A stretch of 64,000 nt of DNA, from contig NZ_JAUFQR010000003.1 in assembly GCF_030409875.1 (NCBI RefSeq), forward strand, positions 434,001 through 498,000. The letters are read 5' to 3'. The translations under genes and the position numbers were made by a program. Position 1 is the stretch's first letter. The number at the start of each line of letters is the position of its first letter. The DNA comes from Chryseobacterium tructae (lineage in GTDB: Bacteria; Bacteroidota; Bacteroidia; Flavobacteriales; Weeksellaceae). Shown one piece after another: positions 1 to 64,000 of the stretch. The notes under the pieces are model-generated. The model saw only the letters and a program-made list of their open reading frames with translations. It did not search any database and was not told the DNA's origin.

Positions 1-899
1 TCATCAGGCTTCCATTAGCCTATTGCCTATTGATTACTTTATTTTTTGGACTATTTTCCACCAACATCATTCTCTCCTTCACTCCAGAAAACTTTACTTA
101 CACCTTATTTTTACTTTCACTGTATAACCATTATGCAGCTATAAAACTTAGAAAAGAAGAAAAAATACCTGCAGCTGCTTTATCATTGGCAAGTATTACC
201 ATCGGAGGACTTACCATTACCAACATTGTAAAAGTTTTCATTCCTGTATTTTTTGAAAAAGGACTTTTTAAAAGCTGGAAAAAATTAGGCAGCGCTATTT
301 TAAGAGGAACAATAGCCATCTTACTCTATGCTCTGCTTTATCTTTATAGAATTGATTTCAAATATCAGAACATTTTCTCAAAAACGAATCAACAGTATGA
401 AAAATTCTCTAATGTAGAATCTATGCCGACCTGGGACATGATCCTTTCTTTCTTTTTTGGAGGAAATATTCTTTTCCCAAGTTTTATCATATCTGATAAA
501 CATAATATGAAAGGTTTTAACTTTAAGGGTCTTTATATGGATCTTTATTCCTCTCCTTTTTCTTATATTTTCATCATCATATTATTGATATTAATAAGTT
601 GGAGTTATCTAAAGAATTTCAAGAACAAATGGGTGCAGGTCATTATGATCTCATTCTTCATTGATATCTCCATCCATTGCATCATGAGATTCGGCCTTCA
701 TACATCTTATATCTACGGTGGCCATTTTATTTTTGTATACCCATTACTGCTTGGATGGCTGCTGTATGCTTATCGAGCCTCTGCAAAAACAATGGCTTTC
801 ATAACATTCATCATCTGCTTAATGTTTGTTTACTTACTGGCCAACAACCTATTCAGAATGTCAGAATTCTTTTGGTTTTTAGAAACCTATTATCAATAA
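1..899 (+). CDS. Polytopic membrane protein, 5' end outside window
   Basis: The reading frame is open to the left window edge, so the N-terminus is missing; the TTG near base 30 is only an internal codon. The visible part of about 299 residues is very hydrophobic, with roughly six to eight membrane segments separated by short basic loops and one longer soluble stretch (around residues 115-165 of the visible part). It resembles uncharacterised Bacteroidota membrane proteins of the DUF6080 kind, but I assign this only from general character, not from a diagnostic motif. A glycosyltransferase-C-like polytopic enzyme is another possibility. It runs convergently into the SPOR-domain gene, with a shared hairpin terminator between them. 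Confidence 0.6.
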   Translation, partial: IRLPLAYCLLITLFFGLFSTNIILSFTPENFTYTLFLLSLYNHYAAIKLRKEEKIPAAALSLASITIGGLTITNIVKVFIPVFFEKGLFKSWKKLGSAILRGTIAILLYALLYLYRIDFKYQNIFSKTNQQYEKFSNVESMPTWDMILSFFFGGNILFPSFIISDKHNMKGFNFKGLYMDLYSSPFSYIFIIILLILISWSYLKNFKNKWVQVIMISFFIDISIHCIMRFGLHTSYIYGGHFIFVYPLLLGWLLYAYRASAKTMAFITFIICLMFVYLLANNLFRMSEFFWFLETYYQ

Positions 900-902
900 A
901 AA

Positions 903-930
903 AAGCCGAGAAAATTCTCGGCTTGTATAT
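903..930. terminator. Bidirectional terminator hairpin
   Basis: The arms AAGCCGAGAA (903-912) and TTCTCGGCTT (915-924) form a 10-bp stem with A-rich sequence on the left and T-rich sequence on the right. It sits between two convergent genes and can serve both. Confidence 0.8.
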
Positions 931-946
931 TTTTAAATGCTCAATA

Positions 947-1504
947 TTATTTTGCTTCTGAACAGAAAATTCTATATTGAACTGCTACGGCAGACTTAAA
1001 GTACTCTCTTATTCTAGAAAGATCACCAGCAGCACTTTGCTTAGTAAAATAACTTCCTGCTAAAATTTTATAATTTGGCCTTAAAGAAGCATCCGTTTCT
1101 ACTTTAAGGTTAGGAAATCTTTTTCTGAAGTAAGCCTTTACCTCATTAGCTTCCTCGTTACTTTTCACAGTTGTAATCTGAATTTTAAAACCTAAAATTC
1201 TTGGATTTTTTCTACAAATTTCAGCATTTGTCAATTCCCTATTCGGCACATAAATCTTATTAGGCTTTGTAATTGTTCCGGAAGAAATTCCAGAGTCATT
1301 ATTACTATAATCTCTGGTTGGATTATTAGTGACAACCTTTGAACATTTATCTTCCACCCCTTCCAAAGCAGCATTTATTTTGGAATCCATAGAGATAACA
1401 AGCTCCGTTCCTGAAAGTGTATCCTTTTTAACAACTTGCTGGGCTTCAATACGATAAAAACCAAACAATGATAATATCGAAAATATTTTGATCAAATTTC
1501 TCAT
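947..1504 (-). CDS. SPOR domain-containing secreted protein
   Basis: A 185-residue protein with an N-terminal signal peptide (residues 1-21, ending ...RIEAQ). A C-terminal SPOR-like domain spans about residues 103-180; its blocks FKIQITTVKSNEEANEVKAY and YKILAGSYFTKQSA are the usual beta-alpha-beta repeats. SPOR domains bind denuded peptidoglycan glycan strands, so the protein probably acts in the periplasm at the wall or septum. The middle (residues 40-100) is Ser/Asn/Thr-rich and probably a linker. It is transcribed alone from a recognisable flavobacterial promoter just upstream. The exact role (division or wall remodelling) is not visible in the sequence. Confidence 0.8.
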   Translation of the reverse strand: MRNLIKIFSILSLFGFYRIEAQQVVKKDTLSGTELVISMDSKINAALEGVEDKCSKVVTNNPTRDYSNNDSGISSGTITKPNKIYVPNRELTNAEICRKNPRILGFKIQITTVKSNEEANEVKAYFRKRFPNLKVETDASLRPNYKILAGSYFTKQSAAGDLSRIREYFKSAVAVQYRIFCSEAK

Positions 1505-1519
1505 TTAAACTTGTTTCCG

Positions 1520-1550
1520 CAAATTTATACAAATTAAAAAACTATACCAA
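1520..1550 (-). promoter_or_regulatory. Flavobacterial promoter of the SPOR gene
   Basis: Read on the minus strand, TTG (1550-1548) is followed after 20 nt by TAAATTTG (1527-1520), matching the Bacteroidota consensus TTG-N17-23-TAnnTTTG. It lies 16 nt upstream of the start codon. Confidence 0.65.
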
Positions 1551-1686
1551 ACGAGTTATTTAGAATCAATACAAATTAAACGTAAATGATATTTTCCCCT
1601 TTCTATATGCCGTTAAATTTCTGTTAAAAATATTATTTTTGCGGAATTGATATGTTTCAATAATTTACTAACATAAGATAATTTAA

Positions 1687-3045
1687 ATGATTAGTTGGAG
1701 AAAGCATTATAAAAAAACGTTGATCGCAATAGGCTTATTGCTATCAACCAGTGCTTCATTTTACGGGCAAGACGGCGATCCTAAAAACGGAGAGAAACTT
1801 TTCAAAGCGAATTGTACTGCATGTCACGCGCTGGACAAACAAGTAATAGGACCACCATTAAAGGGGGTTGTAGAACGTGTAAAGACAGAAGGCGGTGTAG
1901 ACAGAGATTGGCTTCATAAGTGGATCAAGGACAACAAAGCTTTAAGAGCTTCAGGGGATAAATACGCCAATGAAATTTTCGAAAAGTACAATAAGACTGA
2001 AATGTTGCAGTTTCCTAACCTTACGGAGAAGGATATTGATGACATCTTAGCATTCACTACTAATCCTCCGGCTCCGGAAGAGAAAAAAGCGGAAGCAACT
2101 CCTGCAGCTGGCACAGCTACGGCAGCTCCTGCAGACAAATCAACCACAAACATTGTAATCATTTCCCTATTAGCCATTGCTGGTTTATTAGTTTGGATCT
2201 TGGTTAAACTAAGACAATTAGTGAAACTGGGGCAATCTGAAGAATTAACAGGGCTTAACGAAACGAGAGTTCGTTCGTTCAAGGAAATGTACGAGAAGTT
2301 CCACTATGTAGGAAAAGGTATTATAGCTGTACTTGCTATTCTTGCTGCTTACGGAGTTTGGAACTGGTTAATGTGGATCGGGGTTTACAAAGGGTATAAG
2401 CCTGAGCAACCAATCTACTTCTCACACAAAATCCACGCTGGAGAACAGAAAATTGACTGTCAATTATGTCACTCTAGTGCTAAATACGGAAAAGTATCTG
2501 AGATTCCTTCTATGAACGTTTGTATGAACTGTCACAGAACAATTTCTGAATACAACGCAGATCACTACATGGAGCCAGGAAAAGATAAGGCATTCTATGA
2601 CGGAGAAATCCAGAAGATCTACGCGGCAACAGGTTGGGATCCTGCTAAACAACAGTATACAGGAAAAACACAACCGGTTGAATGGACAAGAATCCACAAC
2701 ATGCCAGACTTCGTTTACTTCAACCACTCTCAGCACGTTATTGCTGGTGAACAAGCGATCATCAATTCTTTCAACAAAAAGAATCCTAACAACAAAATTG
2801 ATGTTGTATGTAAGGCTTGTCACGGTAAGATTGATACAATGAATGTTGTTCAAATGGCTAACGACTTTACTATGGGATGGTGTATCGAGTGCCACAGAAC
2901 TACTGAGGTTGATATGAACAACGGTTATAATAAAGAGTACTTCAAGAATCTACATGACAAGTTGAAAAAACAATATCCACAAGATGGAGGTAAAATCACT
3001 GTAGATGCAATTGGAGGTCTTGAGTGTGGTAAATGTCATTATTAA
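1687..3045 (+). CDS. actA: ActA, multiheme cytochrome c subunit of alternative complex III
   Basis: A 452-residue membrane-anchored c-type cytochrome, first gene of the act operon. It belongs to the quinol:electron-acceptor oxidoreductase that replaces the bc1 complex. Six CxxCH heme sites are visible: C43-H47 in an N-terminal class-I cytochrome c domain, then C258, C279, C375, C399 and C447 in the ActA-type domain. Two membrane helices (about residues 153-175 and 211-232) separate the halves. A signal peptide covers residues 1-27. ActA is usually described as pentaheme, so the N-terminal domain is an added sixth site (inference from family knowledge). A weak TAnnTTTG element (1634-1641) precedes the gene. 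Confidence 0.92.
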   Translation: MISWRKHYKKTLIAIGLLLSTSASFYGQDGDPKNGEKLFKANCTACHALDKQVIGPPLKGVVERVKTEGGVDRDWLHKWIKDNKALRASGDKYANEIFEKYNKTEMLQFPNLTEKDIDDILAFTTNPPAPEEKKAEATPAAGTATAAPADKSTTNIVIISLLAIAGLLVWILVKLRQLVKLGQSEELTGLNETRVRSFKEMYEKFHYVGKGIIAVLAILAAYGVWNWLMWIGVYKGYKPEQPIYFSHKIHAGEQKIDCQLCHSSAKYGKVSEIPSMNVCMNCHRTISEYNADHYMEPGKDKAFYDGEIQKIYAATGWDPAKQQYTGKTQPVEWTRIHNMPDFVYFNHSQHVIAGEQAIINSFNKKNPNNKIDVVCKACHGKIDTMNVVQMANDFTMGWCIECHRTTEVDMNNGYNKEYFKNLHDKLKKQYPQDGGKITVDAIGGLECGKCHY

Positions 3046-3068
3046 TAACTAAAAAATTAGAAGTATAA

Positions 3069-6000
3069 ATGGCTTCAAACAAAATACAATTCAGAAGTAT
3101 TCATGAACTTAAAGATCCAGCTTTGAATAATAAGCTGGCTCAGAAAGAGTTTCAGGAAGAAATTCCGGTAGAAGATTTCCTTGGAGATGCTGAGACAAAC
3201 GGATCAAGTACTTCAAGAAGAGATTTCCTTAAATTATTAGGGTTCTCTACAGCAGCAGTTACATTAGCTGCCTGCGAAGCTCCGGTAATCAAAACGATTC
3301 CTTATGTGGTAAAACCGCATGATATTATTCCAGGAGTTCCTAACTATTACGCTTCAACTTATTTTGATGGCTTTGATTTCGCTAGTGTTTTAGTAAAGAC
3401 TAGAGAAGGTAGACCTATCAAAATTGAACCAAACCCGGCTGGTGGTGATTTAGGTAAAACTAATGCAAGAGCTCAGGCAAGTGTACTTTCTCTTTATGAT
3501 AATGATAAAGTAAAACAGCCTAAACTAGATGGTAAAGACGAGACTTTCGATAAAGTAGACAGTTTCGTTATTAAAGGTTTGGAAGAAGCTAAAGCGTCAG
3601 GCAAAAAGATTGTGGTTTTATCACACTCTTTTGCTTCACCAACTTTCAAAAAGTTATTCTCAGAATTCAAAGCTAAATATCCTACAGCTGAATTAGTAAC
3701 TTTCGATGCTTATCCTTATGCTGCAGGACTAGATGCTGCTCAAGAAGTATTCGGACAAAGAGCATTACCTGTTTATGACCTTAACGGTTCTGAATTGGTA
3801 GTTTCTTTCCAGGCTGATTTCTTAGGAGATTACAATGCTTCAAGCTTAGAGTCTTCTTACGCAGCCGCTAGAAAACCAAGTGCAACCATGTTGAGACACA
3901 TCCAAGTGGAATCTAACATGTCATTGACTGGTGCTAACGCTGACTCAAGATATAGATTAAAGCCAAGTGCTGTAAACAAAACTTTAGTTGAAGTTTACAA
4001 TGCAATCGTAGGTGGTGGTACTTCTGATAAGACGGCTACTGAAATTGCTAACGAACTGAAAGCAAAAGGAAGCAAAGCTGTTGTTTTTGCTGACGGTTCT
4101 AAAGGTGCACAGGTTTTAGCACACTTAATCAACCAAAAATTAGGTTCAGTAGCTTTCACAGGTAAAGCAAACTTACTAAAAGAATTCAACGGTGCAAGAT
4201 ACCAGGAATTCCTAGGTTGGGTAAACGGTGGACAAGTTGGAGTATTAGTTACTAACAACGTAGATCCTATCTATGCTCATCCAAAAGGAGAAGACTTCAA
4301 AAAGTCTTTATCAAAAGTTCCTTACGTAATTGCTGTTGCTGATAAGAAAAATGAAATGTACAAAGCAGCTAAAGCTGTTATTCCAGTAGCAAACTGGTTA
4401 GAGTCTTGGGGAGATATCGAACCACAGACTGGTGTATATTCATTAATGCAGCCTACGATCCAGAAGATCTACAAATCAAGACAGATTGAAGAATCTCTAT
4501 TGGTTTGGAAAAATGGTAAAAACAATGCTGCAAATAACTACTACGATTATTTAAAGGCAAGCTCTGCTTCTCTTTTAGGGAGTACTTCTTTCAACAAAGC
4601 ATTGTACAACGGTATTAATCCTTCTACTAACTCAACAACATTATCTTATGCTGGTGGAAACGCTGCACAAGCTGTTGCTGAACTAGGAAACTTCAAAGCT
4701 TCTGATTTAGAATTAGTATTATATACTACGACTGCAATGGGAGATGGAACACAGGCAAACAACCCTTGGTTACAAGAGTTACCTGATCCAATCACAAGAA
4801 TGTCTTGGGATAACTACTTGACGATTTCTCCAAAGATGCAGAGAAGTTTGCAATTGACAACGATCTTAACGCGAGAATGCAGTTAGACGGTTCTATTGTA
4901 AACCTTACTGTAAACGGAGTAACAATAAAAGATGTTCCTGTATTCGTACAACCAGGTCAGGCAGAAGGATCAGTAGGTCTTGCGCTTGGTTATGGTAAGA
5001 AAAACTCAGGAGCAACTGCTGATACAGGGGTAAATGCTTATCCTTTATTCGATGGTTCTAACCTTGTTCTTTCTGGTGCTAAAATCGAGAAAACAGGAGA
5101 AGATCACGAATTCGCAGGTATCCAGCTTCAAAATACATTAATGGGTCGTTACGAAATCGCTAAGGAAGTTCCTTTAGCAGAATTTATCAACGTACCATTT
5201 GATGACGAGCACAAAGGATGGAATAAGCCTTTGGAATACCACACCATCAGTGGAGCTCTTCCAGCAAGAAAAATCGACCTTTGGGATGCATTTGATGATA
5301 CTGACGGGCCTCACTTCAACTTATCTATTGACTTGAACTCTTGTACAGGTTGTGGAGCATGTATCATTGCTTGTCAGGCAGAGAACAACGTTCCTGTAGT
5401 AGGTAAAGAAGAAGTAAGAATGTCTAGAGATATGTACTGGTTAAGAATTGACCGTTACTATTCTTCAAGACAAAAGGTAGAAGTATACGAAGGATTAAAA
5501 GAAGGAATGGCTGTACCTGAATTGTATGGTACTGCATTCGGAGACGGAGGGGCATTGAACCACCCGGCTGATAATCCAGATGTAATCTTCCAACCGGTAA
5601 TGTGTCAGCACTGTAACCACGCTCCATGTGAAACGGTATGTCCGGTAGCGGCTACTTCACACGGTAAGCAAGGTCAAAACCATATGGCTTACAACAGATG
5701 TATCGGTACTAGATATTGTGCAAACAACTGTCCGTACAAAGTAAGACGTTTCAACTGGTTTACTTATAACCTAAATGACAAGTTCGATTACAACATGAAC
5801 AACGATTTAGGAAGAATGGTACTTAACCCTGACGTAGTTGTTAGAACTAGAGGGGTAATGGAGAAATGTTCAATGTGTATCCAAATGACTCAGAATACTA
5901 TTCTTGAGGCTAAGAAAGAAGGAAGAAGAGTGAAGGATGGAGAATTCCAGACAGCTTGTTCTAAAGCTTGTTCTACTGGTGCAATGACATTTGGAGACAT

Positions 6001-6106
6001 GAATGATAAAGATTCTTCAATTAGAAAGGTGTATGCCTCTAACAGAAGATATTATTTACTAGAGGAGATCGGAACAAACCAAACGTGTTCTATCACACTA
6101 AAGTAA
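3069..6106 (+). pseudogene. actB: ActB, Fe-S/molybdopterin-like subunit of alternative complex III (one-base frameshift)
   Basis: Read as two overlapping frames (3069-4886 and 4877-6106), this is one actB gene of about 1012 codons. The first part has a twin-arginine signal (SRRDFLKLL) followed by a Cys (LAAC), then a molybdopterin-oxidoreductase-like domain without visible cofactor ligands, as usual for ActB. The second part carries the ferredoxin-like cluster domain: CTGCGACIIAC, CQHCNHAPCETVC, CIGTRYCANNC, CSMC and CSKAC. Adding one A to the AAA at 4832-4834 joins the frames as ...ISPKDAEKFAIDNDLNARMQ, which restores conserved sequence. The complex is central to respiration and the lesion is one base in a homopolymer, so sequencing error is likelier than true inactivation. 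Confidence 0.9.
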
Positions 6107-6151
6107 GAAACAGAGTAGAAAAATAAAGTTTAAATAATAAATAGGTAAAAA

Positions 6152-7549
6152 ATGTCAGGACATTACGAAGCTCCGATAAGGGAACCTCTAATTATTGGTC
6201 ACAAAACTTATCACGATATCACAGAAGATATTGCACGACCTATCGAAGAAAGAGCAGGTAAATTATGGTGGATCTCATTATATGCAGCCTTAGTTCTATT
6301 CATCTATGGATTCGGATGTATCGCTTATACGATCGGGACAGGTATTGGATCATGGGGGCTTAACAGAACTATTAACTGGGGTTGGGATATTACCAACTTC
6401 GTATGGTGGGTAGGTATCGGTCACGCCGGAACCCTAATCTCAGCAGTATTATTATTATTTAGACAGCGATGGAGAATGTCTGTAAACAGATCTGCAGAGG
6501 CGATGACGATCTTTGCGGTTGTACAGGCAGCAATCTTCCCTGTAATTCACATGGGTAGAGTTTGGGTTGGATACTGGGTATTCCCATTACCAAACCAATT
6601 CGGTTCTCTTTGGGGGAACTTTAACTCTCCTCTACTTTGGGACGTATTTGCGATCTCTACGTATTTCTCTGTATCAACTGTATTCTGGTTCATGGGACTA
6701 ATCCCTGACTTTGCAATGATCAGAGATAGAGCTAAAACTCCTTGGACTAAGAAGATTTATACTTTCCTTGCATTCGGTTGGGGTGGTAAAGCAAAACACT
6801 GGCAAAGATTTGAAGAACTTTCTTTGGTTCTTGCAGGTTTGGCAACTCCACTTGTATTCTCAGTACACACTACCGTATCTTTTGACTTCGCGACTTCAGT
6901 AATTAAAGGATGGCACTCTACGATCTATCCTCCTTACTTCGTTGCTGGAGCAATCTTCTCAGGATTTGCAATGGTACAGACTCTATTGTTAATCGCTAGA
7001 AAAGTGTGTCACTTAGAAGAATATATTACAATGTATCATATCGAAATTATGAACATCGTAATCGTTCTTACAGGTGGTATGGTAACGGTAGCGTATGCAA
7101 CTGAATATTTCATCGGATGGTACTCAGGATCTAGATTTGAAGATTTCACATATCTTTCTCCAGGTGCCGCAGTAGGACCTTATTGGTGGGCTTTCTGGTC
7201 ACTAATCATCTGTAACCTTGTAATTCCAGCTTCTTTCTGGTTCAAAAAAGCGAGAACGAACATTATCTGGACATTCATCGTTGCTTTGATCATCAACATC
7301 GGTATGTGGTTTGAGCGTTTCGATATCATCGTTATCAACCTTTCTAGAGACTACTTACCAGGATCTTGGACTATGTTTAAGCCAACGATCATTGATGTGG
7401 GTGTATACTTAGGAACAATCGGATTCTTCTCCGTATTATTCTTATTATATGCAAGAACATTCCCTGTAATTGCACAGGCTGAATTAAAATCGATTCTGAA
7501 AATCTCAGGTGAAACTTATAAAGCAAAAGAAGGAGATGAGCACCACTAA
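6152..7549 (+). CDS. actC: ActC, NrfD-like quinol-binding membrane subunit of alternative complex III
   Basis: A 465-residue integral membrane protein of the NrfD/PsrC family with about ten hydrophobic helices. It provides one quinol-oxidising site of the complex. The N-terminal cytoplasmic segment (REPLIIGHKTYHDITEDIARP) is typical of ActC. It lies between actB and actD in canonical order, and its last 14 bases overlap the start of actD, which indicates translational coupling. It is paralogous in fold to ActF further down the operon. Confidence 0.93.
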   Translation: MSGHYEAPIREPLIIGHKTYHDITEDIARPIEERAGKLWWISLYAALVLFIYGFGCIAYTIGTGIGSWGLNRTINWGWDITNFVWWVGIGHAGTLISAVLLLFRQRWRMSVNRSAEAMTIFAVVQAAIFPVIHMGRVWVGYWVFPLPNQFGSLWGNFNSPLLWDVFAISTYFSVSTVFWFMGLIPDFAMIRDRAKTPWTKKIYTFLAFGWGGKAKHWQRFEELSLVLAGLATPLVFSVHTTVSFDFATSVIKGWHSTIYPPYFVAGAIFSGFAMVQTLLLIARKVCHLEEYITMYHIEIMNIVIVLTGGMVTVAYATEYFIGWYSGSRFEDFTYLSPGAAVGPYWWAFWSLIICNLVIPASFWFKKARTNIIWTFIVALIINIGMWFERFDIIVINLSRDYLPGSWTMFKPTIIDVGVYLGTIGFFSVLFLLYARTFPVIAQAELKSILKISGETYKAKEGDEHH

Positions 7550-8057
7550 AATTGTATACGGACTTTATGCTGACGACGACGATTTAATGAACGGCGTTAA
7601 AGCATTCAACGATAAAGGAATCGCTATAAACGAAGTATATACTCCGTTTCCGGTTCACGGACTAGATAAGGCTTTAGGGTTAAAGAAAACTAGAATTTCT
7701 GATGCCGCATTCTTATATGCTCTTTACGGTGTTACTATCGGTGCTACTGTAACTTGGTATGTGATGAATCATGACTGGCCTCAGAATATCGGTGGTAAAC
7801 CAGCATTTGACTGGGCACACAACATGCCGGCATTCGTAGTTCCAATGTTCGAATTAATGGTATTCTGTGCAGCTCACATGATGTCTTTAACTTTCTTAGT
7901 TAGAAACAAAATGTATCCAGGTGCTCCAGCTCAGAACCCGGACCCAAGAACTACTGATGATAAATTCATGATGGAATTCGTAACTGAAGATGTAGAATCT
8001 GTAAAGCAGTTGCTAATTGAAACTGGAGTTGAAGAAATAACTGTTAAAGACGCTTAA
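7536..8057 (+). CDS. actD: ActD, DUF3341-type membrane subunit of alternative complex III
   Basis: A 173-residue protein. I choose the ATG at 7536 (MSTTKIVYGLYAD...) over the in-frame ATG at 7509, because the earlier codon lies deep in actC and the 7536 start gives the normal family N-terminus after a purine-rich AAAGAAGGAG. Two membrane helices (about residues 60-80 and 105-125) flank a short loop; the N- and C-terminal parts are soluble with an alpha/beta ferredoxin-like pattern. It is a structural subunit with no cofactor motif. It overlaps actC and is one base from actE. Confidence 0.9.
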   Translation: MSTTKIVYGLYADDDDLMNGVKAFNDKGIAINEVYTPFPVHGLDKALGLKKTRISDAAFLYALYGVTIGATVTWYVMNHDWPQNIGGKPAFDWAHNMPAFVVPMFELMVFCAAHMMSLTFLVRNKMYPGAPAQNPDPRTTDDKFMMEFVTEDVESVKQLLIETGVEEITVKDA

Positions 8058-8058
8058 A

Positions 8059-8735
8059 ATGAAAAAGAACGTATTAAGAATTACAGCAGTTTTAGGTTTA
8101 ACAACAGTTTTACTTAACTCTTGCGGGCCAAAGGAGAACACTCCGTTGGTATATTTCCCGGACATGTATTTTCCGGTAGCTTATGATCCATTGATGAAAG
8201 CTCAGGATGCGTATTCAGATCATGAAAATGAAATCCCAGCTTTTGTAAAAAATAATGGTGCAACAGGTCTTTCTCCAGTAGAAGGATCGGTTGCTCAAAA
8301 TAAAGACGGAGTTTTTGAAGAAAGCTTATTGCCAAAGAATGTTGACGAGTACAACGCAGGCTATGATGCTTCTAAAAAAATGGCAGCTTCTCCTCTAAAT
8401 CCAGCTAATGCAGCTAAGGATCTTGAAAGAGGAAAAGTATTATTTGACCATACTTGTGCTGCATGTCACGGAACAGGAGGTGATGGACAAGGACCAATCG
8501 TACAATCTGGCGCATTTTCTGGAGTTCCAAACTATGCAGACAGAGAAATTACTGTAGGATCTGTTCATTATGTATTAACAAACGGTAGAACGCGATGGGA
8601 TCTTATGCTGGACAGCTAAACCCTGGTGATAGATGGAGAGTGGCAATGTATGTGATGAGTGCCTTCAAAAAAGGCGCAGCAGCTCCGGCAGCCGCAGCAC
8701 CAGCAACTGAAACGACTACCGAAACTAAAAAATAA
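8059..8735 (+). pseudogene. actE: ActE, monoheme cytochrome c lipoprotein of alternative complex III (one-base frameshift)
   Basis: The frame starting at 8059 has a lipoprotein signal with lipobox ...LLNSC, and a class-I heme site CAACH at C133-H137. It then stops early at 8619. Adding one A to the AA at 8589-8590 makes the frame continue as NGRNAMGSYAGQLNPGDRWR and run to the stop at 8733-8735, giving about 225 residues with an Ala/Thr-rich tail. That continuation holds the usual distal Met region (NAMGSYAGQL) of this cytochrome, so the early stop removes the predicted axial ligand. As in actB, a homopolymer deletion artefact is the simplest reading. ActE passes electrons from the complex to cytochrome c or an oxidase. 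Confidence 0.88.
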
Positions 8736-8743
8736 GAAAAGAA

Positions 8744-10075
8744 ATGTATAGTTTTTCACCAAAATTAAAATCAACTTCTATAATACTTCTTGTTGTAGGT
8801 TTAGTTCTGTTTGGTATTGGTTTCTTTATGAACAAAGGACTTTCTACTGAGAAAATAGAACAAATGATGGAGGCTGTTCACGCTTCTGGTCATGATGCTC
8901 CTACTCACTCAAGTGAAATGGTTGGACCGCAGGATCATGAAGCTCACTTAGAGCATGCTACTATGCAGATCCACAACCAGCCTCTAGCATCATTGCACTT
9001 TGTGGCAGTGTTCTTCTTTGGAGTAAGTTGCGCTGTACTGTTCTTCTACTGTATTCAGCACGCAGCTCACGCAGGATGGCCTATTATCATCACAAGAGTA
9101 ATGGAAGCTATTGCTTCTTATATTCCTTACGGAGGTGCTATACTGGTTATTATGATGATCTTAAATATCACTCACAATGGCCACTTATTCCACTGGATGG
9201 ATCCGGAATTAACGAATCCTGAATCTGCGCACTTTGACGTAATTTTATTCGAAAAGAAAAGATTCTTAAACATACCTTTCTATGCGATCAGAACGATCAT
9301 TTATGTTGTAGGTGCTTCTTTCTTCGCATGGAAACTTAAAGCTCAGTCTAAAAAAGTAGATGATACTAAATCTAAAGTTGAGTATCAAATGCTTTACAGA
9401 TGGGCAGTAGGATATATTGCATTCTTCGGATTTGCTTCTGCTGCTTGGGCTTGGGACTGGTTGATGTCTATTGACCCTCACTGGTATTCTACAATGTATA
9501 TCTGGTATTCAATGGTTAGCTGCCTTTCAAGTGGTATTGCTGTAATCATTCTATTAAGTGTTTATCTTAAGAAAAATGGTTTCTTACCACAGTTCAATGA
9601 CAACCACTTACACGATTTAGGAGTTTTCCTTTTCGCTACAAGTATGCTTTGGACATATACATGGTTCGCTCAGTTCATGCTTTATTGGTATGCAAACGTT
9701 CCGGAAGAGGTTAACTACTTCTTCGGAAGATTCCAACACTACGGTACTACATTCTTACCAATGCTGATTATTAACTTCTTATTACCACTATTGGTATTAG
9801 TAAGTAGCAGCATCAAGAGAAACTATAAAGTGGTTACCACAATGGCAGTAGTAGTTATCTTAGGTCACCTTTTAGATTACTTCAACATGGTAATGCCAGG
9901 AACGGTAGGACCATTCTGGAACACTCCTGAAGTATTCTTGTTAATCCTAGGAGCAGTTCTATTTGTAGCTGGACTATTTATGTTTACTGTACTTTCAGCT
10001 TTATCTAAACTGAAGTTGATTCCTACAGGAAACCCATACTTACACGAATCTGAAATTTATGAGTATCCTTTCTAA
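8744..10075 (+). CDS. actF: ActF, second NrfD-like membrane subunit of alternative complex III
   Basis: A 443-residue protein with about ten membrane helices, homologous in fold to ActC and always last in the act order. The His-rich loop after the first helix (about residues 45-85) and the segment AWAWDWLMSIDPHWYSTMY are typical. It starts 8 bases after the repaired actE stop. The operon ends here at a strong terminator, so no cytochrome oxidase genes are co-transcribed in this window. Confidence 0.92.
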   Translation: MYSFSPKLKSTSIILLVVGLVLFGIGFFMNKGLSTEKIEQMMEAVHASGHDAPTHSSEMVGPQDHEAHLEHATMQIHNQPLASLHFVAVFFFGVSCAVLFFYCIQHAAHAGWPIIITRVMEAIASYIPYGGAILVIMMILNITHNGHLFHWMDPELTNPESAHFDVILFEKKRFLNIPFYAIRTIIYVVGASFFAWKLKAQSKKVDDTKSKVEYQMLYRWAVGYIAFFGFASAAWAWDWLMSIDPHWYSTMYIWYSMVSCLSSGIAVIILLSVYLKKNGFLPQFNDNHLHDLGVFLFATSMLWTYTWFAQFMLYWYANVPEEVNYFFGRFQHYGTTFLPMLIINFLLPLLVLVSSSIKRNYKVVTTMAVVVILGHLLDYFNMVMPGTVGPFWNTPEVFLLILGAVLFVAGLFMFTVLSALSKLKLIPTGNPYLHESEIYEYPF

Positions 10076-10103
10076 GGACTTATAACACAATAAAACTCTA
10101 AAA

Positions 10104-10136
10104 GACTGATTGTTTAAACGATCAGTCTTTTTTTTT
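10104..10136 (+). terminator. Terminator of the act operon
   Basis: GACTGATTG (10104-10112) and CGATCAGTC (10119-10127) pair around a TTTAAA loop, followed by nine T residues. It also shows that an upstream in-frame ATG at 10110 is not the start of the next gene, because it lies inside the hairpin. Confidence 0.88.
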
Positions 10137-10231
10137 CTAAAATATATCAACTATTTTCAACAGTTTATTTTAAAAATGATTTCCAGAAAAAACAATATAA
10201 AAATAAAATCTACTATTAATAAAGGTTTTAG

Positions 10232-10240
10232 TAAATTTGC
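10232..10240 (+). promoter_or_regulatory. -7 element of the lipoprotein-apt unit
   Basis: TAAATTTGC matches the flavobacterial TAnnTTTG box and lies 17 nt before the chosen start at 10257. No clear TTG box is visible at the usual distance. Confidence 0.5.
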
Positions 10241-10256
10241 AACAAACCAAATAAAA

Positions 10257-11462
10257 ATGAAAAAGTTTTCTTTTCTACTTGTTTTCAGTCTGTTGCTTTT
10301 TACAGCATGTAAGAAAGATCATGTAGATGCTACGAATACTAAAACGCTGCAGTCAAGTATCAATGATATGACTTCCAGCTTACCAACCATTAAACAGATT
10401 AAGTTTAATGAAGCTCTTTATATCCTTAAAACATTTGGCGTAGAAGCTGATGGAGATGTAAACGAACTAAAAGCTCTTGGAAAGCTGATTAATGGAAAAA
10501 AAGTTCCTGAAATCATGACCTTAGCAGACGAAGTGGCTCAGAAAAATGGAATTGAATGGGTAAGTACTGCCCCACCATCATTAGGTGAAATGAATATCTT
10601 TGGTGATGATAAAGCCAAAGAAAGTGATCCTAATGACGTAAAAGCAGGGGCGTTAAGCATTGTAACCAGACCAATAGGAGATGATGGAAACGGTGCACCA
10701 ACATCCATCCAGATCGTTCCAAGATTAGTAGATGCAGCAGGAAATCCTGTATCATTTACCGGAGCAGGTTTGGAAGCTACATTAGAAGTATTTAGTAATG
10801 GAGTAAGACTTTCCACCGCTAAAAACCTGATGCAGGATAACAACTTTAAAGGATTCAACCTTAAGTTCTCATCTATTCCGGCTTCAAAAGTAGTAGATAA
10901 CAAAATCGATATCACAGTTTCTGTAAAAACAACAGCAAAGACATTCAAAATGTCTAAAATTGGATTGGATGTAAATGCAGCTGCCTTGAAAGTTCCTGCT
11001 GTTCCAAAAACAGATACAACCGCAGTACCACAACAACCAAGTGCAGTAGTAGATCCGAATAATCCGGCAACCACTACTCCACCTGCTACTACAGAACCTG
11101 GTACAACAACTCCTGCAGCACCGGCAGCTCCAAAACAGCCAACTGCAGATCCTAAGAATACAGTAAGTAAGTTTTTAAGCAGCGTAAGTTCTCAGAACCT
11201 TAAAGCAGCTTATGATACATCCAATAACCCAAGCTGGGGAAGCTATGAATCTTTCTCCAACCCTAATTCAGGCTTTGGGGCTGTAAAAAATGTAAGCGTA
11301 AAAAATATTACCACCAGTGCATCTAATGCAAGCGGTGCAAGTGTAAACGCTACTTATGATGTAACGGATAAAAACGGAAAGACAACTTCATTAAAGGTAA
11401 CTTTCGGACTTAAAAATGTAAACGGAGACTGGAAAATTTCCAGCTATAAAATCAACCCATAA
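10257..11462 (+). CDS. Lipoprotein with Pro/Thr-rich linker and C-terminal NTF2-like domain
   Basis: A 401-residue lipoprotein. The start at 10257 is chosen because it gives a signal peptide with lipobox LLFTAC; the longer frame from 10110 runs through a terminator and promoter. Residues 18-255 form a soluble domain I do not recognise. Residues about 255-300 are rich in Pro, Thr and Ala and look like a flexible linker. The last 100 residues, ending NGDWKISSYKINP, resemble SnoaL/NTF2-like lipoprotein domains. Its stop codon abuts the apt start codon, so the two are translationally coupled. The function is unknown; a periplasmic binding role is possible. Confidence 0.75.
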   Translation: MKKFSFLLVFSLLLFTACKKDHVDATNTKTLQSSINDMTSSLPTIKQIKFNEALYILKTFGVEADGDVNELKALGKLINGKKVPEIMTLADEVAQKNGIEWVSTAPPSLGEMNIFGDDKAKESDPNDVKAGALSIVTRPIGDDGNGAPTSIQIVPRLVDAAGNPVSFTGAGLEATLEVFSNGVRLSTAKNLMQDNNFKGFNLKFSSIPASKVVDNKIDITVSVKTTAKTFKMSKIGLDVNAAALKVPAVPKTDTTAVPQQPSAVVDPNNPATTTPPATTEPGTTTPAAPAAPKQPTADPKNTVSKFLSSVSSQNLKAAYDTSNNPSWGSYESFSNPNSGFGAVKNVSVKNITTSASNASGASVNATYDVTDKNGKTTSLKVTFGLKNVNGDWKISSYKINP

Positions 11463-11999
11463 ATGGCTTCAGCAGAACTAATCAAAAGACTCGAAGAAAC
11501 AATTGAAAATATTCCTGATTTTCCTATTCCAGGAATCCAGTTTAAAGATATTTCACCTATTTTTTTAGATCCAAAACTTTATGAAGATGTCATTGCAGAC
11601 CTTGCTGCCAACAGTAAAGGAAAAGTGGATGCAGTATGCGGAATAGAAAGTCGCGGATATCTTTTTGGAATTGCAATTGCCGTAGCTTTGGAAGTTCCTT
11701 TTATCTTAATCAGAAAAGCAGGAAAACTACCACCCCCTATTATCTCAGAAAAATATGATCTGGAATATGGAAGTGCTATCATCGAAACTCGTGAAGGACA
11801 AATAAAACCAGGACAAAGAGTTTTAATTCATGATGATCTTTTAGCAACAGGCGGAACAACGGAAGCAGCTGCTAAGTTGGTAGAAAAACAAGGAGCTACT
11901 GTTTCTCAATTCAGTTTCCTGATTGGTCTAAAAGGTCTTAACGGTAATGAAAAACTTAAAAAGTTTGGTGCCGAGGTTTACCACATTTTAGAATATTAA
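11463..11999 (+). CDS. apt: Adenine phosphoribosyltransferase
   Basis: A 178-residue type I PRTase that converts adenine and PRPP to AMP in purine salvage. The PRPP-binding loop is VLIHDDLLATGGTTEAA (about residues 119-136), and the flexible loop and adenine region include ESRGYLFG and LIRKAGKLPPP. Its length matches bacterial Apt. It begins directly after the stop of the preceding lipoprotein gene with no spacer and is followed by its own terminator. Confidence 0.95.
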   Translation: MASAELIKRLEETIENIPDFPIPGIQFKDISPIFLDPKLYEDVIADLAANSKGKVDAVCGIESRGYLFGIAIAVALEVPFILIRKAGKLPPPIISEKYDLEYGSAIIETREGQIKPGQRVLIHDDLLATGGTTEAAAKLVEKQGATVSQFSFLIGLKGLNGNEKLKKFGAEVYHILEY

Positions 12000-12018
12000 T
12001 CTCAAGAAATAAAAAATT

Positions 12019-12052
12019 AATGCTTCGTAAACTATGTTTTCGAGGCATTTTT
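12019..12052 (+). terminator. Terminator after apt
   Basis: AATGCTTCG (12019-12027) pairs with CGAGGCATT (12041-12049) with one G-T pair, followed by a short T run. Confidence 0.6.
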
Positions 12053-12105
12053 CTTGTTAACAATTGATAATTCATAACATTTATAGAATAATGCTCTAAA
12101 AGTAT

Positions 12106-12137
12106 TTTGTAAATCTCTAAGAAACAATTAAATTTGC
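12106..12137 (+). promoter_or_regulatory. Promoter of the TPR-ribH unit
   Basis: TTTG (12106-12109), a 19-nt spacer and TAAATTTGC (12129-12137): a near-perfect flavobacterial promoter 20 nt upstream of the start codon. Confidence 0.75.
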
Positions 12138-12157
12138 AATTCAATTTTTAAAAACTT

Positions 12158-12865
12158 ATGGCAAAATTGGGAAAGAATGCTCAGAACGAGCAAGAAGGTA
12201 AAGAAACAGTTGAGTTCTTCAAAGATCTTGACAGAGAGGCCTTGAACACTGAGAGATTTCTTGAAAAATATTCAAAACCACTAGGGATTGTATTTGGAGT
12301 TTTAGTGTTAGGAGTTTTAGGATTCTTCGGATATAAGCAATTTGTAGTTGCTCCTAAAAACGTTGAAGCAATGAAAAGCTTCCTTGCTGCTCAGAAAAAC
12401 CTTACAGAAAATAAAAATGCTGAAGCTCTAGGAGGAAAATCTGCTGCAAACCCAGGTTTCATTGGAACTGCTAACGAATATTCAGCAACTAGCATCGGTC
12501 AGTTATCTGCTTACAACGCTGGTTTATTGAAATTCAAAGAAGGAAAATTCCAGGAAGCTTACGATCTTTTAGATAAATTCTCTTCTGACAACAAAACGCT
12601 AATGGCAATGAAATACGGTGCTATGGCTGATGCAAAATCAGGATTGAACAAAAATGATGAAGCGTTATCATTATTAGATAAAGCTGCTACTGCTTCTGAT
12701 GATCCTTATACGACCTATTTCTTCACAAGAAAAGCAGGTATTGTAGCATTAGGATTAAAGAAAAATGCAGATGCTAAAAAATACTTCTCCGCAATTAACG
12801 AGAAATATCAGGATTATGACAACGGAATGTCTGATTCTTACATTGAAATGACTAAATATTATTAA
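12158..12865 (+). CDS. YfgM-like TPR membrane protein
   Basis: A 235-residue protein with a short cytoplasmic N-terminus (residues 1-42), one membrane helix (about 43-64, IVFGVLVLGVLGFFGYKQF) and a periplasmic domain of TPR-like helices (about 75-235). This layout matches the YfgM/tetratricopeptide family, whose members act as periplasmic chaperone adaptors near the Sec translocon. The assignment to YfgM itself is inferred from topology. It is followed after 3 bases by ribH, a neighbourhood repeated in many Flavobacteriia. Confidence 0.75.
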   Translation: MAKLGKNAQNEQEGKETVEFFKDLDREALNTERFLEKYSKPLGIVFGVLVLGVLGFFGYKQFVVAPKNVEAMKSFLAAQKNLTENKNAEALGGKSAANPGFIGTANEYSATSIGQLSAYNAGLLKFKEGKFQEAYDLLDKFSSDNKTLMAMKYGAMADAKSGLNKNDEALSLLDKAATASDDPYTTYFFTRKAGIVALGLKKNADAKKYFSAINEKYQDYDNGMSDSYIEMTKYY

Positions 12866-12868
12866 AAA

Positions 12869-13387
12869 ATGGCAACAGTTAATCTTTCCGATTACAAGCC
12901 ACTTCATATAACCAATGCCGAAGATTTTTCTATCGGCATTGTTTTTTCTGAGTGGAATGATTTTGTAACGTACAATCTTCGTGATGCAGCTTTGGAAATC
13001 CTTGAGAAAGAAGGTGTAAAACCTGAAAACATCAAGCTTTTTCCGGTTCCAGGAGCTTTTGAATTAAGCTATGCGAGTATGCAGCTTTGCAAAGAAAGAA
13101 AATATGACGCTGTAATCTCTATTGGATGTGTAATCCGTGGAGAAACTCCTCACTTCGATTATGTTTGCTCTGCTGTAGCACAAGGAATTAAGGACTGTAA
13201 CATCATGACGGATACTCCTACCATCTTCTGTGTCCTTACAGACGATACCAAAGAACAATCTATTGCCAGAAGCGGTGGTGACCTTGGAAATAAGGGAGTA
13301 GAAGCAGCAGTAACTGCTTTAAGAATGATCGATTTCAAAAAGAATTTATCTGATAAAAAAGGAAACATTGGTTTTGGACATTCTTAA
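12869..13387 (+). CDS. ribH: 6,7-dimethyl-8-ribityllumazine synthase
   Basis: A 172-residue enzyme that condenses 5-amino-6-ribitylaminouracil with 3,4-dihydroxy-2-butanone 4-phosphate, the penultimate step of riboflavin synthesis. Diagnostic blocks are VPGAFELSYA, IGCVIRGETPHFDYVC (with the catalytic His) and FCVLTDDTKEQSIARSGG. It is co-transcribed with the TPR gene. No FMN riboswitch is visible upstream. A terminator hairpin follows the stop. Confidence 0.95.
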   Translation: MATVNLSDYKPLHITNAEDFSIGIVFSEWNDFVTYNLRDAALEILEKEGVKPENIKLFPVPGAFELSYASMQLCKERKYDAVISIGCVIRGETPHFDYVCSAVAQGIKDCNIMTDTPTIFCVLTDDTKEQSIARSGGDLGNKGVEAAVTALRMIDFKKNLSDKKGNIGFGHS

Positions 13388-13412
13388 TCATTGATATACT
13401 TTAACAATATAT

Positions 13413-13442
13413 AAAGGGACTATTTTTTAATAGTCCTTTTTT
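13413..13442 (+). terminator. Terminator after ribH
   Basis: GGACTATT (13417-13424) and AATAGTCC (13429-13436) flank a TTTT loop, followed by a T run. Confidence 0.85.
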
Positions 13443-13541
13443 GTTATAAAATTTCAAAATAAAGACATTTTTTTAAACACACGTTTAAATTATATCTCTT
13501 AACTCTTAAAATCCTATTAATAAATATCAGGTTTTGCTTTT

Positions 13542-13576
13542 TTTGACCTAAAATTTGTATACAACAACTATCTTTG
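13542..13576 (+). promoter_or_regulatory. Probable promoter of the LTA-synthase-like gene
   Basis: TTTG (13542-13545), a 23-nt spacer and a perfect TATCTTTG (13569-13576), 25 nt before the start codon. The spacer is at the long end of the usual range. Confidence 0.5.
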
Positions 13577-13601
13577 TGAAAATCGTATAGACCATAAATC
13601 C

Positions 13602-15680
13602 ATGTTTCTAAAAAAAATAAAACCTTTCCTATATTTAGGAGTATTTTATCTGATTATTTCATTGATAATAAGGACAATATTCTTTTTCCATCCTATTACT
13701 ACAGCCACTTTTGGTTTTTTTGAGATCATTAAAGTGCTGTTTGTAGGTCTTATCAACGATATTTTTGTTTTTATCCTCGCCAGCGCCATCCTCGCTTTGT
13801 ACTTTTTATTCCTTTCCAATTCGAAATATAAAAAGCCCTATGGATACATTATTTTTGGAGCATTAGCTGCCTTTTTCCTGTACATCTGGCTCGTTCCAAA
13901 TAATATTTTCAAGCAATACGGAGGTTCTGTAACCGAAGTTGCCCTTTCATTTGTAGGGGTAAAGACATTCCTATTTGGTTTAATGCTTTTTCTGCCTACC
14001 CAAAGAATTAAAATTCGTAACGTTTTATATTTTATCACCCTTTTGTTGTACGTTCTATTGATCATCTTCAATGGAGTAAGTGAATATTTCTTCTATAATG
14101 AATTTGGAGTACGCTATAATTTCATTGCCGTTGATTATTTGATATATACAAATGAAGTTATAGGAAACATCATGGAAAGCTATCCGGTTGTCCCATTATT
14201 TTCAGGAATAATGATTGTTACAATAGCTATTACATGGTTTATTTATAAAAAGACAAAAGATGAGTTATTAGAGCTTCCTAATTTTAAACAAAAACTGATT
14301 TTGCTGGGATCTTTTGCTGTACTTTGTGCAATCAGCCTGATGACCCTCCCATCATTAATGCAGATTAAATCAGATAATGTTTTTGCTGATGAAATTGAAG
14401 CAAACGGACTTCCTAAGTTTTATTGGGCTTTCACGCATAATGAGCTAGATTACTTCCAGTTTTATTCACAAATCAATCAGCAACAGGCTGAGAAGAATTT
14501 CTTAAGCCAGTTTCCTCAGCACACTTTATCAAGAAATATTGTGGCAGAACAACCGGAAGCAAAAAAGAATGTAGTTCTCATTTCTATTGAAAGTCTTTCT
14601 GCAGATTTCCTTGAACATTATGGAAATACACAGAAGATTACACCGTTCCTGGATAGTCTTGCTGATAAATCGCTAATGTTTACCAATCTTTATGCAACAG
14701 GAAACAGAACAGTACGTGGGCTGGAAGCTTTAACACTGTGTATTCCTCCTACTGCCGGGGAAAGTATCATCAAAAGAAATGACAACAAGAACAAATTTAC
14801 TACTGGAAGCGTGTTCAAATCAAAGGGATATGATGTTAAATTCCTGTATGGAGGATACAGCTATTTTGATAATATGCAGGACTTCTTTGCAGGAAACGGA
14901 TATGATATTGTAGACAGAAACAACTTCAAGCCGGAAGAGATTTCCTTCGCCAATGTGTGGGGTGTTGCGGATGAAGATATGGCCAGAAAAGCTATTCAGG
15001 TAATGAATGCTGAGGCAAAATCTGGAAAGCCTTTTTTCAACCATTGGATGACTGTTTCCAACCACAGACCTTTCACCTACCCGGATGGAAGAATTGATAT
15101 TCCCGGAACTTCAAAATCCCGTGAAGGCGGTGTAAAATATACAGACTATTCTCTAAAACTGTTTTTCGAAATGGCAAAGAAACAGGATTGGTATAAAAAT
15201 ACAGTCTTTGTTATCATTGCAGACCATTGTGCTTCCAGTGCCGGAAAAACGGAACTGCCAATGGATAAGTACAGAATTCCTGCAATGATCTTTTCAGAAG
15301 GATTTATCCAGCCACAAAAATTTGATACATTGATGTCACAGATTGATCTTATGCCTACTCTTTTTGGATTGCTAAACTTCAGTTATCAGTCTAAATTCCT
15401 GGGGCAGGATGTTTTCAAACCGGAATTCCAGCCGAAGGCTTATATTGCTACATATCAGGATCTTGGATTTGTAAAAGACAATCGTTTAACCATCATTTCT
15501 CCGGTTAAAAAGGCAAAACAATACTCTTTGGAACTGGAAAAAAGTGATCTCGCTCCTGAATTCAAATTGTATTATGATGAGAAACTATTAAAAAATACAG
15601 ATCAGAAACTGGTAGATGATGCTATTTCAGCATACCAATCAACTTCTTACTGGCTAAAAACCAAACAACTTAATCGATAA
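13602..15680 (+). CDS. LTA synthase-like sulfatase-fold membrane enzyme
   Basis: A 692-residue protein with about five N-terminal membrane helices (residues 1-245) and an extracytoplasmic sulfatase-fold domain (about 310-620). Metal and active-site blocks are VVLISIESLSADFLEHYG, ATGNRTVRGLEALTL (with the probable catalytic Thr) and FVIIADHCAS. The family transfers phosphoglycerol or phosphoethanolamine head groups to glycans or lipids. Gram-negatives lack lipoteichoic acid, so the likely substrate is an envelope glycolipid, LPS or periplasmic glucan (inference). It appears to be monocistronic. Confidence 0.85.
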   Translation: MFLKKIKPFLYLGVFYLIISLIIRTIFFFHPITTATFGFFEIIKVLFVGLINDIFVFILASAILALYFLFLSNSKYKKPYGYIIFGALAAFFLYIWLVPNNIFKQYGGSVTEVALSFVGVKTFLFGLMLFLPTQRIKIRNVLYFITLLLYVLLIIFNGVSEYFFYNEFGVRYNFIAVDYLIYTNEVIGNIMESYPVVPLFSGIMIVTIAITWFIYKKTKDELLELPNFKQKLILLGSFAVLCAISLMTLPSLMQIKSDNVFADEIEANGLPKFYWAFTHNELDYFQFYSQINQQQAEKNFLSQFPQHTLSRNIVAEQPEAKKNVVLISIESLSADFLEHYGNTQKITPFLDSLADKSLMFTNLYATGNRTVRGLEALTLCIPPTAGESIIKRNDNKNKFTTGSVFKSKGYDVKFLYGGYSYFDNMQDFFAGNGYDIVDRNNFKPEEISFANVWGVADEDMARKAIQVMNAEAKSGKPFFNHWMTVSNHRPFTYPDGRIDIPGTSKSREGGVKYTDYSLKLFFEMAKKQDWYKNTVFVIIADHCASSAGKTELPMDKYRIPAMIFSEGFIQPQKFDTLMSQIDLMPTLFGLLNFSYQSKFLGQDVFKPEFQPKAYIATYQDLGFVKDNRLTIISPVKKAKQYSLELEKSDLAPEFKLYYDEKLLKNTDQKLVDDAISAYQSTSYWLKTKQLNR

Positions 15681-15722
15681 GATAGATCTTTTATAAAAAC
15701 CAACGTCAATAGATATTTTATT

Positions 15723-15730
15723 TATATTTG
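15723..15730 (+). promoter_or_regulatory. -7 box before the 292-aa gene
   Basis: TATATTTG matches TAnnTTTG; no TTG box at the expected spacing. It is 98 nt upstream of the start. Confidence 0.3.
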
Positions 15731-15828
15731 GGAGAAGAAAACGGTAACCAAAATTAAAAATTCAGGAATAGAATTAAGAAACTGTATGAAAGTTAATTCG
15801 CTGTTCTATTGAATGTATACTTTAAAAT

Positions 15829-16707
15829 ATGAAATATTTATTTCAAAATAAGAGGGTGTTTTTCATCCTCTTATTTTTATTTTCAGGATTGAGGGCTCAG
15901 AAAATTTTGGTTATTAATAACACCAATAACTCCATCATTGTAAAAAATGGTAAAAAGGAAATGCCCCTCAAAAGCCTTGATAAAAAAGAATTTACGGAAA
16001 CTGATAGAATCTCAATACATATACCAGATGAACTTACTCAAAATATTAACTTATTTCTTGAGCCCAAAGAAAAATTAAATATTGTTGTAGATAAGGATAA
16101 AAAATTTATTTACACAGGAGATCATTCTGCTCTACACGAGTACATCAACGAAAGACTAGCCCTCGAAACCTATGGAAAGCTGGATACCTACTATAGTATT
16201 GAAGATAAAAAAAATCTCGGGGAATTAAAAAATGTTTCAGAATTGCTTCTTGTAGATATTTTAAAGAAATCTAAACTTTCAAATATCCTTATTTCACAGG
16301 ATGATAAGCATTCTGTAAAAAGACTAAAAAATTATGTCAAGTATCTTTGGCTTTATACGCTATTTATAACTATTGACAGACAAAACTTAGAGAAGACATT
16401 TAAAAAAGGGGCTCTTAATTATTATTACAAAAAGTATATAGAAACAGATATTCCCAGATTCAGTTGTACAACTTTCTTACAATACAAGGTCATTGAAGTT
16501 TTAGCAAAAAATAAATCTATATTGTCAGCAGAACTTCCTACCTATCCTATTGTTGAACATACTGATGAGGATAATATTAACCAATACCTACCGCAAAACT
16601 GTCAAAAACAATATTTTGAGCAGAAATATAACTATCTGGAACATATCAATGGACATAACAAAGAGTATTACAAAAAAGTGCTCACTGAAAAGTTTAATGA
16701 AGAATAG
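15829..16707 (+). CDS. Secreted protein of unknown function
   Basis: A 292-residue Lys-rich protein with a signal peptide (residues 1-23, ...LFSGLRAQ). I recognise no family. The first 95 residues after the signal look like a beta-rich domain (KILVINNTNNSIIVKNG, NLFLEPKEKLNIVVDKD). The rest is helical and charged. The N-terminal layout, small beta domain then helical region, is reminiscent of the DUF4369-type N-domains that precede thioredoxin folds in Bacteroidota, but no thioredoxin CxxC is present. Confidence 0.6.
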   Translation: MKYLFQNKRVFFILLFLFSGLRAQKILVINNTNNSIIVKNGKKEMPLKSLDKKEFTETDRISIHIPDELTQNINLFLEPKEKLNIVVDKDKKFIYTGDHSALHEYINERLALETYGKLDTYYSIEDKKNLGELKNVSELLLVDILKKSKLSNILISQDDKHSVKRLKNYVKYLWLYTLFITIDRQNLEKTFKKGALNYYYKKYIETDIPRFSCTTFLQYKVIEVLAKNKSILSAELPTYPIVEHTDEDNINQYLPQNCQKQYFEQKYNYLEHINGHNKEYYKKVLTEKFNEE

Positions 16708-16786
16708 ATTTTAATATTACGATGCTAACATTTTAGCCATTGTAAACTTTAATTTTATAAATTTACGTCACAAAAAAGATATTATT

Positions 16787-17647
16787 ATGAGATGGACAGA
16801 CGACAGAGGCGGTAACGTTGATGATCGCCGTGGCTCCGGAGGCGGAGGTGGTGGTATGATTGTAGGTGGCGGACTCGGAACTTTAATTATAGCAGCCATT
16901 GTCTTCTTTTTGGGAGGCGACCCTTCTGGTATATTGAATTCTGGAAGCATACAATCTTCAGGAAACTCTGAAAGAAGAGAGCTTACTACACAAGAAAAGC
17001 AAATAGGAGAAATGGTTGACATGATGGGAAAATGGAACATCGTGACATGGGAACAGATCTTCAGAGAAAATGGAATGAATTACACTGCTCCCAAAATCGT
17101 TCTTTTTGAAAATACGACAACTTCGGCATGTGGTACTGCACAATCAGCCATGGGTCCGTTTTATTGTCCTGCCGATCAAAAGGTTTATATGGATATGAGC
17201 TTCTTCAATGAGTTACAACAGAAATTTGGAGCTAAAGTCACTGAGTTTACCATTGCTTACGTTCTTGCTCATGAAGTAGGCCACCATGTACAAACTCTTT
17301 TAGGAACTACTCAAAAAGTAGATGCTCTAAGAAGAAGTGGAAGATATTCTGAAGCCGAAATGAATAAAGTATCTGTAGCTACAGAACTACAAGCTGACTT
17401 TTATGCCGGAGTTTGGGCGAGAAGAACAAATGATAACAAACAGATTCTGGAACCTGGCGATATTCAGTCTGCAATAGATGCTGCTGAAGCTGTAGGAGAT
17501 GATAATATTCAAAGAAGATCCCAAGGATATGTCAATCAGGAAAGCTTTACGCACGGGTCATCCGCTCAGCGTAAAGAATGGTTTATGAAAGGATATAATA
17601 CGGGTGATATCAAACAAGGTGATACATTCAACCAGCTTTTAAAATAA
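16787..17647 (+). CDS. Neutral zinc metallopeptidase (YpfJ family)
   Basis: A 286-residue protein with the N-terminal signature MRWTDDRGGNVDDRRG, a Gly-rich stretch and one membrane helix (about residues 25-45). The metallopeptidase domain carries AHEVGHHVQ (HExxH with E as the catalytic base) and a downstream ATELQADFYAGVWA segment with the third zinc ligand. It corresponds to the widespread YpfJ/KPN_02809 family, whose physiological substrates are unknown. It is transcribed alone and followed by a strong palindrome. Confidence 0.9.
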   Translation: MRWTDDRGGNVDDRRGSGGGGGGMIVGGGLGTLIIAAIVFFLGGDPSGILNSGSIQSSGNSERRELTTQEKQIGEMVDMMGKWNIVTWEQIFRENGMNYTAPKIVLFENTTTSACGTAQSAMGPFYCPADQKVYMDMSFFNELQQKFGAKVTEFTIAYVLAHEVGHHVQTLLGTTQKVDALRRSGRYSEAEMNKVSVATELQADFYAGVWARRTNDNKQILEPGDIQSAIDAAEAVGDDNIQRRSQGYVNQESFTHGSSAQRKEWFMKGYNTGDIKQGDTFNQLLK

Positions 17648-17670
17648 TAAATAGACTTACATTATAAAAT

Positions 17671-17705
17671 AATCGCCAGTGAAAATTTTCACTGGCGATT
17701 TTATT
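17671..17705. terminator. Perfect 15-bp terminator palindrome
   Basis: AATCGCCAGTGAAAA (17671-17685) is followed directly by its exact complement TTTTCACTGGCGATT (17686-17700) and a T-rich tail. It lies between convergent genes. Confidence 0.85.
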
Positions 17706-17723
17706 TCTTCTATCTTACTTCTT

Positions 17724-17758
17724 TAAACCTAACAGGTTTTAAAAACCTGTTAGGTTTA
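17724..17758. repeat. Interspersed palindromic repeat (AAACCTAACAGGTTTT type)
   Basis: A perfect inverted repeat: AAACCTAACAGGTTTT (17725-17740), one A, then AAAACCTGTTAGGTTT (17742-17757). It lies between two convergent genes, separate from the terminator at 17671. The long arms without a T-tract suggest a REP-like element. Similar AACCTGTTAGGTT palindromes are, to my knowledge, common in flavobacterial intergenic regions; copy number cannot be judged here. Confidence 0.7.
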
Positions 17759-17776
17759 TTGAGAATACGTACTTAT

Positions 17777-18628
17777 TTATTGTAATTCAATTGGATTACT
17801 GTTCTTTTTGGCTTCCTCCTTCACTCTTTCTTCCATTCTCTTTCTCATCTCAGCAGGATCCTGATTCCCACCACCTGAGCCCCTTCCACCGCCTATTCTC
17901 ATCGTAGTTGCCATACCACCGGAACCCTGCTGAGTCATAAATGACATTGGATCTGTTTTAAACTTTTGTTGCTGCTTCACAAAATCACTTCTTTTTACTT
18001 TTAAGGTATTTCCAAATTGATTGAGAGTAGGAAGTTCTGCAATCTTGTAATTCTTCATCAGGTCAAAAGAATAATCTCCTTTATCATCTTCAACTTTTAC
18101 AATTAACCCCGGAAGACCACCAAATTTATAAGGACCATCCTGATAAGGAAGATCTGTAGTAAACCATGCCGTCCATTTTCTACCCGCAAAATCCGTTTCT
18201 GCTTTTTGAACCTTATACTCACCTATCTTTCTTGTTTCTGAAGAAATCTTCCAGTTCAAAGGTCTGTCTTCCTCGTAAGAATAAATATCACGTCCTATTC
18301 TGTCTTTAAAATAAGTCTTCTGGCTCGCTTTATCTTTTTCAACAGTATAATTTATGTTTGTTCTTAAACCTTCCATCTGATCCCTGTTGATACTTCCTCT
18401 TCCACCACCACCTTGAAATGCCTTCTGCATGATAGAATCTCTTTTGATCCTATTTTCAGAATAAAAAACTGATTTATCCTGAGCAATATCAAGATATGCA
18501 TTTTCAGTTTTACTATCTGCTTTATTTTCAGCATCCGGCTTCATCGTTACCTGATATACAAATCGGTTAGTTTGCGCAGAAAACTGCTGAATAAACAGCG
18601 CTAAAGCAATAATACCTAATTTTTTCAT
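17777..18628 (-). CDS. GLPGLI family secreted protein
   Basis: A 283-residue protein with a signal peptide (MKKLGIIALALFIQQFSAQ) and the family-naming motif YKFGGLPGLIVKVEDDKGDY at about residues 167-186, preceded by WTAWFTTDLPYQDGP. GLPGLI proteins are common in Bacteroidota, often in several copies; their role is unknown, and they are probably periplasmic or surface-exposed. The C-terminus is Gly-rich then charged. It lies 14 bases downstream of a paralogue, so the two form an operon. Confidence 0.88.
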   Translation of the reverse strand: MKKLGIIALALFIQQFSAQTNRFVYQVTMKPDAENKADSKTENAYLDIAQDKSVFYSENRIKRDSIMQKAFQGGGGRGSINRDQMEGLRTNINYTVEKDKASQKTYFKDRIGRDIYSYEEDRPLNWKISSETRKIGEYKVQKAETDFAGRKWTAWFTTDLPYQDGPYKFGGLPGLIVKVEDDKGDYSFDLMKNYKIAELPTLNQFGNTLKVKRSDFVKQQQKFKTDPMSFMTQQGSGGMATTMRIGGGRGSGGGNQDPAEMRKRMEERVKEEAKKNSNPIELQ

Positions 18629-18642
18629 TTATATTTTTTTAT

Positions 18643-19599
18643 TTAATTCAACTCAATCGGGTTTTGATTCTGTCCCATTCCACTTTTAGCAGAAAAGGCA
18701 CTCGTATCTGTTGTTCGCGTAGGAAAGCCTTGACCGCCGCCGTTCATCCCATGATGCATTCCGCCACCTGAATGACCACCACCTCTCATACCACCACCAT
18801 TCATTCCTCCTCCATGTCTTCCGCTTCCATTACTATCCATGGTTTCCTCACCATTATTTCTCATATTCCCAGCCATCATTCTATAATTCTTTCCTAATTC
18901 TAATTCCAAAGCCGCCTTATCTCCATGGAAATTAATTCTCGTACTTTGTTTCGCTTCTATACTTATTGGCTCTTCAAATGCATTATTAATTTTTATTTTT
19001 TGAACCAGATCAAACTTGTAATCTCCTTTATCATCCTCCAACTTCACAATCAAGCCCGGCAACCCCGAAAACTTATAAGGACCATCGGAAAGGGGAATAT
19101 CCTTTGTAAACCAAGCTGTCCAAATCCTACCTCCAAAATTAGCCTCCGCTTTTTGTGCAGAATATCCATTCTGTTTTTCTATACTACTGGAAATGTTCCA
19201 CTTGACAGGTCTGTCCTCCTGATAGTAAATTTGTTTTCCAGCTACTTTATCATAATAATACACTTTCTGTTCCGGAATACTTTTAGTAATAAAATATTCA
19301 AAAAAAGTAGGTTCAATAGGTCTTCTTCCCTCCAGTTTTGAAAAATCTTTTTCTTCCTTTTTATAATTCTCTTTCATCTCTGATCTGAAAGAAGCCAAAA
19401 GAGAATCCCGTTTTAGTTTGTTTTCACTGATAAACAAAGACTTATTGTTCTTAATATCCAAAAAAGTTCTTTCACTCTTCATACTTACCAGATTAATGGA
19501 ATCCGGGTTTACCAATGTTGCATATACATATCTTATGGTCTGTGCATTAGACAATATCGCCAAAAACAAAACACAAAAAACAAGCAGTTTTTGTCTCAT
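18643..19599 (-). CDS. GLPGLI family secreted protein with Gly/Met/His-rich tail
   Basis: A 318-residue paralogue of the downstream gene. It has a signal peptide (residues 1-19) and GLPGLIVKLEDDKGDYKF in the second half. The last ~75 residues form an unusual low-complexity tail of GGG blocks interspersed with Met and His (GGGMNGGGMRGGGHSGGG, MHHGMNGGG), followed by a conserved end (QNPIELN) shared with the paralogue (SNPIELQ). The Met/His content could bind copper or other metals; this is inference only. Confidence 0.85.
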   Translation of the reverse strand: MRQKLLVFCVLFLAILSNAQTIRYVYATLVNPDSINLVSMKSERTFLDIKNNKSLFISENKLKRDSLLASFRSEMKENYKKEEKDFSKLEGRRPIEPTFFEYFITKSIPEQKVYYYDKVAGKQIYYQEDRPVKWNISSSIEKQNGYSAQKAEANFGGRIWTAWFTKDIPLSDGPYKFSGLPGLIVKLEDDKGDYKFDLVQKIKINNAFEEPISIEAKQSTRINFHGDKAALELELGKNYRMMAGNMRNNGEETMDSNGSGRHGGGMNGGGMRGGGHSGGGMHHGMNGGGQGFPTRTTDTSAFSAKSGMGQNQNPIELN

Positions 19600-19754
19600 G
19601 ATTAATTTTCTTTATAGATCAAAAATAGAATTCAAGGTTAAAATCAAAAAGCAGATCCTTAGGTTTAAAGGAGAAATTTATAGAACTTTAACATAAATCA
19701 TCGGCATTAAAATTGCCTATTAAGATCAGAATCATTAAAATAGATATCTTCGAT

Positions 19755-19785
19755 TTGAGATTGCGGAAATTAGTTCGTATTTTTG
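19755..19785 (+). promoter_or_regulatory. Promoter of the SUF operon
   Basis: TTG (19755-19757), a 20-nt spacer and TATTTTTG (19778-19785), 28 nt upstream of the first suf gene. No iron-responsive operator could be recognised. Confidence 0.6.
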
Positions 19786-19813
19786 CATCATTAAATCATT
19801 CTAAATAAATACA

Positions 19814-20143
19814 ATGATAAAAGTATCAGACTATGCAAAGGAGAAAGCCATCCAACTTATGACGGAAGATGGTTTTAACCCTGCTGAAGATTATATAAGA
19901 GTTGGGGTGAAAAGCGGCGGATGCTCTGGTTTAGAGTATGTTTTAAAGTTTGACAACCAAAAAACAGAAACGGATCAGATTTTTGAAGATAACAATATTA
20001 AGATTATTATCGATAAAAAATCCATTCTTTATTTAGCAGGAACCACTCTTGAATATTCAGGAGGATTGAACGGAAAAGGGTTTGTTTTCAACAACCCGAA
20101 CGCATCCAGAACATGTGGATGTGGAGAATCATTTAGTCTTTAG
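19814..20143 (+). CDS. sufA: SufA/IscA-type Fe-S carrier
   Basis: A 109-residue A-type carrier protein that accepts and delivers Fe-S clusters. The three conserved cysteines are present: KSGGCSGLEY in the middle and the C-terminal RTCGCGESF pair. It is first in the suf operon, 68 nt before sufB. A-type carriers are hard to separate into SufA, IscA or ErpA by sequence alone; operon context favours SufA. Confidence 0.88.
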   Translation: MIKVSDYAKEKAIQLMTEDGFNPAEDYIRVGVKSGGCSGLEYVLKFDNQKTETDQIFEDNNIKIIIDKKSILYLAGTTLEYSGGLNGKGFVFNNPNASRTCGCGESFSL

Positions 20144-20161
20144 AGAAAAGACATAAGATAC

Positions 20162-20187
20162 TAGACTTCAGACAAAACTGAAGTCTA
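20162..20187 (+). repeat. Intra-operon hairpin between sufA and sufB
   Basis: TAGACTTCAG (20162-20171) and CTGAAGTCTA (20178-20187) form a 10-bp stem with loop ACAAAA. There is no T-run, so it is not a classic terminator. It may be an interspersed repeat or an mRNA-processing or attenuation structure. Confidence 0.6.
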
Positions 20188-20211
20188 CAATCTGAAATCT
20201 AAAAAATAGTA

Positions 20212-21660
20212 ATGAGTAAATATACTGAAGACGATTTAAGAGTCGATCTAGAAAATAAAAAATATGAATTCGGTTGGGAAACCAAAATTGATTATGAAGA
20301 TTTCCCAATTGGTTTAAATGAGGATATCGTCCGTGCCATCTCCGCGAAAAAAGAGGAGCCGGAATGGATGACTGAATGGCGTTTGGAATCTTTCAAAATC
20401 TGGTTAAAAATGGTAGAGCCTACATGGGCTAATATCAAATATGAAAAACCGGATTTTCAAGCGATTCGTTACTACGCAGCTCCAAAAACAAAACCGGAGT
20501 TGGAAAGTCTTGATCAGGTAGATCCTGAATTATTGAAAACTTTCGAAAAGCTAGGGATTAATATTGAGGAGCAAAAAAGGCTTTCAGGAGTTGCTGTAGA
20601 TATTGTAATAGATTCAGTTTCTGTGAAAACCACTTTCCAGGATACATTGGCAGAAAAAGGAATTATTTTCTGTTCCATCTCTGAAGCTATTAAAAACCAC
20701 CCTGATTTAGTAAGAAAATATCTTGGAAAAGTAGTGCCAAGAGGAGATAACTTCTATGCAGCATTGAATTCCGCAGTATTCTCTGACGGAAGTTTCTGTT
20801 ATATTCCTAAAGGCGTAAAATGTCCAATGGAACTTTCTACTTACTTCCGTATCAACCAGGCAGGAACAGGACAATTTGAAAGAACACTTGTCATTGCCGA
20901 TGAAGGAAGTTATGTTTCTTACCTTGAAGGATGTACAGCTCCGTCAAGAGATGAAAACCAGCTTCACGCAGCAGTTGTGGAACTGATCGCTTTAGACAAC
21001 GCTGAAATTAAATATTCAACTGTACAGAACTGGTACCCAGGAAATGAAGAAGGAAAAGGTGGGGTATTCAACTTTGTAACGAAAAGAGGACTTTGTGAAA
21101 GAAGTGCAAAAATCTCATGGACACAGGTTGAAACAGGTTCTGCAGTAACATGGAAATACCCTTCTTGTATTCTGAAAGGAGACAACTCTATCGGAGAATT
21201 CTACTCTATCGCGGTAACGAACAACCACCAGTATGCAGATACGGGAACAAAAATGATCCACATTGGAAAAAACACCAAGTCAACGATCATTTCTAAAGGA
21301 ATCTCTGCAGGAAAATCTCAAAACTCATACAGAGGACAGGTAAAAGTAATGCCTTCCGCAAAAGGAGCAAGAAACTTTTCTCAGTGTGACTCTTTATTGA
21401 TGGGTAACGAATGTGGAGCACATACTTTCCCTTATATTGAAATCAAAGATCCTACGGCTCAATTGGAACACGAAGCTACCACTTCGAAAATTGGAGAAGA
21501 TCAGATTTTCTACTGTAACCAAAGAGGTATCGATACAGAAAGAGCAATTGCTTTGATCGTAAATGGTTTCAGTAAAGAAGTTTTAAATAAACTTCCAATG
21601 GAATTTGCTATTGAAGCACAGAAATTATTAGAAATTTCATTAGAAGGATCAGTAGGATAA
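20212..21660 (+). CDS. sufB: Fe-S cluster assembly scaffold protein SufB
   Basis: A 482-residue SufB of normal length, core of the SufBC2D scaffold on which Fe-S clusters are built. Characteristic blocks include [40 protein letters not shown] and [20 protein letters not shown]. SufBCD work together in the cytoplasm. The order here is sufA, sufB, a transthyretin-like gene, sufC, sufD. No sufS or sufE is present in the window. Confidence 0.96.
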
Positions 21661-21681
21661 TCCACTGAAAAGATGATCCCT

Positions 21682-22092
21682 ATGAAAAAGTTCTTACTCG
21701 TATTTTTTGGATTTATTTTTCTAAACCTTTCTGCTCAGGAAAAAGCAGGATTTCAACTTTCAAGTCATATTCTTGACATCTCACAGGGTCAGCCTGCAGG
21801 AAAAGTTGAAATAGAATTGGAAAAATATAATGAAACCACCAAACAATGGGTTTCTCTTGGTAAAAAGCAAACTGATAATAATGGCAGGGTTTCAGATTTT
21901 TTACCATATCAAAAGGCCGGTAATAATGGAAAATACAAACTTGTATTCTTCATAGAGGATTATTACAAACATAAAAATATAGAAAGCTTCTATCCGTCCA
22001 TTGAAGTAATATTCAAGATAAAAGACAACGAGCATTATCATGTTCCGATTACTTTATCACCTTATGGATATTCCACGTACAGAGGAAGCTAG
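21682..22092 (+). CDS. uraH: Secreted hydroxyisourate hydrolase / transthyretin-like protein
   Basis: A 136-residue protein. I choose the ATG at 21682 because it directly begins a signal peptide (MKKFLLVFFGFIFLNLSAQ). The mature part has the HIU hydrolase signatures: SSHILDISQGQPAGKVEIEL at the N-terminus and the C-terminal YRGS tetrapeptide after HYHVPITLSPYGYS. HIUase cleaves 5-hydroxyisourate in urate breakdown, using His and Arg residues that appear preserved. The odd points are periplasmic targeting and a position inside the suf operon, 22 bases after the sufB stop and 30 before sufC. Confidence 0.85.
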   Translation: MKKFLLVFFGFIFLNLSAQEKAGFQLSSHILDISQGQPAGKVEIELEKYNETTKQWVSLGKKQTDNNGRVSDFLPYQKAGNNGKYKLVFFIEDYYKHKNIESFYPSIEVIFKIKDNEHYHVPITLSPYGYSTYRGS

Positions 22093-22122
22093 TACAATTA
22101 TAAAAAGAAAAAGTTAGCAAGA

Positions 22123-22866
22123 ATGTTACAAATTAAAGACCTTCACGCCAAAATTGAAGACGGCGCAGAAATATTAAAAGGGATTAACCTTGAAATAAAG
22201 CCAGGCGAAGTTCACGCCATCATGGGGCCGAACGGAGCTGGTAAGTCTACCCTTTCTTCTGTAATCGCTGGAAAAGAGGATTACGAAGTGACAGGTGGAG
22301 AAATCCTTTTCCAAGGAGAAGATATCATTGAAGATGCTCCTGAAGACAGAGCACACAAAGGAATCTTCCTATCTTTCCAGTATCCAGTGGAAATTCCGGG
22401 AGTTTCTGTAACGAACTTCATCAAAGCAGCTTTAAACGAAACAAGAAAAGCAAACGGATTACAAGAAATGCCTGCTAAAGAAATGCTTGCATTAATCCGT
22501 GAAAAATCTGAGAAATTAGGTATCAAAAAAGATTTCCTTTCAAGATCACTGAACGAAGGATTCTCCGGAGGTGAAAAGAAAAGAAACGAGATCTTCCAGA
22601 TGATGATGCTTAACCCTAAATTGGCGATCCTTGATGAAACAGATTCAGGATTGGACATCGATGCATTAAGAATTGTAGCGGATGGGGTAAACCACTTTAA
22701 AAATGAAGGAAACGCAGTTCTTTTGATTACTCACTATCAAAGATTGCTTAACTATATTCAACCTGACTTCGTTCACGTTCTGGCAAATGGAAAAATCATC
22801 AAAACAGGTGATAAATCTTTAGCATTAGAATTGGAAGAGAAAGGTTACGACTGGCTTCTTAATTAA
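22123..22866 (+). CDS. sufC: Fe-S assembly ATPase SufC
   Basis: A 247-residue ABC-type ATPase of the SUF scaffold. Walker [10 protein letters not shown] (about residues 35-43), signature [11 protein letters not shown] and Walker [13 protein letters not shown] are intact. SufC dimerises on SufB/SufD and drives the conformational change for cluster assembly. Length and motifs are normal. Confidence 0.97.
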
Positions 22867-22905
22867 GAAGAAAACCAATTATCTCAGGGATTAAAAGTTT
22901 TTCGC

Positions 22906-22982
22906 CATCATTCTGAATGAAAGGTAACGAAATGAAGAATCTCTGCTATTAAATTTGAATTCCTTTCTTTGGAATGACAATG
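22906..22982. repeat. Degenerate interspersed repeat (CATTCTGAA...GGAATGACA type)
   Basis: The segment begins CATTCTGAATGA (22909-22920), continues with GAAATGAAGAATCTC (22929-22943) and ends TTGGAATGACAATG (22969-22982), so its ends are imperfect inverted copies. It resembles a family found between genes in many Bacteroidota (consensus remembered as TGTCATTCTGAACGAAGTGAAG). It separates sufC from sufD without an obvious terminator. Confidence 0.6.
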
Positions 22983-23006
22983 TTTTAGTTCAAATAAAAA
23001 GAAAAA

Positions 23007-24341
23007 ATGGTGCAGACCACAGATATACCAGTAATGGCATTAAAAGAACAAATTATAGAGAACCATAATGAATTTTTGGAGAGTCTTCGTCACAGATTTC
23101 TGGATGATGATAGAAAAGCAGCTCTTCAAAAGTTTGGAAATATTGGTTTTCCAACAAAAAAAGACGAAGAATATAAATATACCAATCTAAAGGAGATCAC
23201 GGAAAAAAGCTACAGCTTCTTCCCGAAAGAAAACCATAACATCACTAAAGAGCAGTTTGATGAACTGCACCTTGGTGAAGAGAACTTTGATTGGATTGTT
23301 TTTGTAAATGGTAAACTTCACAAAGAGCTTTCAAAAGTTTCTATTGAAAATGTAGAGTTTCTTTCATTCAATTATGCATTGAATGATGATAAGCATAAAG
23401 AGATCTTTGAAAAGTACTTTAACACGATTGCTTCCAAAGACCTAGCTTTCACAAACTTAAACCTTGCATACTGCAAATATGGTTTCTTCCTGAAGGTTCC
23501 TAAAAATGTAGTGATTGAAAAACCAATTCATGTTTTCTACATTTCTCAGAATCAGGATGAAAATACATTCTACAATACAAGAAATTTATTAATTGTAGAA
23601 GAAGGAGCAAAAGTTGAAGTAATTGAGAGTCACCACAATTTTGATGACACATATGTGTTAACGAACTCTGTTACAGAGATCTTCACTTATCCAAATGCTA
23701 AAGCAGACTGGCATAAGCTTCAAAACGATAATAATACTTCATATCTTATCGACAACACTTTCGCAAAACAGGAAAAAGACAGTTTAACGACTGTAAATAC
23801 ATTCTCTTTCGGAGGTAAGCTGGTAAGAAATAACCTGGATTTCATTCAGAATGGATCTAATATCAATTCATTCATGAACGGAATCACAATTATCGGAAAA
23901 GATCAATTGGTAGACCACCATACAGCGGTTCACCATAACTTCCCGAACTGTGAAAGTTATCAGAACTACAAAGGAATCTTCGATGGTAATGCTCACGGAG
24001 TTTTCAACGGGAAAGTTTTTGTTGATAAAATCGCTCAAAAAACCAATGCTTACCAACAGAACAATAACGTATTGCTAAGTGAAGGAGCAAGCATTGATAC
24101 TAAACCTCAGTTAGAGATTTTTGCAGATGATGTAAAATGTTCCCACGGATGTACAGTAGGCCAGTTGAATGAAGATGCCCTATTCTACCTGAGAGCAAGA
24201 GGAATCTCCAAAAAAGAAGCTCAGGCATTACTTTTATATGCTTTTGCCAATGATGCCATGCAAAACATCGATATTGAGCCTCTAAAAGAAAAAATTTCAA
24301 AGCTATTGGCTGAGAAATTAGAAGTAGATATAGAATTTTAA
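23007..24341 (+). CDS. sufD: Fe-S cluster assembly protein SufD
   Basis: A 444-residue SufD, paralogue of SufB and partner in the SufBC2D complex. The C-terminal core FADDVKCSHGCTVGQLNEDALFYL (given here only as motif start FADDVKCSHGC) and RARGISKKEAQALLL is diagnostic. The ATG at 23034 (MALKEQIIENHNEF) is a plausible alternative start 27 bases in; neither has a clear Shine-Dalgarno sequence. It lies 140 bases after sufC, with an interspersed repeat in the gap, and is followed by a terminator. Confidence 0.94.
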   Translation: MVQTTDIPVMALKEQIIENHNEFLESLRHRFLDDDRKAALQKFGNIGFPTKKDEEYKYTNLKEITEKSYSFFPKENHNITKEQFDELHLGEENFDWIVFVNGKLHKELSKVSIENVEFLSFNYALNDDKHKEIFEKYFNTIASKDLAFTNLNLAYCKYGFFLKVPKNVVIEKPIHVFYISQNQDENTFYNTRNLLIVEEGAKVEVIESHHNFDDTYVLTNSVTEIFTYPNAKADWHKLQNDNNTSYLIDNTFAKQEKDSLTTVNTFSFGGKLVRNNLDFIQNGSNINSFMNGITIIGKDQLVDHHTAVHHNFPNCESYQNYKGIFDGNAHGVFNGKVFVDKIAQKTNAYQQNNNVLLSEGASIDTKPQLEIFADDVKCSHGCTVGQLNEDALFYLRARGISKKEAQALLLYAFANDAMQNIDIEPLKEKISKLLAEKLEVDIEF

Positions 24342-24360
24342 CCGTTATATATTGATACAT

Positions 24361-24390
24361 AAAAAGCACTTCAAAATGAAGTGCTTTTTT
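24361..24390 (+). terminator. Terminator of the SUF operon
   Basis: GCACTTCA (24366-24373), loop AAA, TGAAGTGC (24377-24384) and six T residues, extended by A-T pairs. A nearly identical hairpin terminates the second DUF3078 gene at 25655-25682. Confidence 0.88.
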
Positions 24391-24507
24391 ATTTTGCATT
24401 GTAACTGCAACCTTTCTCTTTTTTATCATCTTATAAGAAACAAAACCATGAAAGTTTATTTAAATAAAGGCAATATGTTCGATATTTTCGTTAAAGATTA
24501 GTAAAAT

Positions 24508-24540
24508 AATAGCTCTTCGGTTTGAAGAGCTATTTTTATT
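24508..24540. terminator. Terminator hairpin near the DUF3078 gene end
   Basis: AATAGCTCTTC (24508-24518), loop GGTTT, GAAGAGCTATT (24524-24534), then T-rich. It lies just past the 3' end of the minus-strand gene at 24553 and is A-rich on its left flank, so it can act on both strands. Confidence 0.8.
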
Positions 24541-24552
24541 TTATATCTGAGT

Positions 24553-25476
24553 TTATTTCTTTAACCAGCTTTGGTTATCCTTATTATCTGAACGTTTCTT
24601 TCCGTTATCAAAATTATAAGCTAGTCCTACTCCCAAAGTCTGTTTTAACTGAGTTTTCCATATCTGATTGTGATCATATAATAGATCAAGTGTTACATTC
24701 GTGGAAATATATTTATTGATTTTCATGCTTAAAACTCCGCTATATCCAAGAACTAATCTTTCCGGATGATCCAGGTAGTTTGAAAAAACAGAAGCCGTAT
24801 TAAGCAAAGTAATATTCTCCATAATTTTTAGCTTGTACATAGCTGTTCCCAAGAAACCGAACTGGAAAAGAGAAGAATCACCATCATTTTTAAGTCCATA
24901 CGTTCCTGCTTTTTGAAGATCTTTATCCAATACAAAAGTCCATCTGGCATTCGCAGGACGTAATGTTACTGTAAGATTATCATCAGGACGATAAGTAACC
25001 CCTGCTCCAACGCTTAGGTAACCGGGTGCCATAAAGTTGGAGATTTTCTTTGCATCAGGATTATTACCATCTTCATAACCTGGTGCGAATTGAGTTTGAA
25101 TTCCGACCCCCCCAGAGATATACCAATGTTTAGCAAACTCTCTACCATAGTTTGTAGATAAATTAATAACATCTTGAGTTTTTCTTACTCCGGTACCCTG
25201 TGTGTTGTTTTGGCCGTAACCAAGAATAATAATGTTTTCCCAAAGATCTTTTCCTTTTTCATAAGTAAGATTGTAGTTGACACCAGCAAGCCAGCCCACA
25301 TTGTTGGCTCCACCCCCTACCCAGTTTGAAAAGGCAGCCTGATTAAGCATTAAAGTATTTTGCCCTTGAATAGACCAGGCTTTAACAGTATCTGTTACGG
25401 GAGCATCAGTTTTTGTTTCCTGAGCCATGGTCATAGCTCCAAAAGAAATGGAAGCGATTAATAAAACTTTTTTCAT
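24553..25476 (-). CDS. DUF3078 outer-membrane-like protein (paralogue 1)
   Basis: A 307-residue protein with a signal peptide (MKKVLLIASISFGAMTMAQE) and a beta-barrel-like repeating pattern. The DUF3078 signature region contains NQAAFSNWVGGGANNVGW and LGYGQNN. The family is restricted largely to Bacteroidota and is of unknown function, probably located in the outer membrane or periplasm. It is about 75-80% identical by eye to the next gene upstream, so it is a recent tandem duplicate. Confidence 0.85.
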   Translation of the reverse strand: MKKVLLIASISFGAMTMAQETKTDAPVTDTVKAWSIQGQNTLMLNQAAFSNWVGGGANNVGWLAGVNYNLTYEKGKDLWENIIILGYGQNNTQGTGVRKTQDVINLSTNYGREFAKHWYISGGVGIQTQFAPGYEDGNNPDAKKISNFMAPGYLSVGAGVTYRPDDNLTVTLRPANARWTFVLDKDLQKAGTYGLKNDGDSSLFQFGFLGTAMYKLKIMENITLLNTASVFSNYLDHPERLVLGYSGVLSMKINKYISTNVTLDLLYDHNQIWKTQLKQTLGVGLAYNFDNGKKRSDNKDNQSWLKK

Positions 25477-25492
25477 AATTAACGATTTCCTA

Positions 25493-25500
25493 CAAATGTA
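25493..25500 (-). promoter_or_regulatory. -7 box of DUF3078 paralogue 1
   Basis: Minus-strand TACATTTG (25500-25493) matches TAnnTTTG, 17 nt from the start codon. No TTG partner at the usual distance. Confidence 0.4.
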
Positions 25501-25652
25501 TAAATAATAATTTATGCCTAAATAAAATTCACTTTAAAATGAATTGAAATCCAAAGCAGTCATAGCCATAACAAAATGAAAATAAAACACTTAAAAAACC
25601 ATTCTGCACATAGCAAACTTAAAGCAACTTAAAATCTGAATATTTAGAAAAG

Positions 25653-25684
25653 AAAAAAGCACTTCAATAATGAAGTGCTTTTAT
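25653..25684 (-). terminator. Terminator of DUF3078 paralogue 2
   Basis: GCACTTCA (25659-25666), loop ATAA, TGAAGTGC (25671-25678). Read on the minus strand the stem is followed by a T run (A run at 25653-25658). Confidence 0.8.
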
Positions 25685-25701
25685 GAATGAATCATGATTG
25701 C

Positions 25702-26631
25702 TTATTTATTTTTTATCCACCACTGACTATCTTTACGGTCAGATCGTTTTACTCCATTATCCAGTGTATAGGCAAATCCAATTCCCAGCGTTTGCTTTAA
25801 CTGTGTTTTTTCAATCTGGTTATGATCATACAGTAGATCTAATGAGATATTGGATGAGATATATTTATTAACTTTTAAATTAAGAAGAGCGCCATACGCC
25901 AATACAAGCCTATCAGGGCGATCCAGATAATTTGAAAAGACAGAAGCTGTATTTGTTAAATAAATATCTTCCATAATTTTCATCTTATATATAGCTGTTC
26001 CCAGGAAACCGAATTGTAATAAGGATGTTGCTCCATCACTTTTTAAACCGTAGTTTCCGGCAAGTTGTAGCTCTTTATCCAACACAAACGTCCATCTGGC
26101 GTTGGTAGGACGTAAAGTTAACGTCAGATTATCATTCGGTCTGTATGTGATACCCATACCGACGTTCAGGTAACCGGGAGCCATAAAGTTTGATATTTTT
26201 TTGGCTTCGGGATTATTTCCGTCCTCATATCCTGGCGCAAACTGGGACTGTAGACCTGCACCTAGAGAGAAATACCAGCTTTTGGAAAACTTTCTCCCAT
26301 AGTTAGTAGAAACATTAATAACATCTTGCGTTTTTCTTATGCCCAATCCTTTTGTATCATTCTGCCCATACCCAAGGATGATAATGTTTTCCCAAAGATC
26401 ATTGTCTTTTTCATAAGTAATATTATAATTAGCACCCGCAAGCCATCCTACATTATTGGCTCCACCTCCTACCCAGTTCGAAAAGGCGGCCTGATTAATC
26501 ATTACAGTATTTTTTCCTAGCACCGACCAGTATTTTATGGTGTCTACCACTACTGAATCTTTTTTCAATTCTTCTTGTGCACTTGCATAAACCCCCATAA
26601 ATATGGAAAGAATTAATAAAAACTTCTTCAT
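25702..26631 (-). CDS. DUF3078 outer-membrane-like protein (paralogue 2)
   Basis: A 309-residue close paralogue of the neighbouring DUF3078 gene, with a signal peptide (MKKFLLILSIFMGVYASAQE) and the same NQAAFSNWVGGGANNVGW block and C-terminal QTLGIGFAYTLDNG region. Each copy has its own 5' region and terminator, which suggests separate regulation. A minus-strand TATTTTTG (26660-26653) is a possible -7 box. Confidence 0.85.
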   Translation of the reverse strand: MKKFLLILSIFMGVYASAQEELKKDSVVVDTIKYWSVLGKNTVMINQAAFSNWVGGGANNVGWLAGANYNITYEKDNDLWENIIILGYGQNDTKGLGIRKTQDVINVSTNYGRKFSKSWYFSLGAGLQSQFAPGYEDGNNPEAKKISNFMAPGYLNVGMGITYRPNDNLTLTLRPTNARWTFVLDKELQLAGNYGLKSDGATSLLQFGFLGTAIYKMKIMEDIYLTNTASVFSNYLDRPDRLVLAYGALLNLKVNKYISSNISLDLLYDHNQIEKTQLKQTLGIGFAYTLDNGVKRSDRKDSQWWIKNK

Positions 26632-26880
26632 TACTCTAAATAATTTTCAATGCAAAAATATTAATATAATTTTTTTTAAAGGTAAAATTTGCCCTTAAAC
26701 AATATACTTTTTCTAGTTTCAACCCCTGACAACAAAATATTTCAATAAAATTGATGCCAAAATAATTGATTCTAAAGTTAAATTTGATACCTTTTGTCTT
26801 AAAATCAGATCAGTAGAAACCTTTTCATCGACAAATTTTCCGAAATTTAGCATTGGCTTTTGATTTGACGTAAAATATTC

Positions 26881-27648
26881 ATGTTTAAAAATGTAATTTC
26901 CAAAAGAGCGATTATATACCCTTTGCTGATGCTATCCGCAATGTGGTTCGGATATTTTTTACAAATGCATGGCTTTTTTGGAAGTTGCTTCGGAGCCATC
27001 ATACCTCTCGTTCCTGAAGGACTTCTGGGAGTGATTACCGCTCCTCTTTTACATGGAAATATCGATCATATTATAGGGAACTCCATTCCGATTGCCGCTC
27101 TGATGTTTTTATTATATCAATTTTACCCTTTAGTGGCCAATAAAGTTTTCATTATCGGATGGCTGGCAACAGGACTTTTGGTATGGTTACTTCCTCCTAT
27201 TGATATCATGACAGGTGAATATATGTACACTTGTACTATCGGAGCCAGTGGTGTAGTCTATGTACTGGCCTTTTTCCTCTTCTTCAGCGGCGTTTTTAAA
27301 TGGAATACAAAACTTCTGACGATCTCCTTACTTGTTGTATTATACTATGGTAGTTTAATTTGGGGGATGCTTCCAGAAGAGTTGTTTTACAATATGCAGG
27401 AACCCAGTAAAATATCATGGCAAGCGCATTTATCCGGAGCAATTGTAGGCAGTATCATAGCCTTTATGTTTAAAAATGTGGGTGAAAAAAAGAAAAAATT
27501 CATCTGGGAGTACCCTAATTACTACAGTGAAAAAGATGATAAATTATGGCAAGAGTACAAAGAAAATCATCCGGAAGATTTTCTGGAACTTCCCTATAAA
27601 AAAAGAGATGATATATGGGATCATTTGGATGAATTAAGGAAAAAATAA
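26881..27648 (+). CDS. Rhomboid family intramembrane serine protease
   Basis: A 255-residue membrane protein with six helices. The catalytic dyad is visible as GASG (S123) and the His in SWQAHLSGAIVG (H183); the HGNxxHIIGN block (about residues 58-67) is also typical. The C-terminal 45 residues are soluble, charged and Trp/Tyr-rich (cytoplasmic). It cleaves membrane proteins within or near the bilayer; the substrate is unknown. It precedes dprA by 33 bases. Confidence 0.9.
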   Translation: MFKNVISKRAIIYPLLMLSAMWFGYFLQMHGFFGSCFGAIIPLVPEGLLGVITAPLLHGNIDHIIGNSIPIAALMFLLYQFYPLVANKVFIIGWLATGLLVWLLPPIDIMTGEYMYTCTIGASGVVYVLAFFLFFSGVFKWNTKLLTISLLVVLYYGSLIWGMLPEELFYNMQEPSKISWQAHLSGAIVGSIIAFMFKNVGEKKKKFIWEYPNYYSEKDDKLWQEYKENHPEDFLELPYKKRDDIWDHLDELRKK

Positions 27649-27681
27649 GACTTAATTCATTACATTTGATAAAAAACACAC

Positions 27682-28791
27682 ATGATCTCCGAAGAATATT
27701 TATATGCCATCGCTTTGCGCGAAAGCAACCAAATTGGTGACATCAATTTCCATAAACTTGTAAAAACCTTTGGAAGTGCAGAAAATGCATGGAAAAAAGC
27801 AAAAAAAGAATACAAAAAATTAGACGGAATTGGGCAGAAAACTGTTTCGGACATTGGAAATGAAAACCATCTGAAGTTTGCAGAAAAAGAGCTCAAATTC
27901 TGCGAAAAGAACAATATTCGTATCCAATTAAGGCATCTTGAAAAGGTACCATCTCTTCTTAATGAATGTATTGATGCTCCTTCTATTCTTTATCAAAAAG
28001 GAAATATTGACGATTCTCTTCAAATGATAAGCATTGTGGGAACCCGAAACATGACTGCCTATGGGAAACAATTCGTTGGAGACTTTTTTGAAGCCACCCA
28101 ATCTTCAAAATATGTCTCGGTAAGTGGTCTTGCCTTAGGAGTAGACAAGGAAGTTCATGAACAATCTATCCTGAACCAAAAGCCTACTATTGCTGTTCTT
28201 GCCCACGGCTTTGAGTTTTTATATCCTGCAAAGAATAGAAAACTGTCAGAAAAAATTCTGCAGGACGGTGGTATTTTGTTAACAGAATTCAATTCAACGA
28301 GGAAGCCTGATCGTGAAAATTTCATTCAGAGAAACCGAATTGTAGCAGGTCTTTCTCCGGCAACCATCGTTGTGGAAACAGGATTTGGAGGCGGATCCGT
28401 AAGCACCGCAGCTTTCGCCAATGATTATAACAGAGACGTCTTCGCTCTTCCGGGAAAGATCACTGATATTCACAGTCAGGGTTGTAATCAATTGATATTA
28501 CATAACAAAGCAACTGCTATTTCTACTATTAAAGATCTTATCAGTATGCTTGGATTAAACAGTCCTAAAGAAAAAATTGGAGAGCTATTTCCTCACAGCG
28601 AAACAACAATACAATTAACTGATAATCAAGAATTAATTTATCAATTCATAAAAGGTCATCCGCAGATATCATTGGATGATCTGGCACAGGAAATTGCCAT
28701 TTCTTCGTATAAAATCTTACCGATAATTTTAGAATTAGAACTTTTGGGGAAAGTAAAATCATTTTCCGGGAGGCAATTTATAGCAATTTAA
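27682..28791 (+). CDS. dprA: DNA-processing protein DprA
   Basis: A 369-residue DprA/Smf protein that loads RecA on incoming single-stranded DNA during natural transformation. An N-terminal helix-hairpin-helix-like region (about 1-80) precedes the Rossmann-like domain with SIVGTRNMTAYGK, VSGLALGVDKEVHEQSI and RNRIVAGLSPATIVVE. A winged-helix domain closes the protein (about residues 305-369). It lies directly downstream of the rhomboid gene and may be co-transcribed. Confidence 0.95.
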   Translation: MISEEYLYAIALRESNQIGDINFHKLVKTFGSAENAWKKAKKEYKKLDGIGQKTVSDIGNENHLKFAEKELKFCEKNNIRIQLRHLEKVPSLLNECIDAPSILYQKGNIDDSLQMISIVGTRNMTAYGKQFVGDFFEATQSSKYVSVSGLALGVDKEVHEQSILNQKPTIAVLAHGFEFLYPAKNRKLSEKILQDGGILLTEFNSTRKPDRENFIQRNRIVAGLSPATIVVETGFGGGSVSTAAFANDYNRDVFALPGKITDIHSQGCNQLILHNKATAISTIKDLISMLGLNSPKEKIGELFPHSETTIQLTDNQELIYQFIKGHPQISLDDLAQEIAISSYKILPIILELELLGKVKSFSGRQFIAI

Positions 28792-28925
28792 GAATTAACG
28801 ATTTCTTAATACTGCATTATTTCATACATAACATTTCATTTTTAATAAATTTTAATCATAAATTATCAATTTAATAATATTTCAAAACATTATTATTTAA
28901 TTTTTAACAATGTTAAAATATAGTG

Positions 28926-28955
28926 TTGTGAATCTTGAAAAAAAAATTAAATTTG
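28926..28955 (+). promoter_or_regulatory. Promoter of gdhA
   Basis: TTG (28926-28928), a 19-nt spacer and TAAATTTG (28948-28955): an exact flavobacterial consensus, 26 nt upstream of the start codon. Confidence 0.8.
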
Positions 28956-28981
28956 TTGACAATAATATTCAACCTTAATAT

Positions 28982-30340
28982 ATGGAACAATATAATATTG
29001 ACCAGAAAATCCAAGAGTTTATTGCAAAAATTGAAGCAAAAAATCCTAACGAACCGGAATTCTTACAGGCTGTAAAAGAAGTTGCCGTAACTGTAATTCC
29101 ATTCATTGCTACGAGAAAAGAATATACCGGAATGAAGCTGCTTGAAAGAATGGCTGAAGCTGAAAGAATTATTATTTTCAGAGTTCCATGGGTTGACGAT
29201 AAGGGAGAAATTCAAGTTAACAGAGGTTTCAGAATCCAAATGAACTCTGCTATTGGACCATACAAAGGAGGAATCCGTTTCCACCCTACTGTAAACTTAT
29301 CAGTTCTTAAGTTCTTAGCTTTCGAACAAGTGTTTAAAAACTCTTTAACTACTCTACCAATGGGTGGTGGTAAAGGAGGTTCAGATTTCGATCCGCAAGG
29401 AAAATCTGATATGGAAGTAATGCGTTTCTGCCAGGCTTTCATGACAGAATTATGCAAGCACATCGGTCCTGAAACAGACGTACCTGCAGGAGATATTGGT
29501 GTAGGAGCTAGAGAAATTGGTTACTTATTCGGACAATACAAGAAAATCAGAAACGAGTTTACCGGAGTACTTACAGGAAAAGGTCTTGCTTATGGAGGTT
29601 CATTAATCCGTCCTGAAGCTACAGGATACGGAGTGGTATACTTCGCAGAGCAAATGCTTAAAACGATCGGACAAAATTTCCAAGGAAAAACAGTAACCGT
29701 ATCAGGTTTCGGAAACGTAGCTTGGGGAGTTATCAAAAAAGCAACTGAGCTTGGAGCAAAAGTGGTAACACTTTCTGGCCCAGACGGATATATCTATGAT
29801 AAAGATGGTATCAGCGGAGAAAAGATTGATTATTTATTAGAGCTTAGAGCTTCTGGAAACAACAGAGCTGAAGACTATGCTAAAAAATATCCATCTGCTG
29901 AATTCCACGCTGGAAAACGTCCTTGGGAAGTGAAGTGTGATGTAGCATTCCCGTCTGCAACTCAAAACGAACTAGATTTAGATGATGCTAGAAAATTAGT
30001 TGAAAACGGATGTCTTTGTGTAACTGAAGCAGCTAACATGCCTTCTACACTAGATGCAATCAACTATTTCTTAGACAATAAAGTATTATTCTCTCCTGGT
30101 AAAGCTTCCAATGCTGGAGGTGTTGCTACATCAGGATTAGAAATGACTCAGAACTCTATCCGTCTTAACTGGACTTCTGAAGAAGTTGATGCAAGATTAA
30201 AGGAAATCATGATCGGTATCCACAAAGCTTGTAGAGACTACGGAAAAGACGAAGACGGTTATGTAAACTACGTAAAAGGTGCCAATATTGCCGGCTTTGT
30301 AAAAGTAGCAGAAGCAATGTTAGCTCAAGGAGTTGTGTAA
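28982..30340 (+). CDS. gdhA: NADP-type glutamate dehydrogenase
   Basis: A 452-residue hexameric-type GDH that interconverts 2-oxoglutarate plus ammonia with glutamate. The substrate pocket blocks are PYKGGIRFHP, PMGGGKGGSDFDPQGKSD (catalytic Lys) and PAGDIGVGAREIG. The Rossmann motif GFGNVAWGV binds the cofactor. The length and residues fit the small anabolic NADP-dependent class; coenzyme preference is inferred. The gene is monocistronic with a strong promoter and a terminator. Confidence 0.95.
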   Translation: MEQYNIDQKIQEFIAKIEAKNPNEPEFLQAVKEVAVTVIPFIATRKEYTGMKLLERMAEAERIIIFRVPWVDDKGEIQVNRGFRIQMNSAIGPYKGGIRFHPTVNLSVLKFLAFEQVFKNSLTTLPMGGGKGGSDFDPQGKSDMEVMRFCQAFMTELCKHIGPETDVPAGDIGVGAREIGYLFGQYKKIRNEFTGVLTGKGLAYGGSLIRPEATGYGVVYFAEQMLKTIGQNFQGKTVTVSGFGNVAWGVIKKATELGAKVVTLSGPDGYIYDKDGISGEKIDYLLELRASGNNRAEDYAKKYPSAEFHAGKRPWEVKCDVAFPSATQNELDLDDARKLVENGCLCVTEAANMPSTLDAINYFLDNKVLFSPGKASNAGGVATSGLEMTQNSIRLNWTSEEVDARLKEIMIGIHKACRDYGKDEDGYVNYVKGANIAGFVKVAEAMLAQGVV

Positions 30341-30351
30341 CGAAAAATAAT

Positions 30352-30381
30352 AAAGGTTGGGAGAAACTCCCGACCTTTTTT
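30352..30381 (+). terminator. Terminator of gdhA
   Basis: AAAGGTTGGGAG (30352-30363) pairs with CTCCCGACCTTT (30367-30378) with one G-T pair, followed by T residues. Confidence 0.88.
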
Positions 30382-30431
30382 GATACAGCCTGTTCCCGGG
30401 ATAATGGGAAAAAAGTAAAAAGTGAAAGGAG

Positions 30432-30460
30432 AAAGCGTTGCTATATGCAGCGCTTTTTTT
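30432..30460 (+). terminator. Second hairpin with T-run before the DUF1801 gene
   Basis: AAAGCGTTGC (30432-30441) pairs with GCAGCGCTTT (30447-30456), followed by a T run. It ends 12 nt before the next start codon, so it could attenuate that gene or back up the gdhA terminator. Confidence 0.65.
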
Positions 30461-30471
30461 ATTTTTATAGG

Positions 30472-30837
30472 ATGAACTCCTCCAAAAATATTGATGAATA
30501 TATTCTCCTGTTTCCTGTAGAGGCTCAGGAAAAACTTATTGAGCTAAGAGTATTCATTACCTCTCAAGTTCCCCATCTTGAAGAATATATTGGCTACCAG
30601 ATGCCCGCTTTCAGGTATAAAGGAAAACCTCTTATCTATTTTGCCGGATACAAAAAGCATATTGGATTTTACCCGGGAGCCGAGGGTATTAAAAATTTTG
30701 AAAAAGATTTTGAAAAAAGAAATTATAAGTTCTCTAAAGGCGCCGTACAGTTTCCGCTCGATGAAGAGAATCCTTTAGATCTTGTCGATAAAATTTTAGC
30801 GTTCAAAATGAAAGAAATTGAACAAAAAAAATCCTGA
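30472..30837 (+). CDS. DUF1801 / YdhG-like protein
   Basis: A 121-residue protein. I choose the ATG at 30472 (MNSSKNIDEYI...) since the upstream in-frame ATG at 30445 lies inside a terminator hairpin. Conserved blocks are YIGYQMPAFRYKGKPLIYFAGYK and HIGFYPG...F (the first given in pieces: YQMPAFRYKG, IYFAGYKKHIGFYP). These belong to the DUF1801/YdhG family related to frataxin-like iron chaperones. The C-terminal KGAVQFPLDE block is also typical. Function in this organism is not established. Confidence 0.85.
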   Translation: MNSSKNIDEYILLFPVEAQEKLIELRVFITSQVPHLEEYIGYQMPAFRYKGKPLIYFAGYKKHIGFYPGAEGIKNFEKDFEKRNYKFSKGAVQFPLDEENPLDLVDKILAFKMKEIEQKKS

Positions 30838-30855
30838 AATACAAGATTTCAGGAT
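30823..30855 (-). terminator. Terminator of the Thr/Ala-rich protein gene
   Basis: ATCCTGAAAT (30831-30840), loop ACAAG, ATTTCAGGAT (30846-30855). The A run at 30823-30830 is the T run when read on the minus strand. Confidence 0.8.
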
Positions 30856-30881
30856 TCCGACTAGTGTTTACTAAAGTACTA

Positions 30882-31193
30882 TCACTTTTTCTTTTTAGAC
30901 TTTTTTTCTTCTTTGGTTGCTTCTGCAGGCTTAGTAGCTTCCATAGTGGATCCTGTAGTTGCAGTGGCTTCTGCCGCCGGAGTCGCTGTTGATGCTTCCG
31001 TTGCAGTTGTATTTTGGCTTTTTGTGGTGGTAGAATTCCAATCCGTCTTCGCTTCTGATGTCTGTGGTTGAGTTTGATGAGTTGTTGTTGGGTTATTAGT
31101 CGTGCTTTCTACTGGCTTCTGAGTCTGTGTCTGAGCCGACACTGCGATTACTCCGACTAATGTAAACGCTGCTGTTAAAAATAACTTTTTCAT
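30882..31193 (-). CDS. Small secreted Thr/Ala-rich low-complexity protein
   Basis: A 103-residue protein with a clear signal peptide (MKKLFLTAAFTLVGVIAVSAQ). The rest is low complexity: Thr, Gln, Asn and Ala repeats ending in a Lys-rich tail (KEEKKSKKKK). No domain is recognised. Similar short, disordered exported proteins occur in Chryseobacterium genomes. It has its own terminator. Confidence 0.65.
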   Translation of the reverse strand: MKKLFLTAAFTLVGVIAVSAQTQTQKPVESTTNNPTTTHQTQPQTSEAKTDWNSTTTKSQNTTATEASTATPAAEATATTGSTMEATKPAEATKEEKKSKKKK

Positions 31194-31393
31194 AATGTAA
31201 TATTTAAATGATTGTTTAAACTAAACGGGATGTCATTTATAAAAATTATGCGCAAGTATCTTATTTAACGGACTTTATTATTTTTTAAGAAGAATTTACA
31301 AAAAAATAAATCGGATGAATTTTTCAAGAGAATCGAAACTGGATCATGGAGGTTTTTCCTGGTTGAAAGGACTTTTCTTAGCGTTTTCCTTCC

Positions 31394-31430
31394 TAATCCT
31401 TGTCAAGGTTTTGAACCTTGACAAGGATTA
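31394..31430. repeat. Interspersed palindromic repeat (AATCCTTGTCAAGG type)
   Basis: A perfect 17-bp inverted repeat: TAATCCTTGTCAAGGTT (31394-31410), loop TTG, AACCTTGACAAGGATTA (31414-31430). It lies 17 nt past the 3' end of the Cys-cluster gene and has no T run. Its central GGTTTT...AACC design resembles the repeat at 17724-17758 though the arms differ. Confidence 0.7.
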
Positions 31431-31446
31431 CTCTTCTGTTTCAAGA

Positions 31447-31935
31447 TTACTTCCCTATATTCTTCATCATTTTTTCAACAAACTCAAAAGCGGCCGGACA
31501 AATAATCGTGTTCTTCAGCATCAAGTTATTGATTTGATAGATTTTTTTACGGTCTGTATGTGGATATTCTCTACAAGCTTTCGGTCTTACTTCGTAGATA
31601 GAACAAGTATTATCATCATTAAGGAAAAAACAGGGAAGATTTTGCAATACTTTATCATTGTCTTCATCTACTCTTAGAAATTTAGCTTCAAAATCAGCAG
31701 ACTTCATGCGAAGATGTTTGGAAATACGCTCAATATCTTTTTCCGTATACAGTGGCCCGGTGGTTTTACAGCAATTGGCACATTGTAAACAGTCTATTTT
31801 TTCAAAAACTTCATCGTGGGTTTCCTGTACTACATAATCTAGGTTTTTGGGCGGCTTTTTCTTCAATCCGTCCAAAAACTTCTTATGTTCTTTCTGCTTT
31901 TGTAAAGCCTGTTTTTTATAAAAATCTAAATTCAT
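31447..31935 (-). CDS. YkgJ family cysteine-cluster protein
   Basis: A 162-residue protein with the metal-binding Cys pattern of the YkgJ/CxxCxxCC family: CLQCANCC (about residues 50-57), then a CSIYEVRPKACREYPH block. The family is thought to bind zinc or iron; its function is unclear. Its start codon immediately follows the stop codon of the KirBac channel gene, so the two are coupled. Confidence 0.85.
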   Translation of the reverse strand: MNLDFYKKQALQKQKEHKKFLDGLKKKPPKNLDYVVQETHDEVFEKIDCLQCANCCKTTGPLYTEKDIERISKHLRMKSADFEAKFLRVDEDNDKVLQNLPCFFLNDDNTCSIYEVRPKACREYPHTDRKKIYQINNLMLKNTIICPAAFEFVEKMMKNIGK

Positions 31936-32906
31936 TTATTCTTTATTTCCCGCCTGAACCGGAAGATCTGTTTTTTGATATTCATTGATCTTGTCCAAAT
32001 CTAAAATGGTAGCAAGGTTATTTTTATCAGGATAATACATAGGGACAAATTTTGCTCCGTATACAATTTCTCCTGTTACAAAAGAAGATCTCTGAACTAC
32101 CGTATTGGAAAACACTTCATCAAATGCCCGCACCTGAACAATAATTTCAATATCTGTACTTTTAAAATCAGCCTCAGAAAAACCATAAAACGGAGAGTCT
32201 TCATCTATTTTATGAACAACAGTCCAGTTCAATGCTAATGTATTTATTTTACTTAAATGGGTTTGCAATCTGTAGAAGTTACTTTTAGCAACATCATTTT
32301 CAACCACTTCTATTGCTGTAGATACAATGACATCAGCATCTGTAAGGGCATTATTTTTATAGGGAGCTAATCTGAACATTAAAGCTGTAGCATCTTCAAA
32401 AGGAGCAATCACGGCAATATCGGAAAACCTTAAATAAGCCCTCGGCCTTGAAAACCTTCCATAGAAAAGCCCTGTTGCAATGGCAAAGGTAAGCAATCCC
32501 AGAAAAGCTTCAAAAGTAGCTACCAGACTGGCTAAAAATCCAACAGGAGCAATTCTTCCATATCCTACTGTTGTAAAGGTCTGCGAACTGAAAAAGAAAA
32601 CATCAATAAATTCATTCAAAGGGTCACTTTTATCAATTCCCGTAAGGTGTTCTACTCCTATCAGGTAATAGATCATTGCAAATACAAGATTGATGAGGAT
32701 ATAAGCCACTACCAGGTATGAAATAAACCGAAATGAAGATAGATTCAGCATCGTGTGATACCAACTCAGGCTGTTGAAACATTCACTCCTGTTCTTTTCA
32801 CATTTGGGAGGCCATCCTTATTGATAAACCTTCCTGAGGCATTGCTTCCAAAACCACTATTTTCAGTGTTTTTCTGGCGGATCTTTTTTCTGAACCCTCT
32901 TGTCAT
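31936..32906 (-). pseudogene. KirBac-type inward-rectifier potassium channel (one-base frameshift near N-terminus)
   Basis: The intact frame from 32751 has the outer helix, the K+ selectivity filter TTVGYGR, the inner helix and the cytoplasmic Kir-type immunoglobulin-like domain (RFSDIAVIAPFEDATALMFR). It lacks the N-terminal slide-helix region. That region is encoded just upstream in another frame: from ATG at 32906 it reads MTRGFRKKIR... and then ...GRFINKDGLPNVKRTGVNVSTA. It joins to LSWYHTMLNL if one C is added to the CC (GG on the plus strand) at 32769-32770. The repaired protein has about 323 residues, the usual KirBac length. A short plus-strand frame over 32755-32994 is a shadow of this region. 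Confidence 0.85.
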
Positions 32907-33037
32907 CTTATATCATTTGTTTCTGAATAATTTACTCCATGATCATTCACCTACTTCTATTTCCGGGTACAAAGATAAAATATTGTTTTCATGAATTTTA
33001 TCAATCGAATCATTACTTATTCAATTTGATTTTACAG

Positions 33038-33045
33038 TACATTTG
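33038..33045 (+). promoter_or_regulatory. -7 box of the truncated hemoglobin gene
   Basis: TACATTTG matches TAnnTTTG and lies 5 nt upstream of the chosen ATG at 33050, implying a nearly leaderless mRNA. No TTG at the usual spacing. Confidence 0.35.
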
Positions 33046-33049
33046 GAAT

Positions 33050-33430
33050 ATGAAAAAGCTTGAATCAAGAGAGGATATTGAACACCTGGTCAATTCATTC
33101 TATACCAAAGTAATAAAGGATGAAACCATTGGTTTCTTCTTTAATGATGTTGCCAAAGTAGATTGGGATAAGCATCTTCCCAAAATGTATTCTTTTTGGG
33201 AATCTATTCTTTTTGGGCAAATGACTTATAAAGGAAATCCAATGGGAGTACACTTTCCGATCAATGAAATACAGGCTATGGAACAAAAACACTTCGACAG
33301 ATGGCTGGAACTATGGAGAACGACCATTGAGGAAAATTTTGTAGGTGAAAACGCTGATATGGCGATCTATAAATCCGAAAATATTGCCAAGTTGATGGCC
33401 TTTAAAATGGAATTAGCGAGAAGACTGTAA
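33050..33430 (+). CDS. Group III truncated hemoglobin
   Basis: A 126-residue 2-on-2 globin. I choose the ATG at 33050 (MKKLESREDIEHLV) because the upstream extension has no globin sequence and overlaps a promoter-like box. Group III features are FYTKVIKDETIGFFF, HLPKMYSFWESILFG and HFPINEIQAMEQKHFDRW, with the proximal His in the last block. Such globins bind O2 or NO and may take part in detoxification; the substrate cannot be read from sequence. It is divergent from the channel gene. Confidence 0.88.
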   Translation: MKKLESREDIEHLVNSFYTKVIKDETIGFFFNDVAKVDWDKHLPKMYSFWESILFGQMTYKGNPMGVHFPINEIQAMEQKHFDRWLELWRTTIEENFVGENADMAIYKSENIAKLMAFKMELARRL

Positions 33431-33472
33431 TGCGTTGCAAATTTTCACGATACGAGTTTCGGGATATCTCTT

Positions 33473-34542
33473 TTAAGGGACAATGACCGTAAAAATATAT
33501 GCAGCTAGATTCACCAATAGTACCGTTCCGTATAATATATTTGTTTTTCCACGGCTTAATGAAAGCATTACGATAAAGACAGAAAGGGAAAGGAGGATAA
33601 TATCTTTTTTATCTAATCCCAAGACCAATGGAATATCATATGTAATACATACTGCGGAAACAGCAGGAATTGTTAATCCAATACTCGCTAATGCAGATCC
33701 TAATGCCAGATTTAAACTAGATTGTATCTGATTACTTCTTGCAGCTCTGATTGCTGCCACACCTTCCGGAAGAAGAACTACGGCTGCAATAATTACCCCT
33801 ACAAGTGATTTGGAGCCCCAGCACTTTGTACCATTCCTTCAATCGTATTCGAAAGTCCTTTTGCCATTAATACGACAATTACAAGACAAACAATCAGGAA
33901 GCCGAAGCTTATCAAGGTTTTTGTTAAAGTAGGAATATAATGTTCTTCAGGATGTTCATCAGGAACTATAAAGTAACTTCTGTGTCTCACTGTCTGTACC
34001 ATTAGGAAAACTCCATAAATTACAAGACATGCAATGGAAATAAATATAAGTTGTGCTTCATTATAGAAAGGCCCATTGACACTTGATGTAAAGTTAGGAA
34101 GAACCAGCGTAAGAATAAGAATTGAAACCGTACTTACCAGGTAAGTAGTTGCTGAAGTTCTTGCAAAGAATTGTTCATGATATTTCACACCACCTACCAA
34201 AATACAGATTCCTAAAATCCCATTCAGGATCAACATTACGGCAGCGAAAACGGTATCTCTGGCCAGCGTGATCGCCTGATCTCCGCCGGCAACCATCAGT
34301 GAGATGATCAGCGCAACTTCAATGATCGTTATACAAAGAGCCAAAATAATGGTACCAAAAGGTTCTCCTACTTTATGAGCCACCATTTCAGCATGGTGTA
34401 CTGCCGATAAAACACTCCCAATGAGTAAAATACCGGCAATAATATCATAAGTAACGCCGCCTCCCATCAGTCCGGAAAAGTAATAACCTACCGCAAGGAC
34501 AGGAAAAATATAGGTGTAGTGTAAAAGTTCTTTAGGTTTCAT
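33473..34542 (-). pseudogene. Ca2+/H+ antiporter, ChaA-like (one-base frameshift)
   Basis: The first frame (34542 to 33799) encodes the N-terminal cation-exchange repeat with GEPFGTIILALCITIIEVAL, and stops after ...SAGAPNHL. A second frame (to 33473) carries the C-terminal repeat. Adding one A to the run at 33809-33811 (minus-strand AAA) gives ...SAGAPKSLVGVIIAAVVLLP and then EGVAAIRAARSNQIQSSLNL, the second conserved repeat with its acidic residue. The repaired protein is about 356 residues, the normal size for CaCA family ChaA-type exchangers with eleven or so helices. Broken as given, it would lack half of the transport core. Confidence 0.87.
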
Positions 34543-34608
34543 ATCGTGACTACAAAATACAAAAAATCTATAACATTTTCAATATTAAAAGAAAATATTA
34601 ATGTTATT

Positions 34609-34947
34609 TTAATGAGGCCAGAAGTTAAAGTCCTGATAATCTGTAAACATATGAAACAGAAGTCCAATTCCTATAATTCTGGTATTTCCTTTAAAAAATA
34701 ACATCAAAAAATACACCGCAATGGCATAATAGGAATGTAAAAAATGGAAACCGATACTTTCTCTTGAAGGATCGAAAATAGGATTGGCAAAAAGATGATC
34801 CAGATCTACCAGCATTGTTGCCAATAATATAAGATATACCCGCTTCCAATCTTTAGGATAAAAGACCAGCGCTATAAACACGGGAAAAACAAAATGCAAA
34901 AAATAATGGGTGCAGGTTTTAAGCAAAGCAATTTCTGATGGAGCCAT
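34609..34947 (-). CDS. Small membrane protein, DUF6122-like
   Basis: A 112-residue hydrophobic protein with about four membrane helices and conserved His and Asp residues: THYFLHFVFPVF, LLATMLVDLDHLFANPIFDP, GFHFLHSYYAI and LLFHMFTDYQDFNFW. The pattern matches the DUF6122 family of Bacteroidota and recalls membrane metal-dependent hydrolases (LexA-regulated YdjM type). It starts 28 bases after the preceding operon gene and may be co-transcribed. Confidence 0.75.
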   Translation of the reverse strand: MAPSEIALLKTCTHYFLHFVFPVFIALVFYPKDWKRVYLILLATMLVDLDHLFANPIFDPSRESIGFHFLHSYYAIAVYFLMLFFKGNTRIIGIGLLFHMFTDYQDFNFWPH

Positions 34948-34974
34948 TAATGGATATTTTTTCAGGTTCTATAA

Positions 34975-36213
34975 TTACCACCGTAAAATTAAGGGTAAAT
35001 CTCCTTTCTTCGCTTTTATTTTCACCCAATAATTCTGCGACTGATTTCCATATAACACGTACTCAACTTCAGAAATAATTCGTTTCTCTGTATTACTCAA
35101 TGTTTTTAAAGATGAATACAACAAAGCATTATTTCGGATCAAGATGTAATTTGCGTTTAATGACGGCGATAATACTACTGTTTTTCTTGTAGATTTTATG
35201 ACAACTCCATGATTATTCTGACTGATTGTATTGGGTTGAAAAGGAATTGCGGTGAATTGGTTTTCATCATTGATCCATTTTTGAGATTGGAAATACTTCC
35301 ATGTTCTTCCAGGATCTATACTTTGAATATCTATAGTATAAGTAGGCTGAGTAATCTTTTGAAAGGTCTTTTGTTCAATTTCATTAAAGTTATCATCATA
35401 CCCATAGCTGATAATAGTATCGTTGATTTGTTCTAGATCAGCAATACCTTTTAAGGAAGTAATTCTTGAGGAATCAACCAAGCTCTTATTGAAAAGTCGG
35501 GTAAAATTTATAATATTTTCTTTGTCTAATTCTGCTTGAAAAAAGTGATTTCCTTTTTGAAGCTTTGAAGCAATTGAATTAAAAACTTCCGGGTTTGAAT
35601 TATTTTTTATTTCAATTTCATCGTGGTTCAGTTCAATAGCAAAGCTTTGAATTTTTTGCCCTGAAATGAATGAAATACTTCCCAATGAATTCTGAATCAA
35701 CTGATCTGCATCTCTAACAGAGTTTTCAGATTGCAGGAAAAACTCCTGATTAATCATTTCCAAAGCATGATCAGAAGTTCCTACAATACAATGATTCCCT
35801 TTTATCATAAGGAAAAACTGCCCCTTTCGAAAATGATTATTTCCCTGATCTGTAAACTTTTGTTTTTTTAAAAAAGAAATGAATTTTTGAGCATCTTTAA
35901 GCTCTAAAACGCTATACCACTCAGAAAACTTAGTGTCTTTAATGTGGAAAACCTGCAAAAAGTCCGGAATCCTGATTCCTGCATTTTTCGGAGAGCTTAC
36001 GTGATCTCCTTTTGTCTTACTTCCTGCCCACTTTGAAGGATGAATAGCTAAGTTAAAAAGGTATTGTCCCGTCAATTTTTTACTATCGATTAGAACCACT
36101 GCATCTGCACGCTTAGAAATGTATCTAAGGTTCTTATCTTTATGAAAAATCACAAAATATATTGCAACAGCGAGCAATAAAAGTAACGGGATAATAATCT
36201 TCTTTTTTTTCAT
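34975..36213 (-). CDS. Membrane-anchored envelope protein of unknown function
   Basis: A 412-residue protein with one N-terminal membrane helix (residues 4-24) and a large extracytoplasmic part. No family is recognised. The region RADAVVLIDSKKLTGQYLFN resembles the N-terminal block of the neighbouring 675-aa protein (PSDAVFYMEVNGKELNNKIN), so the two may share a domain. Its start immediately follows the stop of that gene (zero spacing). It is third in a probable operon of three unknown envelope genes. Confidence 0.7.
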   Translation of the reverse strand: MKKKKIIIPLLLLLAVAIYFVIFHKDKNLRYISKRADAVVLIDSKKLTGQYLFNLAIHPSKWAGSKTKGDHVSSPKNAGIRIPDFLQVFHIKDTKFSEWYSVLELKDAQKFISFLKKQKFTDQGNNHFRKGQFFLMIKGNHCIVGTSDHALEMINQEFFLQSENSVRDADQLIQNSLGSISFISGQKIQSFAIELNHDEIEIKNNSNPEVFNSIASKLQKGNHFFQAELDKENIINFTRLFNKSLVDSSRITSLKGIADLEQINDTIISYGYDDNFNEIEQKTFQKITQPTYTIDIQSIDPGRTWKYFQSQKWINDENQFTAIPFQPNTISQNNHGVVIKSTRKTVVLSPSLNANYILIRNNALLYSSLKTLSNTEKRIISEVEYVLYGNQSQNYWVKIKAKKGDLPLILRW

Positions 36214-38241
36214 CTATAAGACTGGTGACTTCTTTTCGGTTTCTTTTGTTTTAAAAACCTGATCGAATACATCAAAGAAATACATTAAACTGTTTTCTGA
36301 AGAGTTTTTGATATTATAATTCATTTCAGTCTGGATACTTTCTCCTTTTACTTCTGTTTTATAATACAATTCGCCTATATTTTTTTTGATGGCATCCAAC
36401 GCTTTTCTCTCTTTAGGACTTTTGAATTCTTTATCTAATCCGGTTAAAAGTTTTTGGATATCTAATCTTCCGGATAAAGGATATTTAGCTGAGTCTTTCG
36501 CCCATTTCCTAGAAATATCAGATTGGTTTACAGGTAAAATATTATCTGCAGAACTCATCAGATATACCACCCCATCTTTTACAGTAAAGAACAACTGGTC
36601 AATGTAGCCTCCGTTTTTCTCTTCCTTAAAGGTGTATAAGTTTCCTTTTTTAGAGAACCTTTTAGACAGCTTTTTATTCGTAGTCAGTAAATCAAAAATA
36701 CGAGTCCAATAGCCTTCGTTCTCTGTGGCAAAAGCAAAAGTAAAGTTAGGAACAGCAATTTCCTTGGTTTTCTTTACTTCTTTTTCATTGAAATCAGCGT
36801 CGTATTCATAATCAGTATACTCTACTTTTTTAGATTTCAATTCATTCAAAACAAAGATTCCATTTCCTGGTGCTATTTTAGCAATCGCTTCTTCATCCAG
36901 AACAATCTTCATGGTTTCCATGATCAGTTCCATTTCTTTTTTGTACTCAAGCTCTCCGGAATTCTGAAGAAGGCTATACATCATATCAAAACATTTCGCT
37001 CCATTTACGTTCATCGCATAGTAACCGACGCTTTTTTCATTGATCAGTTCCAGCAATTTTTTATTTTTCTTTCCTTTATAAATGGCCGATATATTTTTCT
37101 GAATATCATTGTTTCGATGTTGATAATTATTAACCAATCTTACTTTATCTTTATCAAAATACAGATTGTATGAAGAGTTGGAATTGTACATATTTTTGAA
37201 GAACTCTCCATACGCATAATACTTCGTCATCTTCCCATAAATCCCTTCATTTACAATTCTGCCATAGTCCGTATAGACAAAAACATCGGAATTGGCATCT
37301 CTGAACGACAGCATTTCTTTGGGAACATCAATTTCTAAATTTGAACTGAAGTATTGGTCAAACCTATCTTCAGCCTTCTTTTGAACAATTTTGAAGTTTT
37401 CTCTGCGGATAGAGTCCTGTTCTTTCTGATAGGCTTTTTCATATTCATCATCATAAGCTTCGTTAGGCATTTCTTCTCCATTTTCAGGATTTTCAGCGCT
37501 TTCTTTTTCTGCAGGATATTGATGATGCTTTTGTAGGTATTTGATATCTTTCTGAATTCTTGCGATCTCGTTATTATTATCTTTAATACTTTCTTTCAGG
37601 TACTTAACATCTTCCTTAAGATTTTTAATTTCCTCTTTATAATCAAAAGGTTTTTCAGGTTCAGCAGTATAAATACCATCTGTGCTAGCATCTACTGCAA
37701 CCGAATCAATAGCGACAACAGCAGTACTGTCTGTGACAGCCTCTGCCTCTGAAGACCAAAGATCTTTATAAGGTTTGGTATAGCTTATCATGCTGAGAAC
37801 AGCTCTACTACCATTCCATGCAACAAAAATATCATCATCAATATCTACATAAGAATAGTTCTTTCTGTTGAAAACTTCCTGTCCTTTTTTCTTCATAGAA
37901 TGAACAAACTCCTGGAACTTTTCATTATTATCAATGATAAAATGGGTATTATATGTCTTTATAGAATCATTAAAACTTGCATAGTGATATTGAACGGCAT
38001 CGTATTTAATTCCTGTTTTGGAATAATCTGTCCATGTAGGCTTTTCCTTACTTTTCTTGCTAAGTTCATGCAGCAATGGATTCAGTTTATTCCAGTTGAT
38101 TTTATTATTAAGCTCCTTTCCGTTGACTTCCATATAAAATACGGCATCTGACGGAAGTTTCATGCTGCTTTGGGCAAAAGCCAACGTAAAACCAAAAAGT
38201 ATGAAAATAATTTTTTGCGTTTTTAAGAATATAGATTTCAT
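36214..38241 (-). CDS. Large secreted protein with central coiled coil
   Basis: A 675-residue protein with a signal peptide (residues 1-23, ...GFTLAFAQ). An N-terminal domain (about 25-155) is followed by a Glu/Lys-rich coiled coil (about 200-240, EEIKNLKEDVKYLKESIKD) and a large C-terminal domain. The opening PSDAVFYMEVNGKEL is similar in style to DUF4836-like proteins, but I cannot confirm membership. It lies 17 bases after the lipoprotein gene and abuts the next gene, so all three probably act together in the envelope. Confidence 0.7.
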   Translation of the reverse strand: MKSIFLKTQKIIFILFGFTLAFAQSSMKLPSDAVFYMEVNGKELNNKINWNKLNPLLHELSKKSKEKPTWTDYSKTGIKYDAVQYHYASFNDSIKTYNTHFIIDNNEKFQEFVHSMKKKGQEVFNRKNYSYVDIDDDIFVAWNGSRAVLSMISYTKPYKDLWSSEAEAVTDSTAVVAIDSVAVDASTDGIYTAEPEKPFDYKEEIKNLKEDVKYLKESIKDNNNEIARIQKDIKYLQKHHQYPAEKESAENPENGEEMPNEAYDDEYEKAYQKEQDSIRRENFKIVQKKAEDRFDQYFSSNLEIDVPKEMLSFRDANSDVFVYTDYGRIVNEGIYGKMTKYYAYGEFFKNMYNSNSSYNLYFDKDKVRLVNNYQHRNNDIQKNISAIYKGKKNKKLLELINEKSVGYYAMNVNGAKCFDMMYSLLQNSGELEYKKEMELIMETMKIVLDEEAIAKIAPGNGIFVLNELKSKKVEYTDYEYDADFNEKEVKKTKEIAVPNFTFAFATENEGYWTRIFDLLTTNKKLSKRFSKKGNLYTFKEEKNGGYIDQLFFTVKDGVVYLMSSADNILPVNQSDISRKWAKDSAKYPLSGRLDIQKLLTGLDKEFKSPKERKALDAIKKNIGELYYKTEVKGESIQTEMNYNIKNSSENSLMYFFDVFDQVFKTKETEKKSPVL

Positions 38242-38258
38242 GACTATAGTTTAGAAAT

Positions 38259-38927
38259 TTATTGAAAAAGAATGGTATTTTGTATTTGTCTTTTCTGAAG
38301 AATCAGATCCAATATGTCCGCCTCCAGTTTAAGGGCTTTTTTGTTGGGAGAAAGCACATAAGTACTATTCGTTTGTGATTTCACGGTACTTTCAAATTGC
38401 ATAATGGAAGTATATCGGGCATCAGTAAAAACTTCCTTATCTGCTTTGCTCATCTTATCATAATCTTCTTTGAAGGTATTGACTTTATTTCGTGTCAATG
38501 TCTTTTTCTCAAAATTCTGACTATAGACTTGTGTTGGAATCATCTTACCTAATATCTTCTGAGCTTTCAGCTTTTCAAGACCTGTATTGATATTTTCAAT
38601 TTTTTTGAAATTACAGCTCAGCTTGATGATATAATTATCAAAATCCATAGAGGTTTTTACATTGCTGATTCCTGGAGTTTCTTTAAAAATTTTGGCAGCT
38701 TCATTGATTTTGTTTTCAATTTCAGCTTTTTTGGGAACTTTTTTTCCATTGATGGTTTCCATTTTGGAAATGGAAGCCAGCCTTGTTTTGCTTTTGCTGG
38801 CGTTAAGAATAATAGTATACTCTCCCGAACCATCAGCCTTTACATTTACCTTATCCAAAATATCAAAGCAACTTGTCAGGCATAGCAAAGGAAAGAATAG
38901 AAGAAATAATTTTAGAAAATTTTTCAT
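38259..38927 (-). CDS. Lipoprotein of unknown function, first gene of envelope operon
   Basis: A 222-residue lipoprotein with lipobox LCLTSC (Cys about residue 20). The N-terminal part DKVNVKADGSGEYTIILNAS resembles the opening of small Bacteroidota lipoproteins in which a beta-rich domain is used. No motif gives a function. It is followed by the 675-aa and 412-aa genes with minimal spacing. Confidence 0.7.
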   Translation of the reverse strand: MKNFLKLFLLFFPLLCLTSCFDILDKVNVKADGSGEYTIILNASKSKTRLASISKMETINGKKVPKKAEIENKINEAAKIFKETPGISNVKTSMDFDNYIIKLSCNFKKIENINTGLEKLKAQKILGKMIPTQVYSQNFEKKTLTRNKVNTFKEDYDKMSKADKEVFTDARYTSIMQFESTVKSQTNSTYVLSPNKKALKLEADILDLILQKRQIQNTILFQ

Positions 38928-39060
38928 GATTGGCTTAAAGCGACAAAATTACTCAATTCTAGCCTTACATCCTTATAATCTTTGATTTTTTGAGCATAAA
39001 TAGCTGTTTTCCGGTACTTTTTCTGACAGATACAACACTACTTTTTTATTTTAGATTTTT

Positions 39061-39779
39061 TTAAATACGTCCTTTCAGATAATCCTGACGAAGATCTTCA
39101 TCTAGTTTTTCAATAGCATATCGAAGACAGGTTCTGGGCATTTCTTTGTAATACTGATTCAGATAGTTTATCAACGCTCTTTCATCCTTATTTCCCATCT
39201 CTCTTAATAGCCATCCATTGGCTTTATGCATCAGATCATGTGGGTGTTTCAAATTTCTCGTTACAAATTCTTTGGTAAGATCAAATGATCCTCTTTGATA
39301 TAATGCATGGTTCCCACAACGGCAATTCTCTTATGCCACATTTCTTCTGCTTCTGAAAGATCTCTCAACAGATTTTCCTTGTTATTTTCAAAAGCATATC
39401 TGCCAAGAATCTTATAACAAGTGGAATCTACCAGATCCCAGTTATTGATGCAGGGTAGATGATTAAGATAAAATGCTATGATTTCATCTTTCACCTCTTT
39501 ATCTTTTGTCTTTTCAAACTTTGAAATCAATATAAAAAGAGCGGTAAGCCGATGTTCATGGTATTTTGAAGAAAGCAGTTCACTAAGTTCATTTAAATTG
39601 ATTTTTGAGTAATACTCCTTAGCAACAGTCCTCTGATCGGGAACTTTCACTCCTAAAAAGAGGTCGCCTTCTCCATATTCTCCTTTACCCGTTTTAAAAA
39701 ATCTTGGAAAGAATTCGGCTTTTTCAGGAATAGACAAAACGGCCAGGGCTTCCTGTATTTCTTTGATGATACTACTCAT
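39061..39779 (-). pseudogene. AlkD-like DNA alkylation repeat protein (one-base frameshift)
   Basis: The frame from 39779 encodes HEAT-like repeats of the DNA glycosylase AlkD family (NNWDLVDSTCYKILG is the conserved block, with ...WHKRIAVVGTMHYIK) but stops at 39261. A second frame (39252-39061) carries the end: HPHDLMHKANGWLLREMG, then CLRYAIEKL. Adding one T to the T run (plus-strand AAA at 39283-39285) joins them as KEDHFDLTKEFVTRNLKHPH. The repaired protein is about 239 residues, the normal length. The family removes bulky or charged alkylated bases. Confidence 0.88.
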
Positions 39780-39835
39780 TTAAATTGATAAATCTTGTAA
39801 AGCTATTCTGCAAAAGGAAAATAAAGGTTTAAAAA

Positions 39836-40774
39836 TTACTCTTCTGTGATGATATACCTTTTTGTCCCGTTCTTGTACCATGCTTCCTGACCTTTTAAGA
39901 ATAGTTCTGCATTGTGGACATATCTTTTTAGCCCTTCATTTTGAATTCCAAAATCCGGAATATTCTTACCTATTCTGATAAACTCTTCCAAATCATCGTT
40001 ATGAAAATGAACAGCTTCTATATAAGCTTCACTCCGGGAGCAATTTCTTTCATTCTCAATAACCAATACCAAATTCATTTTTTCCCCATTCAGGGCTTCT
40101 TTCTCGAAGGAATAAAGATCATTGAACCATGCCATAAGTCTAAAGAAAAGTTGACGGTATCTTTTAATGTCAGGATGTGTGAAAATCTCTTCAGTCATTA
40201 TAAAGTCAGAGACCACCTCCAATTGGTCACATACCAATTCACCACCTACCAGTTTTTCACGAATCAACATATAGTCTTCTACTGAAGGAAATGACTGAGT
40301 CTTCTCATTATTATACTCAGTTTCAATTTCCATTCCTTCAAACCAATCTTGATGATGTCTTATCAATCTTTCGAACCAATAATCTGTCACAAAAGGAGAA
40401 AATTCTTTTTTGATAATAGTAAGCTGATGAAAAAATTCGGGTTCACCCTCTTCAGGTAACTCTCCTTTGAGAATATCAATAGCTCTTTGACACGCTATCT
40501 TTAATTCATTAATTGGGCGTGACCCATAAAAATCATCGAAACAGAATCCAAAAAACATCCATCTTCCCAAAACGATCAACTTGTCAATTCCAGCATTTGG
40601 ATACACCTGTGCCGTCAAACTTCCCAATCGTGCTTTCTTGTATATTTTCTTCTGAGAGGCTGACAAAATAGAATATTTATCTATTAAATCAATCATCAGT
40701 TGTTCTGATAGGTCTTCGTAGGTGCTGCTTTTGAATAAAAAAGGATATTCAAAAAGGATTTTTTGTATTTTCAT
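39836..40774 (-). CDS. Class I terpene synthase
   Basis: A 312-residue terpene cyclase. I choose the ATG at 40774 (MKIQKILFEYPFLF) because the extra residues of the longer frame are not family-like. Hallmarks are in place: the Asp-rich metal motif FDDFYG (D80, D81), the NSE triad NDLYSFEKE (N218, S222, E226), the pyrophosphate-sensor Arg exactly 46 residues before the triad (R172) and the RY pair exactly 80 after it (R306-Y307). The fifth position of the Asp-rich motif is Gly rather than Asp/Glu. It would cyclise a C15 or C20 diphosphate to a terpene; the product cannot be predicted. No P450 or prenyl synthase is next to it. Confidence 0.88.
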   Translation of the reverse strand: MKIQKILFEYPFLFKSSTYEDLSEQLMIDLIDKYSILSASQKKIYKKARLGSLTAQVYPNAGIDKLIVLGRWMFFGFCFDDFYGSRPINELKIACQRAIDILKGELPEEGEPEFFHQLTIIKKEFSPFVTDYWFERLIRHHQDWFEGMEIETEYNNEKTQSFPSVEDYMLIREKLVGGELVCDQLEVVSDFIMTEEIFTHPDIKRYRQLFFRLMAWFNDLYSFEKEALNGEKMNLVLVIENERNCSRSEAYIEAVHFHNDDLEEFIRIGKNIPDFGIQNEGLKRYVHNAELFLKGQEAWYKNGTKRYIITEE

Positions 40775-40882
40775 AGTAAGGATTTGCTTTTTTAAAATTA
40801 ATAATAAAAAAAACATCCTTTTATTTTATTCCTTTACATTTTATGTTAAATTATATTGCAAACATAACAATATTTAATCCCA

Positions 40883-42160
40883 TTATTCAGAAACACTATT
40901 CTCTTGCTCTTCCTCTTCTTTCACAATCTGTTTAGGATTGGCAACCTTCGCAATCGTAAGTCCCTGAACAATGATGGAGAACACGACTACACAATAGGTA
41001 ATACTCAAAATCGTTTCACTATATTCGCTTTTAGGGATAGACATCGCCAGTGCAATAGAAACTCCACCACGAATTCCACCCCAAACTAAGACTTTTACAG
41101 TCTGCGGACTAAAACTTTTTCTCAAAGAAGTAAATTTCGTAGGCCCCCAAATGGAAATAAATCTTGCAAAAAGAACGACAAAGATTGCTAGTAGACCAGG
41201 GATCATAAAATGTTTCAGGTCTTTAATCATTAAAAGCTCAAATCCGATAAATAAGAATAATACAGCATTCAAAATTTCATCAATCAGCTCCCAAAATTTG
41301 ATAAGATAGTCCTGGGTAACAGACTTCATTTTAAAGTTCATGTTAAAGTTCCCCATAAATAATCCTGCGGCAACCATCGTTAATGGCCCTGAAATATGCA
41401 TCTGTCTTGCAATAAGATAACCTCCCATTACCACGGAAAGCGTTACCAGAACGGAAATAATATAATCATCTACTTCACGCATTAACCTGGAAGTAACCCA
41501 ACCTAACAAAACACCAAGTAAAAGCCCCCCACCTGCTTCATGAAGCAATAGCAGTCCTATACTTTCTACCCCAAGATCTACTTCTTTTCCTACGGCTAAC
41601 TGTAGTACTACTGTAAAGACCACAACAGCCATACCATCATTGAAAAGAGATTCACCCGCCACCTTTGTTTCCAGCGATTTGGAAACTTTAGCCTGTTTCA
41701 GTACACTCAGAACTGCTACCGGATCGGTAGGTGAAATCAGTGCTCCAAAAACAAGACAATAAATAAACGGAAGCTGAATGCCTACATAAGGAAGTAAATA
41801 GAACATCCCAAAACCTACCACAAATGTGGAAATTACAACTCCTACAGTGGAGAATATCAGTACAGGCCTGAATTGTTCTTTAAGATCGTTGATATTAATG
41901 TGAATTCCTCCCGCAAAAAGAAGGAAATTAAGCATGGCTCCCATCAGAATTTCTGTAAAGTCTATGCTTTCCATTAAATTATTAAGATGCCCGAAAGTTC
42001 TTGGAAGTATCGTTTCTCCGAATAATACCAGAAAAATAGAAACCACAATGGCAATCACCATGATCCCGATGGTACTCGGAAGTTTTAAAAATCTGTAATT
42101 AAGGTAGGCAAATATGGATGCTAGCACGATTAATGCTGAAAATGAATAATATAATTCCAC
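40883..42160 (-). CDS. Na+/H+ antiporter, CPA1/NhaP type
   Basis: A 425-residue protein with about twelve membrane helices. The ion-binding signature GALISPTDPVAVL (NDs/TDP type) and SLFNDGMAVV are those of the CPA1 cation:proton antiporters. It exports sodium in exchange for protons, supporting pH and salt homeostasis. The last 20 residues are acidic. It is transcribed apart from its neighbours, 25 bases downstream of the DUF4919 gene, so it may belong to the hflX-DUF4919 unit. Confidence 0.9.
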   Translation of the reverse strand: MELYYSFSALIVLASIFAYLNYRFLKLPSTIGIMVIAIVVSIFLVLFGETILPRTFGHLNNLMESIDFTEILMGAMLNFLLFAGGIHININDLKEQFRPVLIFSTVGVVISTFVVGFGMFYLLPYVGIQLPFIYCLVFGALISPTDPVAVLSVLKQAKVSKSLETKVAGESLFNDGMAVVVFTVVLQLAVGKEVDLGVESIGLLLLHEAGGGLLLGVLLGWVTSRLMREVDDYIISVLVTLSVVMGGYLIARQMHISGPLTMVAAGLFMGNFNMNFKMKSVTQDYLIKFWELIDEILNAVLFLFIGFELLMIKDLKHFMIPGLLAIFVVLFARFISIWGPTKFTSLRKSFSPQTVKVLVWGGIRGGVSIALAMSIPKSEYSETILSITYCVVVFSIIVQGLTIAKVANPKQIVKEEEEQENSVSE

Positions 42161-42184
42161 TAAGTGTTCTTTTTTAAAATTAAT

Positions 42185-42814
42185 TTATAAGTCTAAGTAA
42201 AGGACCTTGATGTATATTTTTTGATTACCTTTTTCCCAAATGTCAAACATTCCGTCTTTTGAAGGCTTTGATCCTCTTGTATAATCATTTCCTATATTCA
42301 GAATATTCAAAAGAATATATTCATCTCCCACCGAATTGACAAGATAAGCGGTTTTCTCAGACTTTCCGTCTCCGGAACTTTTGATTCCATCTGCCAAAGC
42401 TCTAAACTGATTCAGGTGATGCATAAAATTGTTTCCATCTTTTGAAGAATCATAAGCCCTGAGCAAAATAAGCAAAATATCGAGATTGGTAGGATCTTTA
42501 TCATATAAGACCTTCCCTTGCTTGATACAGTCTTCAAACTTGTTTTGCTTAAAAGCTTCTGCCAAATTTTTAAACCCTTCATCTGATGTGGTTACCCTAT
42601 CGGCTCTGAAATTTCTTCCATAGTACAGATATTGTGCTTCGATACTATCTAAAGACTTTGGATATCCTTTATATTTGAAAAGGAGTTTCTCGTAATTGTA
42701 CGGTGAATCAGAGCTTTTTAGACTTTTTTCAATAGCCTTAAAGTCTATTTTTGATTTCTGGCTGAACCCAAAAACCGAAAATAGAATGAATAAAAGGAAA
42801 AAATGATATTTCAT
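42185..42814 (-). CDS. DUF4919 secreted protein
   Basis: A 209-residue protein with a signal peptide (residues 1-18) and TPR-like helices. The block LDSIEAQYLYYGRNFRAD fits the DUF4919 family, and the C-terminus ends in a beta-rich block (GDEYILLNILNIGND, IYIKVLYLDL). Function unknown. Its start overlaps the last base of hflX, so the two are translationally coupled. Confidence 0.8.
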   Translation of the reverse strand: MKYHFFLLFILFSVFGFSQKSKIDFKAIEKSLKSSDSPYNYEKLLFKYKGYPKSLDSIEAQYLYYGRNFRADRVTTSDEGFKNLAEAFKQNKFEDCIKQGKVLYDKDPTNLDILLILLRAYDSSKDGNNFMHHLNQFRALADGIKSSGDGKSEKTAYLVNSVGDEYILLNILNIGNDYTRGSKPSKDGMFDIWEKGNQKIYIKVLYLDL

Positions 42815-44037
42815 TAATTGTTATTTTCATCCTCTTCGTCATCGAAGTACTCGAAAAGGAAATCATTGTATGGAAATCTGGAGATATGAATTTTCATGAC
42901 CTCATCGTAGATCATTTTTTTCATTTCAGGGAAGTTTTCCTTCGTAAGAGCAGAAATGAAAACAGTTGGATGCTTTGATTTAGCCATCCATGTCTTTTTC
43001 CATTCTTCAAGGGAAACATTCTTTCTTGTACTAGGCGTCAGATCATCCTCATCTTTTTTCTCATAGCTAAAGCCATCAATTTTGTTGAATACCATAATCA
43101 TCGGTTTCTGATGAGCATTGATATCCATTAAGATCTGATTAACAGAGTTGATGTGATCTTCAAAACTTTCGTGAGAAATATCAACCACATGAATCAAAAG
43201 ATCAGCTTCACGAACCTCATCCAACGTAGATTTAAATGATTCTACCAATTGAGTAGGCAATTTTCTGATAAATCCTACAGTATCAGTAAGGAGAAACGGA
43301 AGATTTCCGATTACAACTTTTCGTACGGTAGTATCTAGTGTTGCAAACAATTTATTCTCTGCAAAAACTTCAGATTTTGAAATAGAATTCATCAAGGTAG
43401 ATTTTCCAACATTCGTGTATCCTACCAAAGCTGCACGCACCACTTTTCCACGATTGTTACGCTGAGTGGCCATTTGTTTATCGATGATTTTCAGTTTATC
43501 CTTCAATAGAGTAATTCTGTCACGGATAATACGACGGTCAGTTTCAATTTCCGTTTCCCCGGGACCTCTCATCCCGATTCCTCCTTTCTGACGTTCCAAG
43601 TGAGTCCACATTCTGGTCAATCGAGGCAAAAGATATTGATACTGAGCCAATTCCACCTGAGTTCTCGCATAAGAAGTCTGTGCTCTTTGTGCAAAAATAT
43701 CGAGGATAAGATTGGTACGATCCAGGATTTTAACTTCCATTTCCCTTTCCAGGTTTTTAAGCTGTGAAGGAGAGAGTTCATCGTCAAAAATTACCGTTCC
43801 TATTTCGTTTTCCTTTACATATTCTTTTATCTCTATTGCTTTTCCGCTTCCAATAAAGGTTTTGGAATCAGGCTGTGTTAATTTTTGGGTGAAACGTTTT
43901 TGTACGGTTGCCCCAGCTGTGAAAGCTAAAAACTCCAGTTCATCCATGTATTCCACCAGTTTTTCTTCATCCTGATTTTGAGTAATAATACCCACCAGGA
44001 CTGCCTTCTCATAATTATGTTCTTTCTTTTCTAACAT
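42814..44037 (-). CDS. hflX: GTPase HflX
   Basis: A 407-residue HflX GTPase that splits stalled ribosomes. N-terminal HflX domain blocks are TFIGSGKAIEIKEY and FDDELSPSQLKNLER; the helical linker has RLTRMWTHLERQKGGIGMRG, PGETEIETDRR; the G domain has G1 GYTNVGKSTL and G3 DTVGFIRKLP, with G4 NKID. The C-terminal tail is Asp/Glu-rich. Length and motifs are normal. Confidence 0.96.
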   Translation of the reverse strand: MLEKKEHNYEKAVLVGIITQNQDEEKLVEYMDELEFLAFTAGATVQKRFTQKLTQPDSKTFIGSGKAIEIKEYVKENEIGTVIFDDELSPSQLKNLEREMEVKILDRTNLILDIFAQRAQTSYARTQVELAQYQYLLPRLTRMWTHLERQKGGIGMRGPGETEIETDRRIIRDRITLLKDKLKIIDKQMATQRNNRGKVVRAALVGYTNVGKSTLMNSISKSEVFAENKLFATLDTTVRKVVIGNLPFLLTDTVGFIRKLPTQLVESFKSTLDEVREADLLIHVVDISHESFEDHINSVNQILMDINAHQKPMIMVFNKIDGFSYEKKDEDDLTPSTRKNVSLEEWKKTWMAKSKHPTVFISALTKENFPEMKKMIYDEVMKIHISRFPYNDFLFEYFDDEEDENNN

Positions 44038-44231
44038 TAAAGTTCTGTCTATGTTTATGATTTTTACAAGATAATATTTTTCAGAAAAAAAACAAAATCA
44101 ATTTTTAGTTAATAACACTTTTTAATATAAATTTAAGTTCAACACTTTATTATTTTATAAAAATTCAATAACTTTATATAATAATTTTCTGATTTTTAAA
44201 TATTTAAATTAAAAATTAATTCCAGAAGATC

Positions 44232-44939
44232 ATGATTACCCATATTAGATGTATGATTATTGATGATGATGAACTGGACAGGCTGGTTCTTCAGCATTAT
44301 ATCAAACAGTATGAAAATATAGAAATTGTCGCTTCTTTTGATTCGGCTGAAAAAGCAATTCCTTACCTTGAACTTCCTATTGATCTTCTGATCATTGAAA
44401 CCAATTTAAAAGGAATGAGCGGCCTTGAATTCAGAAACCTGGCACATAAGATCCCTGCCTGCATCTTTGTAAGCTCCCGTCCGGAACTGGCATCCTGTTT
44501 TTTTGAAATCAATACTCTTGATTTTATTACCAAACCACTTACTAAAGAACGTTTTCATTACTCTATGCAGAAGCTTTTTGATTTTTTTAAGGTAAAAGAA
44601 AAATGCGAATGTTATGATGCCATGCTGGGTCAGGATCTTATCAAGGTCAAAGAAAGTGGGAATATTTTTCAAATCAGAAAGACAGACATTCTTTATTTGG
44701 AGGCTCTCAAAGATTATACACGGATCATCACTCTTGAGAAAAACCATTGTATTCTTGATTCCCTGGGTAATCTTCTGCGTAAAAGCTTTTTTGATTCTTT
44801 TGTAAGAATACACAGGAGCTATGCTGTTCCCAAACATCTCATCCGTGGAAAAAGTTATCATGAAATTGAACTGATCCACCGTATTAAGCTTCCTATCGGC
44901 AGAACTTATAAAGAAAATTTATCCTTTTTTGAGCCTTAA
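44232..44939 (+). CDS. LytTR-family response regulator with pseudo-receiver
   Basis: A 235-residue regulator: a receiver domain (about 5-118) and a C-terminal LytTR DNA-binding domain (about 130-233, ILYLEALKDYTRI, FVRIHRSYAVP). The acidic pocket (D11-D13), the Ser of FVSS and the Lys of TKPL are present. The phosphoacceptor position reads LLIIETNLKGMSG, so the usual Asp is E56. Glu there often mimics phosphorylation, implying a constitutively active or phosphorylation-independent regulator. No histidine kinase is next to it. It lies 160 bases upstream of, and parallel to, the T9SS/fibre gene cluster, its likely target. Confidence 0.87.
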   Translation: MITHIRCMIIDDDELDRLVLQHYIKQYENIEIVASFDSAEKAIPYLELPIDLLIIETNLKGMSGLEFRNLAHKIPACIFVSSRPELASCFFEINTLDFITKPLTKERFHYSMQKLFDFFKVKEKCECYDAMLGQDLIKVKESGNIFQIRKTDILYLEALKDYTRIITLEKNHCILDSLGNLLRKSFFDSFVRIHRSYAVPKHLIRGKSYHEIELIHRIKLPIGRTYKENLSFFEP

Positions 44940-45098
44940 AAAGATATTTCATCTTTACAATAATTCACAAAACGCCATTAGTCGATTATTCCTGTCGTTA
45001 GTCTATTTTTCAGTGAACAGATTCGGATAGGTGGTAATTTAGTCTTCCCCAAATTACAATGGAAAGACATTTAATTCATCACCTTAAAACTGTTATCC

Positions 45099-45578
45099 AT
45101 GAAAAAAATATTTATTCATTTTCCTCTTCTGTTTGCCTTTTCTCTTTCAAATCTGAATGCTCAATCAGCAGTTCTGGCAACGGGAGCAGATATTTCAGGA
45201 GGCAATGGGTCTGTTTCTTACAGTATCGGCCAGACAGCATATCTTTATAAAGGAGCAAACAATCAGCTTCTGGAAGGTGTTCAACAGCCTTATGAAATTA
45301 CAACACTTGCGGCGCATGAAACAAGAGCGTCAAACCTGGAGGGTATTCTGTTATATCCTAATCCTTTCAAAGATTTTCTGTACTTGGAGTTTACAACTAA
45401 TGACTTTAAAAATGCAGATTATCAGCTATACGATGCTCAGGGCAAACTCATCAAAAAAGATTTGATTTTACAGTCAAAATCTGAGCTCAATTTCTCCGAA
45501 CTTCCTTCTGCGATGTATATCATCAGGATTAATAAGCATGGAGAAAATATAAAAACGTTCAAAATCATCAAAAAATAA
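45099..45578 (+). CDS. T9SS type A sorting-domain protein
   Basis: A 159-residue exported protein with a signal peptide (residues 1-22, ...NLNAQ), a short beta domain (ATGADISGGNGSVSYSIGQT) and a C-terminal type IX secretion signal: LYPNPFKDFLYLEF, then YQLYDAQGKLIKKD and YIIRINKHGE ending in KIIKK. Such proteins cross the outer membrane through the T9SS and are attached to the cell surface or released. It is 5 bases upstream of the fibre-like gene; the cluster probably encodes one surface structure. Confidence 0.85.
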   Translation: MKKIFIHFPLLFAFSLSNLNAQSAVLATGADISGGNGSVSYSIGQTAYLYKGANNQLLEGVQQPYEITTLAAHETRASNLEGILLYPNPFKDFLYLEFTTNDFKNADYQLYDAQGKLIKKDLILQSKSELNFSELPSAMYIIRINKHGENIKTFKIIKK

Positions 45579-45583
45579 TCACC

Positions 45584-48132
45584 ATGAAAAAAATATTATT
45601 ATTGTTCTGGACTCTGTCCGGGCTCTTTGTAGGGCTCTCACAGGTTCCTGAAAAAATGAGTTATCAGGCTGTTATAAGAAACGGATCGGGGCAGCTATTA
45701 AACAATCAGGGAATTGCTGTAAAAGCAAGCATATTACAAGGTTCTCCTGCAGGTACTTTGGTATACTCTGAACGGCTTACCGGCAATACCAACGCCAATG
45801 GGCTGATCACTATGGAAATAGGAACAGGAACCATACTTTCCGGAACATTTACTTCTATCGACTGGCCTTCAGGAAACTATTATTTAAAAACAGAAACTGA
45901 TCCTTCGGGAGGAACAAATTACACGATAACAGGAAGCAGCCAATTGCTGAGCGTTCCGTATGCCATGTACGCAAAATCTGCCGGCGGCGGCGGTGGCAGT
46001 TTTACAATCCCCTATACCAATGTTGTAAATAATGCCGCTACTCTATTTTCATTAACAAATGATGGAGATGGAACCTCCTTAGAGGGAAACAATAACACAA
46101 CAACATCCAATATTGCAGCGATAAGAGGAGTCGTAACCAGTGCATCTCCAGGAGGGTTTTCTTCTGCGGTACGAGGAATTAACAACGGAACGGGAGGTCT
46201 TGGCGTAGGAGTTTACGGAAGCCAAGCCGGAAGCGGATGGGGAGTGTATGGGTCTACCCCTAACGGACTCGGAATCTATGGAAATGCAACAGGCAACGGA
46301 ACCGGGGTTTATGCCAACAGTAATACAGGAACCGGGCTTACAGCAACCAGCAACAACGGAATTCCTGCCAGTATTTCGGTGCTCAACAATGCCAATAACA
46401 ATAATGCACTTAATGTTTCCACCGTTGGAAACGGAACGGTTGTTAACGTTACAACATCAGGAAATGGAGCTGGAGTAAGAAGCTCAGCGGTTGGCGGTTT
46501 TGCGATACACGGAATCACGAGCTCTCAAACGTCGGCAGGTGTTGTAGGCGATAATAACGCAGCTGGTGAAGCTATAGTCGGAAGAACAACCAGCGATATT
46601 GCCGGAGCTATAGTAGGCCGTAATGATGGCGGAGGATATGGGGTAAGAGGATTTGTTGCAACTAGTACGACCGGAACAGGTATAGGTGTTTATGGACAAG
46701 TAGGCATAAATAATAGTACCGGGCGGGCAGGTAGATTTGAAAATTTTAACAATACAAATACTGATGCAAATACTTTTGAAGTAGTATCTAACGGAAATGG
46801 GAATATTCCCGATAACACAAAAGGAAATGCGGCATCGTTTCTGCTCAACAATAACAATAGTGTAGGTGCTGCTGTAAGGGGGGAAGTAAATACTATTTTT
46901 GGAAACTTTGGTGCTGCTGCTGTTTTTGGAGTTTCGTCAGGAACCGGAGGGCGCGCAGGTTTATTTTATGCCTCAAACCCAGCAGGGAACGGAGCATCAC
47001 TTATCGCCCTAACTGATGGAAACGGAAATGCGATTACAGCGAATGCCGGTAAAGACGGAAACGGAGTAGAAACTAATATAGACGGAGCAGGAAATGCCCT
47101 TTATGCATGGGTACCTACTTTTTCTACGGGCAGAGCGGGCAGGTTTGAAATTTTTAATGAAAATAATACCAGCGATGTCATAACGGTAAAAACCGTTGGA
47201 AATGGTATTGCGGGGAATTTCAAAGTTGATAAGGTTACCGGAACCTCCTCTGCGTTAAAGGGTGAAGTCAACTCGCAGTTTGCTAATTTCGGAACAGCCG
47301 GAATATATGGGGTTTCTTCAGGAACAGGCGGTTACGCTGGCTTATTTACTCATCAAACCCTGCAGGGAATGGCCCTGCTCTATTAGCCTTAACAGATGGA
47401 AACGGAAATGGAATTACTGCCAATGCAGGGGGAAATGGTGATGGTATTGAAGCTTCCTGTGACGGATCTGGTAATGCCATCTCTGGTTTTATCCCCAATT
47501 TTGGTACCGGTAGAGCAGGTAGATTTGCTAACTTCAACAGTGCTAATGGCCAGCCAGTAGTTCATGTAACTACTAATGGTACAGGTTCTACTCTACTTGT
47601 CAATCATCAGGGACCATCAGGCAATATTGCTATCTATCAAAGCGCATCAGCCAATGTAGCCCGTATTAATAAAGCAGGAACAGGGTTTTTCAATGGAGGA
47701 ACACAAAATAGCGGCGCAGACGTTGCAGAAGCGTTTGATGTAGAAGGGATTATTTCTGAATATGAAGCCGGTGATATATTAGTGATTTCCACAAATTCTG
47801 ACAGAACCGTAGAAAAATCTTCAAAACCTTATTCCAATCTAGTCGCTGGTGTATATGCTACCAAGCCAGGAGTACTTTTGACCGAGGAACACATTGACAC
47901 TGATATTTCTAACAAAGTTCCCATGGGTGTAATTGGTGTGATTCCAACTAAAGTATGTCTGGAAAACGGAGCCATAAAAAGAGGCGATCTTTTGGTTACC
48001 TCATCTAAAGCCGGTATTGCTATGAAAGCAAATCCTAAAAAGGTAAGAATAGGACAGGCTATCGGAAAGGCCCTTCAGGATTACAATCAAAAAGAGATTG
48101 GAAAAATTCAAGTATTAGTTAACATAAAATAA
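45584..48132 (+). pseudogene. Repetitive fibre-like secreted protein (one-base frameshift)
   Basis: The first frame (to 47386) has a signal peptide, an N-terminal domain (SYQAVIRNGSGQLLNNQGIA, VPYAMYAKSA) and a long Gly/Asn-rich region with repeating units such as GRAGRFENFN and GRAGLFYASNPAGNG. It stops at ...HQTLQGMALLY. Adding one T to the TTT at 47345-47347 gives AGLFYSSNPAGNGPALLALT, matching an earlier repeat, and continues to 48132. The end carries a domain like those of tail-fibre or intramolecular-chaperone proteins (SGADVAEAFDVEG, GDILVISTNSDRTVEKS, KVRIGQAIGKAL). The repaired protein is about 849 residues. It is probably an extracellular adhesin-like fibre. Confidence 0.8.
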
Positions 48133-48138
48133 ATCGTC

Positions 48139-48552
48139 ATGAAAATAGCATATATCATCCCACTATTATTTTTAAGCCCCTTGATTTATTCTCAGGAAGC
48201 AAAACAAACTTCTCCAGCAGAAGATCAGACATTGGCTGTAAAACAGATCAAAGAACAGGAAGCTAAAATTCTGAAAGAAACTAAGGAAAATATAGAAAAA
48301 GAAACTCCCCAGACAGGCCTGGTTTCCGATTATGGAATGGAAATTAAAAATAAGGAAGCACAACCCAAACCATCATCCGACAAATCTGGCATCATGCTTC
48401 CTAACACGGCCAGCATTGAAGACATTAAAAAAAGCATCCCCAGCAGACAGGCATCTCATACAGCGCATTCTAGGAACACAAATAAAACTATCATTGGATT
48501 ACCTAATACGGCAACTCTTGAAGAAATAAAAAAAACTATCCCTAAAAACTAA
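48139..48552 (+). CDS. Small exported protein with LPNTA repeats
   Basis: A 137-residue protein with a signal peptide (residues 1-19, ...SPLIYSQ), a Lys/Glu-rich helix and two related C-terminal repeats: LPNTASIEDIKKSIPSR and LPNTATLEEIKKTIPKN. No family recognised. It follows the fibre-like gene after 6 bases and probably works with it. Confidence 0.65.
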   Translation: MKIAYIIPLLFLSPLIYSQEAKQTSPAEDQTLAVKQIKEQEAKILKETKENIEKETPQTGLVSDYGMEIKNKEAQPKPSSDKSGIMLPNTASIEDIKKSIPSRQASHTAHSRNTNKTIIGLPNTATLEEIKKTIPKN

Positions 48553-48595
48553 TGCCAGCAAAAACTAATAATCAAACTCAATTTTTCAAACAAAA

Positions 48596-48625
48596 GAAGT
48601 CCGCTATTGAGCGGACTTCCTATAT
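48596..48625. terminator. Bidirectional terminator
   Basis: GAAGTCCGCT (48596-48605), loop ATTG, AGCGGACTTC (48610-48619). It lies between the convergent fibre cluster and the META gene. Confidence 0.8.
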
Positions 48626-48640
48626 TTTATAATCAGGCTA

Positions 48641-49075
48641 TCAATCCCAATCAGCTGCAACAAATTTCATAGAATTTCCATGATCATCAGATAATGTAAG
48701 AAAATGTCCTTCTACAGAATATCTTGTCATAGTTTCAAATTTCTTTTGAAAAGAAGTTTCAAGATTCATATCCTGACAGGCCTTCAATGTACTTACCCCT
48801 TGGGAAATCTTCACTATCCCCCCTTTCTTAAATTCTGAAGTAAAGGACATCTGGTTACAACCCATATAAGCACTTCCGTAAATCTTACCTTTTTCCATCT
48901 TTCCGGTCAGGTTAATTTCAGCTTTATGGGCAATCAGCTGATCTTTAGAAAAGCCATCAAAAGAAACCATCATCCATTGTCTTTGTAAATAAGGATTTTT
49001 ATCTGGTACAGCAGAGCAATTTAATACCAGCCCTAAGCATAACACAGCCAAAAGGGAGAATAATATTTTTTTCAT
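48641..49075 (-). CDS. META/HslJ-domain lipoprotein
   Basis: A 144-residue lipoprotein. I choose the start at 49075 (MKKILFSLLAVL) which gives a good signal with lipobox LVLNC. The META-domain hallmarks are the WMMVSFDGF opening and MGCNQMSF..., followed by an LKACQDMNLE segment that resembles the second conserved block of HslJ. Family members have been linked to novobiocin resistance and stress, without a defined activity. Confidence 0.82.
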   Translation of the reverse strand: MKKILFSLLAVLCLGLVLNCSAVPDKNPYLQRQWMMVSFDGFSKDQLIAHKAEINLTGKMEKGKIYGSAYMGCNQMSFTSEFKKGGIVKISQGVSTLKACQDMNLETSFQKKFETMTRYSVEGHFLTLSDDHGNSMKFVAADWD

Positions 49076-49161
49076 GCTGATTATCATCCCATTTTCGTAC
49101 CAACCCGAGATAGAATCTCGTAAAAATTAGTAAATTAGCGACACAAAAATTATTTTATAAA

Positions 49162-51368
49162 ATGAAAAGACTATTTCTACTATTCACTTTCTTGCTGAGC
49201 TTTGCTCAGATGAGGGCGGATGAGGGGATGTGGCTGCTAATGCTCATCAAAAGACTTAACAGTGTTGATATGCAAAAAGAAGGTCTACATCTTACGCCTG
49301 AAGAAATTTATTCAGTTAACAATTCCAGCTTAAAAGATGCTATCGTAAGTTTCGGTGGTTTCTGTACAGGAGAAATTGTTTCTGACAAAGGACTTATATT
49401 CACGAACCACCACTGTGGTTATGGTGCCGTAGCGGCTGCTTCAACTCCAGAAAAAGACTATTTAAAGAATGGTTTCTGGGCAATGAAACAGAAAGACGAG
49501 TTCAACGCAAAGGATCTTTATGTAAGATTTTTAGTGAGAATGGATGATGCGACTCAAAGAATCACATCCAAGCTAAACAACAATATGACCGGAGCAGAGA
49601 GAAAAGCTGTTATTGATGCTGAAACAAAAGCTATTCAAACAGAAAACTCTGAAAACGGGAAATACACTGTGGTGGTAAAGGATTTCTTCAACGGAAATGA
49701 ATTCTACTATTTTGTATATCAAGATTACAAAGACATAAGATTAGTAGGTGCTCCACCTTCATCTTTAGGAAAATTCGGTGGTGATACTGATAACTGGGAA
49801 TGGCCAAGACATACTGCAGACTTTACCGTTTTCAGAGTATATGCTGATGCTGCAGGAAACCCTGCTGAATATTCTCCAAGCAACGTTCCAATGAAACCTA
49901 AGCATTTCTTACCGGTTTCTATTAAGGGGATTAAGCCTGGTGATTTCTCAATGATCCTTGGATACCCTGGTAGAACAAACCGTTATTTAACTTCTTACGG
50001 AATTCAGCAAATGGTAGGTAAAGATTACCCGGCTTGGGTTGAAGCTTCCAAAACTGCTATGGACGTAATGAAGAAGTACATGGATAAAGATAAAGCTACT
50101 CAGCTTAACTATGCTTCTCAATATGCTTCTGTTGCTAACTACTGGAAAAACAGACAGGGAACCATTGATGCTGTAGAGAAAAACGGTACAATCACTGATA
50201 AGCAAAAGATTGAAGACGTTTACAAAAAATGGTCTGCAAAGCCAGGAAACGAGGCTTACGATGGTATTTTGCTTGATATTGAGGCTTATTACAAACAGGT
50301 TTCTGACAGAAATGTTGAAAGAAATTATGCTTCTCAGTTCTCAAGAAATGCTAAATATATTTCTCTTGCTTTACAGGTAGGTTCTGCTTTAAAAGCTTAT
50401 TCTGCTCAGGATATGCAGGGAAGATTAGCTATGAAAGCTAAAACTGAAGCTGCCATTAAAGCTGCATACGAAAATTTCAGCCCATCTTTAGAAGGGGAAA
50501 TGCTTGCTGCAATGACCAGCCTTTACCAAGCAAGAGTAAAAAATAGTGAAGTAGCTTCTGCTACAATTCTAGGATTAGATGCTAAGAATGTTTCTAACCT
50601 TGCCTATTCTTCTATTTTTGCAAATAAAACTTCTGCTACTAACTTCTTATTGAATCCAGATGCATTAAAGCTTGATGCTGATCCACTTTGGAAAGCGGCA
50701 AACGGTATCGTTGCAGATCAGAGAATGAGCAATGAAAGATTCGTTAAGATAGACGATAACTTTGCTAAAAACAGCCGTCTATTCTTAGCTGGTTTAGTAA
50801 AAGCAATGCCTGAAAAGAAATTCTATCCGGATGCTAACTCTACTATGAGATTAACTTACGGTACTGTAGATAAGCTTCCTATCAGAGAAGACAGAAACTA
50901 CTTCGGTGTTACTGATAACTATTATACAGATATGTCTGGTCTTGTTGGAAAATACAAGAAAGGGGATGAAGAATTCGATCTTCCTCAAAGAGTAATCGAT
51001 CTTTATAATCTTAAAGATTTCGGACAGTATGCTGATGCAAAAGGGTATATGCCTGTAAACTTCCTTTCTAATAATGACATTACTGGAGGTAACTCTGGTT
51101 CTCCGGTAATTGATGGAGACGGAAACCTTATCGGTATTGCATTTGACGGAAACAGCGAAGCATTAAGTGGTGATATCGTATTCGAGCCTGAATGGCAGAA
51201 ACCATCAACGTAGACATTCGTTTCGTTCTTTGGACAATCGATAAATTTGCAGGTGCTAGAAGAATAGTTGATGAGTTGAAGCTTGTAAGAGATGCAAATA
51301 CTCCTGCTGATACAAAAACTAAAAATTCTGGGACTACAACAATGCCTAAGAAAACAAAGAAAAAATAA
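49162..51368 (+). pseudogene. S46 family dipeptidyl peptidase, DPP7-like (one-base frameshift near C-terminus)
   Basis: A secreted S46 serine peptidase with a signal peptide (residues 1-19). The chymotrypsin-fold triad is visible: the His in TNHHCGYGAV (H83/H84), the Asp of RHTADFTVFR and the Ser of GGNSGSPVIDG (S645). The frame then stops at 51213 after ...EPEWQKPST. Adding one A to the run at 51199-51201 gives EWQKTINVDIRFVLWTIDKF and a normal end at 51368, total about 735 residues. The substrate loop has AFDGN; a Gly there is associated with DPP7-type hydrophobic P1 specificity, Arg with DPP11 (established for the family), so this looks DPP7-like. Confidence 0.9.
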
Positions 51369-51389
51369 TCTTATCTGATATATTTTTGA

Positions 51390-51420
51390 AACCGTGAAAA
51401 TAATTTTCACGGTTTTTTTA
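51390..51420 (+). terminator. Terminator after the S46 peptidase gene
   Basis: AACCGTGAAAA (51390-51400) pairs with TTTTCACGGTT (51404-51414), followed by a T run. Confidence 0.85.
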
Positions 51421-51443
51421 TTTTTGAATATTAAAATATTATT

Positions 51444-51920
51444 ATGAATCCCCAACCTGCATTATTCACTGCCATCATAAAACAAAATGGAGAAACGAAC
51501 GCTGCTTTTGTGGAATTTCCTTTTTCAACAGAAGAGCTATTCAACAAAAAGGGACAGGTAAAAATTAAAGCGACATTCGATGATAAGGTTGAGTATCGTG
51601 GAAGCCTGGCCAAAATGAAATCTGCCTGTCATATACTAGGATTGACCCAAGACATCAGAAAGCAGCTTGGAAAAACATTTGGAGACGAGGTTACTATTTC
51701 TCTCATAGAAGATAAGGAAGAGCGCATTGTTCAAATTGCAGATGACATCGCTTTGGTCTTTCATGAAAATCCAGATGCTAAAGTATTATTTGATACAATG
51801 AGTTATACTCACAAAAAGGAATACATTCGTTGGATTGAGGATGCTAAAAAACCGGAAACAAGAGAAACCCGAAAGATCAAAATGATTCAAATGATCTTGG
51901 ATGGTAAAAAGGGAATATAA
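51444..51920 (+). CDS. YdeI/OmpD-associated family protein with DUF1905 domain
   Basis: A 158-residue protein. The N-terminal DUF1905 domain (about 5-90) has VEFPFSTEELFNKKGQVKIK and YRGSLAKMKSACHILGLTQD, the latter probably a variant of the usual substrate loop. The C-terminal YdeI-type block is SYTHKKEYIRWIEDAKKPET followed by RKIKMIQMI. The function is unknown; the family has been linked to resistance to antimicrobial peptides or bacteriocins. It has its own position between a terminator and a minus-strand gene. Confidence 0.82.
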   Translation: MNPQPALFTAIIKQNGETNAAFVEFPFSTEELFNKKGQVKIKATFDDKVEYRGSLAKMKSACHILGLTQDIRKQLGKTFGDEVTISLIEDKEERIVQIADDIALVFHENPDAKVLFDTMSYTHKKEYIRWIEDAKKPETRETRKIKMIQMILDGKKGI

Positions 51921-51937
51921 ACTCTTTTCTCTACATT

Positions 51938-52219
51938 TCACACCTTTACTTTTGCTTCCAAATATTGTTGTCCTCCTCCATTGGTAACCGTTAGAAATCC
52001 GTCATAGTGGGCAACCCTTACTCCAAGGTCGTTATTTATTTCTTTAAAATATCCTCTCTTTTCCAGGCTATTGGATTGCCATAAAAATTGCGCCCCTTGC
52101 CCCTTTTGGTTTTGAAAAATCAATGAGTTCAACTTATTTGCAACTCCTGATGATTTAAGATCTATAACTATGCTTTCATTGGCTACGAAATCTTTAGCTA
52201 ATACCATGAAATTATTCAT
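51938..52219 (-). CDS. 93-aa orphan protein
   Basis: A 93-residue protein without signal peptide, Lys/Asn-rich with a beta-strand pattern (ESIVIDLKSSGVANKLNSLI, FLWQSNSLEKRGYF, GVRVAHYDGFLTVTNGG). No family is recognised. It is supported as a gene by its upstream region, which shares a 40-nt promoter module with the beta-helix gene at 60.3-62.3 kb. The shared promoter suggests that the two are expressed together. No partner gene is adjacent. Confidence 0.6.
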   Translation of the reverse strand: MNNFMVLAKDFVANESIVIDLKSSGVANKLNSLIFQNQKGQGAQFLWQSNSLEKRGYFKEINNDLGVRVAHYDGFLTVTNGGGQQYLEAKVKV

Positions 52220-52259
52220 TTACTGTCCTTTTAATTATCAATGTTTCTTTATCGTAAAA

Positions 52260-52299
52260 CAAAGATATTGGTCTGTAGCGACAGAACTCGACGTATTAT
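52260..52299 (-). promoter_or_regulatory. Shared promoter module, copy 1 (93-aa orphan gene)
   Basis: On the minus strand the -7 box TATCTTTG (52267-52260) is preceded by an 8-nt spacer and a 24-nt block (52299-52276) that begins ATAATACGTCG and ends CGCTA. The same block, 20 of 24 bases identical and at exactly the same 8-nt distance from a TAnnTTTG box, occurs at 62341-62364. The block covers the region where a normal -33 box would lie, so it may be an activator or alternative-sigma site. It is 41 nt upstream of the start codon. Confidence 0.6.
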
Positions 52300-52440
52300 T
52301 TATTAAATTCCAGAAAACAAATGATCTGATTTACAGCACCTAACACAATTATTTCAATAATTATTTATTTTTTTCGTCAGGATTTTAGAATATACCCGAC
52401 TATCTCTGTAGATACCAGTTATAACTATAAAATTCACGTT

Positions 52441-53664
52441 ATGAAAAAGACTTTTTTAAAAATCAAAGTATTTGCGGCAGCTGTTACAACTGCATTGACG
52501 CTATTTTCATGTAGCGATTCAGACAACAACATGATGGACGACTCTTATCAGAGAACGATCACCTTTGAAAATGTTGTTACTCCTAAAGATTTCGTACAAA
52601 GCGGAAGCTTTCAGGGAATGGGAAATCCCCCGGTTATTATGCCTGGGCAATCAGTATCCATAAAGTTCAGTGCCGGAAAGACACAGGCTCTTATGTTTGC
52701 TACGATGTATGGACTTTCCAAAGATTGGTTTTTTGCCTCTCAGCAGCCTGGAATAAAGCTGTTTGATGCTAATGGAAAAGCAATTACAGGAGATGTTTCT
52801 TCAAGCGTTTTATTATGGGATAATGGAACCAAGGATAATATGACCGGCCAGACAGAAAGCAAGCCTATTATGCAAGTTCCTAATGTAAATGCTTCACAGC
52901 TTATGAAGCTTAACCTTGCATACGATGAGATGTCTTCTGAGTTTACTTTAACTATAACCAATACTTCAGGTGGCACAGCTAATGAGACTCCTTTTTCTCC
53001 CGGAGTTTGGGCTGTTTCCAATTATAACGGCACTCAACTTCTAAACAGTGCTCCGTTCTTTACCCCTAATGCTTTATCCAATCCTGAAATTACGGATATT
53101 GCTCAGATGGGAAATATTGATAAAATGAAAGCTAAAATTACTGCCAATACCGGAATTATGACAGGCCTTTCTCCTACTCTTGTAGTAGTCTATCGAGGAG
53201 ATAAAAATCCAATTTACGAATTGGGAAAAGTAGATAACGGAATGGGACTGAAAGAAATTGCCCAAATGGGAAATGTAAGTAAACTTCAAAATAGTTTAAA
53301 ATCTTTTCCAGGTGTTAAAGGGATTTATGTGGCAGGAAGTGCTCCTGTTCCTCCGGGAAATAAGATCATGACGAACTTCCAGGCAAATCCAGGTGATAAG
53401 ATTGCTTATGTAACGATGTTCGGTTTTTCTAATGACTGGTTCTACGCTAATGAGCAAAGTATTGAAGCTAATGTTAAAGGAGATCTTACTTCAAAAACTT
53501 CCTTATTTGATTCAGGAACGGGTGTAGACCAATATCCGGGTGCAGGAAATCGCCAGGCTTTATTTGGAGGAACTCCACAAAGTGAAAACATGGTCATTTC
53601 TAAAGTTGGAACACAATATCCGGTTCCTGCTGTACAGAATGTAATAAAAGTAACTGTGAATTAA
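52441..53664 (+). CDS. Spondin-domain lipoprotein
   Basis: A 407-residue lipoprotein (lipobox TLFSC, Cys about residue 24) with two spondin_N-like domains. The first (about 38-250) has the FSPGVWAVSNYNG block and LSKDWFFAS; the second (about 300-405) has FGFSNDWFYANEQ and SSLFDSGTGVDQYPGAG-like sequence. The role of bacterial spondin domains is unknown, but they are found in exported, possibly adhesive proteins. The region just before the start (52321-52440) has no clear promoter box. Confidence 0.82.
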   Translation: MKKTFLKIKVFAAAVTTALTLFSCSDSDNNMMDDSYQRTITFENVVTPKDFVQSGSFQGMGNPPVIMPGQSVSIKFSAGKTQALMFATMYGLSKDWFFASQQPGIKLFDANGKAITGDVSSSVLLWDNGTKDNMTGQTESKPIMQVPNVNASQLMKLNLAYDEMSSEFTLTITNTSGGTANETPFSPGVWAVSNYNGTQLLNSAPFFTPNALSNPEITDIAQMGNIDKMKAKITANTGIMTGLSPTLVVVYRGDKNPIYELGKVDNGMGLKEIAQMGNVSKLQNSLKSFPGVKGIYVAGSAPVPPGNKIMTNFQANPGDKIAYVTMFGFSNDWFYANEQSIEANVKGDLTSKTSLFDSGTGVDQYPGAGNRQALFGGTPQSENMVISKVGTQYPVPAVQNVIKVTVN

Positions 53665-53718
53665 AGTTTGCTGGAACCAGCCTATTCAATTTTTTATTGA
53701 CAGGTATGGTTTTATCAA

Positions 53719-53755
53719 AAATCCCAGGTAGTTTTGCTGCCTGGGATTTGTTTTA
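53719..53755. terminator. Terminator between spondin and NRPS genes
   Basis: AAATCCCAGGTAG (53719-53731) pairs with CTGCCTGGGATTT (53737-53749), then T-rich. It serves two convergent genes. Confidence 0.8.
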
Positions 53756-53761
53756 CAATAA

Positions 53762-56700
53762 TCATGAGATTGGAATACCAAGATACTTCAAATAAGAATC
53801 CAATATTTTTTTATCAAATACAGGCTCTTTAATACCTGATCCCTCCAAAAACTTAATCACATTAGAGCAATCCCACATATAAGTATTCTGGTAGAGCTCA
53901 ACAGTTGACAAACCTTCATGCATATTATCTCTGAAAAGACTAGTTAAAGGGTAAAGTCTATTTTTACTATCGTCTTCCCATTGTTTTCTCCATTCTTTGT
54001 AAGGAAGACCTTTCAATGTAAATGGGTAATATTTTTTCATGAGTCCAAAAAAGTCTTCTAGAGTAAGATTCGTTTCCGGGCTGGCTATAAGGTTAAATTT
54101 CTTCCCTATCGCTTCTTTATTTCTTGTAATATGAGCCATCGCTTGAGTCATATAGTCTACCGTTATTAAGCCTTCTCTCAGTTCTGTGAGTGCCGGATAA
54201 GACTGAAACTCTACACAATTTTTCACTAATCCAGACCACCATTGATAGGGAGCACTTGCTCCTGTTTCACTGTGACACATCGCATAACCCAATCTATAGG
54301 TAATAAGAGGCAAACCTTCTTTTACTGCCAGATCCGCGATTGCTTCCATGACCCATTTACTTCTTACATAGCCAATATCCTTACTTACCGACATCAGATT
54401 TTGGGCGATATCGTCAGATTCTAACATAACCGTTTTCCCTGTAAATAAGTGTCCCCAGCTATAAACCGATATCGTAGAGAGCAGCGCAAGACATTTTGTT
54501 CTTTCTGCGCCTGCAAGTTTTATAATTTCCCTAAGCCCTTCTACATTCGGTGCTTTCATATAGGAATAAGGTTCTATAAAATTCACAGAACTTCCAGAAT
54601 GGTAAATCACATCTGCTTTTTCAGCCAACATCTTAAATGTATCTTTTGAAAGTCCCAGGGATGGCTGTGCAAGATCTCCTATTATTGGAATAATTCTTCC
54701 TTCCTGTTCTTTCTTTTGAGAAATAGCAAACTGTTTGAAGCAACCATCAATCTTTTCTTTTGCATGAAAATCATCCTGAGCTCTTACCAAGCAATAGATA
54801 TCAGCATTCGTTGTATCTAAAAGTTCTTGTAAAAGGTGAATTCCAACAAATCCCGTAACTCCGGTTAAAAATATAGCTGAAGGATTTTCAAGCTGTTTAG
54901 GATCAAAGCCTTCTGCAAATACAGTTCCCGGAGCGAGATAAACATCCTGCTGTAGTTCTACATATGGCTCTACATCTTCTATTGGAATAGCTACTCTTGC
55001 TTCTTTGGATCTGTTAATCAACACTTCTGAAAGTTGTTTCAATACAGGGTATTGATAGATATCTCTCAGGTATACCTTTACCTCAAGCTTTCTCTCTAAT
55101 GCAACTGCTACAACAGCAACCAACAAAGAATTTCCTCCAATATCAAAGAAGTTATCTGTTGTATTAATAACAGGTCGCTCCAGTTCTGAAGACCATATAT
55201 CTGCTATGATTCTTTCTGTTTCATTAGCTGGAGGTTCGAAAGAAACCAGATCTTTCGCTTCTTTATCCGCCAGATCTTTTAAATACTGAGAATCTGTTTT
55301 CCCATTAACTGTAAGAGGAATTTTATCTATAAAAATAATCTGGGCAGGGATCATATATCCTGGTAATTCTTCCTTTAGAAGATTTCTGACCATGGTAACC
55401 TCTTTTTCAGAACCAGGTTTTGCAACAATAAATGCGATAAGGTATTTATTATTTCCTTTGGTATCTTTTGTGATGACAGTCGCTTCCTGTATGTTTTCCT
55501 GTTGGCTCAAGGTACGTTCTATTTCTCCCAACTCCACCCGGAAACCTCTTATTTTCACTTGATTATCTATCCTGCCTAAAAACTCAACATCTCCATTAGG
55601 CAGCCATTTAGCCAGGTCTCCGGTACGGTATATTTTTTCATTTTCCCTGAAAGGATTATTGATAAATTTTGCAGTGGTAAGCTCTTCATTATTAAGGTAG
55701 CCTTTTGCCAGAATTTCTCCGCCTATAAACAGCTCCCCTATAGCTCCTACAGGAAGTAATTCCATGTTTTCACTCAAAATGTATGCTTTAGCATTGGCTA
55801 TCGGCTTCCCTATTGAAGAGACATATTTACCTTCTCTATCTTTAACTTTTCTAAATGTAGCATATACTGTACATTCGGTGGGTCCGTAATAGTCTATAAG
55901 TTCATAACTCAATTCTGTAGTAAGCACCGGTTTTAGTTTCTCACCTGCTGTGAAAAGATATTGAAGGGACAGATCGTTATAGCTTCTGGTTTTATCTATA
56001 AAAGAAGGAACAAGAACTGTTGGTACAAATCCATGGGTAATATGATTTTTATGGAAATATTCCACCAAAGCAGAAGCATCTGTTCTTTCTTCATTTTCTG
56101 CAATAAAAAGGGTTGCTCCGGAAGTAAGTCCTGACCATGTTTCCCATACAGAAATATCAAATGCAAGCCCTGCCACAAGAGTTACCTTCGAAGTCTGATT
56201 CACATGAAAATAATGATTATGCCATGTTACCAAATGCTGAATAGCAAGATGTGCAACCATCACGCCTTTAGGCTTCCCTGTTGAACCTGATGTATAAATC
56301 GTATACGCCAGTGCATCCTGGTGAATTTCCACCTGTGGCTGTTCCAAAGAAAAAGGTTCCAAATCGGTCATTGTATCTAACTGAAATACTTCAGTTTTCT
56401 CATTTCCTGATAAGAGAGCTCCAAGATCCTGATTGGTAATCATAATTTTAGCAGTAGTATCCGAAAGAATATACTCCACTCTTTTTACCGGATATGCCGG
56501 ATCTATCGGAACGTAAGCTGCTCCCGTTTTTACAATTCCGAGAATGGCAACCACCCACTCAAGGGATCGACCAAGCCATACGGGAACGAACATTTCTTTT
56601 TGTATTCCTTTGTCTATTAAATTATTAGCAAGTTGATTACTCTTCTGATCCAACTCTTTATAAGTCATTGTCTGATCTCTGTATACAACTGCAATATGAT

Positions 56701-56869
56701 CAGGATGAAGCTCTACCTGTTTTTTGAAAAGGGAAACCAATGTTTCTTCCCTTTTGTAGTTCCATTCCGTTGTATTGAAGTTTTTCAAAAGTTTTTCTCT
56801 GTCTACTGAAGACAATAGTACAGCGTCTCCCAAGGATTGGGATCCTAATGTTGATGTTGAATTTGGCAT
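53762..56869 (-). CDS. Single-module NRPS: adenylation, carrier, thioester reductase
   Basis: A 1035-residue stand-alone enzyme without condensation domain. Adenylation domain (about 40-530): YTSGSTGKPKG (A3, 192), FDISVWE (A4, 237), YGPTEC (A5, 328), YRTGD (A7, 414) and NGKTD (A10 Lys 524). D238 fits an alpha-amino acid substrate. Carrier: FFDIGGNSLL with the phosphopantetheine Ser at 581. Reductase: TGVTGFVG (669) and YVRSK (Y834, K838). By alignment of motifs the specificity positions read D, I, W, T, F, A, Y, V, Y, K; I cannot match this to a known substrate. The likely reaction is reduction of an amino acid to its aldehyde. No other biosynthetic gene or phosphopantetheinyl transferase is adjacent. 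Confidence 0.9.
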   Translation of the reverse strand: MPNSTSTLGSQSLGDAVLLSSVDREKLLKNFNTTEWNYKREETLVSLFKKQVELHPDHIAVVYRDQTMTYKELDQKSNQLANNLIDKGIQKEMFVPVWLGRSLEWVVAILGIVKTGAAYVPIDPAYPVKRVEYILSDTTAKIMITNQDLGALLSGNEKTEVFQLDTMTDLEPFSLEQPQVEIHQDALAYTIYTSGSTGKPKGVMVAHLAIQHLVTWHNHYFHVNQTSKVTLVAGLAFDISVWETWSGLTSGATLFIAENEERTDASALVEYFHKNHITHGFVPTVLVPSFIDKTRSYNDLSLQYLFTAGEKLKPVLTTELSYELIDYYGPTECTVYATFRKVKDREGKYVSSIGKPIANAKAYILSENMELLPVGAIGELFIGGEILAKGYLNNEELTTAKFINNPFRENEKIYRTGDLAKWLPNGDVEFLGRIDNQVKIRGFRVELGEIERTLSQQENIQEATVITKDTKGNNKYLIAFIVAKPGSEKEVTMVRNLLKEELPGYMIPAQIIFIDKIPLTVNGKTDSQYLKDLADKEAKDLVSFEPPANETERIIADIWSSELERPVINTTDNFFDIGGNSLLVAVVAVALERKLEVKVYLRDIYQYPVLKQLSEVLINRSKEARVAIPIEDVEPYVELQQDVYLAPGTVFAEGFDPKQLENPSAIFLTGVTGFVGIHLLQELLDTTNADIYCLVRAQDDFHAKEKIDGCFKQFAISQKKEQEGRIIPIIGDLAQPSLGLSKDTFKMLAEKADVIYHSGSSVNFIEPYSYMKAPNVEGLREIIKLAGAERTKCLALLSTISVYSWGHLFTGKTVMLESDDIAQNLMSVSKDIGYVRSKWVMEAIADLAVKEGLPLITYRLGYAMCHSETGASAPYQWWSGLVKNCVEFQSYPALTELREGLITVDYMTQAMAHITRNKEAIGKKFNLIASPETNLTLEDFFGLMKKYYPFTLKGLPYKEWRKQWEDDSKNRLYPLTSLFRDNMHEGLSTVELYQNTYMWDCSNVIKFLEGSGIKEPVFDKKILDSYLKYLGIPIS

Positions 56870-57436
56870 TGTAATGATGTAATTTGGTTAAAAGTCTACT
56901 TTTTTATCGCTTTTCCGCCAAGCACGATCTCTTATAAATAACTGTCAGTATACAAATTAGCCTATCATCTAATTAAAAAAAAGAATCATAATAGAGTATA
57001 GAAAATGGGCACAATGATGAGTTCAATGTGTAATGATAATAGTTTTATAAAAAGTGCTTGTAGAGAAAATTCAGATGAACTGTTTAATAAACAGAACTGT
57101 AAATAAAGTCTTACCTTATTTATTACTCTCGAAAAAGAATATTTATTCTTTAATTTTAGTTTTAAAACAAAATTACCTGATTAATTATTTGAATTTAATA
57201 ATGCAATACGTTTGATAATTCAATAATCAAATTTAACATAATAATTAATATAATCCGTTACATAATTATCATGTCATCCCACACGACGCATTAGATTATT
57301 GAAACAAATTACTGAATAACAATTAAATACATTTAAAGCCCAATAAACAAAAGAATATTCATTATATGAAAGCTTTTTAATTTTTGTCAAAAGCACAGAA
57401 TATAAATTTTATATTTTTAGCAATATTTTAAAATCA
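56870..57436. other. 567-bp AT-rich intergenic region before the NRPS gene
   Basis: Between the start of the NRPS gene and the end of the comM-like gene, both minus strand. It is very AT-rich, with no ORF of meaningful length, no RNA gene and no perfect flavobacterial promoter. A weak AT-only palindrome at 57399-57416 could terminate the upstream gene. The large 5' region suggests regulated expression of the NRPS gene. Confidence 0.5.
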
Positions 57437-58972
57437 TTAAGAATTCCAAAACTCCCTATCTAAACTTCTATATTGTATAGCTTCGGAAATATGATGGGAA
57501 AGTATTTTTTCAGATCCTTCAAGATCCGCTATAGTGCGAGCTACTTTTAAAATTCTGTCATATGCTCTTGCAGAAAGGTTGAGCTTTTCCATCGCCAGCT
57601 TTATAAGGCTAAAAGAAACCTCATCTAAGTCACAGAATGCTTCAATTTCCCTTGGGCCAATCTGAGCATTACTACTGATATTAAGATCTTTATATCGTTC
57701 ATTTTGAATTTCTCTTGCTTTCAAAACCCGCTCCCTGATATCTTTACTTTTCTCACCCTTCCTTTTTTCTGAAAGCTGCTCAAATTCTACTTTCTGAACT
57801 TCGATATGAATATCAATTCTATCTAAAAGTGGCCCGGAAAGTTTATTCATATACCGTTGCATTTCATAAACAGATGAGGTATTATTGGGATCATCAGGAA
57901 AAAACCCGCTTGGACTAGGATTCATAGAAGCGACCAGCATAAAACTTGCAGGATAATTGACTGTAAATCTTGCTCTTGAAATGGTCACTTCCCGATCTTC
58001 TAAAGGCTGCCTCATCACTTCCAGCACTGTCCGTTTGAATTCGGGCATTTCGTCCAGAAATAAAACCCCGTTATGAGCTAGTGAAATTTCCCCAGGCTGA
58101 GGATAACTTCCACCACCAACAAGTGCTACGTCGGAAATGGTATGGTGTGGGGATCTGAAAGGACGTACCGTCATTAATGATGCTTGTGTCCCTATTTTCC
58201 CTGCTACTGAGTGGATTTTTGTAGTTTCCAATGCCTCCTTCAATGTTAATGGCGGGAGTATACTCGGAACTCTTTTGGCCAACATTGTTTTTCCACTTCC
58301 GGGAGGGCCAATCAGGATGATATTGTGTCCACCGGCAGCAGCGACTTCCATCGCTCTTTTAGCTGTTTCCTGCCCTTTAACTTCTGAAAAATCAAACGGA
58401 AAATCGTTGATTTTCTCATTGAACTCTTTTCTCGTATCCAATATCATTCTTTCAATAGCCTTTCCTTCATGAAAGAAATCAATGACCTGCTTTATATTCT
58501 CTACTCCATATACTTCAAGATCACTGACAATAGCTGCTTCTCTGGCATTTTGAATAGGAAGAATAATTCCTTTAAACCCTTCTTCCCTAGCCTGAATAGC
58601 AATGGGTAATACTCCTTTTATGGGTTGTAAACTCCCATCCAGAGACAGTTCACCCATAATAATATAGTCATGAACTTCTTCAGCCAGAATCTGATCTGAC
58701 GCAGCCAAGATACCAATCGCTATACTCAGATCATAGGCGGAGCCTTCTTTTCTAAGATCCGCCGGAGCCATATTAATCGTAATTTTCTTTCCGGGAATTT
58801 TATAGCCTACATTCTTCAATGCAGCAGAAATCCTATAACTACTTTCTTTGATTGCATTATCAGGAAGTCCTACCAAATGGTACCCTACGCCTCCGGTATC
58901 TACATTTACTTCAATTGTTATGGTTTGGGCAGCAACTCCATGAATGGCGCTACCGTAAATTTTGATCAGCAT
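57437..58972 (-). CDS. YifB/ComM-like magnesium chelatase family ATPase
   Basis: A 511-residue protein with an N-terminal LonC-like domain (about 1-180, with MGELSLDGSLQPIKGVLPIA), an AAA+ Mg-chelatase core with Walker A GPPGSGKTML (about residues 219-228), Walker B GVLFLDEMPEF and sensor DRIDIHIEVQ, and a C-terminal helical domain. In naturally competent bacteria ComM is a branch-migration helicase that helps integrate donor DNA. That fits with dprA in this window, but orthology to ComM is inferred. Length is normal. Confidence 0.9.
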   Translation of the reverse strand: MLIKIYGSAIHGVAAQTITIEVNVDTGGVGYHLVGLPDNAIKESSYRISAALKNVGYKIPGKKITINMAPADLRKEGSAYDLSIAIGILAASDQILAEEVHDYIIMGELSLDGSLQPIKGVLPIAIQAREEGFKGIILPIQNAREAAIVSDLEVYGVENIKQVIDFFHEGKAIERMILDTRKEFNEKINDFPFDFSEVKGQETAKRAMEVAAAGGHNIILIGPPGSGKTMLAKRVPSILPPLTLKEALETTKIHSVAGKIGTQASLMTVRPFRSPHHTISDVALVGGGSYPQPGEISLAHNGVLFLDEMPEFKRTVLEVMRQPLEDREVTISRARFTVNYPASFMLVASMNPSPSGFFPDDPNNTSSVYEMQRYMNKLSGPLLDRIDIHIEVQKVEFEQLSEKRKGEKSKDIRERVLKAREIQNERYKDLNISSNAQIGPREIEAFCDLDEVSFSLIKLAMEKLNLSARAYDRILKVARTIADLEGSEKILSHHISEAIQYRSLDREFWNS

Positions 58973-59104
58973 GGTGTGTTTTTAAAGTAAATATAATTAA
59001 TATACTATTTTAAAAATCTGACAGTTACGCTGATAATTTTCTACAGAAAAGTGAATTTTTAAAATGGTTTTAAGAAAAGTGGATATTTGAAATCTATTTA
59101 ATCC

Positions 59105-60073
59105 TTATTTATTACAATTTGCAATAAATAAAGGTTTCTCTAATTTTTTTACGGCAACCAGGGGCTGTGAAGTGGCTGTAATTTTATCAAATTTCATTAA
59201 TACATCATTATAGTGGTAATCTTTACTTTTAAAATTCAATTGCTTAATTGGCACCGCAGGATTTATGTACACATTTCTTAGTTTGTCATATTTATAATAA
59301 TTAAGATCTATTTTTTCATTCATATCATCATTCGTATTATATGCATAGTTTACCAATTTATAATCTGCATCAAAAGCCATATCGAAAGATTGATTCATAA
59401 ATTCCAATTCTTTATCATTGGAAAACACTTCTTTTACAGTAGATTTCTTAATTACCTCTCCTGACTCACTATTCACTTCAGCCAATCCTTTTTTTGTAAT
59501 TTTTAAAATAAAGTCATGATGATACAGACTATCCTGCATATGCTGAACAATGAAATCATTATAATCACCGGTTGGGAAGTTATAGATCAGTTTTGGAATA
59601 TCAACTTCTAACCCATTTTCATAGTTCTTTTCTTCCAATAGGGTAATGCCTGTCCATTTTTCTTTGAAAACGTGAACATTAGGATAATTCAGACAGTTGG
59701 CATCATCGTTGAAAAGAGGCTGCATTTTGTTGGGAAATTCACCTACAACAATATTACTGTTTCCAATGCCATCTCCTGTAAAATTAATACGCATTCCTGT
59801 TTTAATATCTGGATTTTTACGGGCATATACGTAAAATTTAGATTCCGGATTTTTAGGTTTAAGGTAAAGAAGATCTTTTTCAACGCTCCATGTCCCTTTT
59901 ATCAGCGTTGCATAAGCAATGACCAGAAACGTTTTATTTTTATTGATAACAAAAGCAGCACCTTTTGTTTGATACACTCCATCAATATTTTCAGCATTTT
60001 TTTGAGCTTGCAGCAGTATTGTACAAAATACCATTAAAGGCAAAAGTATTCTTTTAAAATTCAGTTTCATCAT
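59105..60073 (-). CDS. Secreted protein of unknown function
   Basis: A 322-residue protein with a signal peptide (residues 2-23, ...CTILLQAQ) and a beta-rich sequence. The N-terminal part (ENIDGVYQTKGAAFVINKNK, GTWSVEKDLLYLKPK) looks like the lipocalin-type domains often found in Bacteroidota exported proteins. The C-terminal half has no recognised domain. It is not tightly linked to neighbours. Confidence 0.65.
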   Translation of the reverse strand: MMKLNFKRILLPLMVFCTILLQAQKNAENIDGVYQTKGAAFVINKNKTFLVIAYATLIKGTWSVEKDLLYLKPKNPESKFYVYARKNPDIKTGMRINFTGDGIGNSNIVVGEFPNKMQPLFNDDANCLNYPNVHVFKEKWTGITLLEEKNYENGLEVDIPKLIYNFPTGDYNDFIVQHMQDSLYHHDFILKITKKGLAEVNSESGEVIKKSTVKEVFSNDKELEFMNQSFDMAFDADYKLVNYAYNTNDDMNEKIDLNYYKYDKLRNVYINPAVPIKQLNFKSKDYHYNDVLMKFDKITATSQPLVAVKKLEKPLFIANCNK

Positions 60074-60224
60074 TAAACATTTTGATAAATATCGTAAAAA
60101 AGTTAGAAAGAAGTCGAATTTAAAGTTCTTTTACATCAAACAAAATAAGTCTTCAACATGGTAAATTGGAATCAGTCTGATGCATTTTTTGAGATCAAAT
60201 AAAATATTTTCCCTAACCCTAAAT

Positions 60225-60256
60225 ACTAAAAAACGATGGCATTACCTGCCATCGTT
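60225..60256 (-). terminator. Terminator of the beta-helix gene
   Basis: AACGATGGCA (60232-60241), loop TTACC, TGCCATCGTT (60247-60256). The A run at 60225-60233 is the T run on the minus strand. Confidence 0.8.
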
Positions 60257-60287
60257 ACTTTATAAGTTAGATATAAAACATCTTTAA

Positions 60288-62293
60288 TTATCTGATATCC
60301 TGCACTTTTATTGTGGAATTGGATAGAATTTTATCCGGACCGAAGTTACTATTATTATGAGAATGTAGAGTTCTGAATGTACAGTAATTCATTTGTGGAG
60401 ATTCTGCAATAATTCCTACCGGTAAAATTGTTAGATCTGTATAATTAGCCAAGATGTTATTTTCACAAATAATTTCACTTGCCTCACCCTGGATCACAAT
60501 ATGGCCATACTCTTTATTATTTGCCAGACCTACATTATTAGTCTTATTACCGCTAATGATTGCTCGTTTGTATTTCCTATTTTAATCCCGTCAGTGCCGG
60601 TTCTCAAAATCGCATTATCTGCTACAGTAAGTGAAGTATATTCCAAGATATCAATAGCACTTTGTTGTACTGACTTTAGGTTATTGCCTTTAATGGTAAT
60701 ATTTTCTTTTTTAAAATTGGTATGATCGTCTGTAATACATGTTTTAACTGTTTCAATATAATTCCCCTCAATGGTTACGTTATCAGCTCCTTTTCTAATC
60801 TTAATTCCGTCTCCATTTCCTACCATTTCAAGGTCACTAATTTTTACATTATGTACTTTATACAAATCAACCAGAGGAGAGTCAAATGCATTTTCAATTC
60901 TACCATTTCTTACTTTAACCCCATTTGCTCCTTCAATAAAGATTTGCGATGCTTTATTTCCTGAAGATGCCAGATTTTGTACATTGATATTAAAGATCGT
61001 ATGAGAATACTCATCTCCTTCTGTTTTACAAGCAAAGCCATCAAGACCATTATTTCTTGTTGCCAAATTCAAAACATTAACATCGGATACTCCAGCAGTT
61101 GCATCCGGAGTTGTTATCAGTAATCCATAACCATTGTTCTGATCGCAAATACAATTCACAATGTTAACGTTCCTAACTTTTTGATTTTTATTAGGCTCTA
61201 TATCTATTCCTGCCTCCGGGATAGTTCCGCTAGTTTTAATAAACTGACTATTTACCACATTAATACCGTCACCATCTATGATTGAAAGACCTTGTCTACG
61301 GTTATCACGACAAATAACATTTGTAATGTTACCATTATAGGAATCTATGATATAAATACCATCTCCCCAGCATTCTGACACTTCTACATTTTCAATAATG
61401 AAATTATTAGCTTGAAGTACATTAATACCAAACCCCCATTCTCCGAGATCAAGGTTGTTTACGCTTTCATATTTAATAGAACCATCAGTCAATTCAATCA
61501 GGATATTTTCCTTATAATCTATATTACAATAAGATGGTTTTTTAACTGGAGTTATCTCTTCACATGGTACATTCGGATACACCCATGGTTTCACTCCGCC
61601 TGAGATTCCAGCTTTTTTCACTCTCAAGGGGGTATTATTTACATAAACATAATCATCCACCTGATAGGATTCATTAGGTTTCCAAATTTTGTAATAACTC
61701 CCATTTTTAGCCTTAAAACTATATTTATTTCCTTTAATCTTTCCTCCACTCAATTTAGTGTTTAACGTGCCCGTAAAGGAAATTAATTCATAACCATTAT
61801 TACTTCCGGGTAGTGCTTCAACTCTGCCATTCAAATAATAATTGGTATCACTCTGAAGCTGAATCTTTTTTTGTAAATCTGCAGTTGGAACTGTTTTCTT
61901 ATCTACATCTACATTAATTTTATAAAGTCCTGAAATAATAACATTTTTAACGTTCATAGCATATAGTCTAACAAGAGCTATATTGACTTTTTCAATTTCT
62001 TCGGGGAGACCATCCCCTTTAATACCACAATAAGCAAGATCCACAGTATCTCCAAATGCTGCTTCCAATTTGTATTGTCCATTGTTGGTGAGTTTAATAC
62101 TACTGAAATGATCCTCTGAAGCAGCTGTTTTTGATAAATAATAGATAACAGGTTTATCATAAGAAATTCCCGGATAATATCCCGTTAGCTGCACATATTG
62201 TGGTTTTAGATCTTCAAAAGATGTTACTAGTTCTGAAATCTCAGCTACACTTAGATTTTGTAGCTCGCTCATTGAATTTTTAATAATTGCCAT
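60288..62293 (-). pseudogene. Right-handed parallel beta-helix repeat protein (one-base frameshift)
   Basis: The main frame (62293-60530) has no signal peptide. An N-terminal ~250-residue region of unknown fold (MAIIKNSMSELQNLSVAEIS) is followed by long pectate-lyase-like beta-helix repeats (DGIYIIDSYNGNITNVICRD, NNGLDGFACKTEGDEY). It stops at ...QSLAVIRLIM. Adding one A to the AA (plus-strand TT at 60560-60561) gives NTNEQIISGNKTNNVGLANN and continues to 60288, adding the last ~95 residues and about 668 in all. The pattern resembles tailspike or polysaccharide-binding proteins. It shares a promoter module with the 93-aa orphan gene. Confidence 0.78.
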
Positions 62294-62324
62294 TGTACTT
62301 TATGATTTTGGTTTTAATTGTCTT

Positions 62325-62364
62325 CAAAAGTACAAAGCCATAGCGCCAAAAGACGACGTATTAT
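62325..62364 (-). promoter_or_regulatory. Shared promoter module, copy 2 (beta-helix gene)
   Basis: On the minus strand TACTTTTG (62332-62325) is a TAnnTTTG box; 8 nt upstream lies a 24-nt block (62364-62341) starting ATAATACGTCG and ending CGCTA. It matches the copy at 52260-52299 in both sequence and spacing. It is 31 nt upstream of the start codon of the beta-helix gene. Confidence 0.6.
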
Positions 62365-62383
62365 AAATGTTTTGATTTTTATT

Positions 62384-62935
62384 TTACCCTAATCCAAAAA
62401 GCTCTTTTCCATCAAATATCCACTTCCCATTCCTTTGTTTGAAAAAATAAATTTCAATTTTAGAGCCTATTCCCCGGCTCTTTACAACAGTAATCGTTGC
62501 AAACTTTCCGGATTGATCCATTAAGCAATTTAGTAACTCAACATTAACAGTATTATAAGGTTTGGGGATTTCTTGAATTAACTTAATAGGATAATTATCA
62601 ACAGAGTTCAGCGGAATGTGGGTGATCCCAAAATATAAAGGCTCAAATTTTTCCTGGTTTAGTTTAAATTTCTCTTTAAATAAGGAAATAGCATCTTTTA
62701 AATACATCGTCCCGATTCCTGCATATAGATGAACAACTATGCTATCATTATTTACTTTACTTCCCGGTATTTTAGACATATCAAAATATGAAATATGATC
62801 CATCAAAACTGTAAAGTTCTGATCAATAATACTAGCTGCAATATGCTCGTTATTCTTTTGTTCATCTTTGCATGAGAACATGAGCAAAATAAAAAATATA
62901 AACTTGAACTTTCCTATCCTATTCAATGGCATCAT
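62384..62935 (-). CDS. Lipoprotein of unknown function
   Basis: A 183-residue lipoprotein with lipobox LLMFSC (Cys about residue 22). No family recognised. The C-terminus (YFFKQRNGKWIFDGKELFGLG) resembles the last strands of NTF2-like or SnoaL-type domains found in many exported Bacteroidota proteins. The second Met is an equally good start. It lies upstream of the beta-helix gene, but the latter has its own promoter module. Confidence 0.6.
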   Translation of the reverse strand: MMPLNRIGKFKFIFFILLMFSCKDEQKNNEHIAASIIDQNFTVLMDHISYFDMSKIPGSKVNNDSIVVHLYAGIGTMYLKDAISLFKEKFKLNQEKFEPLYFGITHIPLNSVDNYPIKLIQEIPKPYNTVNVELLNCLMDQSGKFATITVVKSRGIGSKIEIYFFKQRNGKWIFDGKELFGLG

Positions 62936-63455
62936 TGGTTATTTATGTTAATTGCAATATATTAGATTCTCCGGTACCAACAAATAGATTACGAAATATT
63001 TTTCTTAAACAATAACTTTTTTCCATCAGTCATTTTTTGACTCAGATCAAAGTTTTCCATTCTCACATGTCCATATCCAAATTTCCACAAATGGTAGTTT
63101 TTGTATTAAAGCATGATTTAATGGTTTTATCCATAGAAGATATCATCTAGTACCGACAAAAACATCCTTCCTATAATTTACTTAAAATAAATATCTTACA
63201 TTAAAATTTACACCAAAATAAACTCAACCGAAACAAAAAAAACACGTTCAGTGTTTCATGTGAAACATAAAGAATATATTACCCCCCATTTTATAATGGG
63301 TTATTTTCAATATTAATGATAATCAAGTAGAAATGCTCAATTATGTAAAATAAGGTTCAAATAACAAAATATTTATACCTATAAATGAGACAGATACTCA
63401 AGAAATCGAAAGATCAGGCTGGGCTGTATAAAAAACAATCCTCATAAGGTCGTTT
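62936..63455. other. 520-bp AT-rich intergenic region with parS-like palindrome
   Basis: No supported gene in any frame. It contains the parS-like palindrome at 63252-63267 and, just after it, a small hairpin CCCATT (63285-63290), loop TTAT, AATGGG (63295-63300). No RNA gene was recognised. Confidence 0.5.
63252..63267. promoter_or_regulatory. parS-like centromere site
   Basis: TGTTTCATGTGAAACA matches the bacterial chromosomal parS consensus TGTTTCACGTGAAACA at 15 of 16 positions (one central mismatch). It lies in the only long intergenic region at this end of the window. ParB binding here would imply that the window is near the replication origin. A sequence match alone is not proof. Confidence 0.55.
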
Positions 63456-64000
63456 TTATGAAAGATAGTTTTTGATTAGTGAATGAGCAAGGCATTTTGA
63501 TGAATCTAATAGTTTATGATTCTTCTCTGTTGTATTCATTACAACATTAAGGTCTGTGCAGGCAATAATGATGAAATCTACTTCCTGATCTATTTTTTCC
63601 ATCAGTTTTTCCCATAAAACTGTATTTTCCGGATCATCTTTTTGTTTTTTGATCCTTTGGATGACCTGAATGACTTCATCTTGCCAGCTTTCTTTAAATA
63701 TAAACTGGTGCCCTTGATTTATAATTTCATTCTGATATATATTGGAATCGAATGTTGTTTTGGTAGCAAGAAGAGTTATCCTCTGAGCTGTTGAAGGTAA
63801 TTGCTTACAAGTTTCTTCCACGATATTCAACAAAGGGGTATTGACCGAATTGATAAGATCATGAATATAAATATGAGCAGAGTTACAAGGCATTGCAATA
63901 CAATCAACACCATTATTTTCCAGCTTTTTCAATCCTTTGATGATGGTCTCCTGCATAAGCTCATGATCAATAGGACGATCTAAATAAAAAGGGGTAGGTA
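63456..64000 (-). CDS. Aspartate/glutamate racemase family protein, N-terminus outside window
   Basis: The frame is open to the right window edge (continuing upstream as PTPFYLDRPIDHELMQET), so the start lies outside and the ATG at 63956 is internal. The visible ~181 residues contain the first catalytic block CIAMPCNSAHIYIHDLI (Cys) and the second IIACTDLNVV (Cys). Both cysteines of the racemase pair are therefore present. Aspartate racemase is more likely than MurI from the PCNSAH motif. The product would be a D-amino acid; the function cannot be fixed without the N-terminus. Confidence 0.85.
   Translation of the reverse strand, partial: PTPFYLDRPIDHELMQETIIKGLKKLENNGVDCIAMPCNSAHIYIHDLINSVNTPLLNIVEETCKQLPSTAQRITLLATKTTFDSNIYQNEIINQGHQFIFKESWQDEVIQVIQRIKKQKDDPENTVLWEKLMEKIDQEVDFIIIACTDLNVVMNTTEKNHKLLDSSKCLAHSLIKNYLS

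Follow-up and report, generated by a model that had tools for sequence, protein, structure and literature searches.

Promoters with a putative DriD-like operator dyad precede dispersed toxin-like, lysis and beta-helix genes in Chryseobacterium

Results

A shared promoter element in the window

The window analysed here is a 64,000-nucleotide stretch of the Chryseobacterium tructae genome (C3:434001-498000 of the 5.63-Mb, three-contig assembly, termed G000). Two of its minus-strand genes are considered. The first (51938..52219) encodes a 93-residue protein (P0001) that has no family match and 40 homologues, those with an organism name all being from Chryseobacterium. The second (60530..62293) encodes a 587-residue right-handed beta-helix protein (P0002; Beta_helix, E 1.6e-16), which also matches a phage family of unknown function (phrog_14824, E 6.9e-21) and in which no signal peptide was seen by eye.

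The original prediction was that the regions upstream of these genes share a promoter block, and this was confirmed. Positions 52276-52299 and 62341-62364 of the window are identical at 20 of 24 bases and the full 40-nt stretches (52260-52299 and 62325-62364) at 27 of 40. On the minus strand both copies read as the 24-nt block, exactly 8 nt, and then a TAnnTTTG box, which is TATCTTTG (52260..52267) for the 93-residue gene, with the start codon 40 nt after it, and TACTTTTG (62325..62332) for the beta-helix gene. At up to three mismatches this pattern matches twice in the window, versus no match in 100 dinucleotide shuffles. When the two 150-nt upstream regions were compared with each other, their best 24-nt match was equalled in one of 200 mononucleotide shuffles. 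Taken by itself, the window pair is suggestive of a real shared element, so that the decision rests on the evidence from the genome and the genus.

That evidence revises the conserved unit from a 24-nt block and an 8-nt gap to a 17-nt dyad 10 nt from TAnnTTTG. The minus-strand dyads in the window are ACGTC-N7-GTCGC at the promoter of the 93-residue gene (52278..52294; two mismatches to ACGAC-N7-GTCGT-N10-TAnnTTTG) and a weaker copy, ACGTC-N7-GGCGC, at that of the beta-helix gene (62343..62359; three mismatches), each with its -7 box 10 nt downstream. TAnnTTTG is the housekeeping type of -7 box in Bacteroidetes, where an ordinary housekeeping promoter also has a -33 TTG located 17-23 nt upstream of it. 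Direct reading of the sequence shows that this TTG is absent from both window promoters, which fits an activator that substitutes for the -33 contact. The proposal that the two promoters are not of the housekeeping kind is therefore correct for the -33 element but not for the -7 box.

The element across the genome and the genus

In the whole of G000 the pattern as first described has five matches at up to three mismatches, and the widened pattern ACGTCAAGTTYTGNCGC-N10-TAnnTTTG has 14 sites under the same limit, with no match to the reversed control in either search. Among 59 genomes searched, all 36 from Chryseobacterium contain 3-23 sites (14 in G000, with sites in 35 of 35 others), and the 23 genomes from other genera yielded a single site in one (G041); the reversed control gave one match in all 59. 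The idea that the two window genes form a system of their own proved too small. A two-gene module is ruled out by the 14 genomic sites, and both genes would belong to a putative regulon of about that size. The genome-wide scan suggested with the original prediction also established that the motif is not randomly placed, as 13 of the 14 sites in G000 lie between genes and have an ORF start no more than 300 nt away, compared with 7.8% of random positions drawn from those loci. For G032, G002, G008 and G022, four of the ten genomes with fully listed sites, the corresponding number is 57 of 61 (random positions, 5.2%), with one of the 61 inside an ORF call; a fifth genome, G017, with 18 tabulated sites, was left out of the placement count.

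The geometry of the element was analysed in 80 named loci, the best 80 of 148 around the candidate regulator described below, whose titles comprise 77 from Chryseobacterium, two Weeksellaceae MAGs and one Flavobacterium MAG. When the block was searched without the box, 231 matches were obtained. TAnnTTTG lies exactly 10 nt further on in 210 of these, and the remaining 21 have no box, none having one at any other spacing within 45 nt. The dyad RCGWC-N7-GWCGY alone gave 426 matches when both strands were counted. Of these, 198 have the box at +10 (∼0.3 expected per offset), 18 have it at +4 and five at other offsets, and 207 lack a box. Judged from their positions, 17 of the 18 matches at +4 represent the dyad of the regulator gene itself on the opposite strand, and many of the 207 are likely boxless because the dyad matches on both strands (strand pairs were not matched up). 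The core dyad, the common form of which is ACGWCA-AGTTT-TGWCGY, therefore stands 10 nt upstream of a housekeeping-type box. The intervening 10 nt vary in sequence, so that what is conserved is the operator, the distance and the box.

The block is thus a real element found before many genes across Chryseobacterium, and the sequence data strongly support a promoter of fixed geometry that would be read by a common regulator. Such a regulator had been proposed together with a different sigma factor as its alternative; the constant spacing upholds the former, and an alternative sigma factor is thought unlikely because the -7 box is the ordinary TAnnTTTG.

The dyad also resembles a known operator, that of DriD from Caulobacter crescentus, given as ATACGAC-N7-GTCGTAT in the available part of its description (PMC12340889). 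A total of 169 unique sites share the DriD half-sites and N7 core, half-sites and box having been preset by the search. The strict DriD consensus has eight matches in the 2.85 Mb searched (overlapping loci counted) at two distinct places; one precedes the G000 endolysin gene and the other a WYL gene, and each has TAnnTTTG at +10. Relative to the symmetric consensus, the window copies with their two and three mismatches are degenerate. The operator-to-box distance is likewise fixed, and overlap with the -35 region is judged from the position of the box.

A candidate regulator

The best candidate for the regulator, on sequence grounds, is a WYL/WCX protein whose gene stands at the end of the endolysin cluster of G000, outside the window (C3:396743-397663). 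It has WYL and WCX domains (Pfam, 4.7e-13 and 1.8e-8) and a predicted wHTH-WYL-WCX fold, and orthologues with 88-99% identity are present in all 35 other Chryseobacterium genomes. Every one of the 80 named orthologue loci (the best 80 of 148) has a dyad and box, at up to three mismatches, within 160 nt upstream. Among more divergent homologues, 10 of 20 loci have both no further than 160 nt before the matched stretch (a single mismatch in nine, four mismatches in the tenth), namely five of five at 64-73% identity and five of 15 at 42% or less; one of the divergent loci, that of G147, has a 7-nt core of quite another sequence (ACGCCAT).

The presence of sites largely follows that of the WYL gene. 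G041, the sole genome with a site among the 23 from other genera, encodes, at a distance of 3.4 kb from it, the best homologue outside the genus in that set (36%). In 39 chosen genomes, sites occur in 15 of the 19 with a WYL match at E<=2e-44 and in one of the 20 with a weaker match or none (Fisher p 2e-6, uncorrected for ancestry and with a cut-off picked after viewing the table); this search gave two reversed-control matches. Four genomes with homologues of 34-42% identity have no sites by the genus pattern, and G182, with a weak homologue, has one. Co-occurrence of gene and sites is confounded by ancestry. G267 is the only one of 29 same-genus genomes without a WYL match (E<=1e-25), and no sites, endolysin, patatin or 231-residue protein were found in it. 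Since regulator and targets are lacking together, loss of the sites may merely follow loss of the targets, and G267 fits, without proving, dependence on the WYL protein. As a probe for a target kept after its site was lost, the 231-residue protein was found in three of 19 genomes and was absent from G267, G205 and all 14 genomes of other genera. A WYL homologue with an in-frame TGA occurs at G177:C19:20668-21579, in a genome that has three sites.

In the predicted structure of the regulator (mean pLDDT 82, with 23 residues below 50) the best fold matches by Z score are DriD chains, at 16.9 (C-terminal part) and 16.2, with full-length chains at 15.0 and 14.4. Foldseek E-values rank PafB first and DriD next, and BrxR and CapW are among the matches, ranked below DriD. 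Residues R153, R166, W167, Y168 and R186 are invariant in 41 homologues. Based on the family and these invariant groove residues, the signal is probably single-stranded DNA (ssDNA).

Genes downstream of the sites

Besides the WYL gene, the first genes after the sites in G000 encode an M15 endolysin (with a tandem second site at C3:383162 that lies outside the three-mismatch limit), a patatin (L061:13998-15035), an LRR protein (behind which come two further proteins that start MKTKxELK..YFENGD), a 737-residue protein with a C39 peptidase domain, an 871-residue protein with two small immunity-like ORFs behind it, a 231-residue protein, a DUF285 protein in which a signal peptide was seen by eye, a 707-residue protein, a 386-residue 'TLFRFVSLR' protein, and two beta-helix proteins and the 93-residue protein; one site precedes a region of short ORFs. 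Many of these families recur in G032, G002, G008 and G022, with extra beta-helix paralogues. By eye, the dyad promoter in these four genomes also precedes gene pairs for a T9SS-tailed and a large, secreted Rhs-like protein, and T9SS-tailed proteins followed by signal-peptide-bearing Rhs-like proteins of at least ∼900 residues were seen in L182, L185, L193, L202, L205, L209, L212, L214 and L217.

A PHROG comparison of the endolysin gave matches to five endolysin families at E<=1e-5 (best 6.6e-30). NCBIfam gave no match for nine of 10 proteins, and for the endolysin only matches below the cut-off. A homologue in G320 (L286:529-1995) lies among small genes that by eye resemble a phage lysis module, and one of its neighbours matches a phage family. 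No dyad and box were found upstream of it, one three-mismatch match lies inside the gene, and G320 has neither a regulator match (E<=1e-25) nor a site. This phage-type relative is a possible source of the domesticated copy. The umuC gene near the endolysin cluster of G000 is split into two overlapping ORFs (C3:381774-383044; L061:11774-13044).

The patatin matches PADLOC 'Effector, Phospholipase' models, which we take to represent the CapV-type effectors of CBASS, a system that can be controlled by CapW. No cyclase gene was recognised near the patatin on inspection of the ORF list. The cassette between patatin and regulator, surveyed in the 72 of 80 named loci that were parsed (several of them cut), varies in content, and contains either a giant protein of ∼1200-1600 residues with toxin-like and immunity-like genes or a triplet led by DUF2589. 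Such a three-gene set replaces the giant and toxin-like genes at L099:6905-8807 and similar loci; one paper in the open-licence literature searched mentions DUF2589. Toxin-type domain matches are to Tox-MPTase4, C39, Ntox28 and Imm35. Most toxin-type genes lie downstream in the cassette, so that their control by the sites presupposes operons. Two giant proteins scanned with Pfam (L105 and L098) gave no match, and a UniRef title describing the giant homologue P0043 as a Tc toxin ('Tc toxin complex TcA C-terminal TcB-b...') was accordingly not relied on.

A contractile sheath that could deliver the payload was found in G000 by neither of two Pfam models. VipB (PF05943) is matched in none of the 59 genomes, although this model may miss the Bacteroidetes type, and the result is correspondingly weak evidence in setting aside a T6SS effector regulon. 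PF04984 has no match in G000 and matches at E<=0.001 in eight of 22 same-genus genomes, three of them over the cut-off, so that by this model a sheath is not a constant partner. The lack of a sheath gene by the two models in G000 favours release of the signal-less proteins by lysis, although some targets (DUF285 and Rhs-like proteins) bear signal peptides by eye, which counts against lysis as a needed route.

Discussion

We think it likely that a DriD-like, putatively ssDNA-responsive WYL activator runs a toxin-and-lysis regulon through the dyad promoter. A dimer of the WYL protein would bind ACGAC-N7-GTCGT, the centre of which falls ∼30 nt before the start site and over the place of the missing -33 element, and would recruit the housekeeping RNA polymerase, which would read TAnnTTTG 10 nt downstream. 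The ssDNA arising from damage or phage attack would probably fill the WYL groove and switch the activator on, as in DriD and PafBC. We infer that the activator would then turn on its own gene, the phage-type endolysin, the patatin phospholipase, the polymorphic-toxin-like genes and the giant proteins, as well as the beta-helix proteins and the 93-residue protein, such that a damaged cell would be armed and would perhaps lyse, releasing its payload. The two genes in the window most likely represent two of the roughly fourteen promoters of this antagonism and lysis set.

The same protein could instead sit on the dyad as a ligand-released repressor, as do the WYL proteins BrxR and CapW. The dyad overlaps the -33 region, the WYL gene bears a site of its own, and both repressors are among the fold matches, yet a blocker has no need of the rigid spacing by which every box-bearing block match has its box at 10 nt, the usual -33 element is absent from both window promoters, and DriD outranks both repressors in fold. 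Repression is therefore improbable, and we regard as somewhat more improbable a different regulator that reads the dyad and has the WYL gene as one more target. That the gene lies in the cluster and bears a site like any target is in keeping with this, and co-occurrence cannot tell a regulator from a target. However, the WYL homologue of G201 (38%) keeps an upstream dyad although searches of that genome gave no match to the endolysin or the patatin. In addition, the dyad is the same as the operator described for a WYL protein, DriD, in the consulted part of PMC12340889.

There is very little to recommend the dyad as the SOS box of a Bacteroidetes LexA-like repressor. Of 22 testable named loci, 19 have a umuC start no more than 2.2 kb from the endolysin and 14 have one within 320 nt, but the Bacteroidetes LexA-type motifs in the available excerpt of PMC8565304 (GGA-N5-TCC and CTAA-N5-TTAG, and TTAC-N5-GTAA in E. 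anophelis) differ in half-sites and spacing, the base counts of the dyad do not fit the first two, and a repressor box requires no rigid distance. It is hardly conceivable that the element matches by chance or is a dispersed repeat that regulates nothing. A single shuffle in 200 equalled the window pair, as noted above, but 14 sites face none in the reversed control, all 35 other genomes searched from the genus carry sites, the sites examined for placement lie at gene starts, and the 10-nt spacer between dyad and box is variable.

The activator reading can be extended, tentatively and with rather more doubt than confidence, to a genus-wide, colicin-like altruism programme in Chryseobacterium and its relatives. 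The DriD-like ssDNA sensor, responding to damage or phage attack, might fire ∼10-20 dispersed promoters at once, with the domesticated phage endolysin and the CapV-type phospholipase bursting the cell and the polymorphic toxins, giant proteins and tailspike-like proteins acting on neighbours. If the activator reading holds, the whole genus would gain a defined and predictable antagonism regulon, the DriD operator would extend from Caulobacter to Bacteroidota, and a WYL damage sensor would be tied to weapons and lysis rather than to repair. Any gene with a dyad promoter would become a candidate weapon, immunity or release component, giving testable functions to many 'hypothetical' proteins. No prior description of such a regulon was found in the titles and abstract openings of the open-licence literature searched.

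Several known systems can be compared with the one proposed here. The defence-linked repressors CapW and BrxR share the fold, and the patatin matches CBASS-type phospholipase effector models, but no cyclase was recognised by eye near it and the promoter geometry speaks for activation. The older consensus of mycobacterial PafBC is reportedly RecA-NDp. PafBC is an ssDNA-activated WYL activator that replaces the -35 contact and reads a -26 motif, as described in the portion of PMC11804915 available, but it is a heterodimer in which only PafB reads DNA (PMC12340889, in part), whereas the system here has, as far as sequence tells, a two-sided dyad and one regulator gene. SiwR of Mycobacterium smegmatis is a homodimeric WYL activator with a 19-bp imperfect palindrome between -35 and -10 (from the accessible text of PMC10693628), and so provides a second precedent for a palindrome in such a promoter position, although according to the same text it acts on an adjacent operon rather than on a dispersed regulon. 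The closest likeness is to DriD, a homodimeric WYL activator with the same wHTH-WYL-WCX fold and the best Z score against the regulator model, albeit at 18-19% identity in the structural alignment. The half-sites, the 7-nt core, the place over the -35 region and the single distance to the -10 box are the same in the sections of PMC12340889 consulted, which name didA, bapE, recJ, dnaG and CCNA_03891/CCNA_01149 as DriD targets. The putative targets here differ from these in being toxin-like genes, lysis enzymes and beta-helix proteins, and the promoters have a Bacteroidetes-type -7 box.
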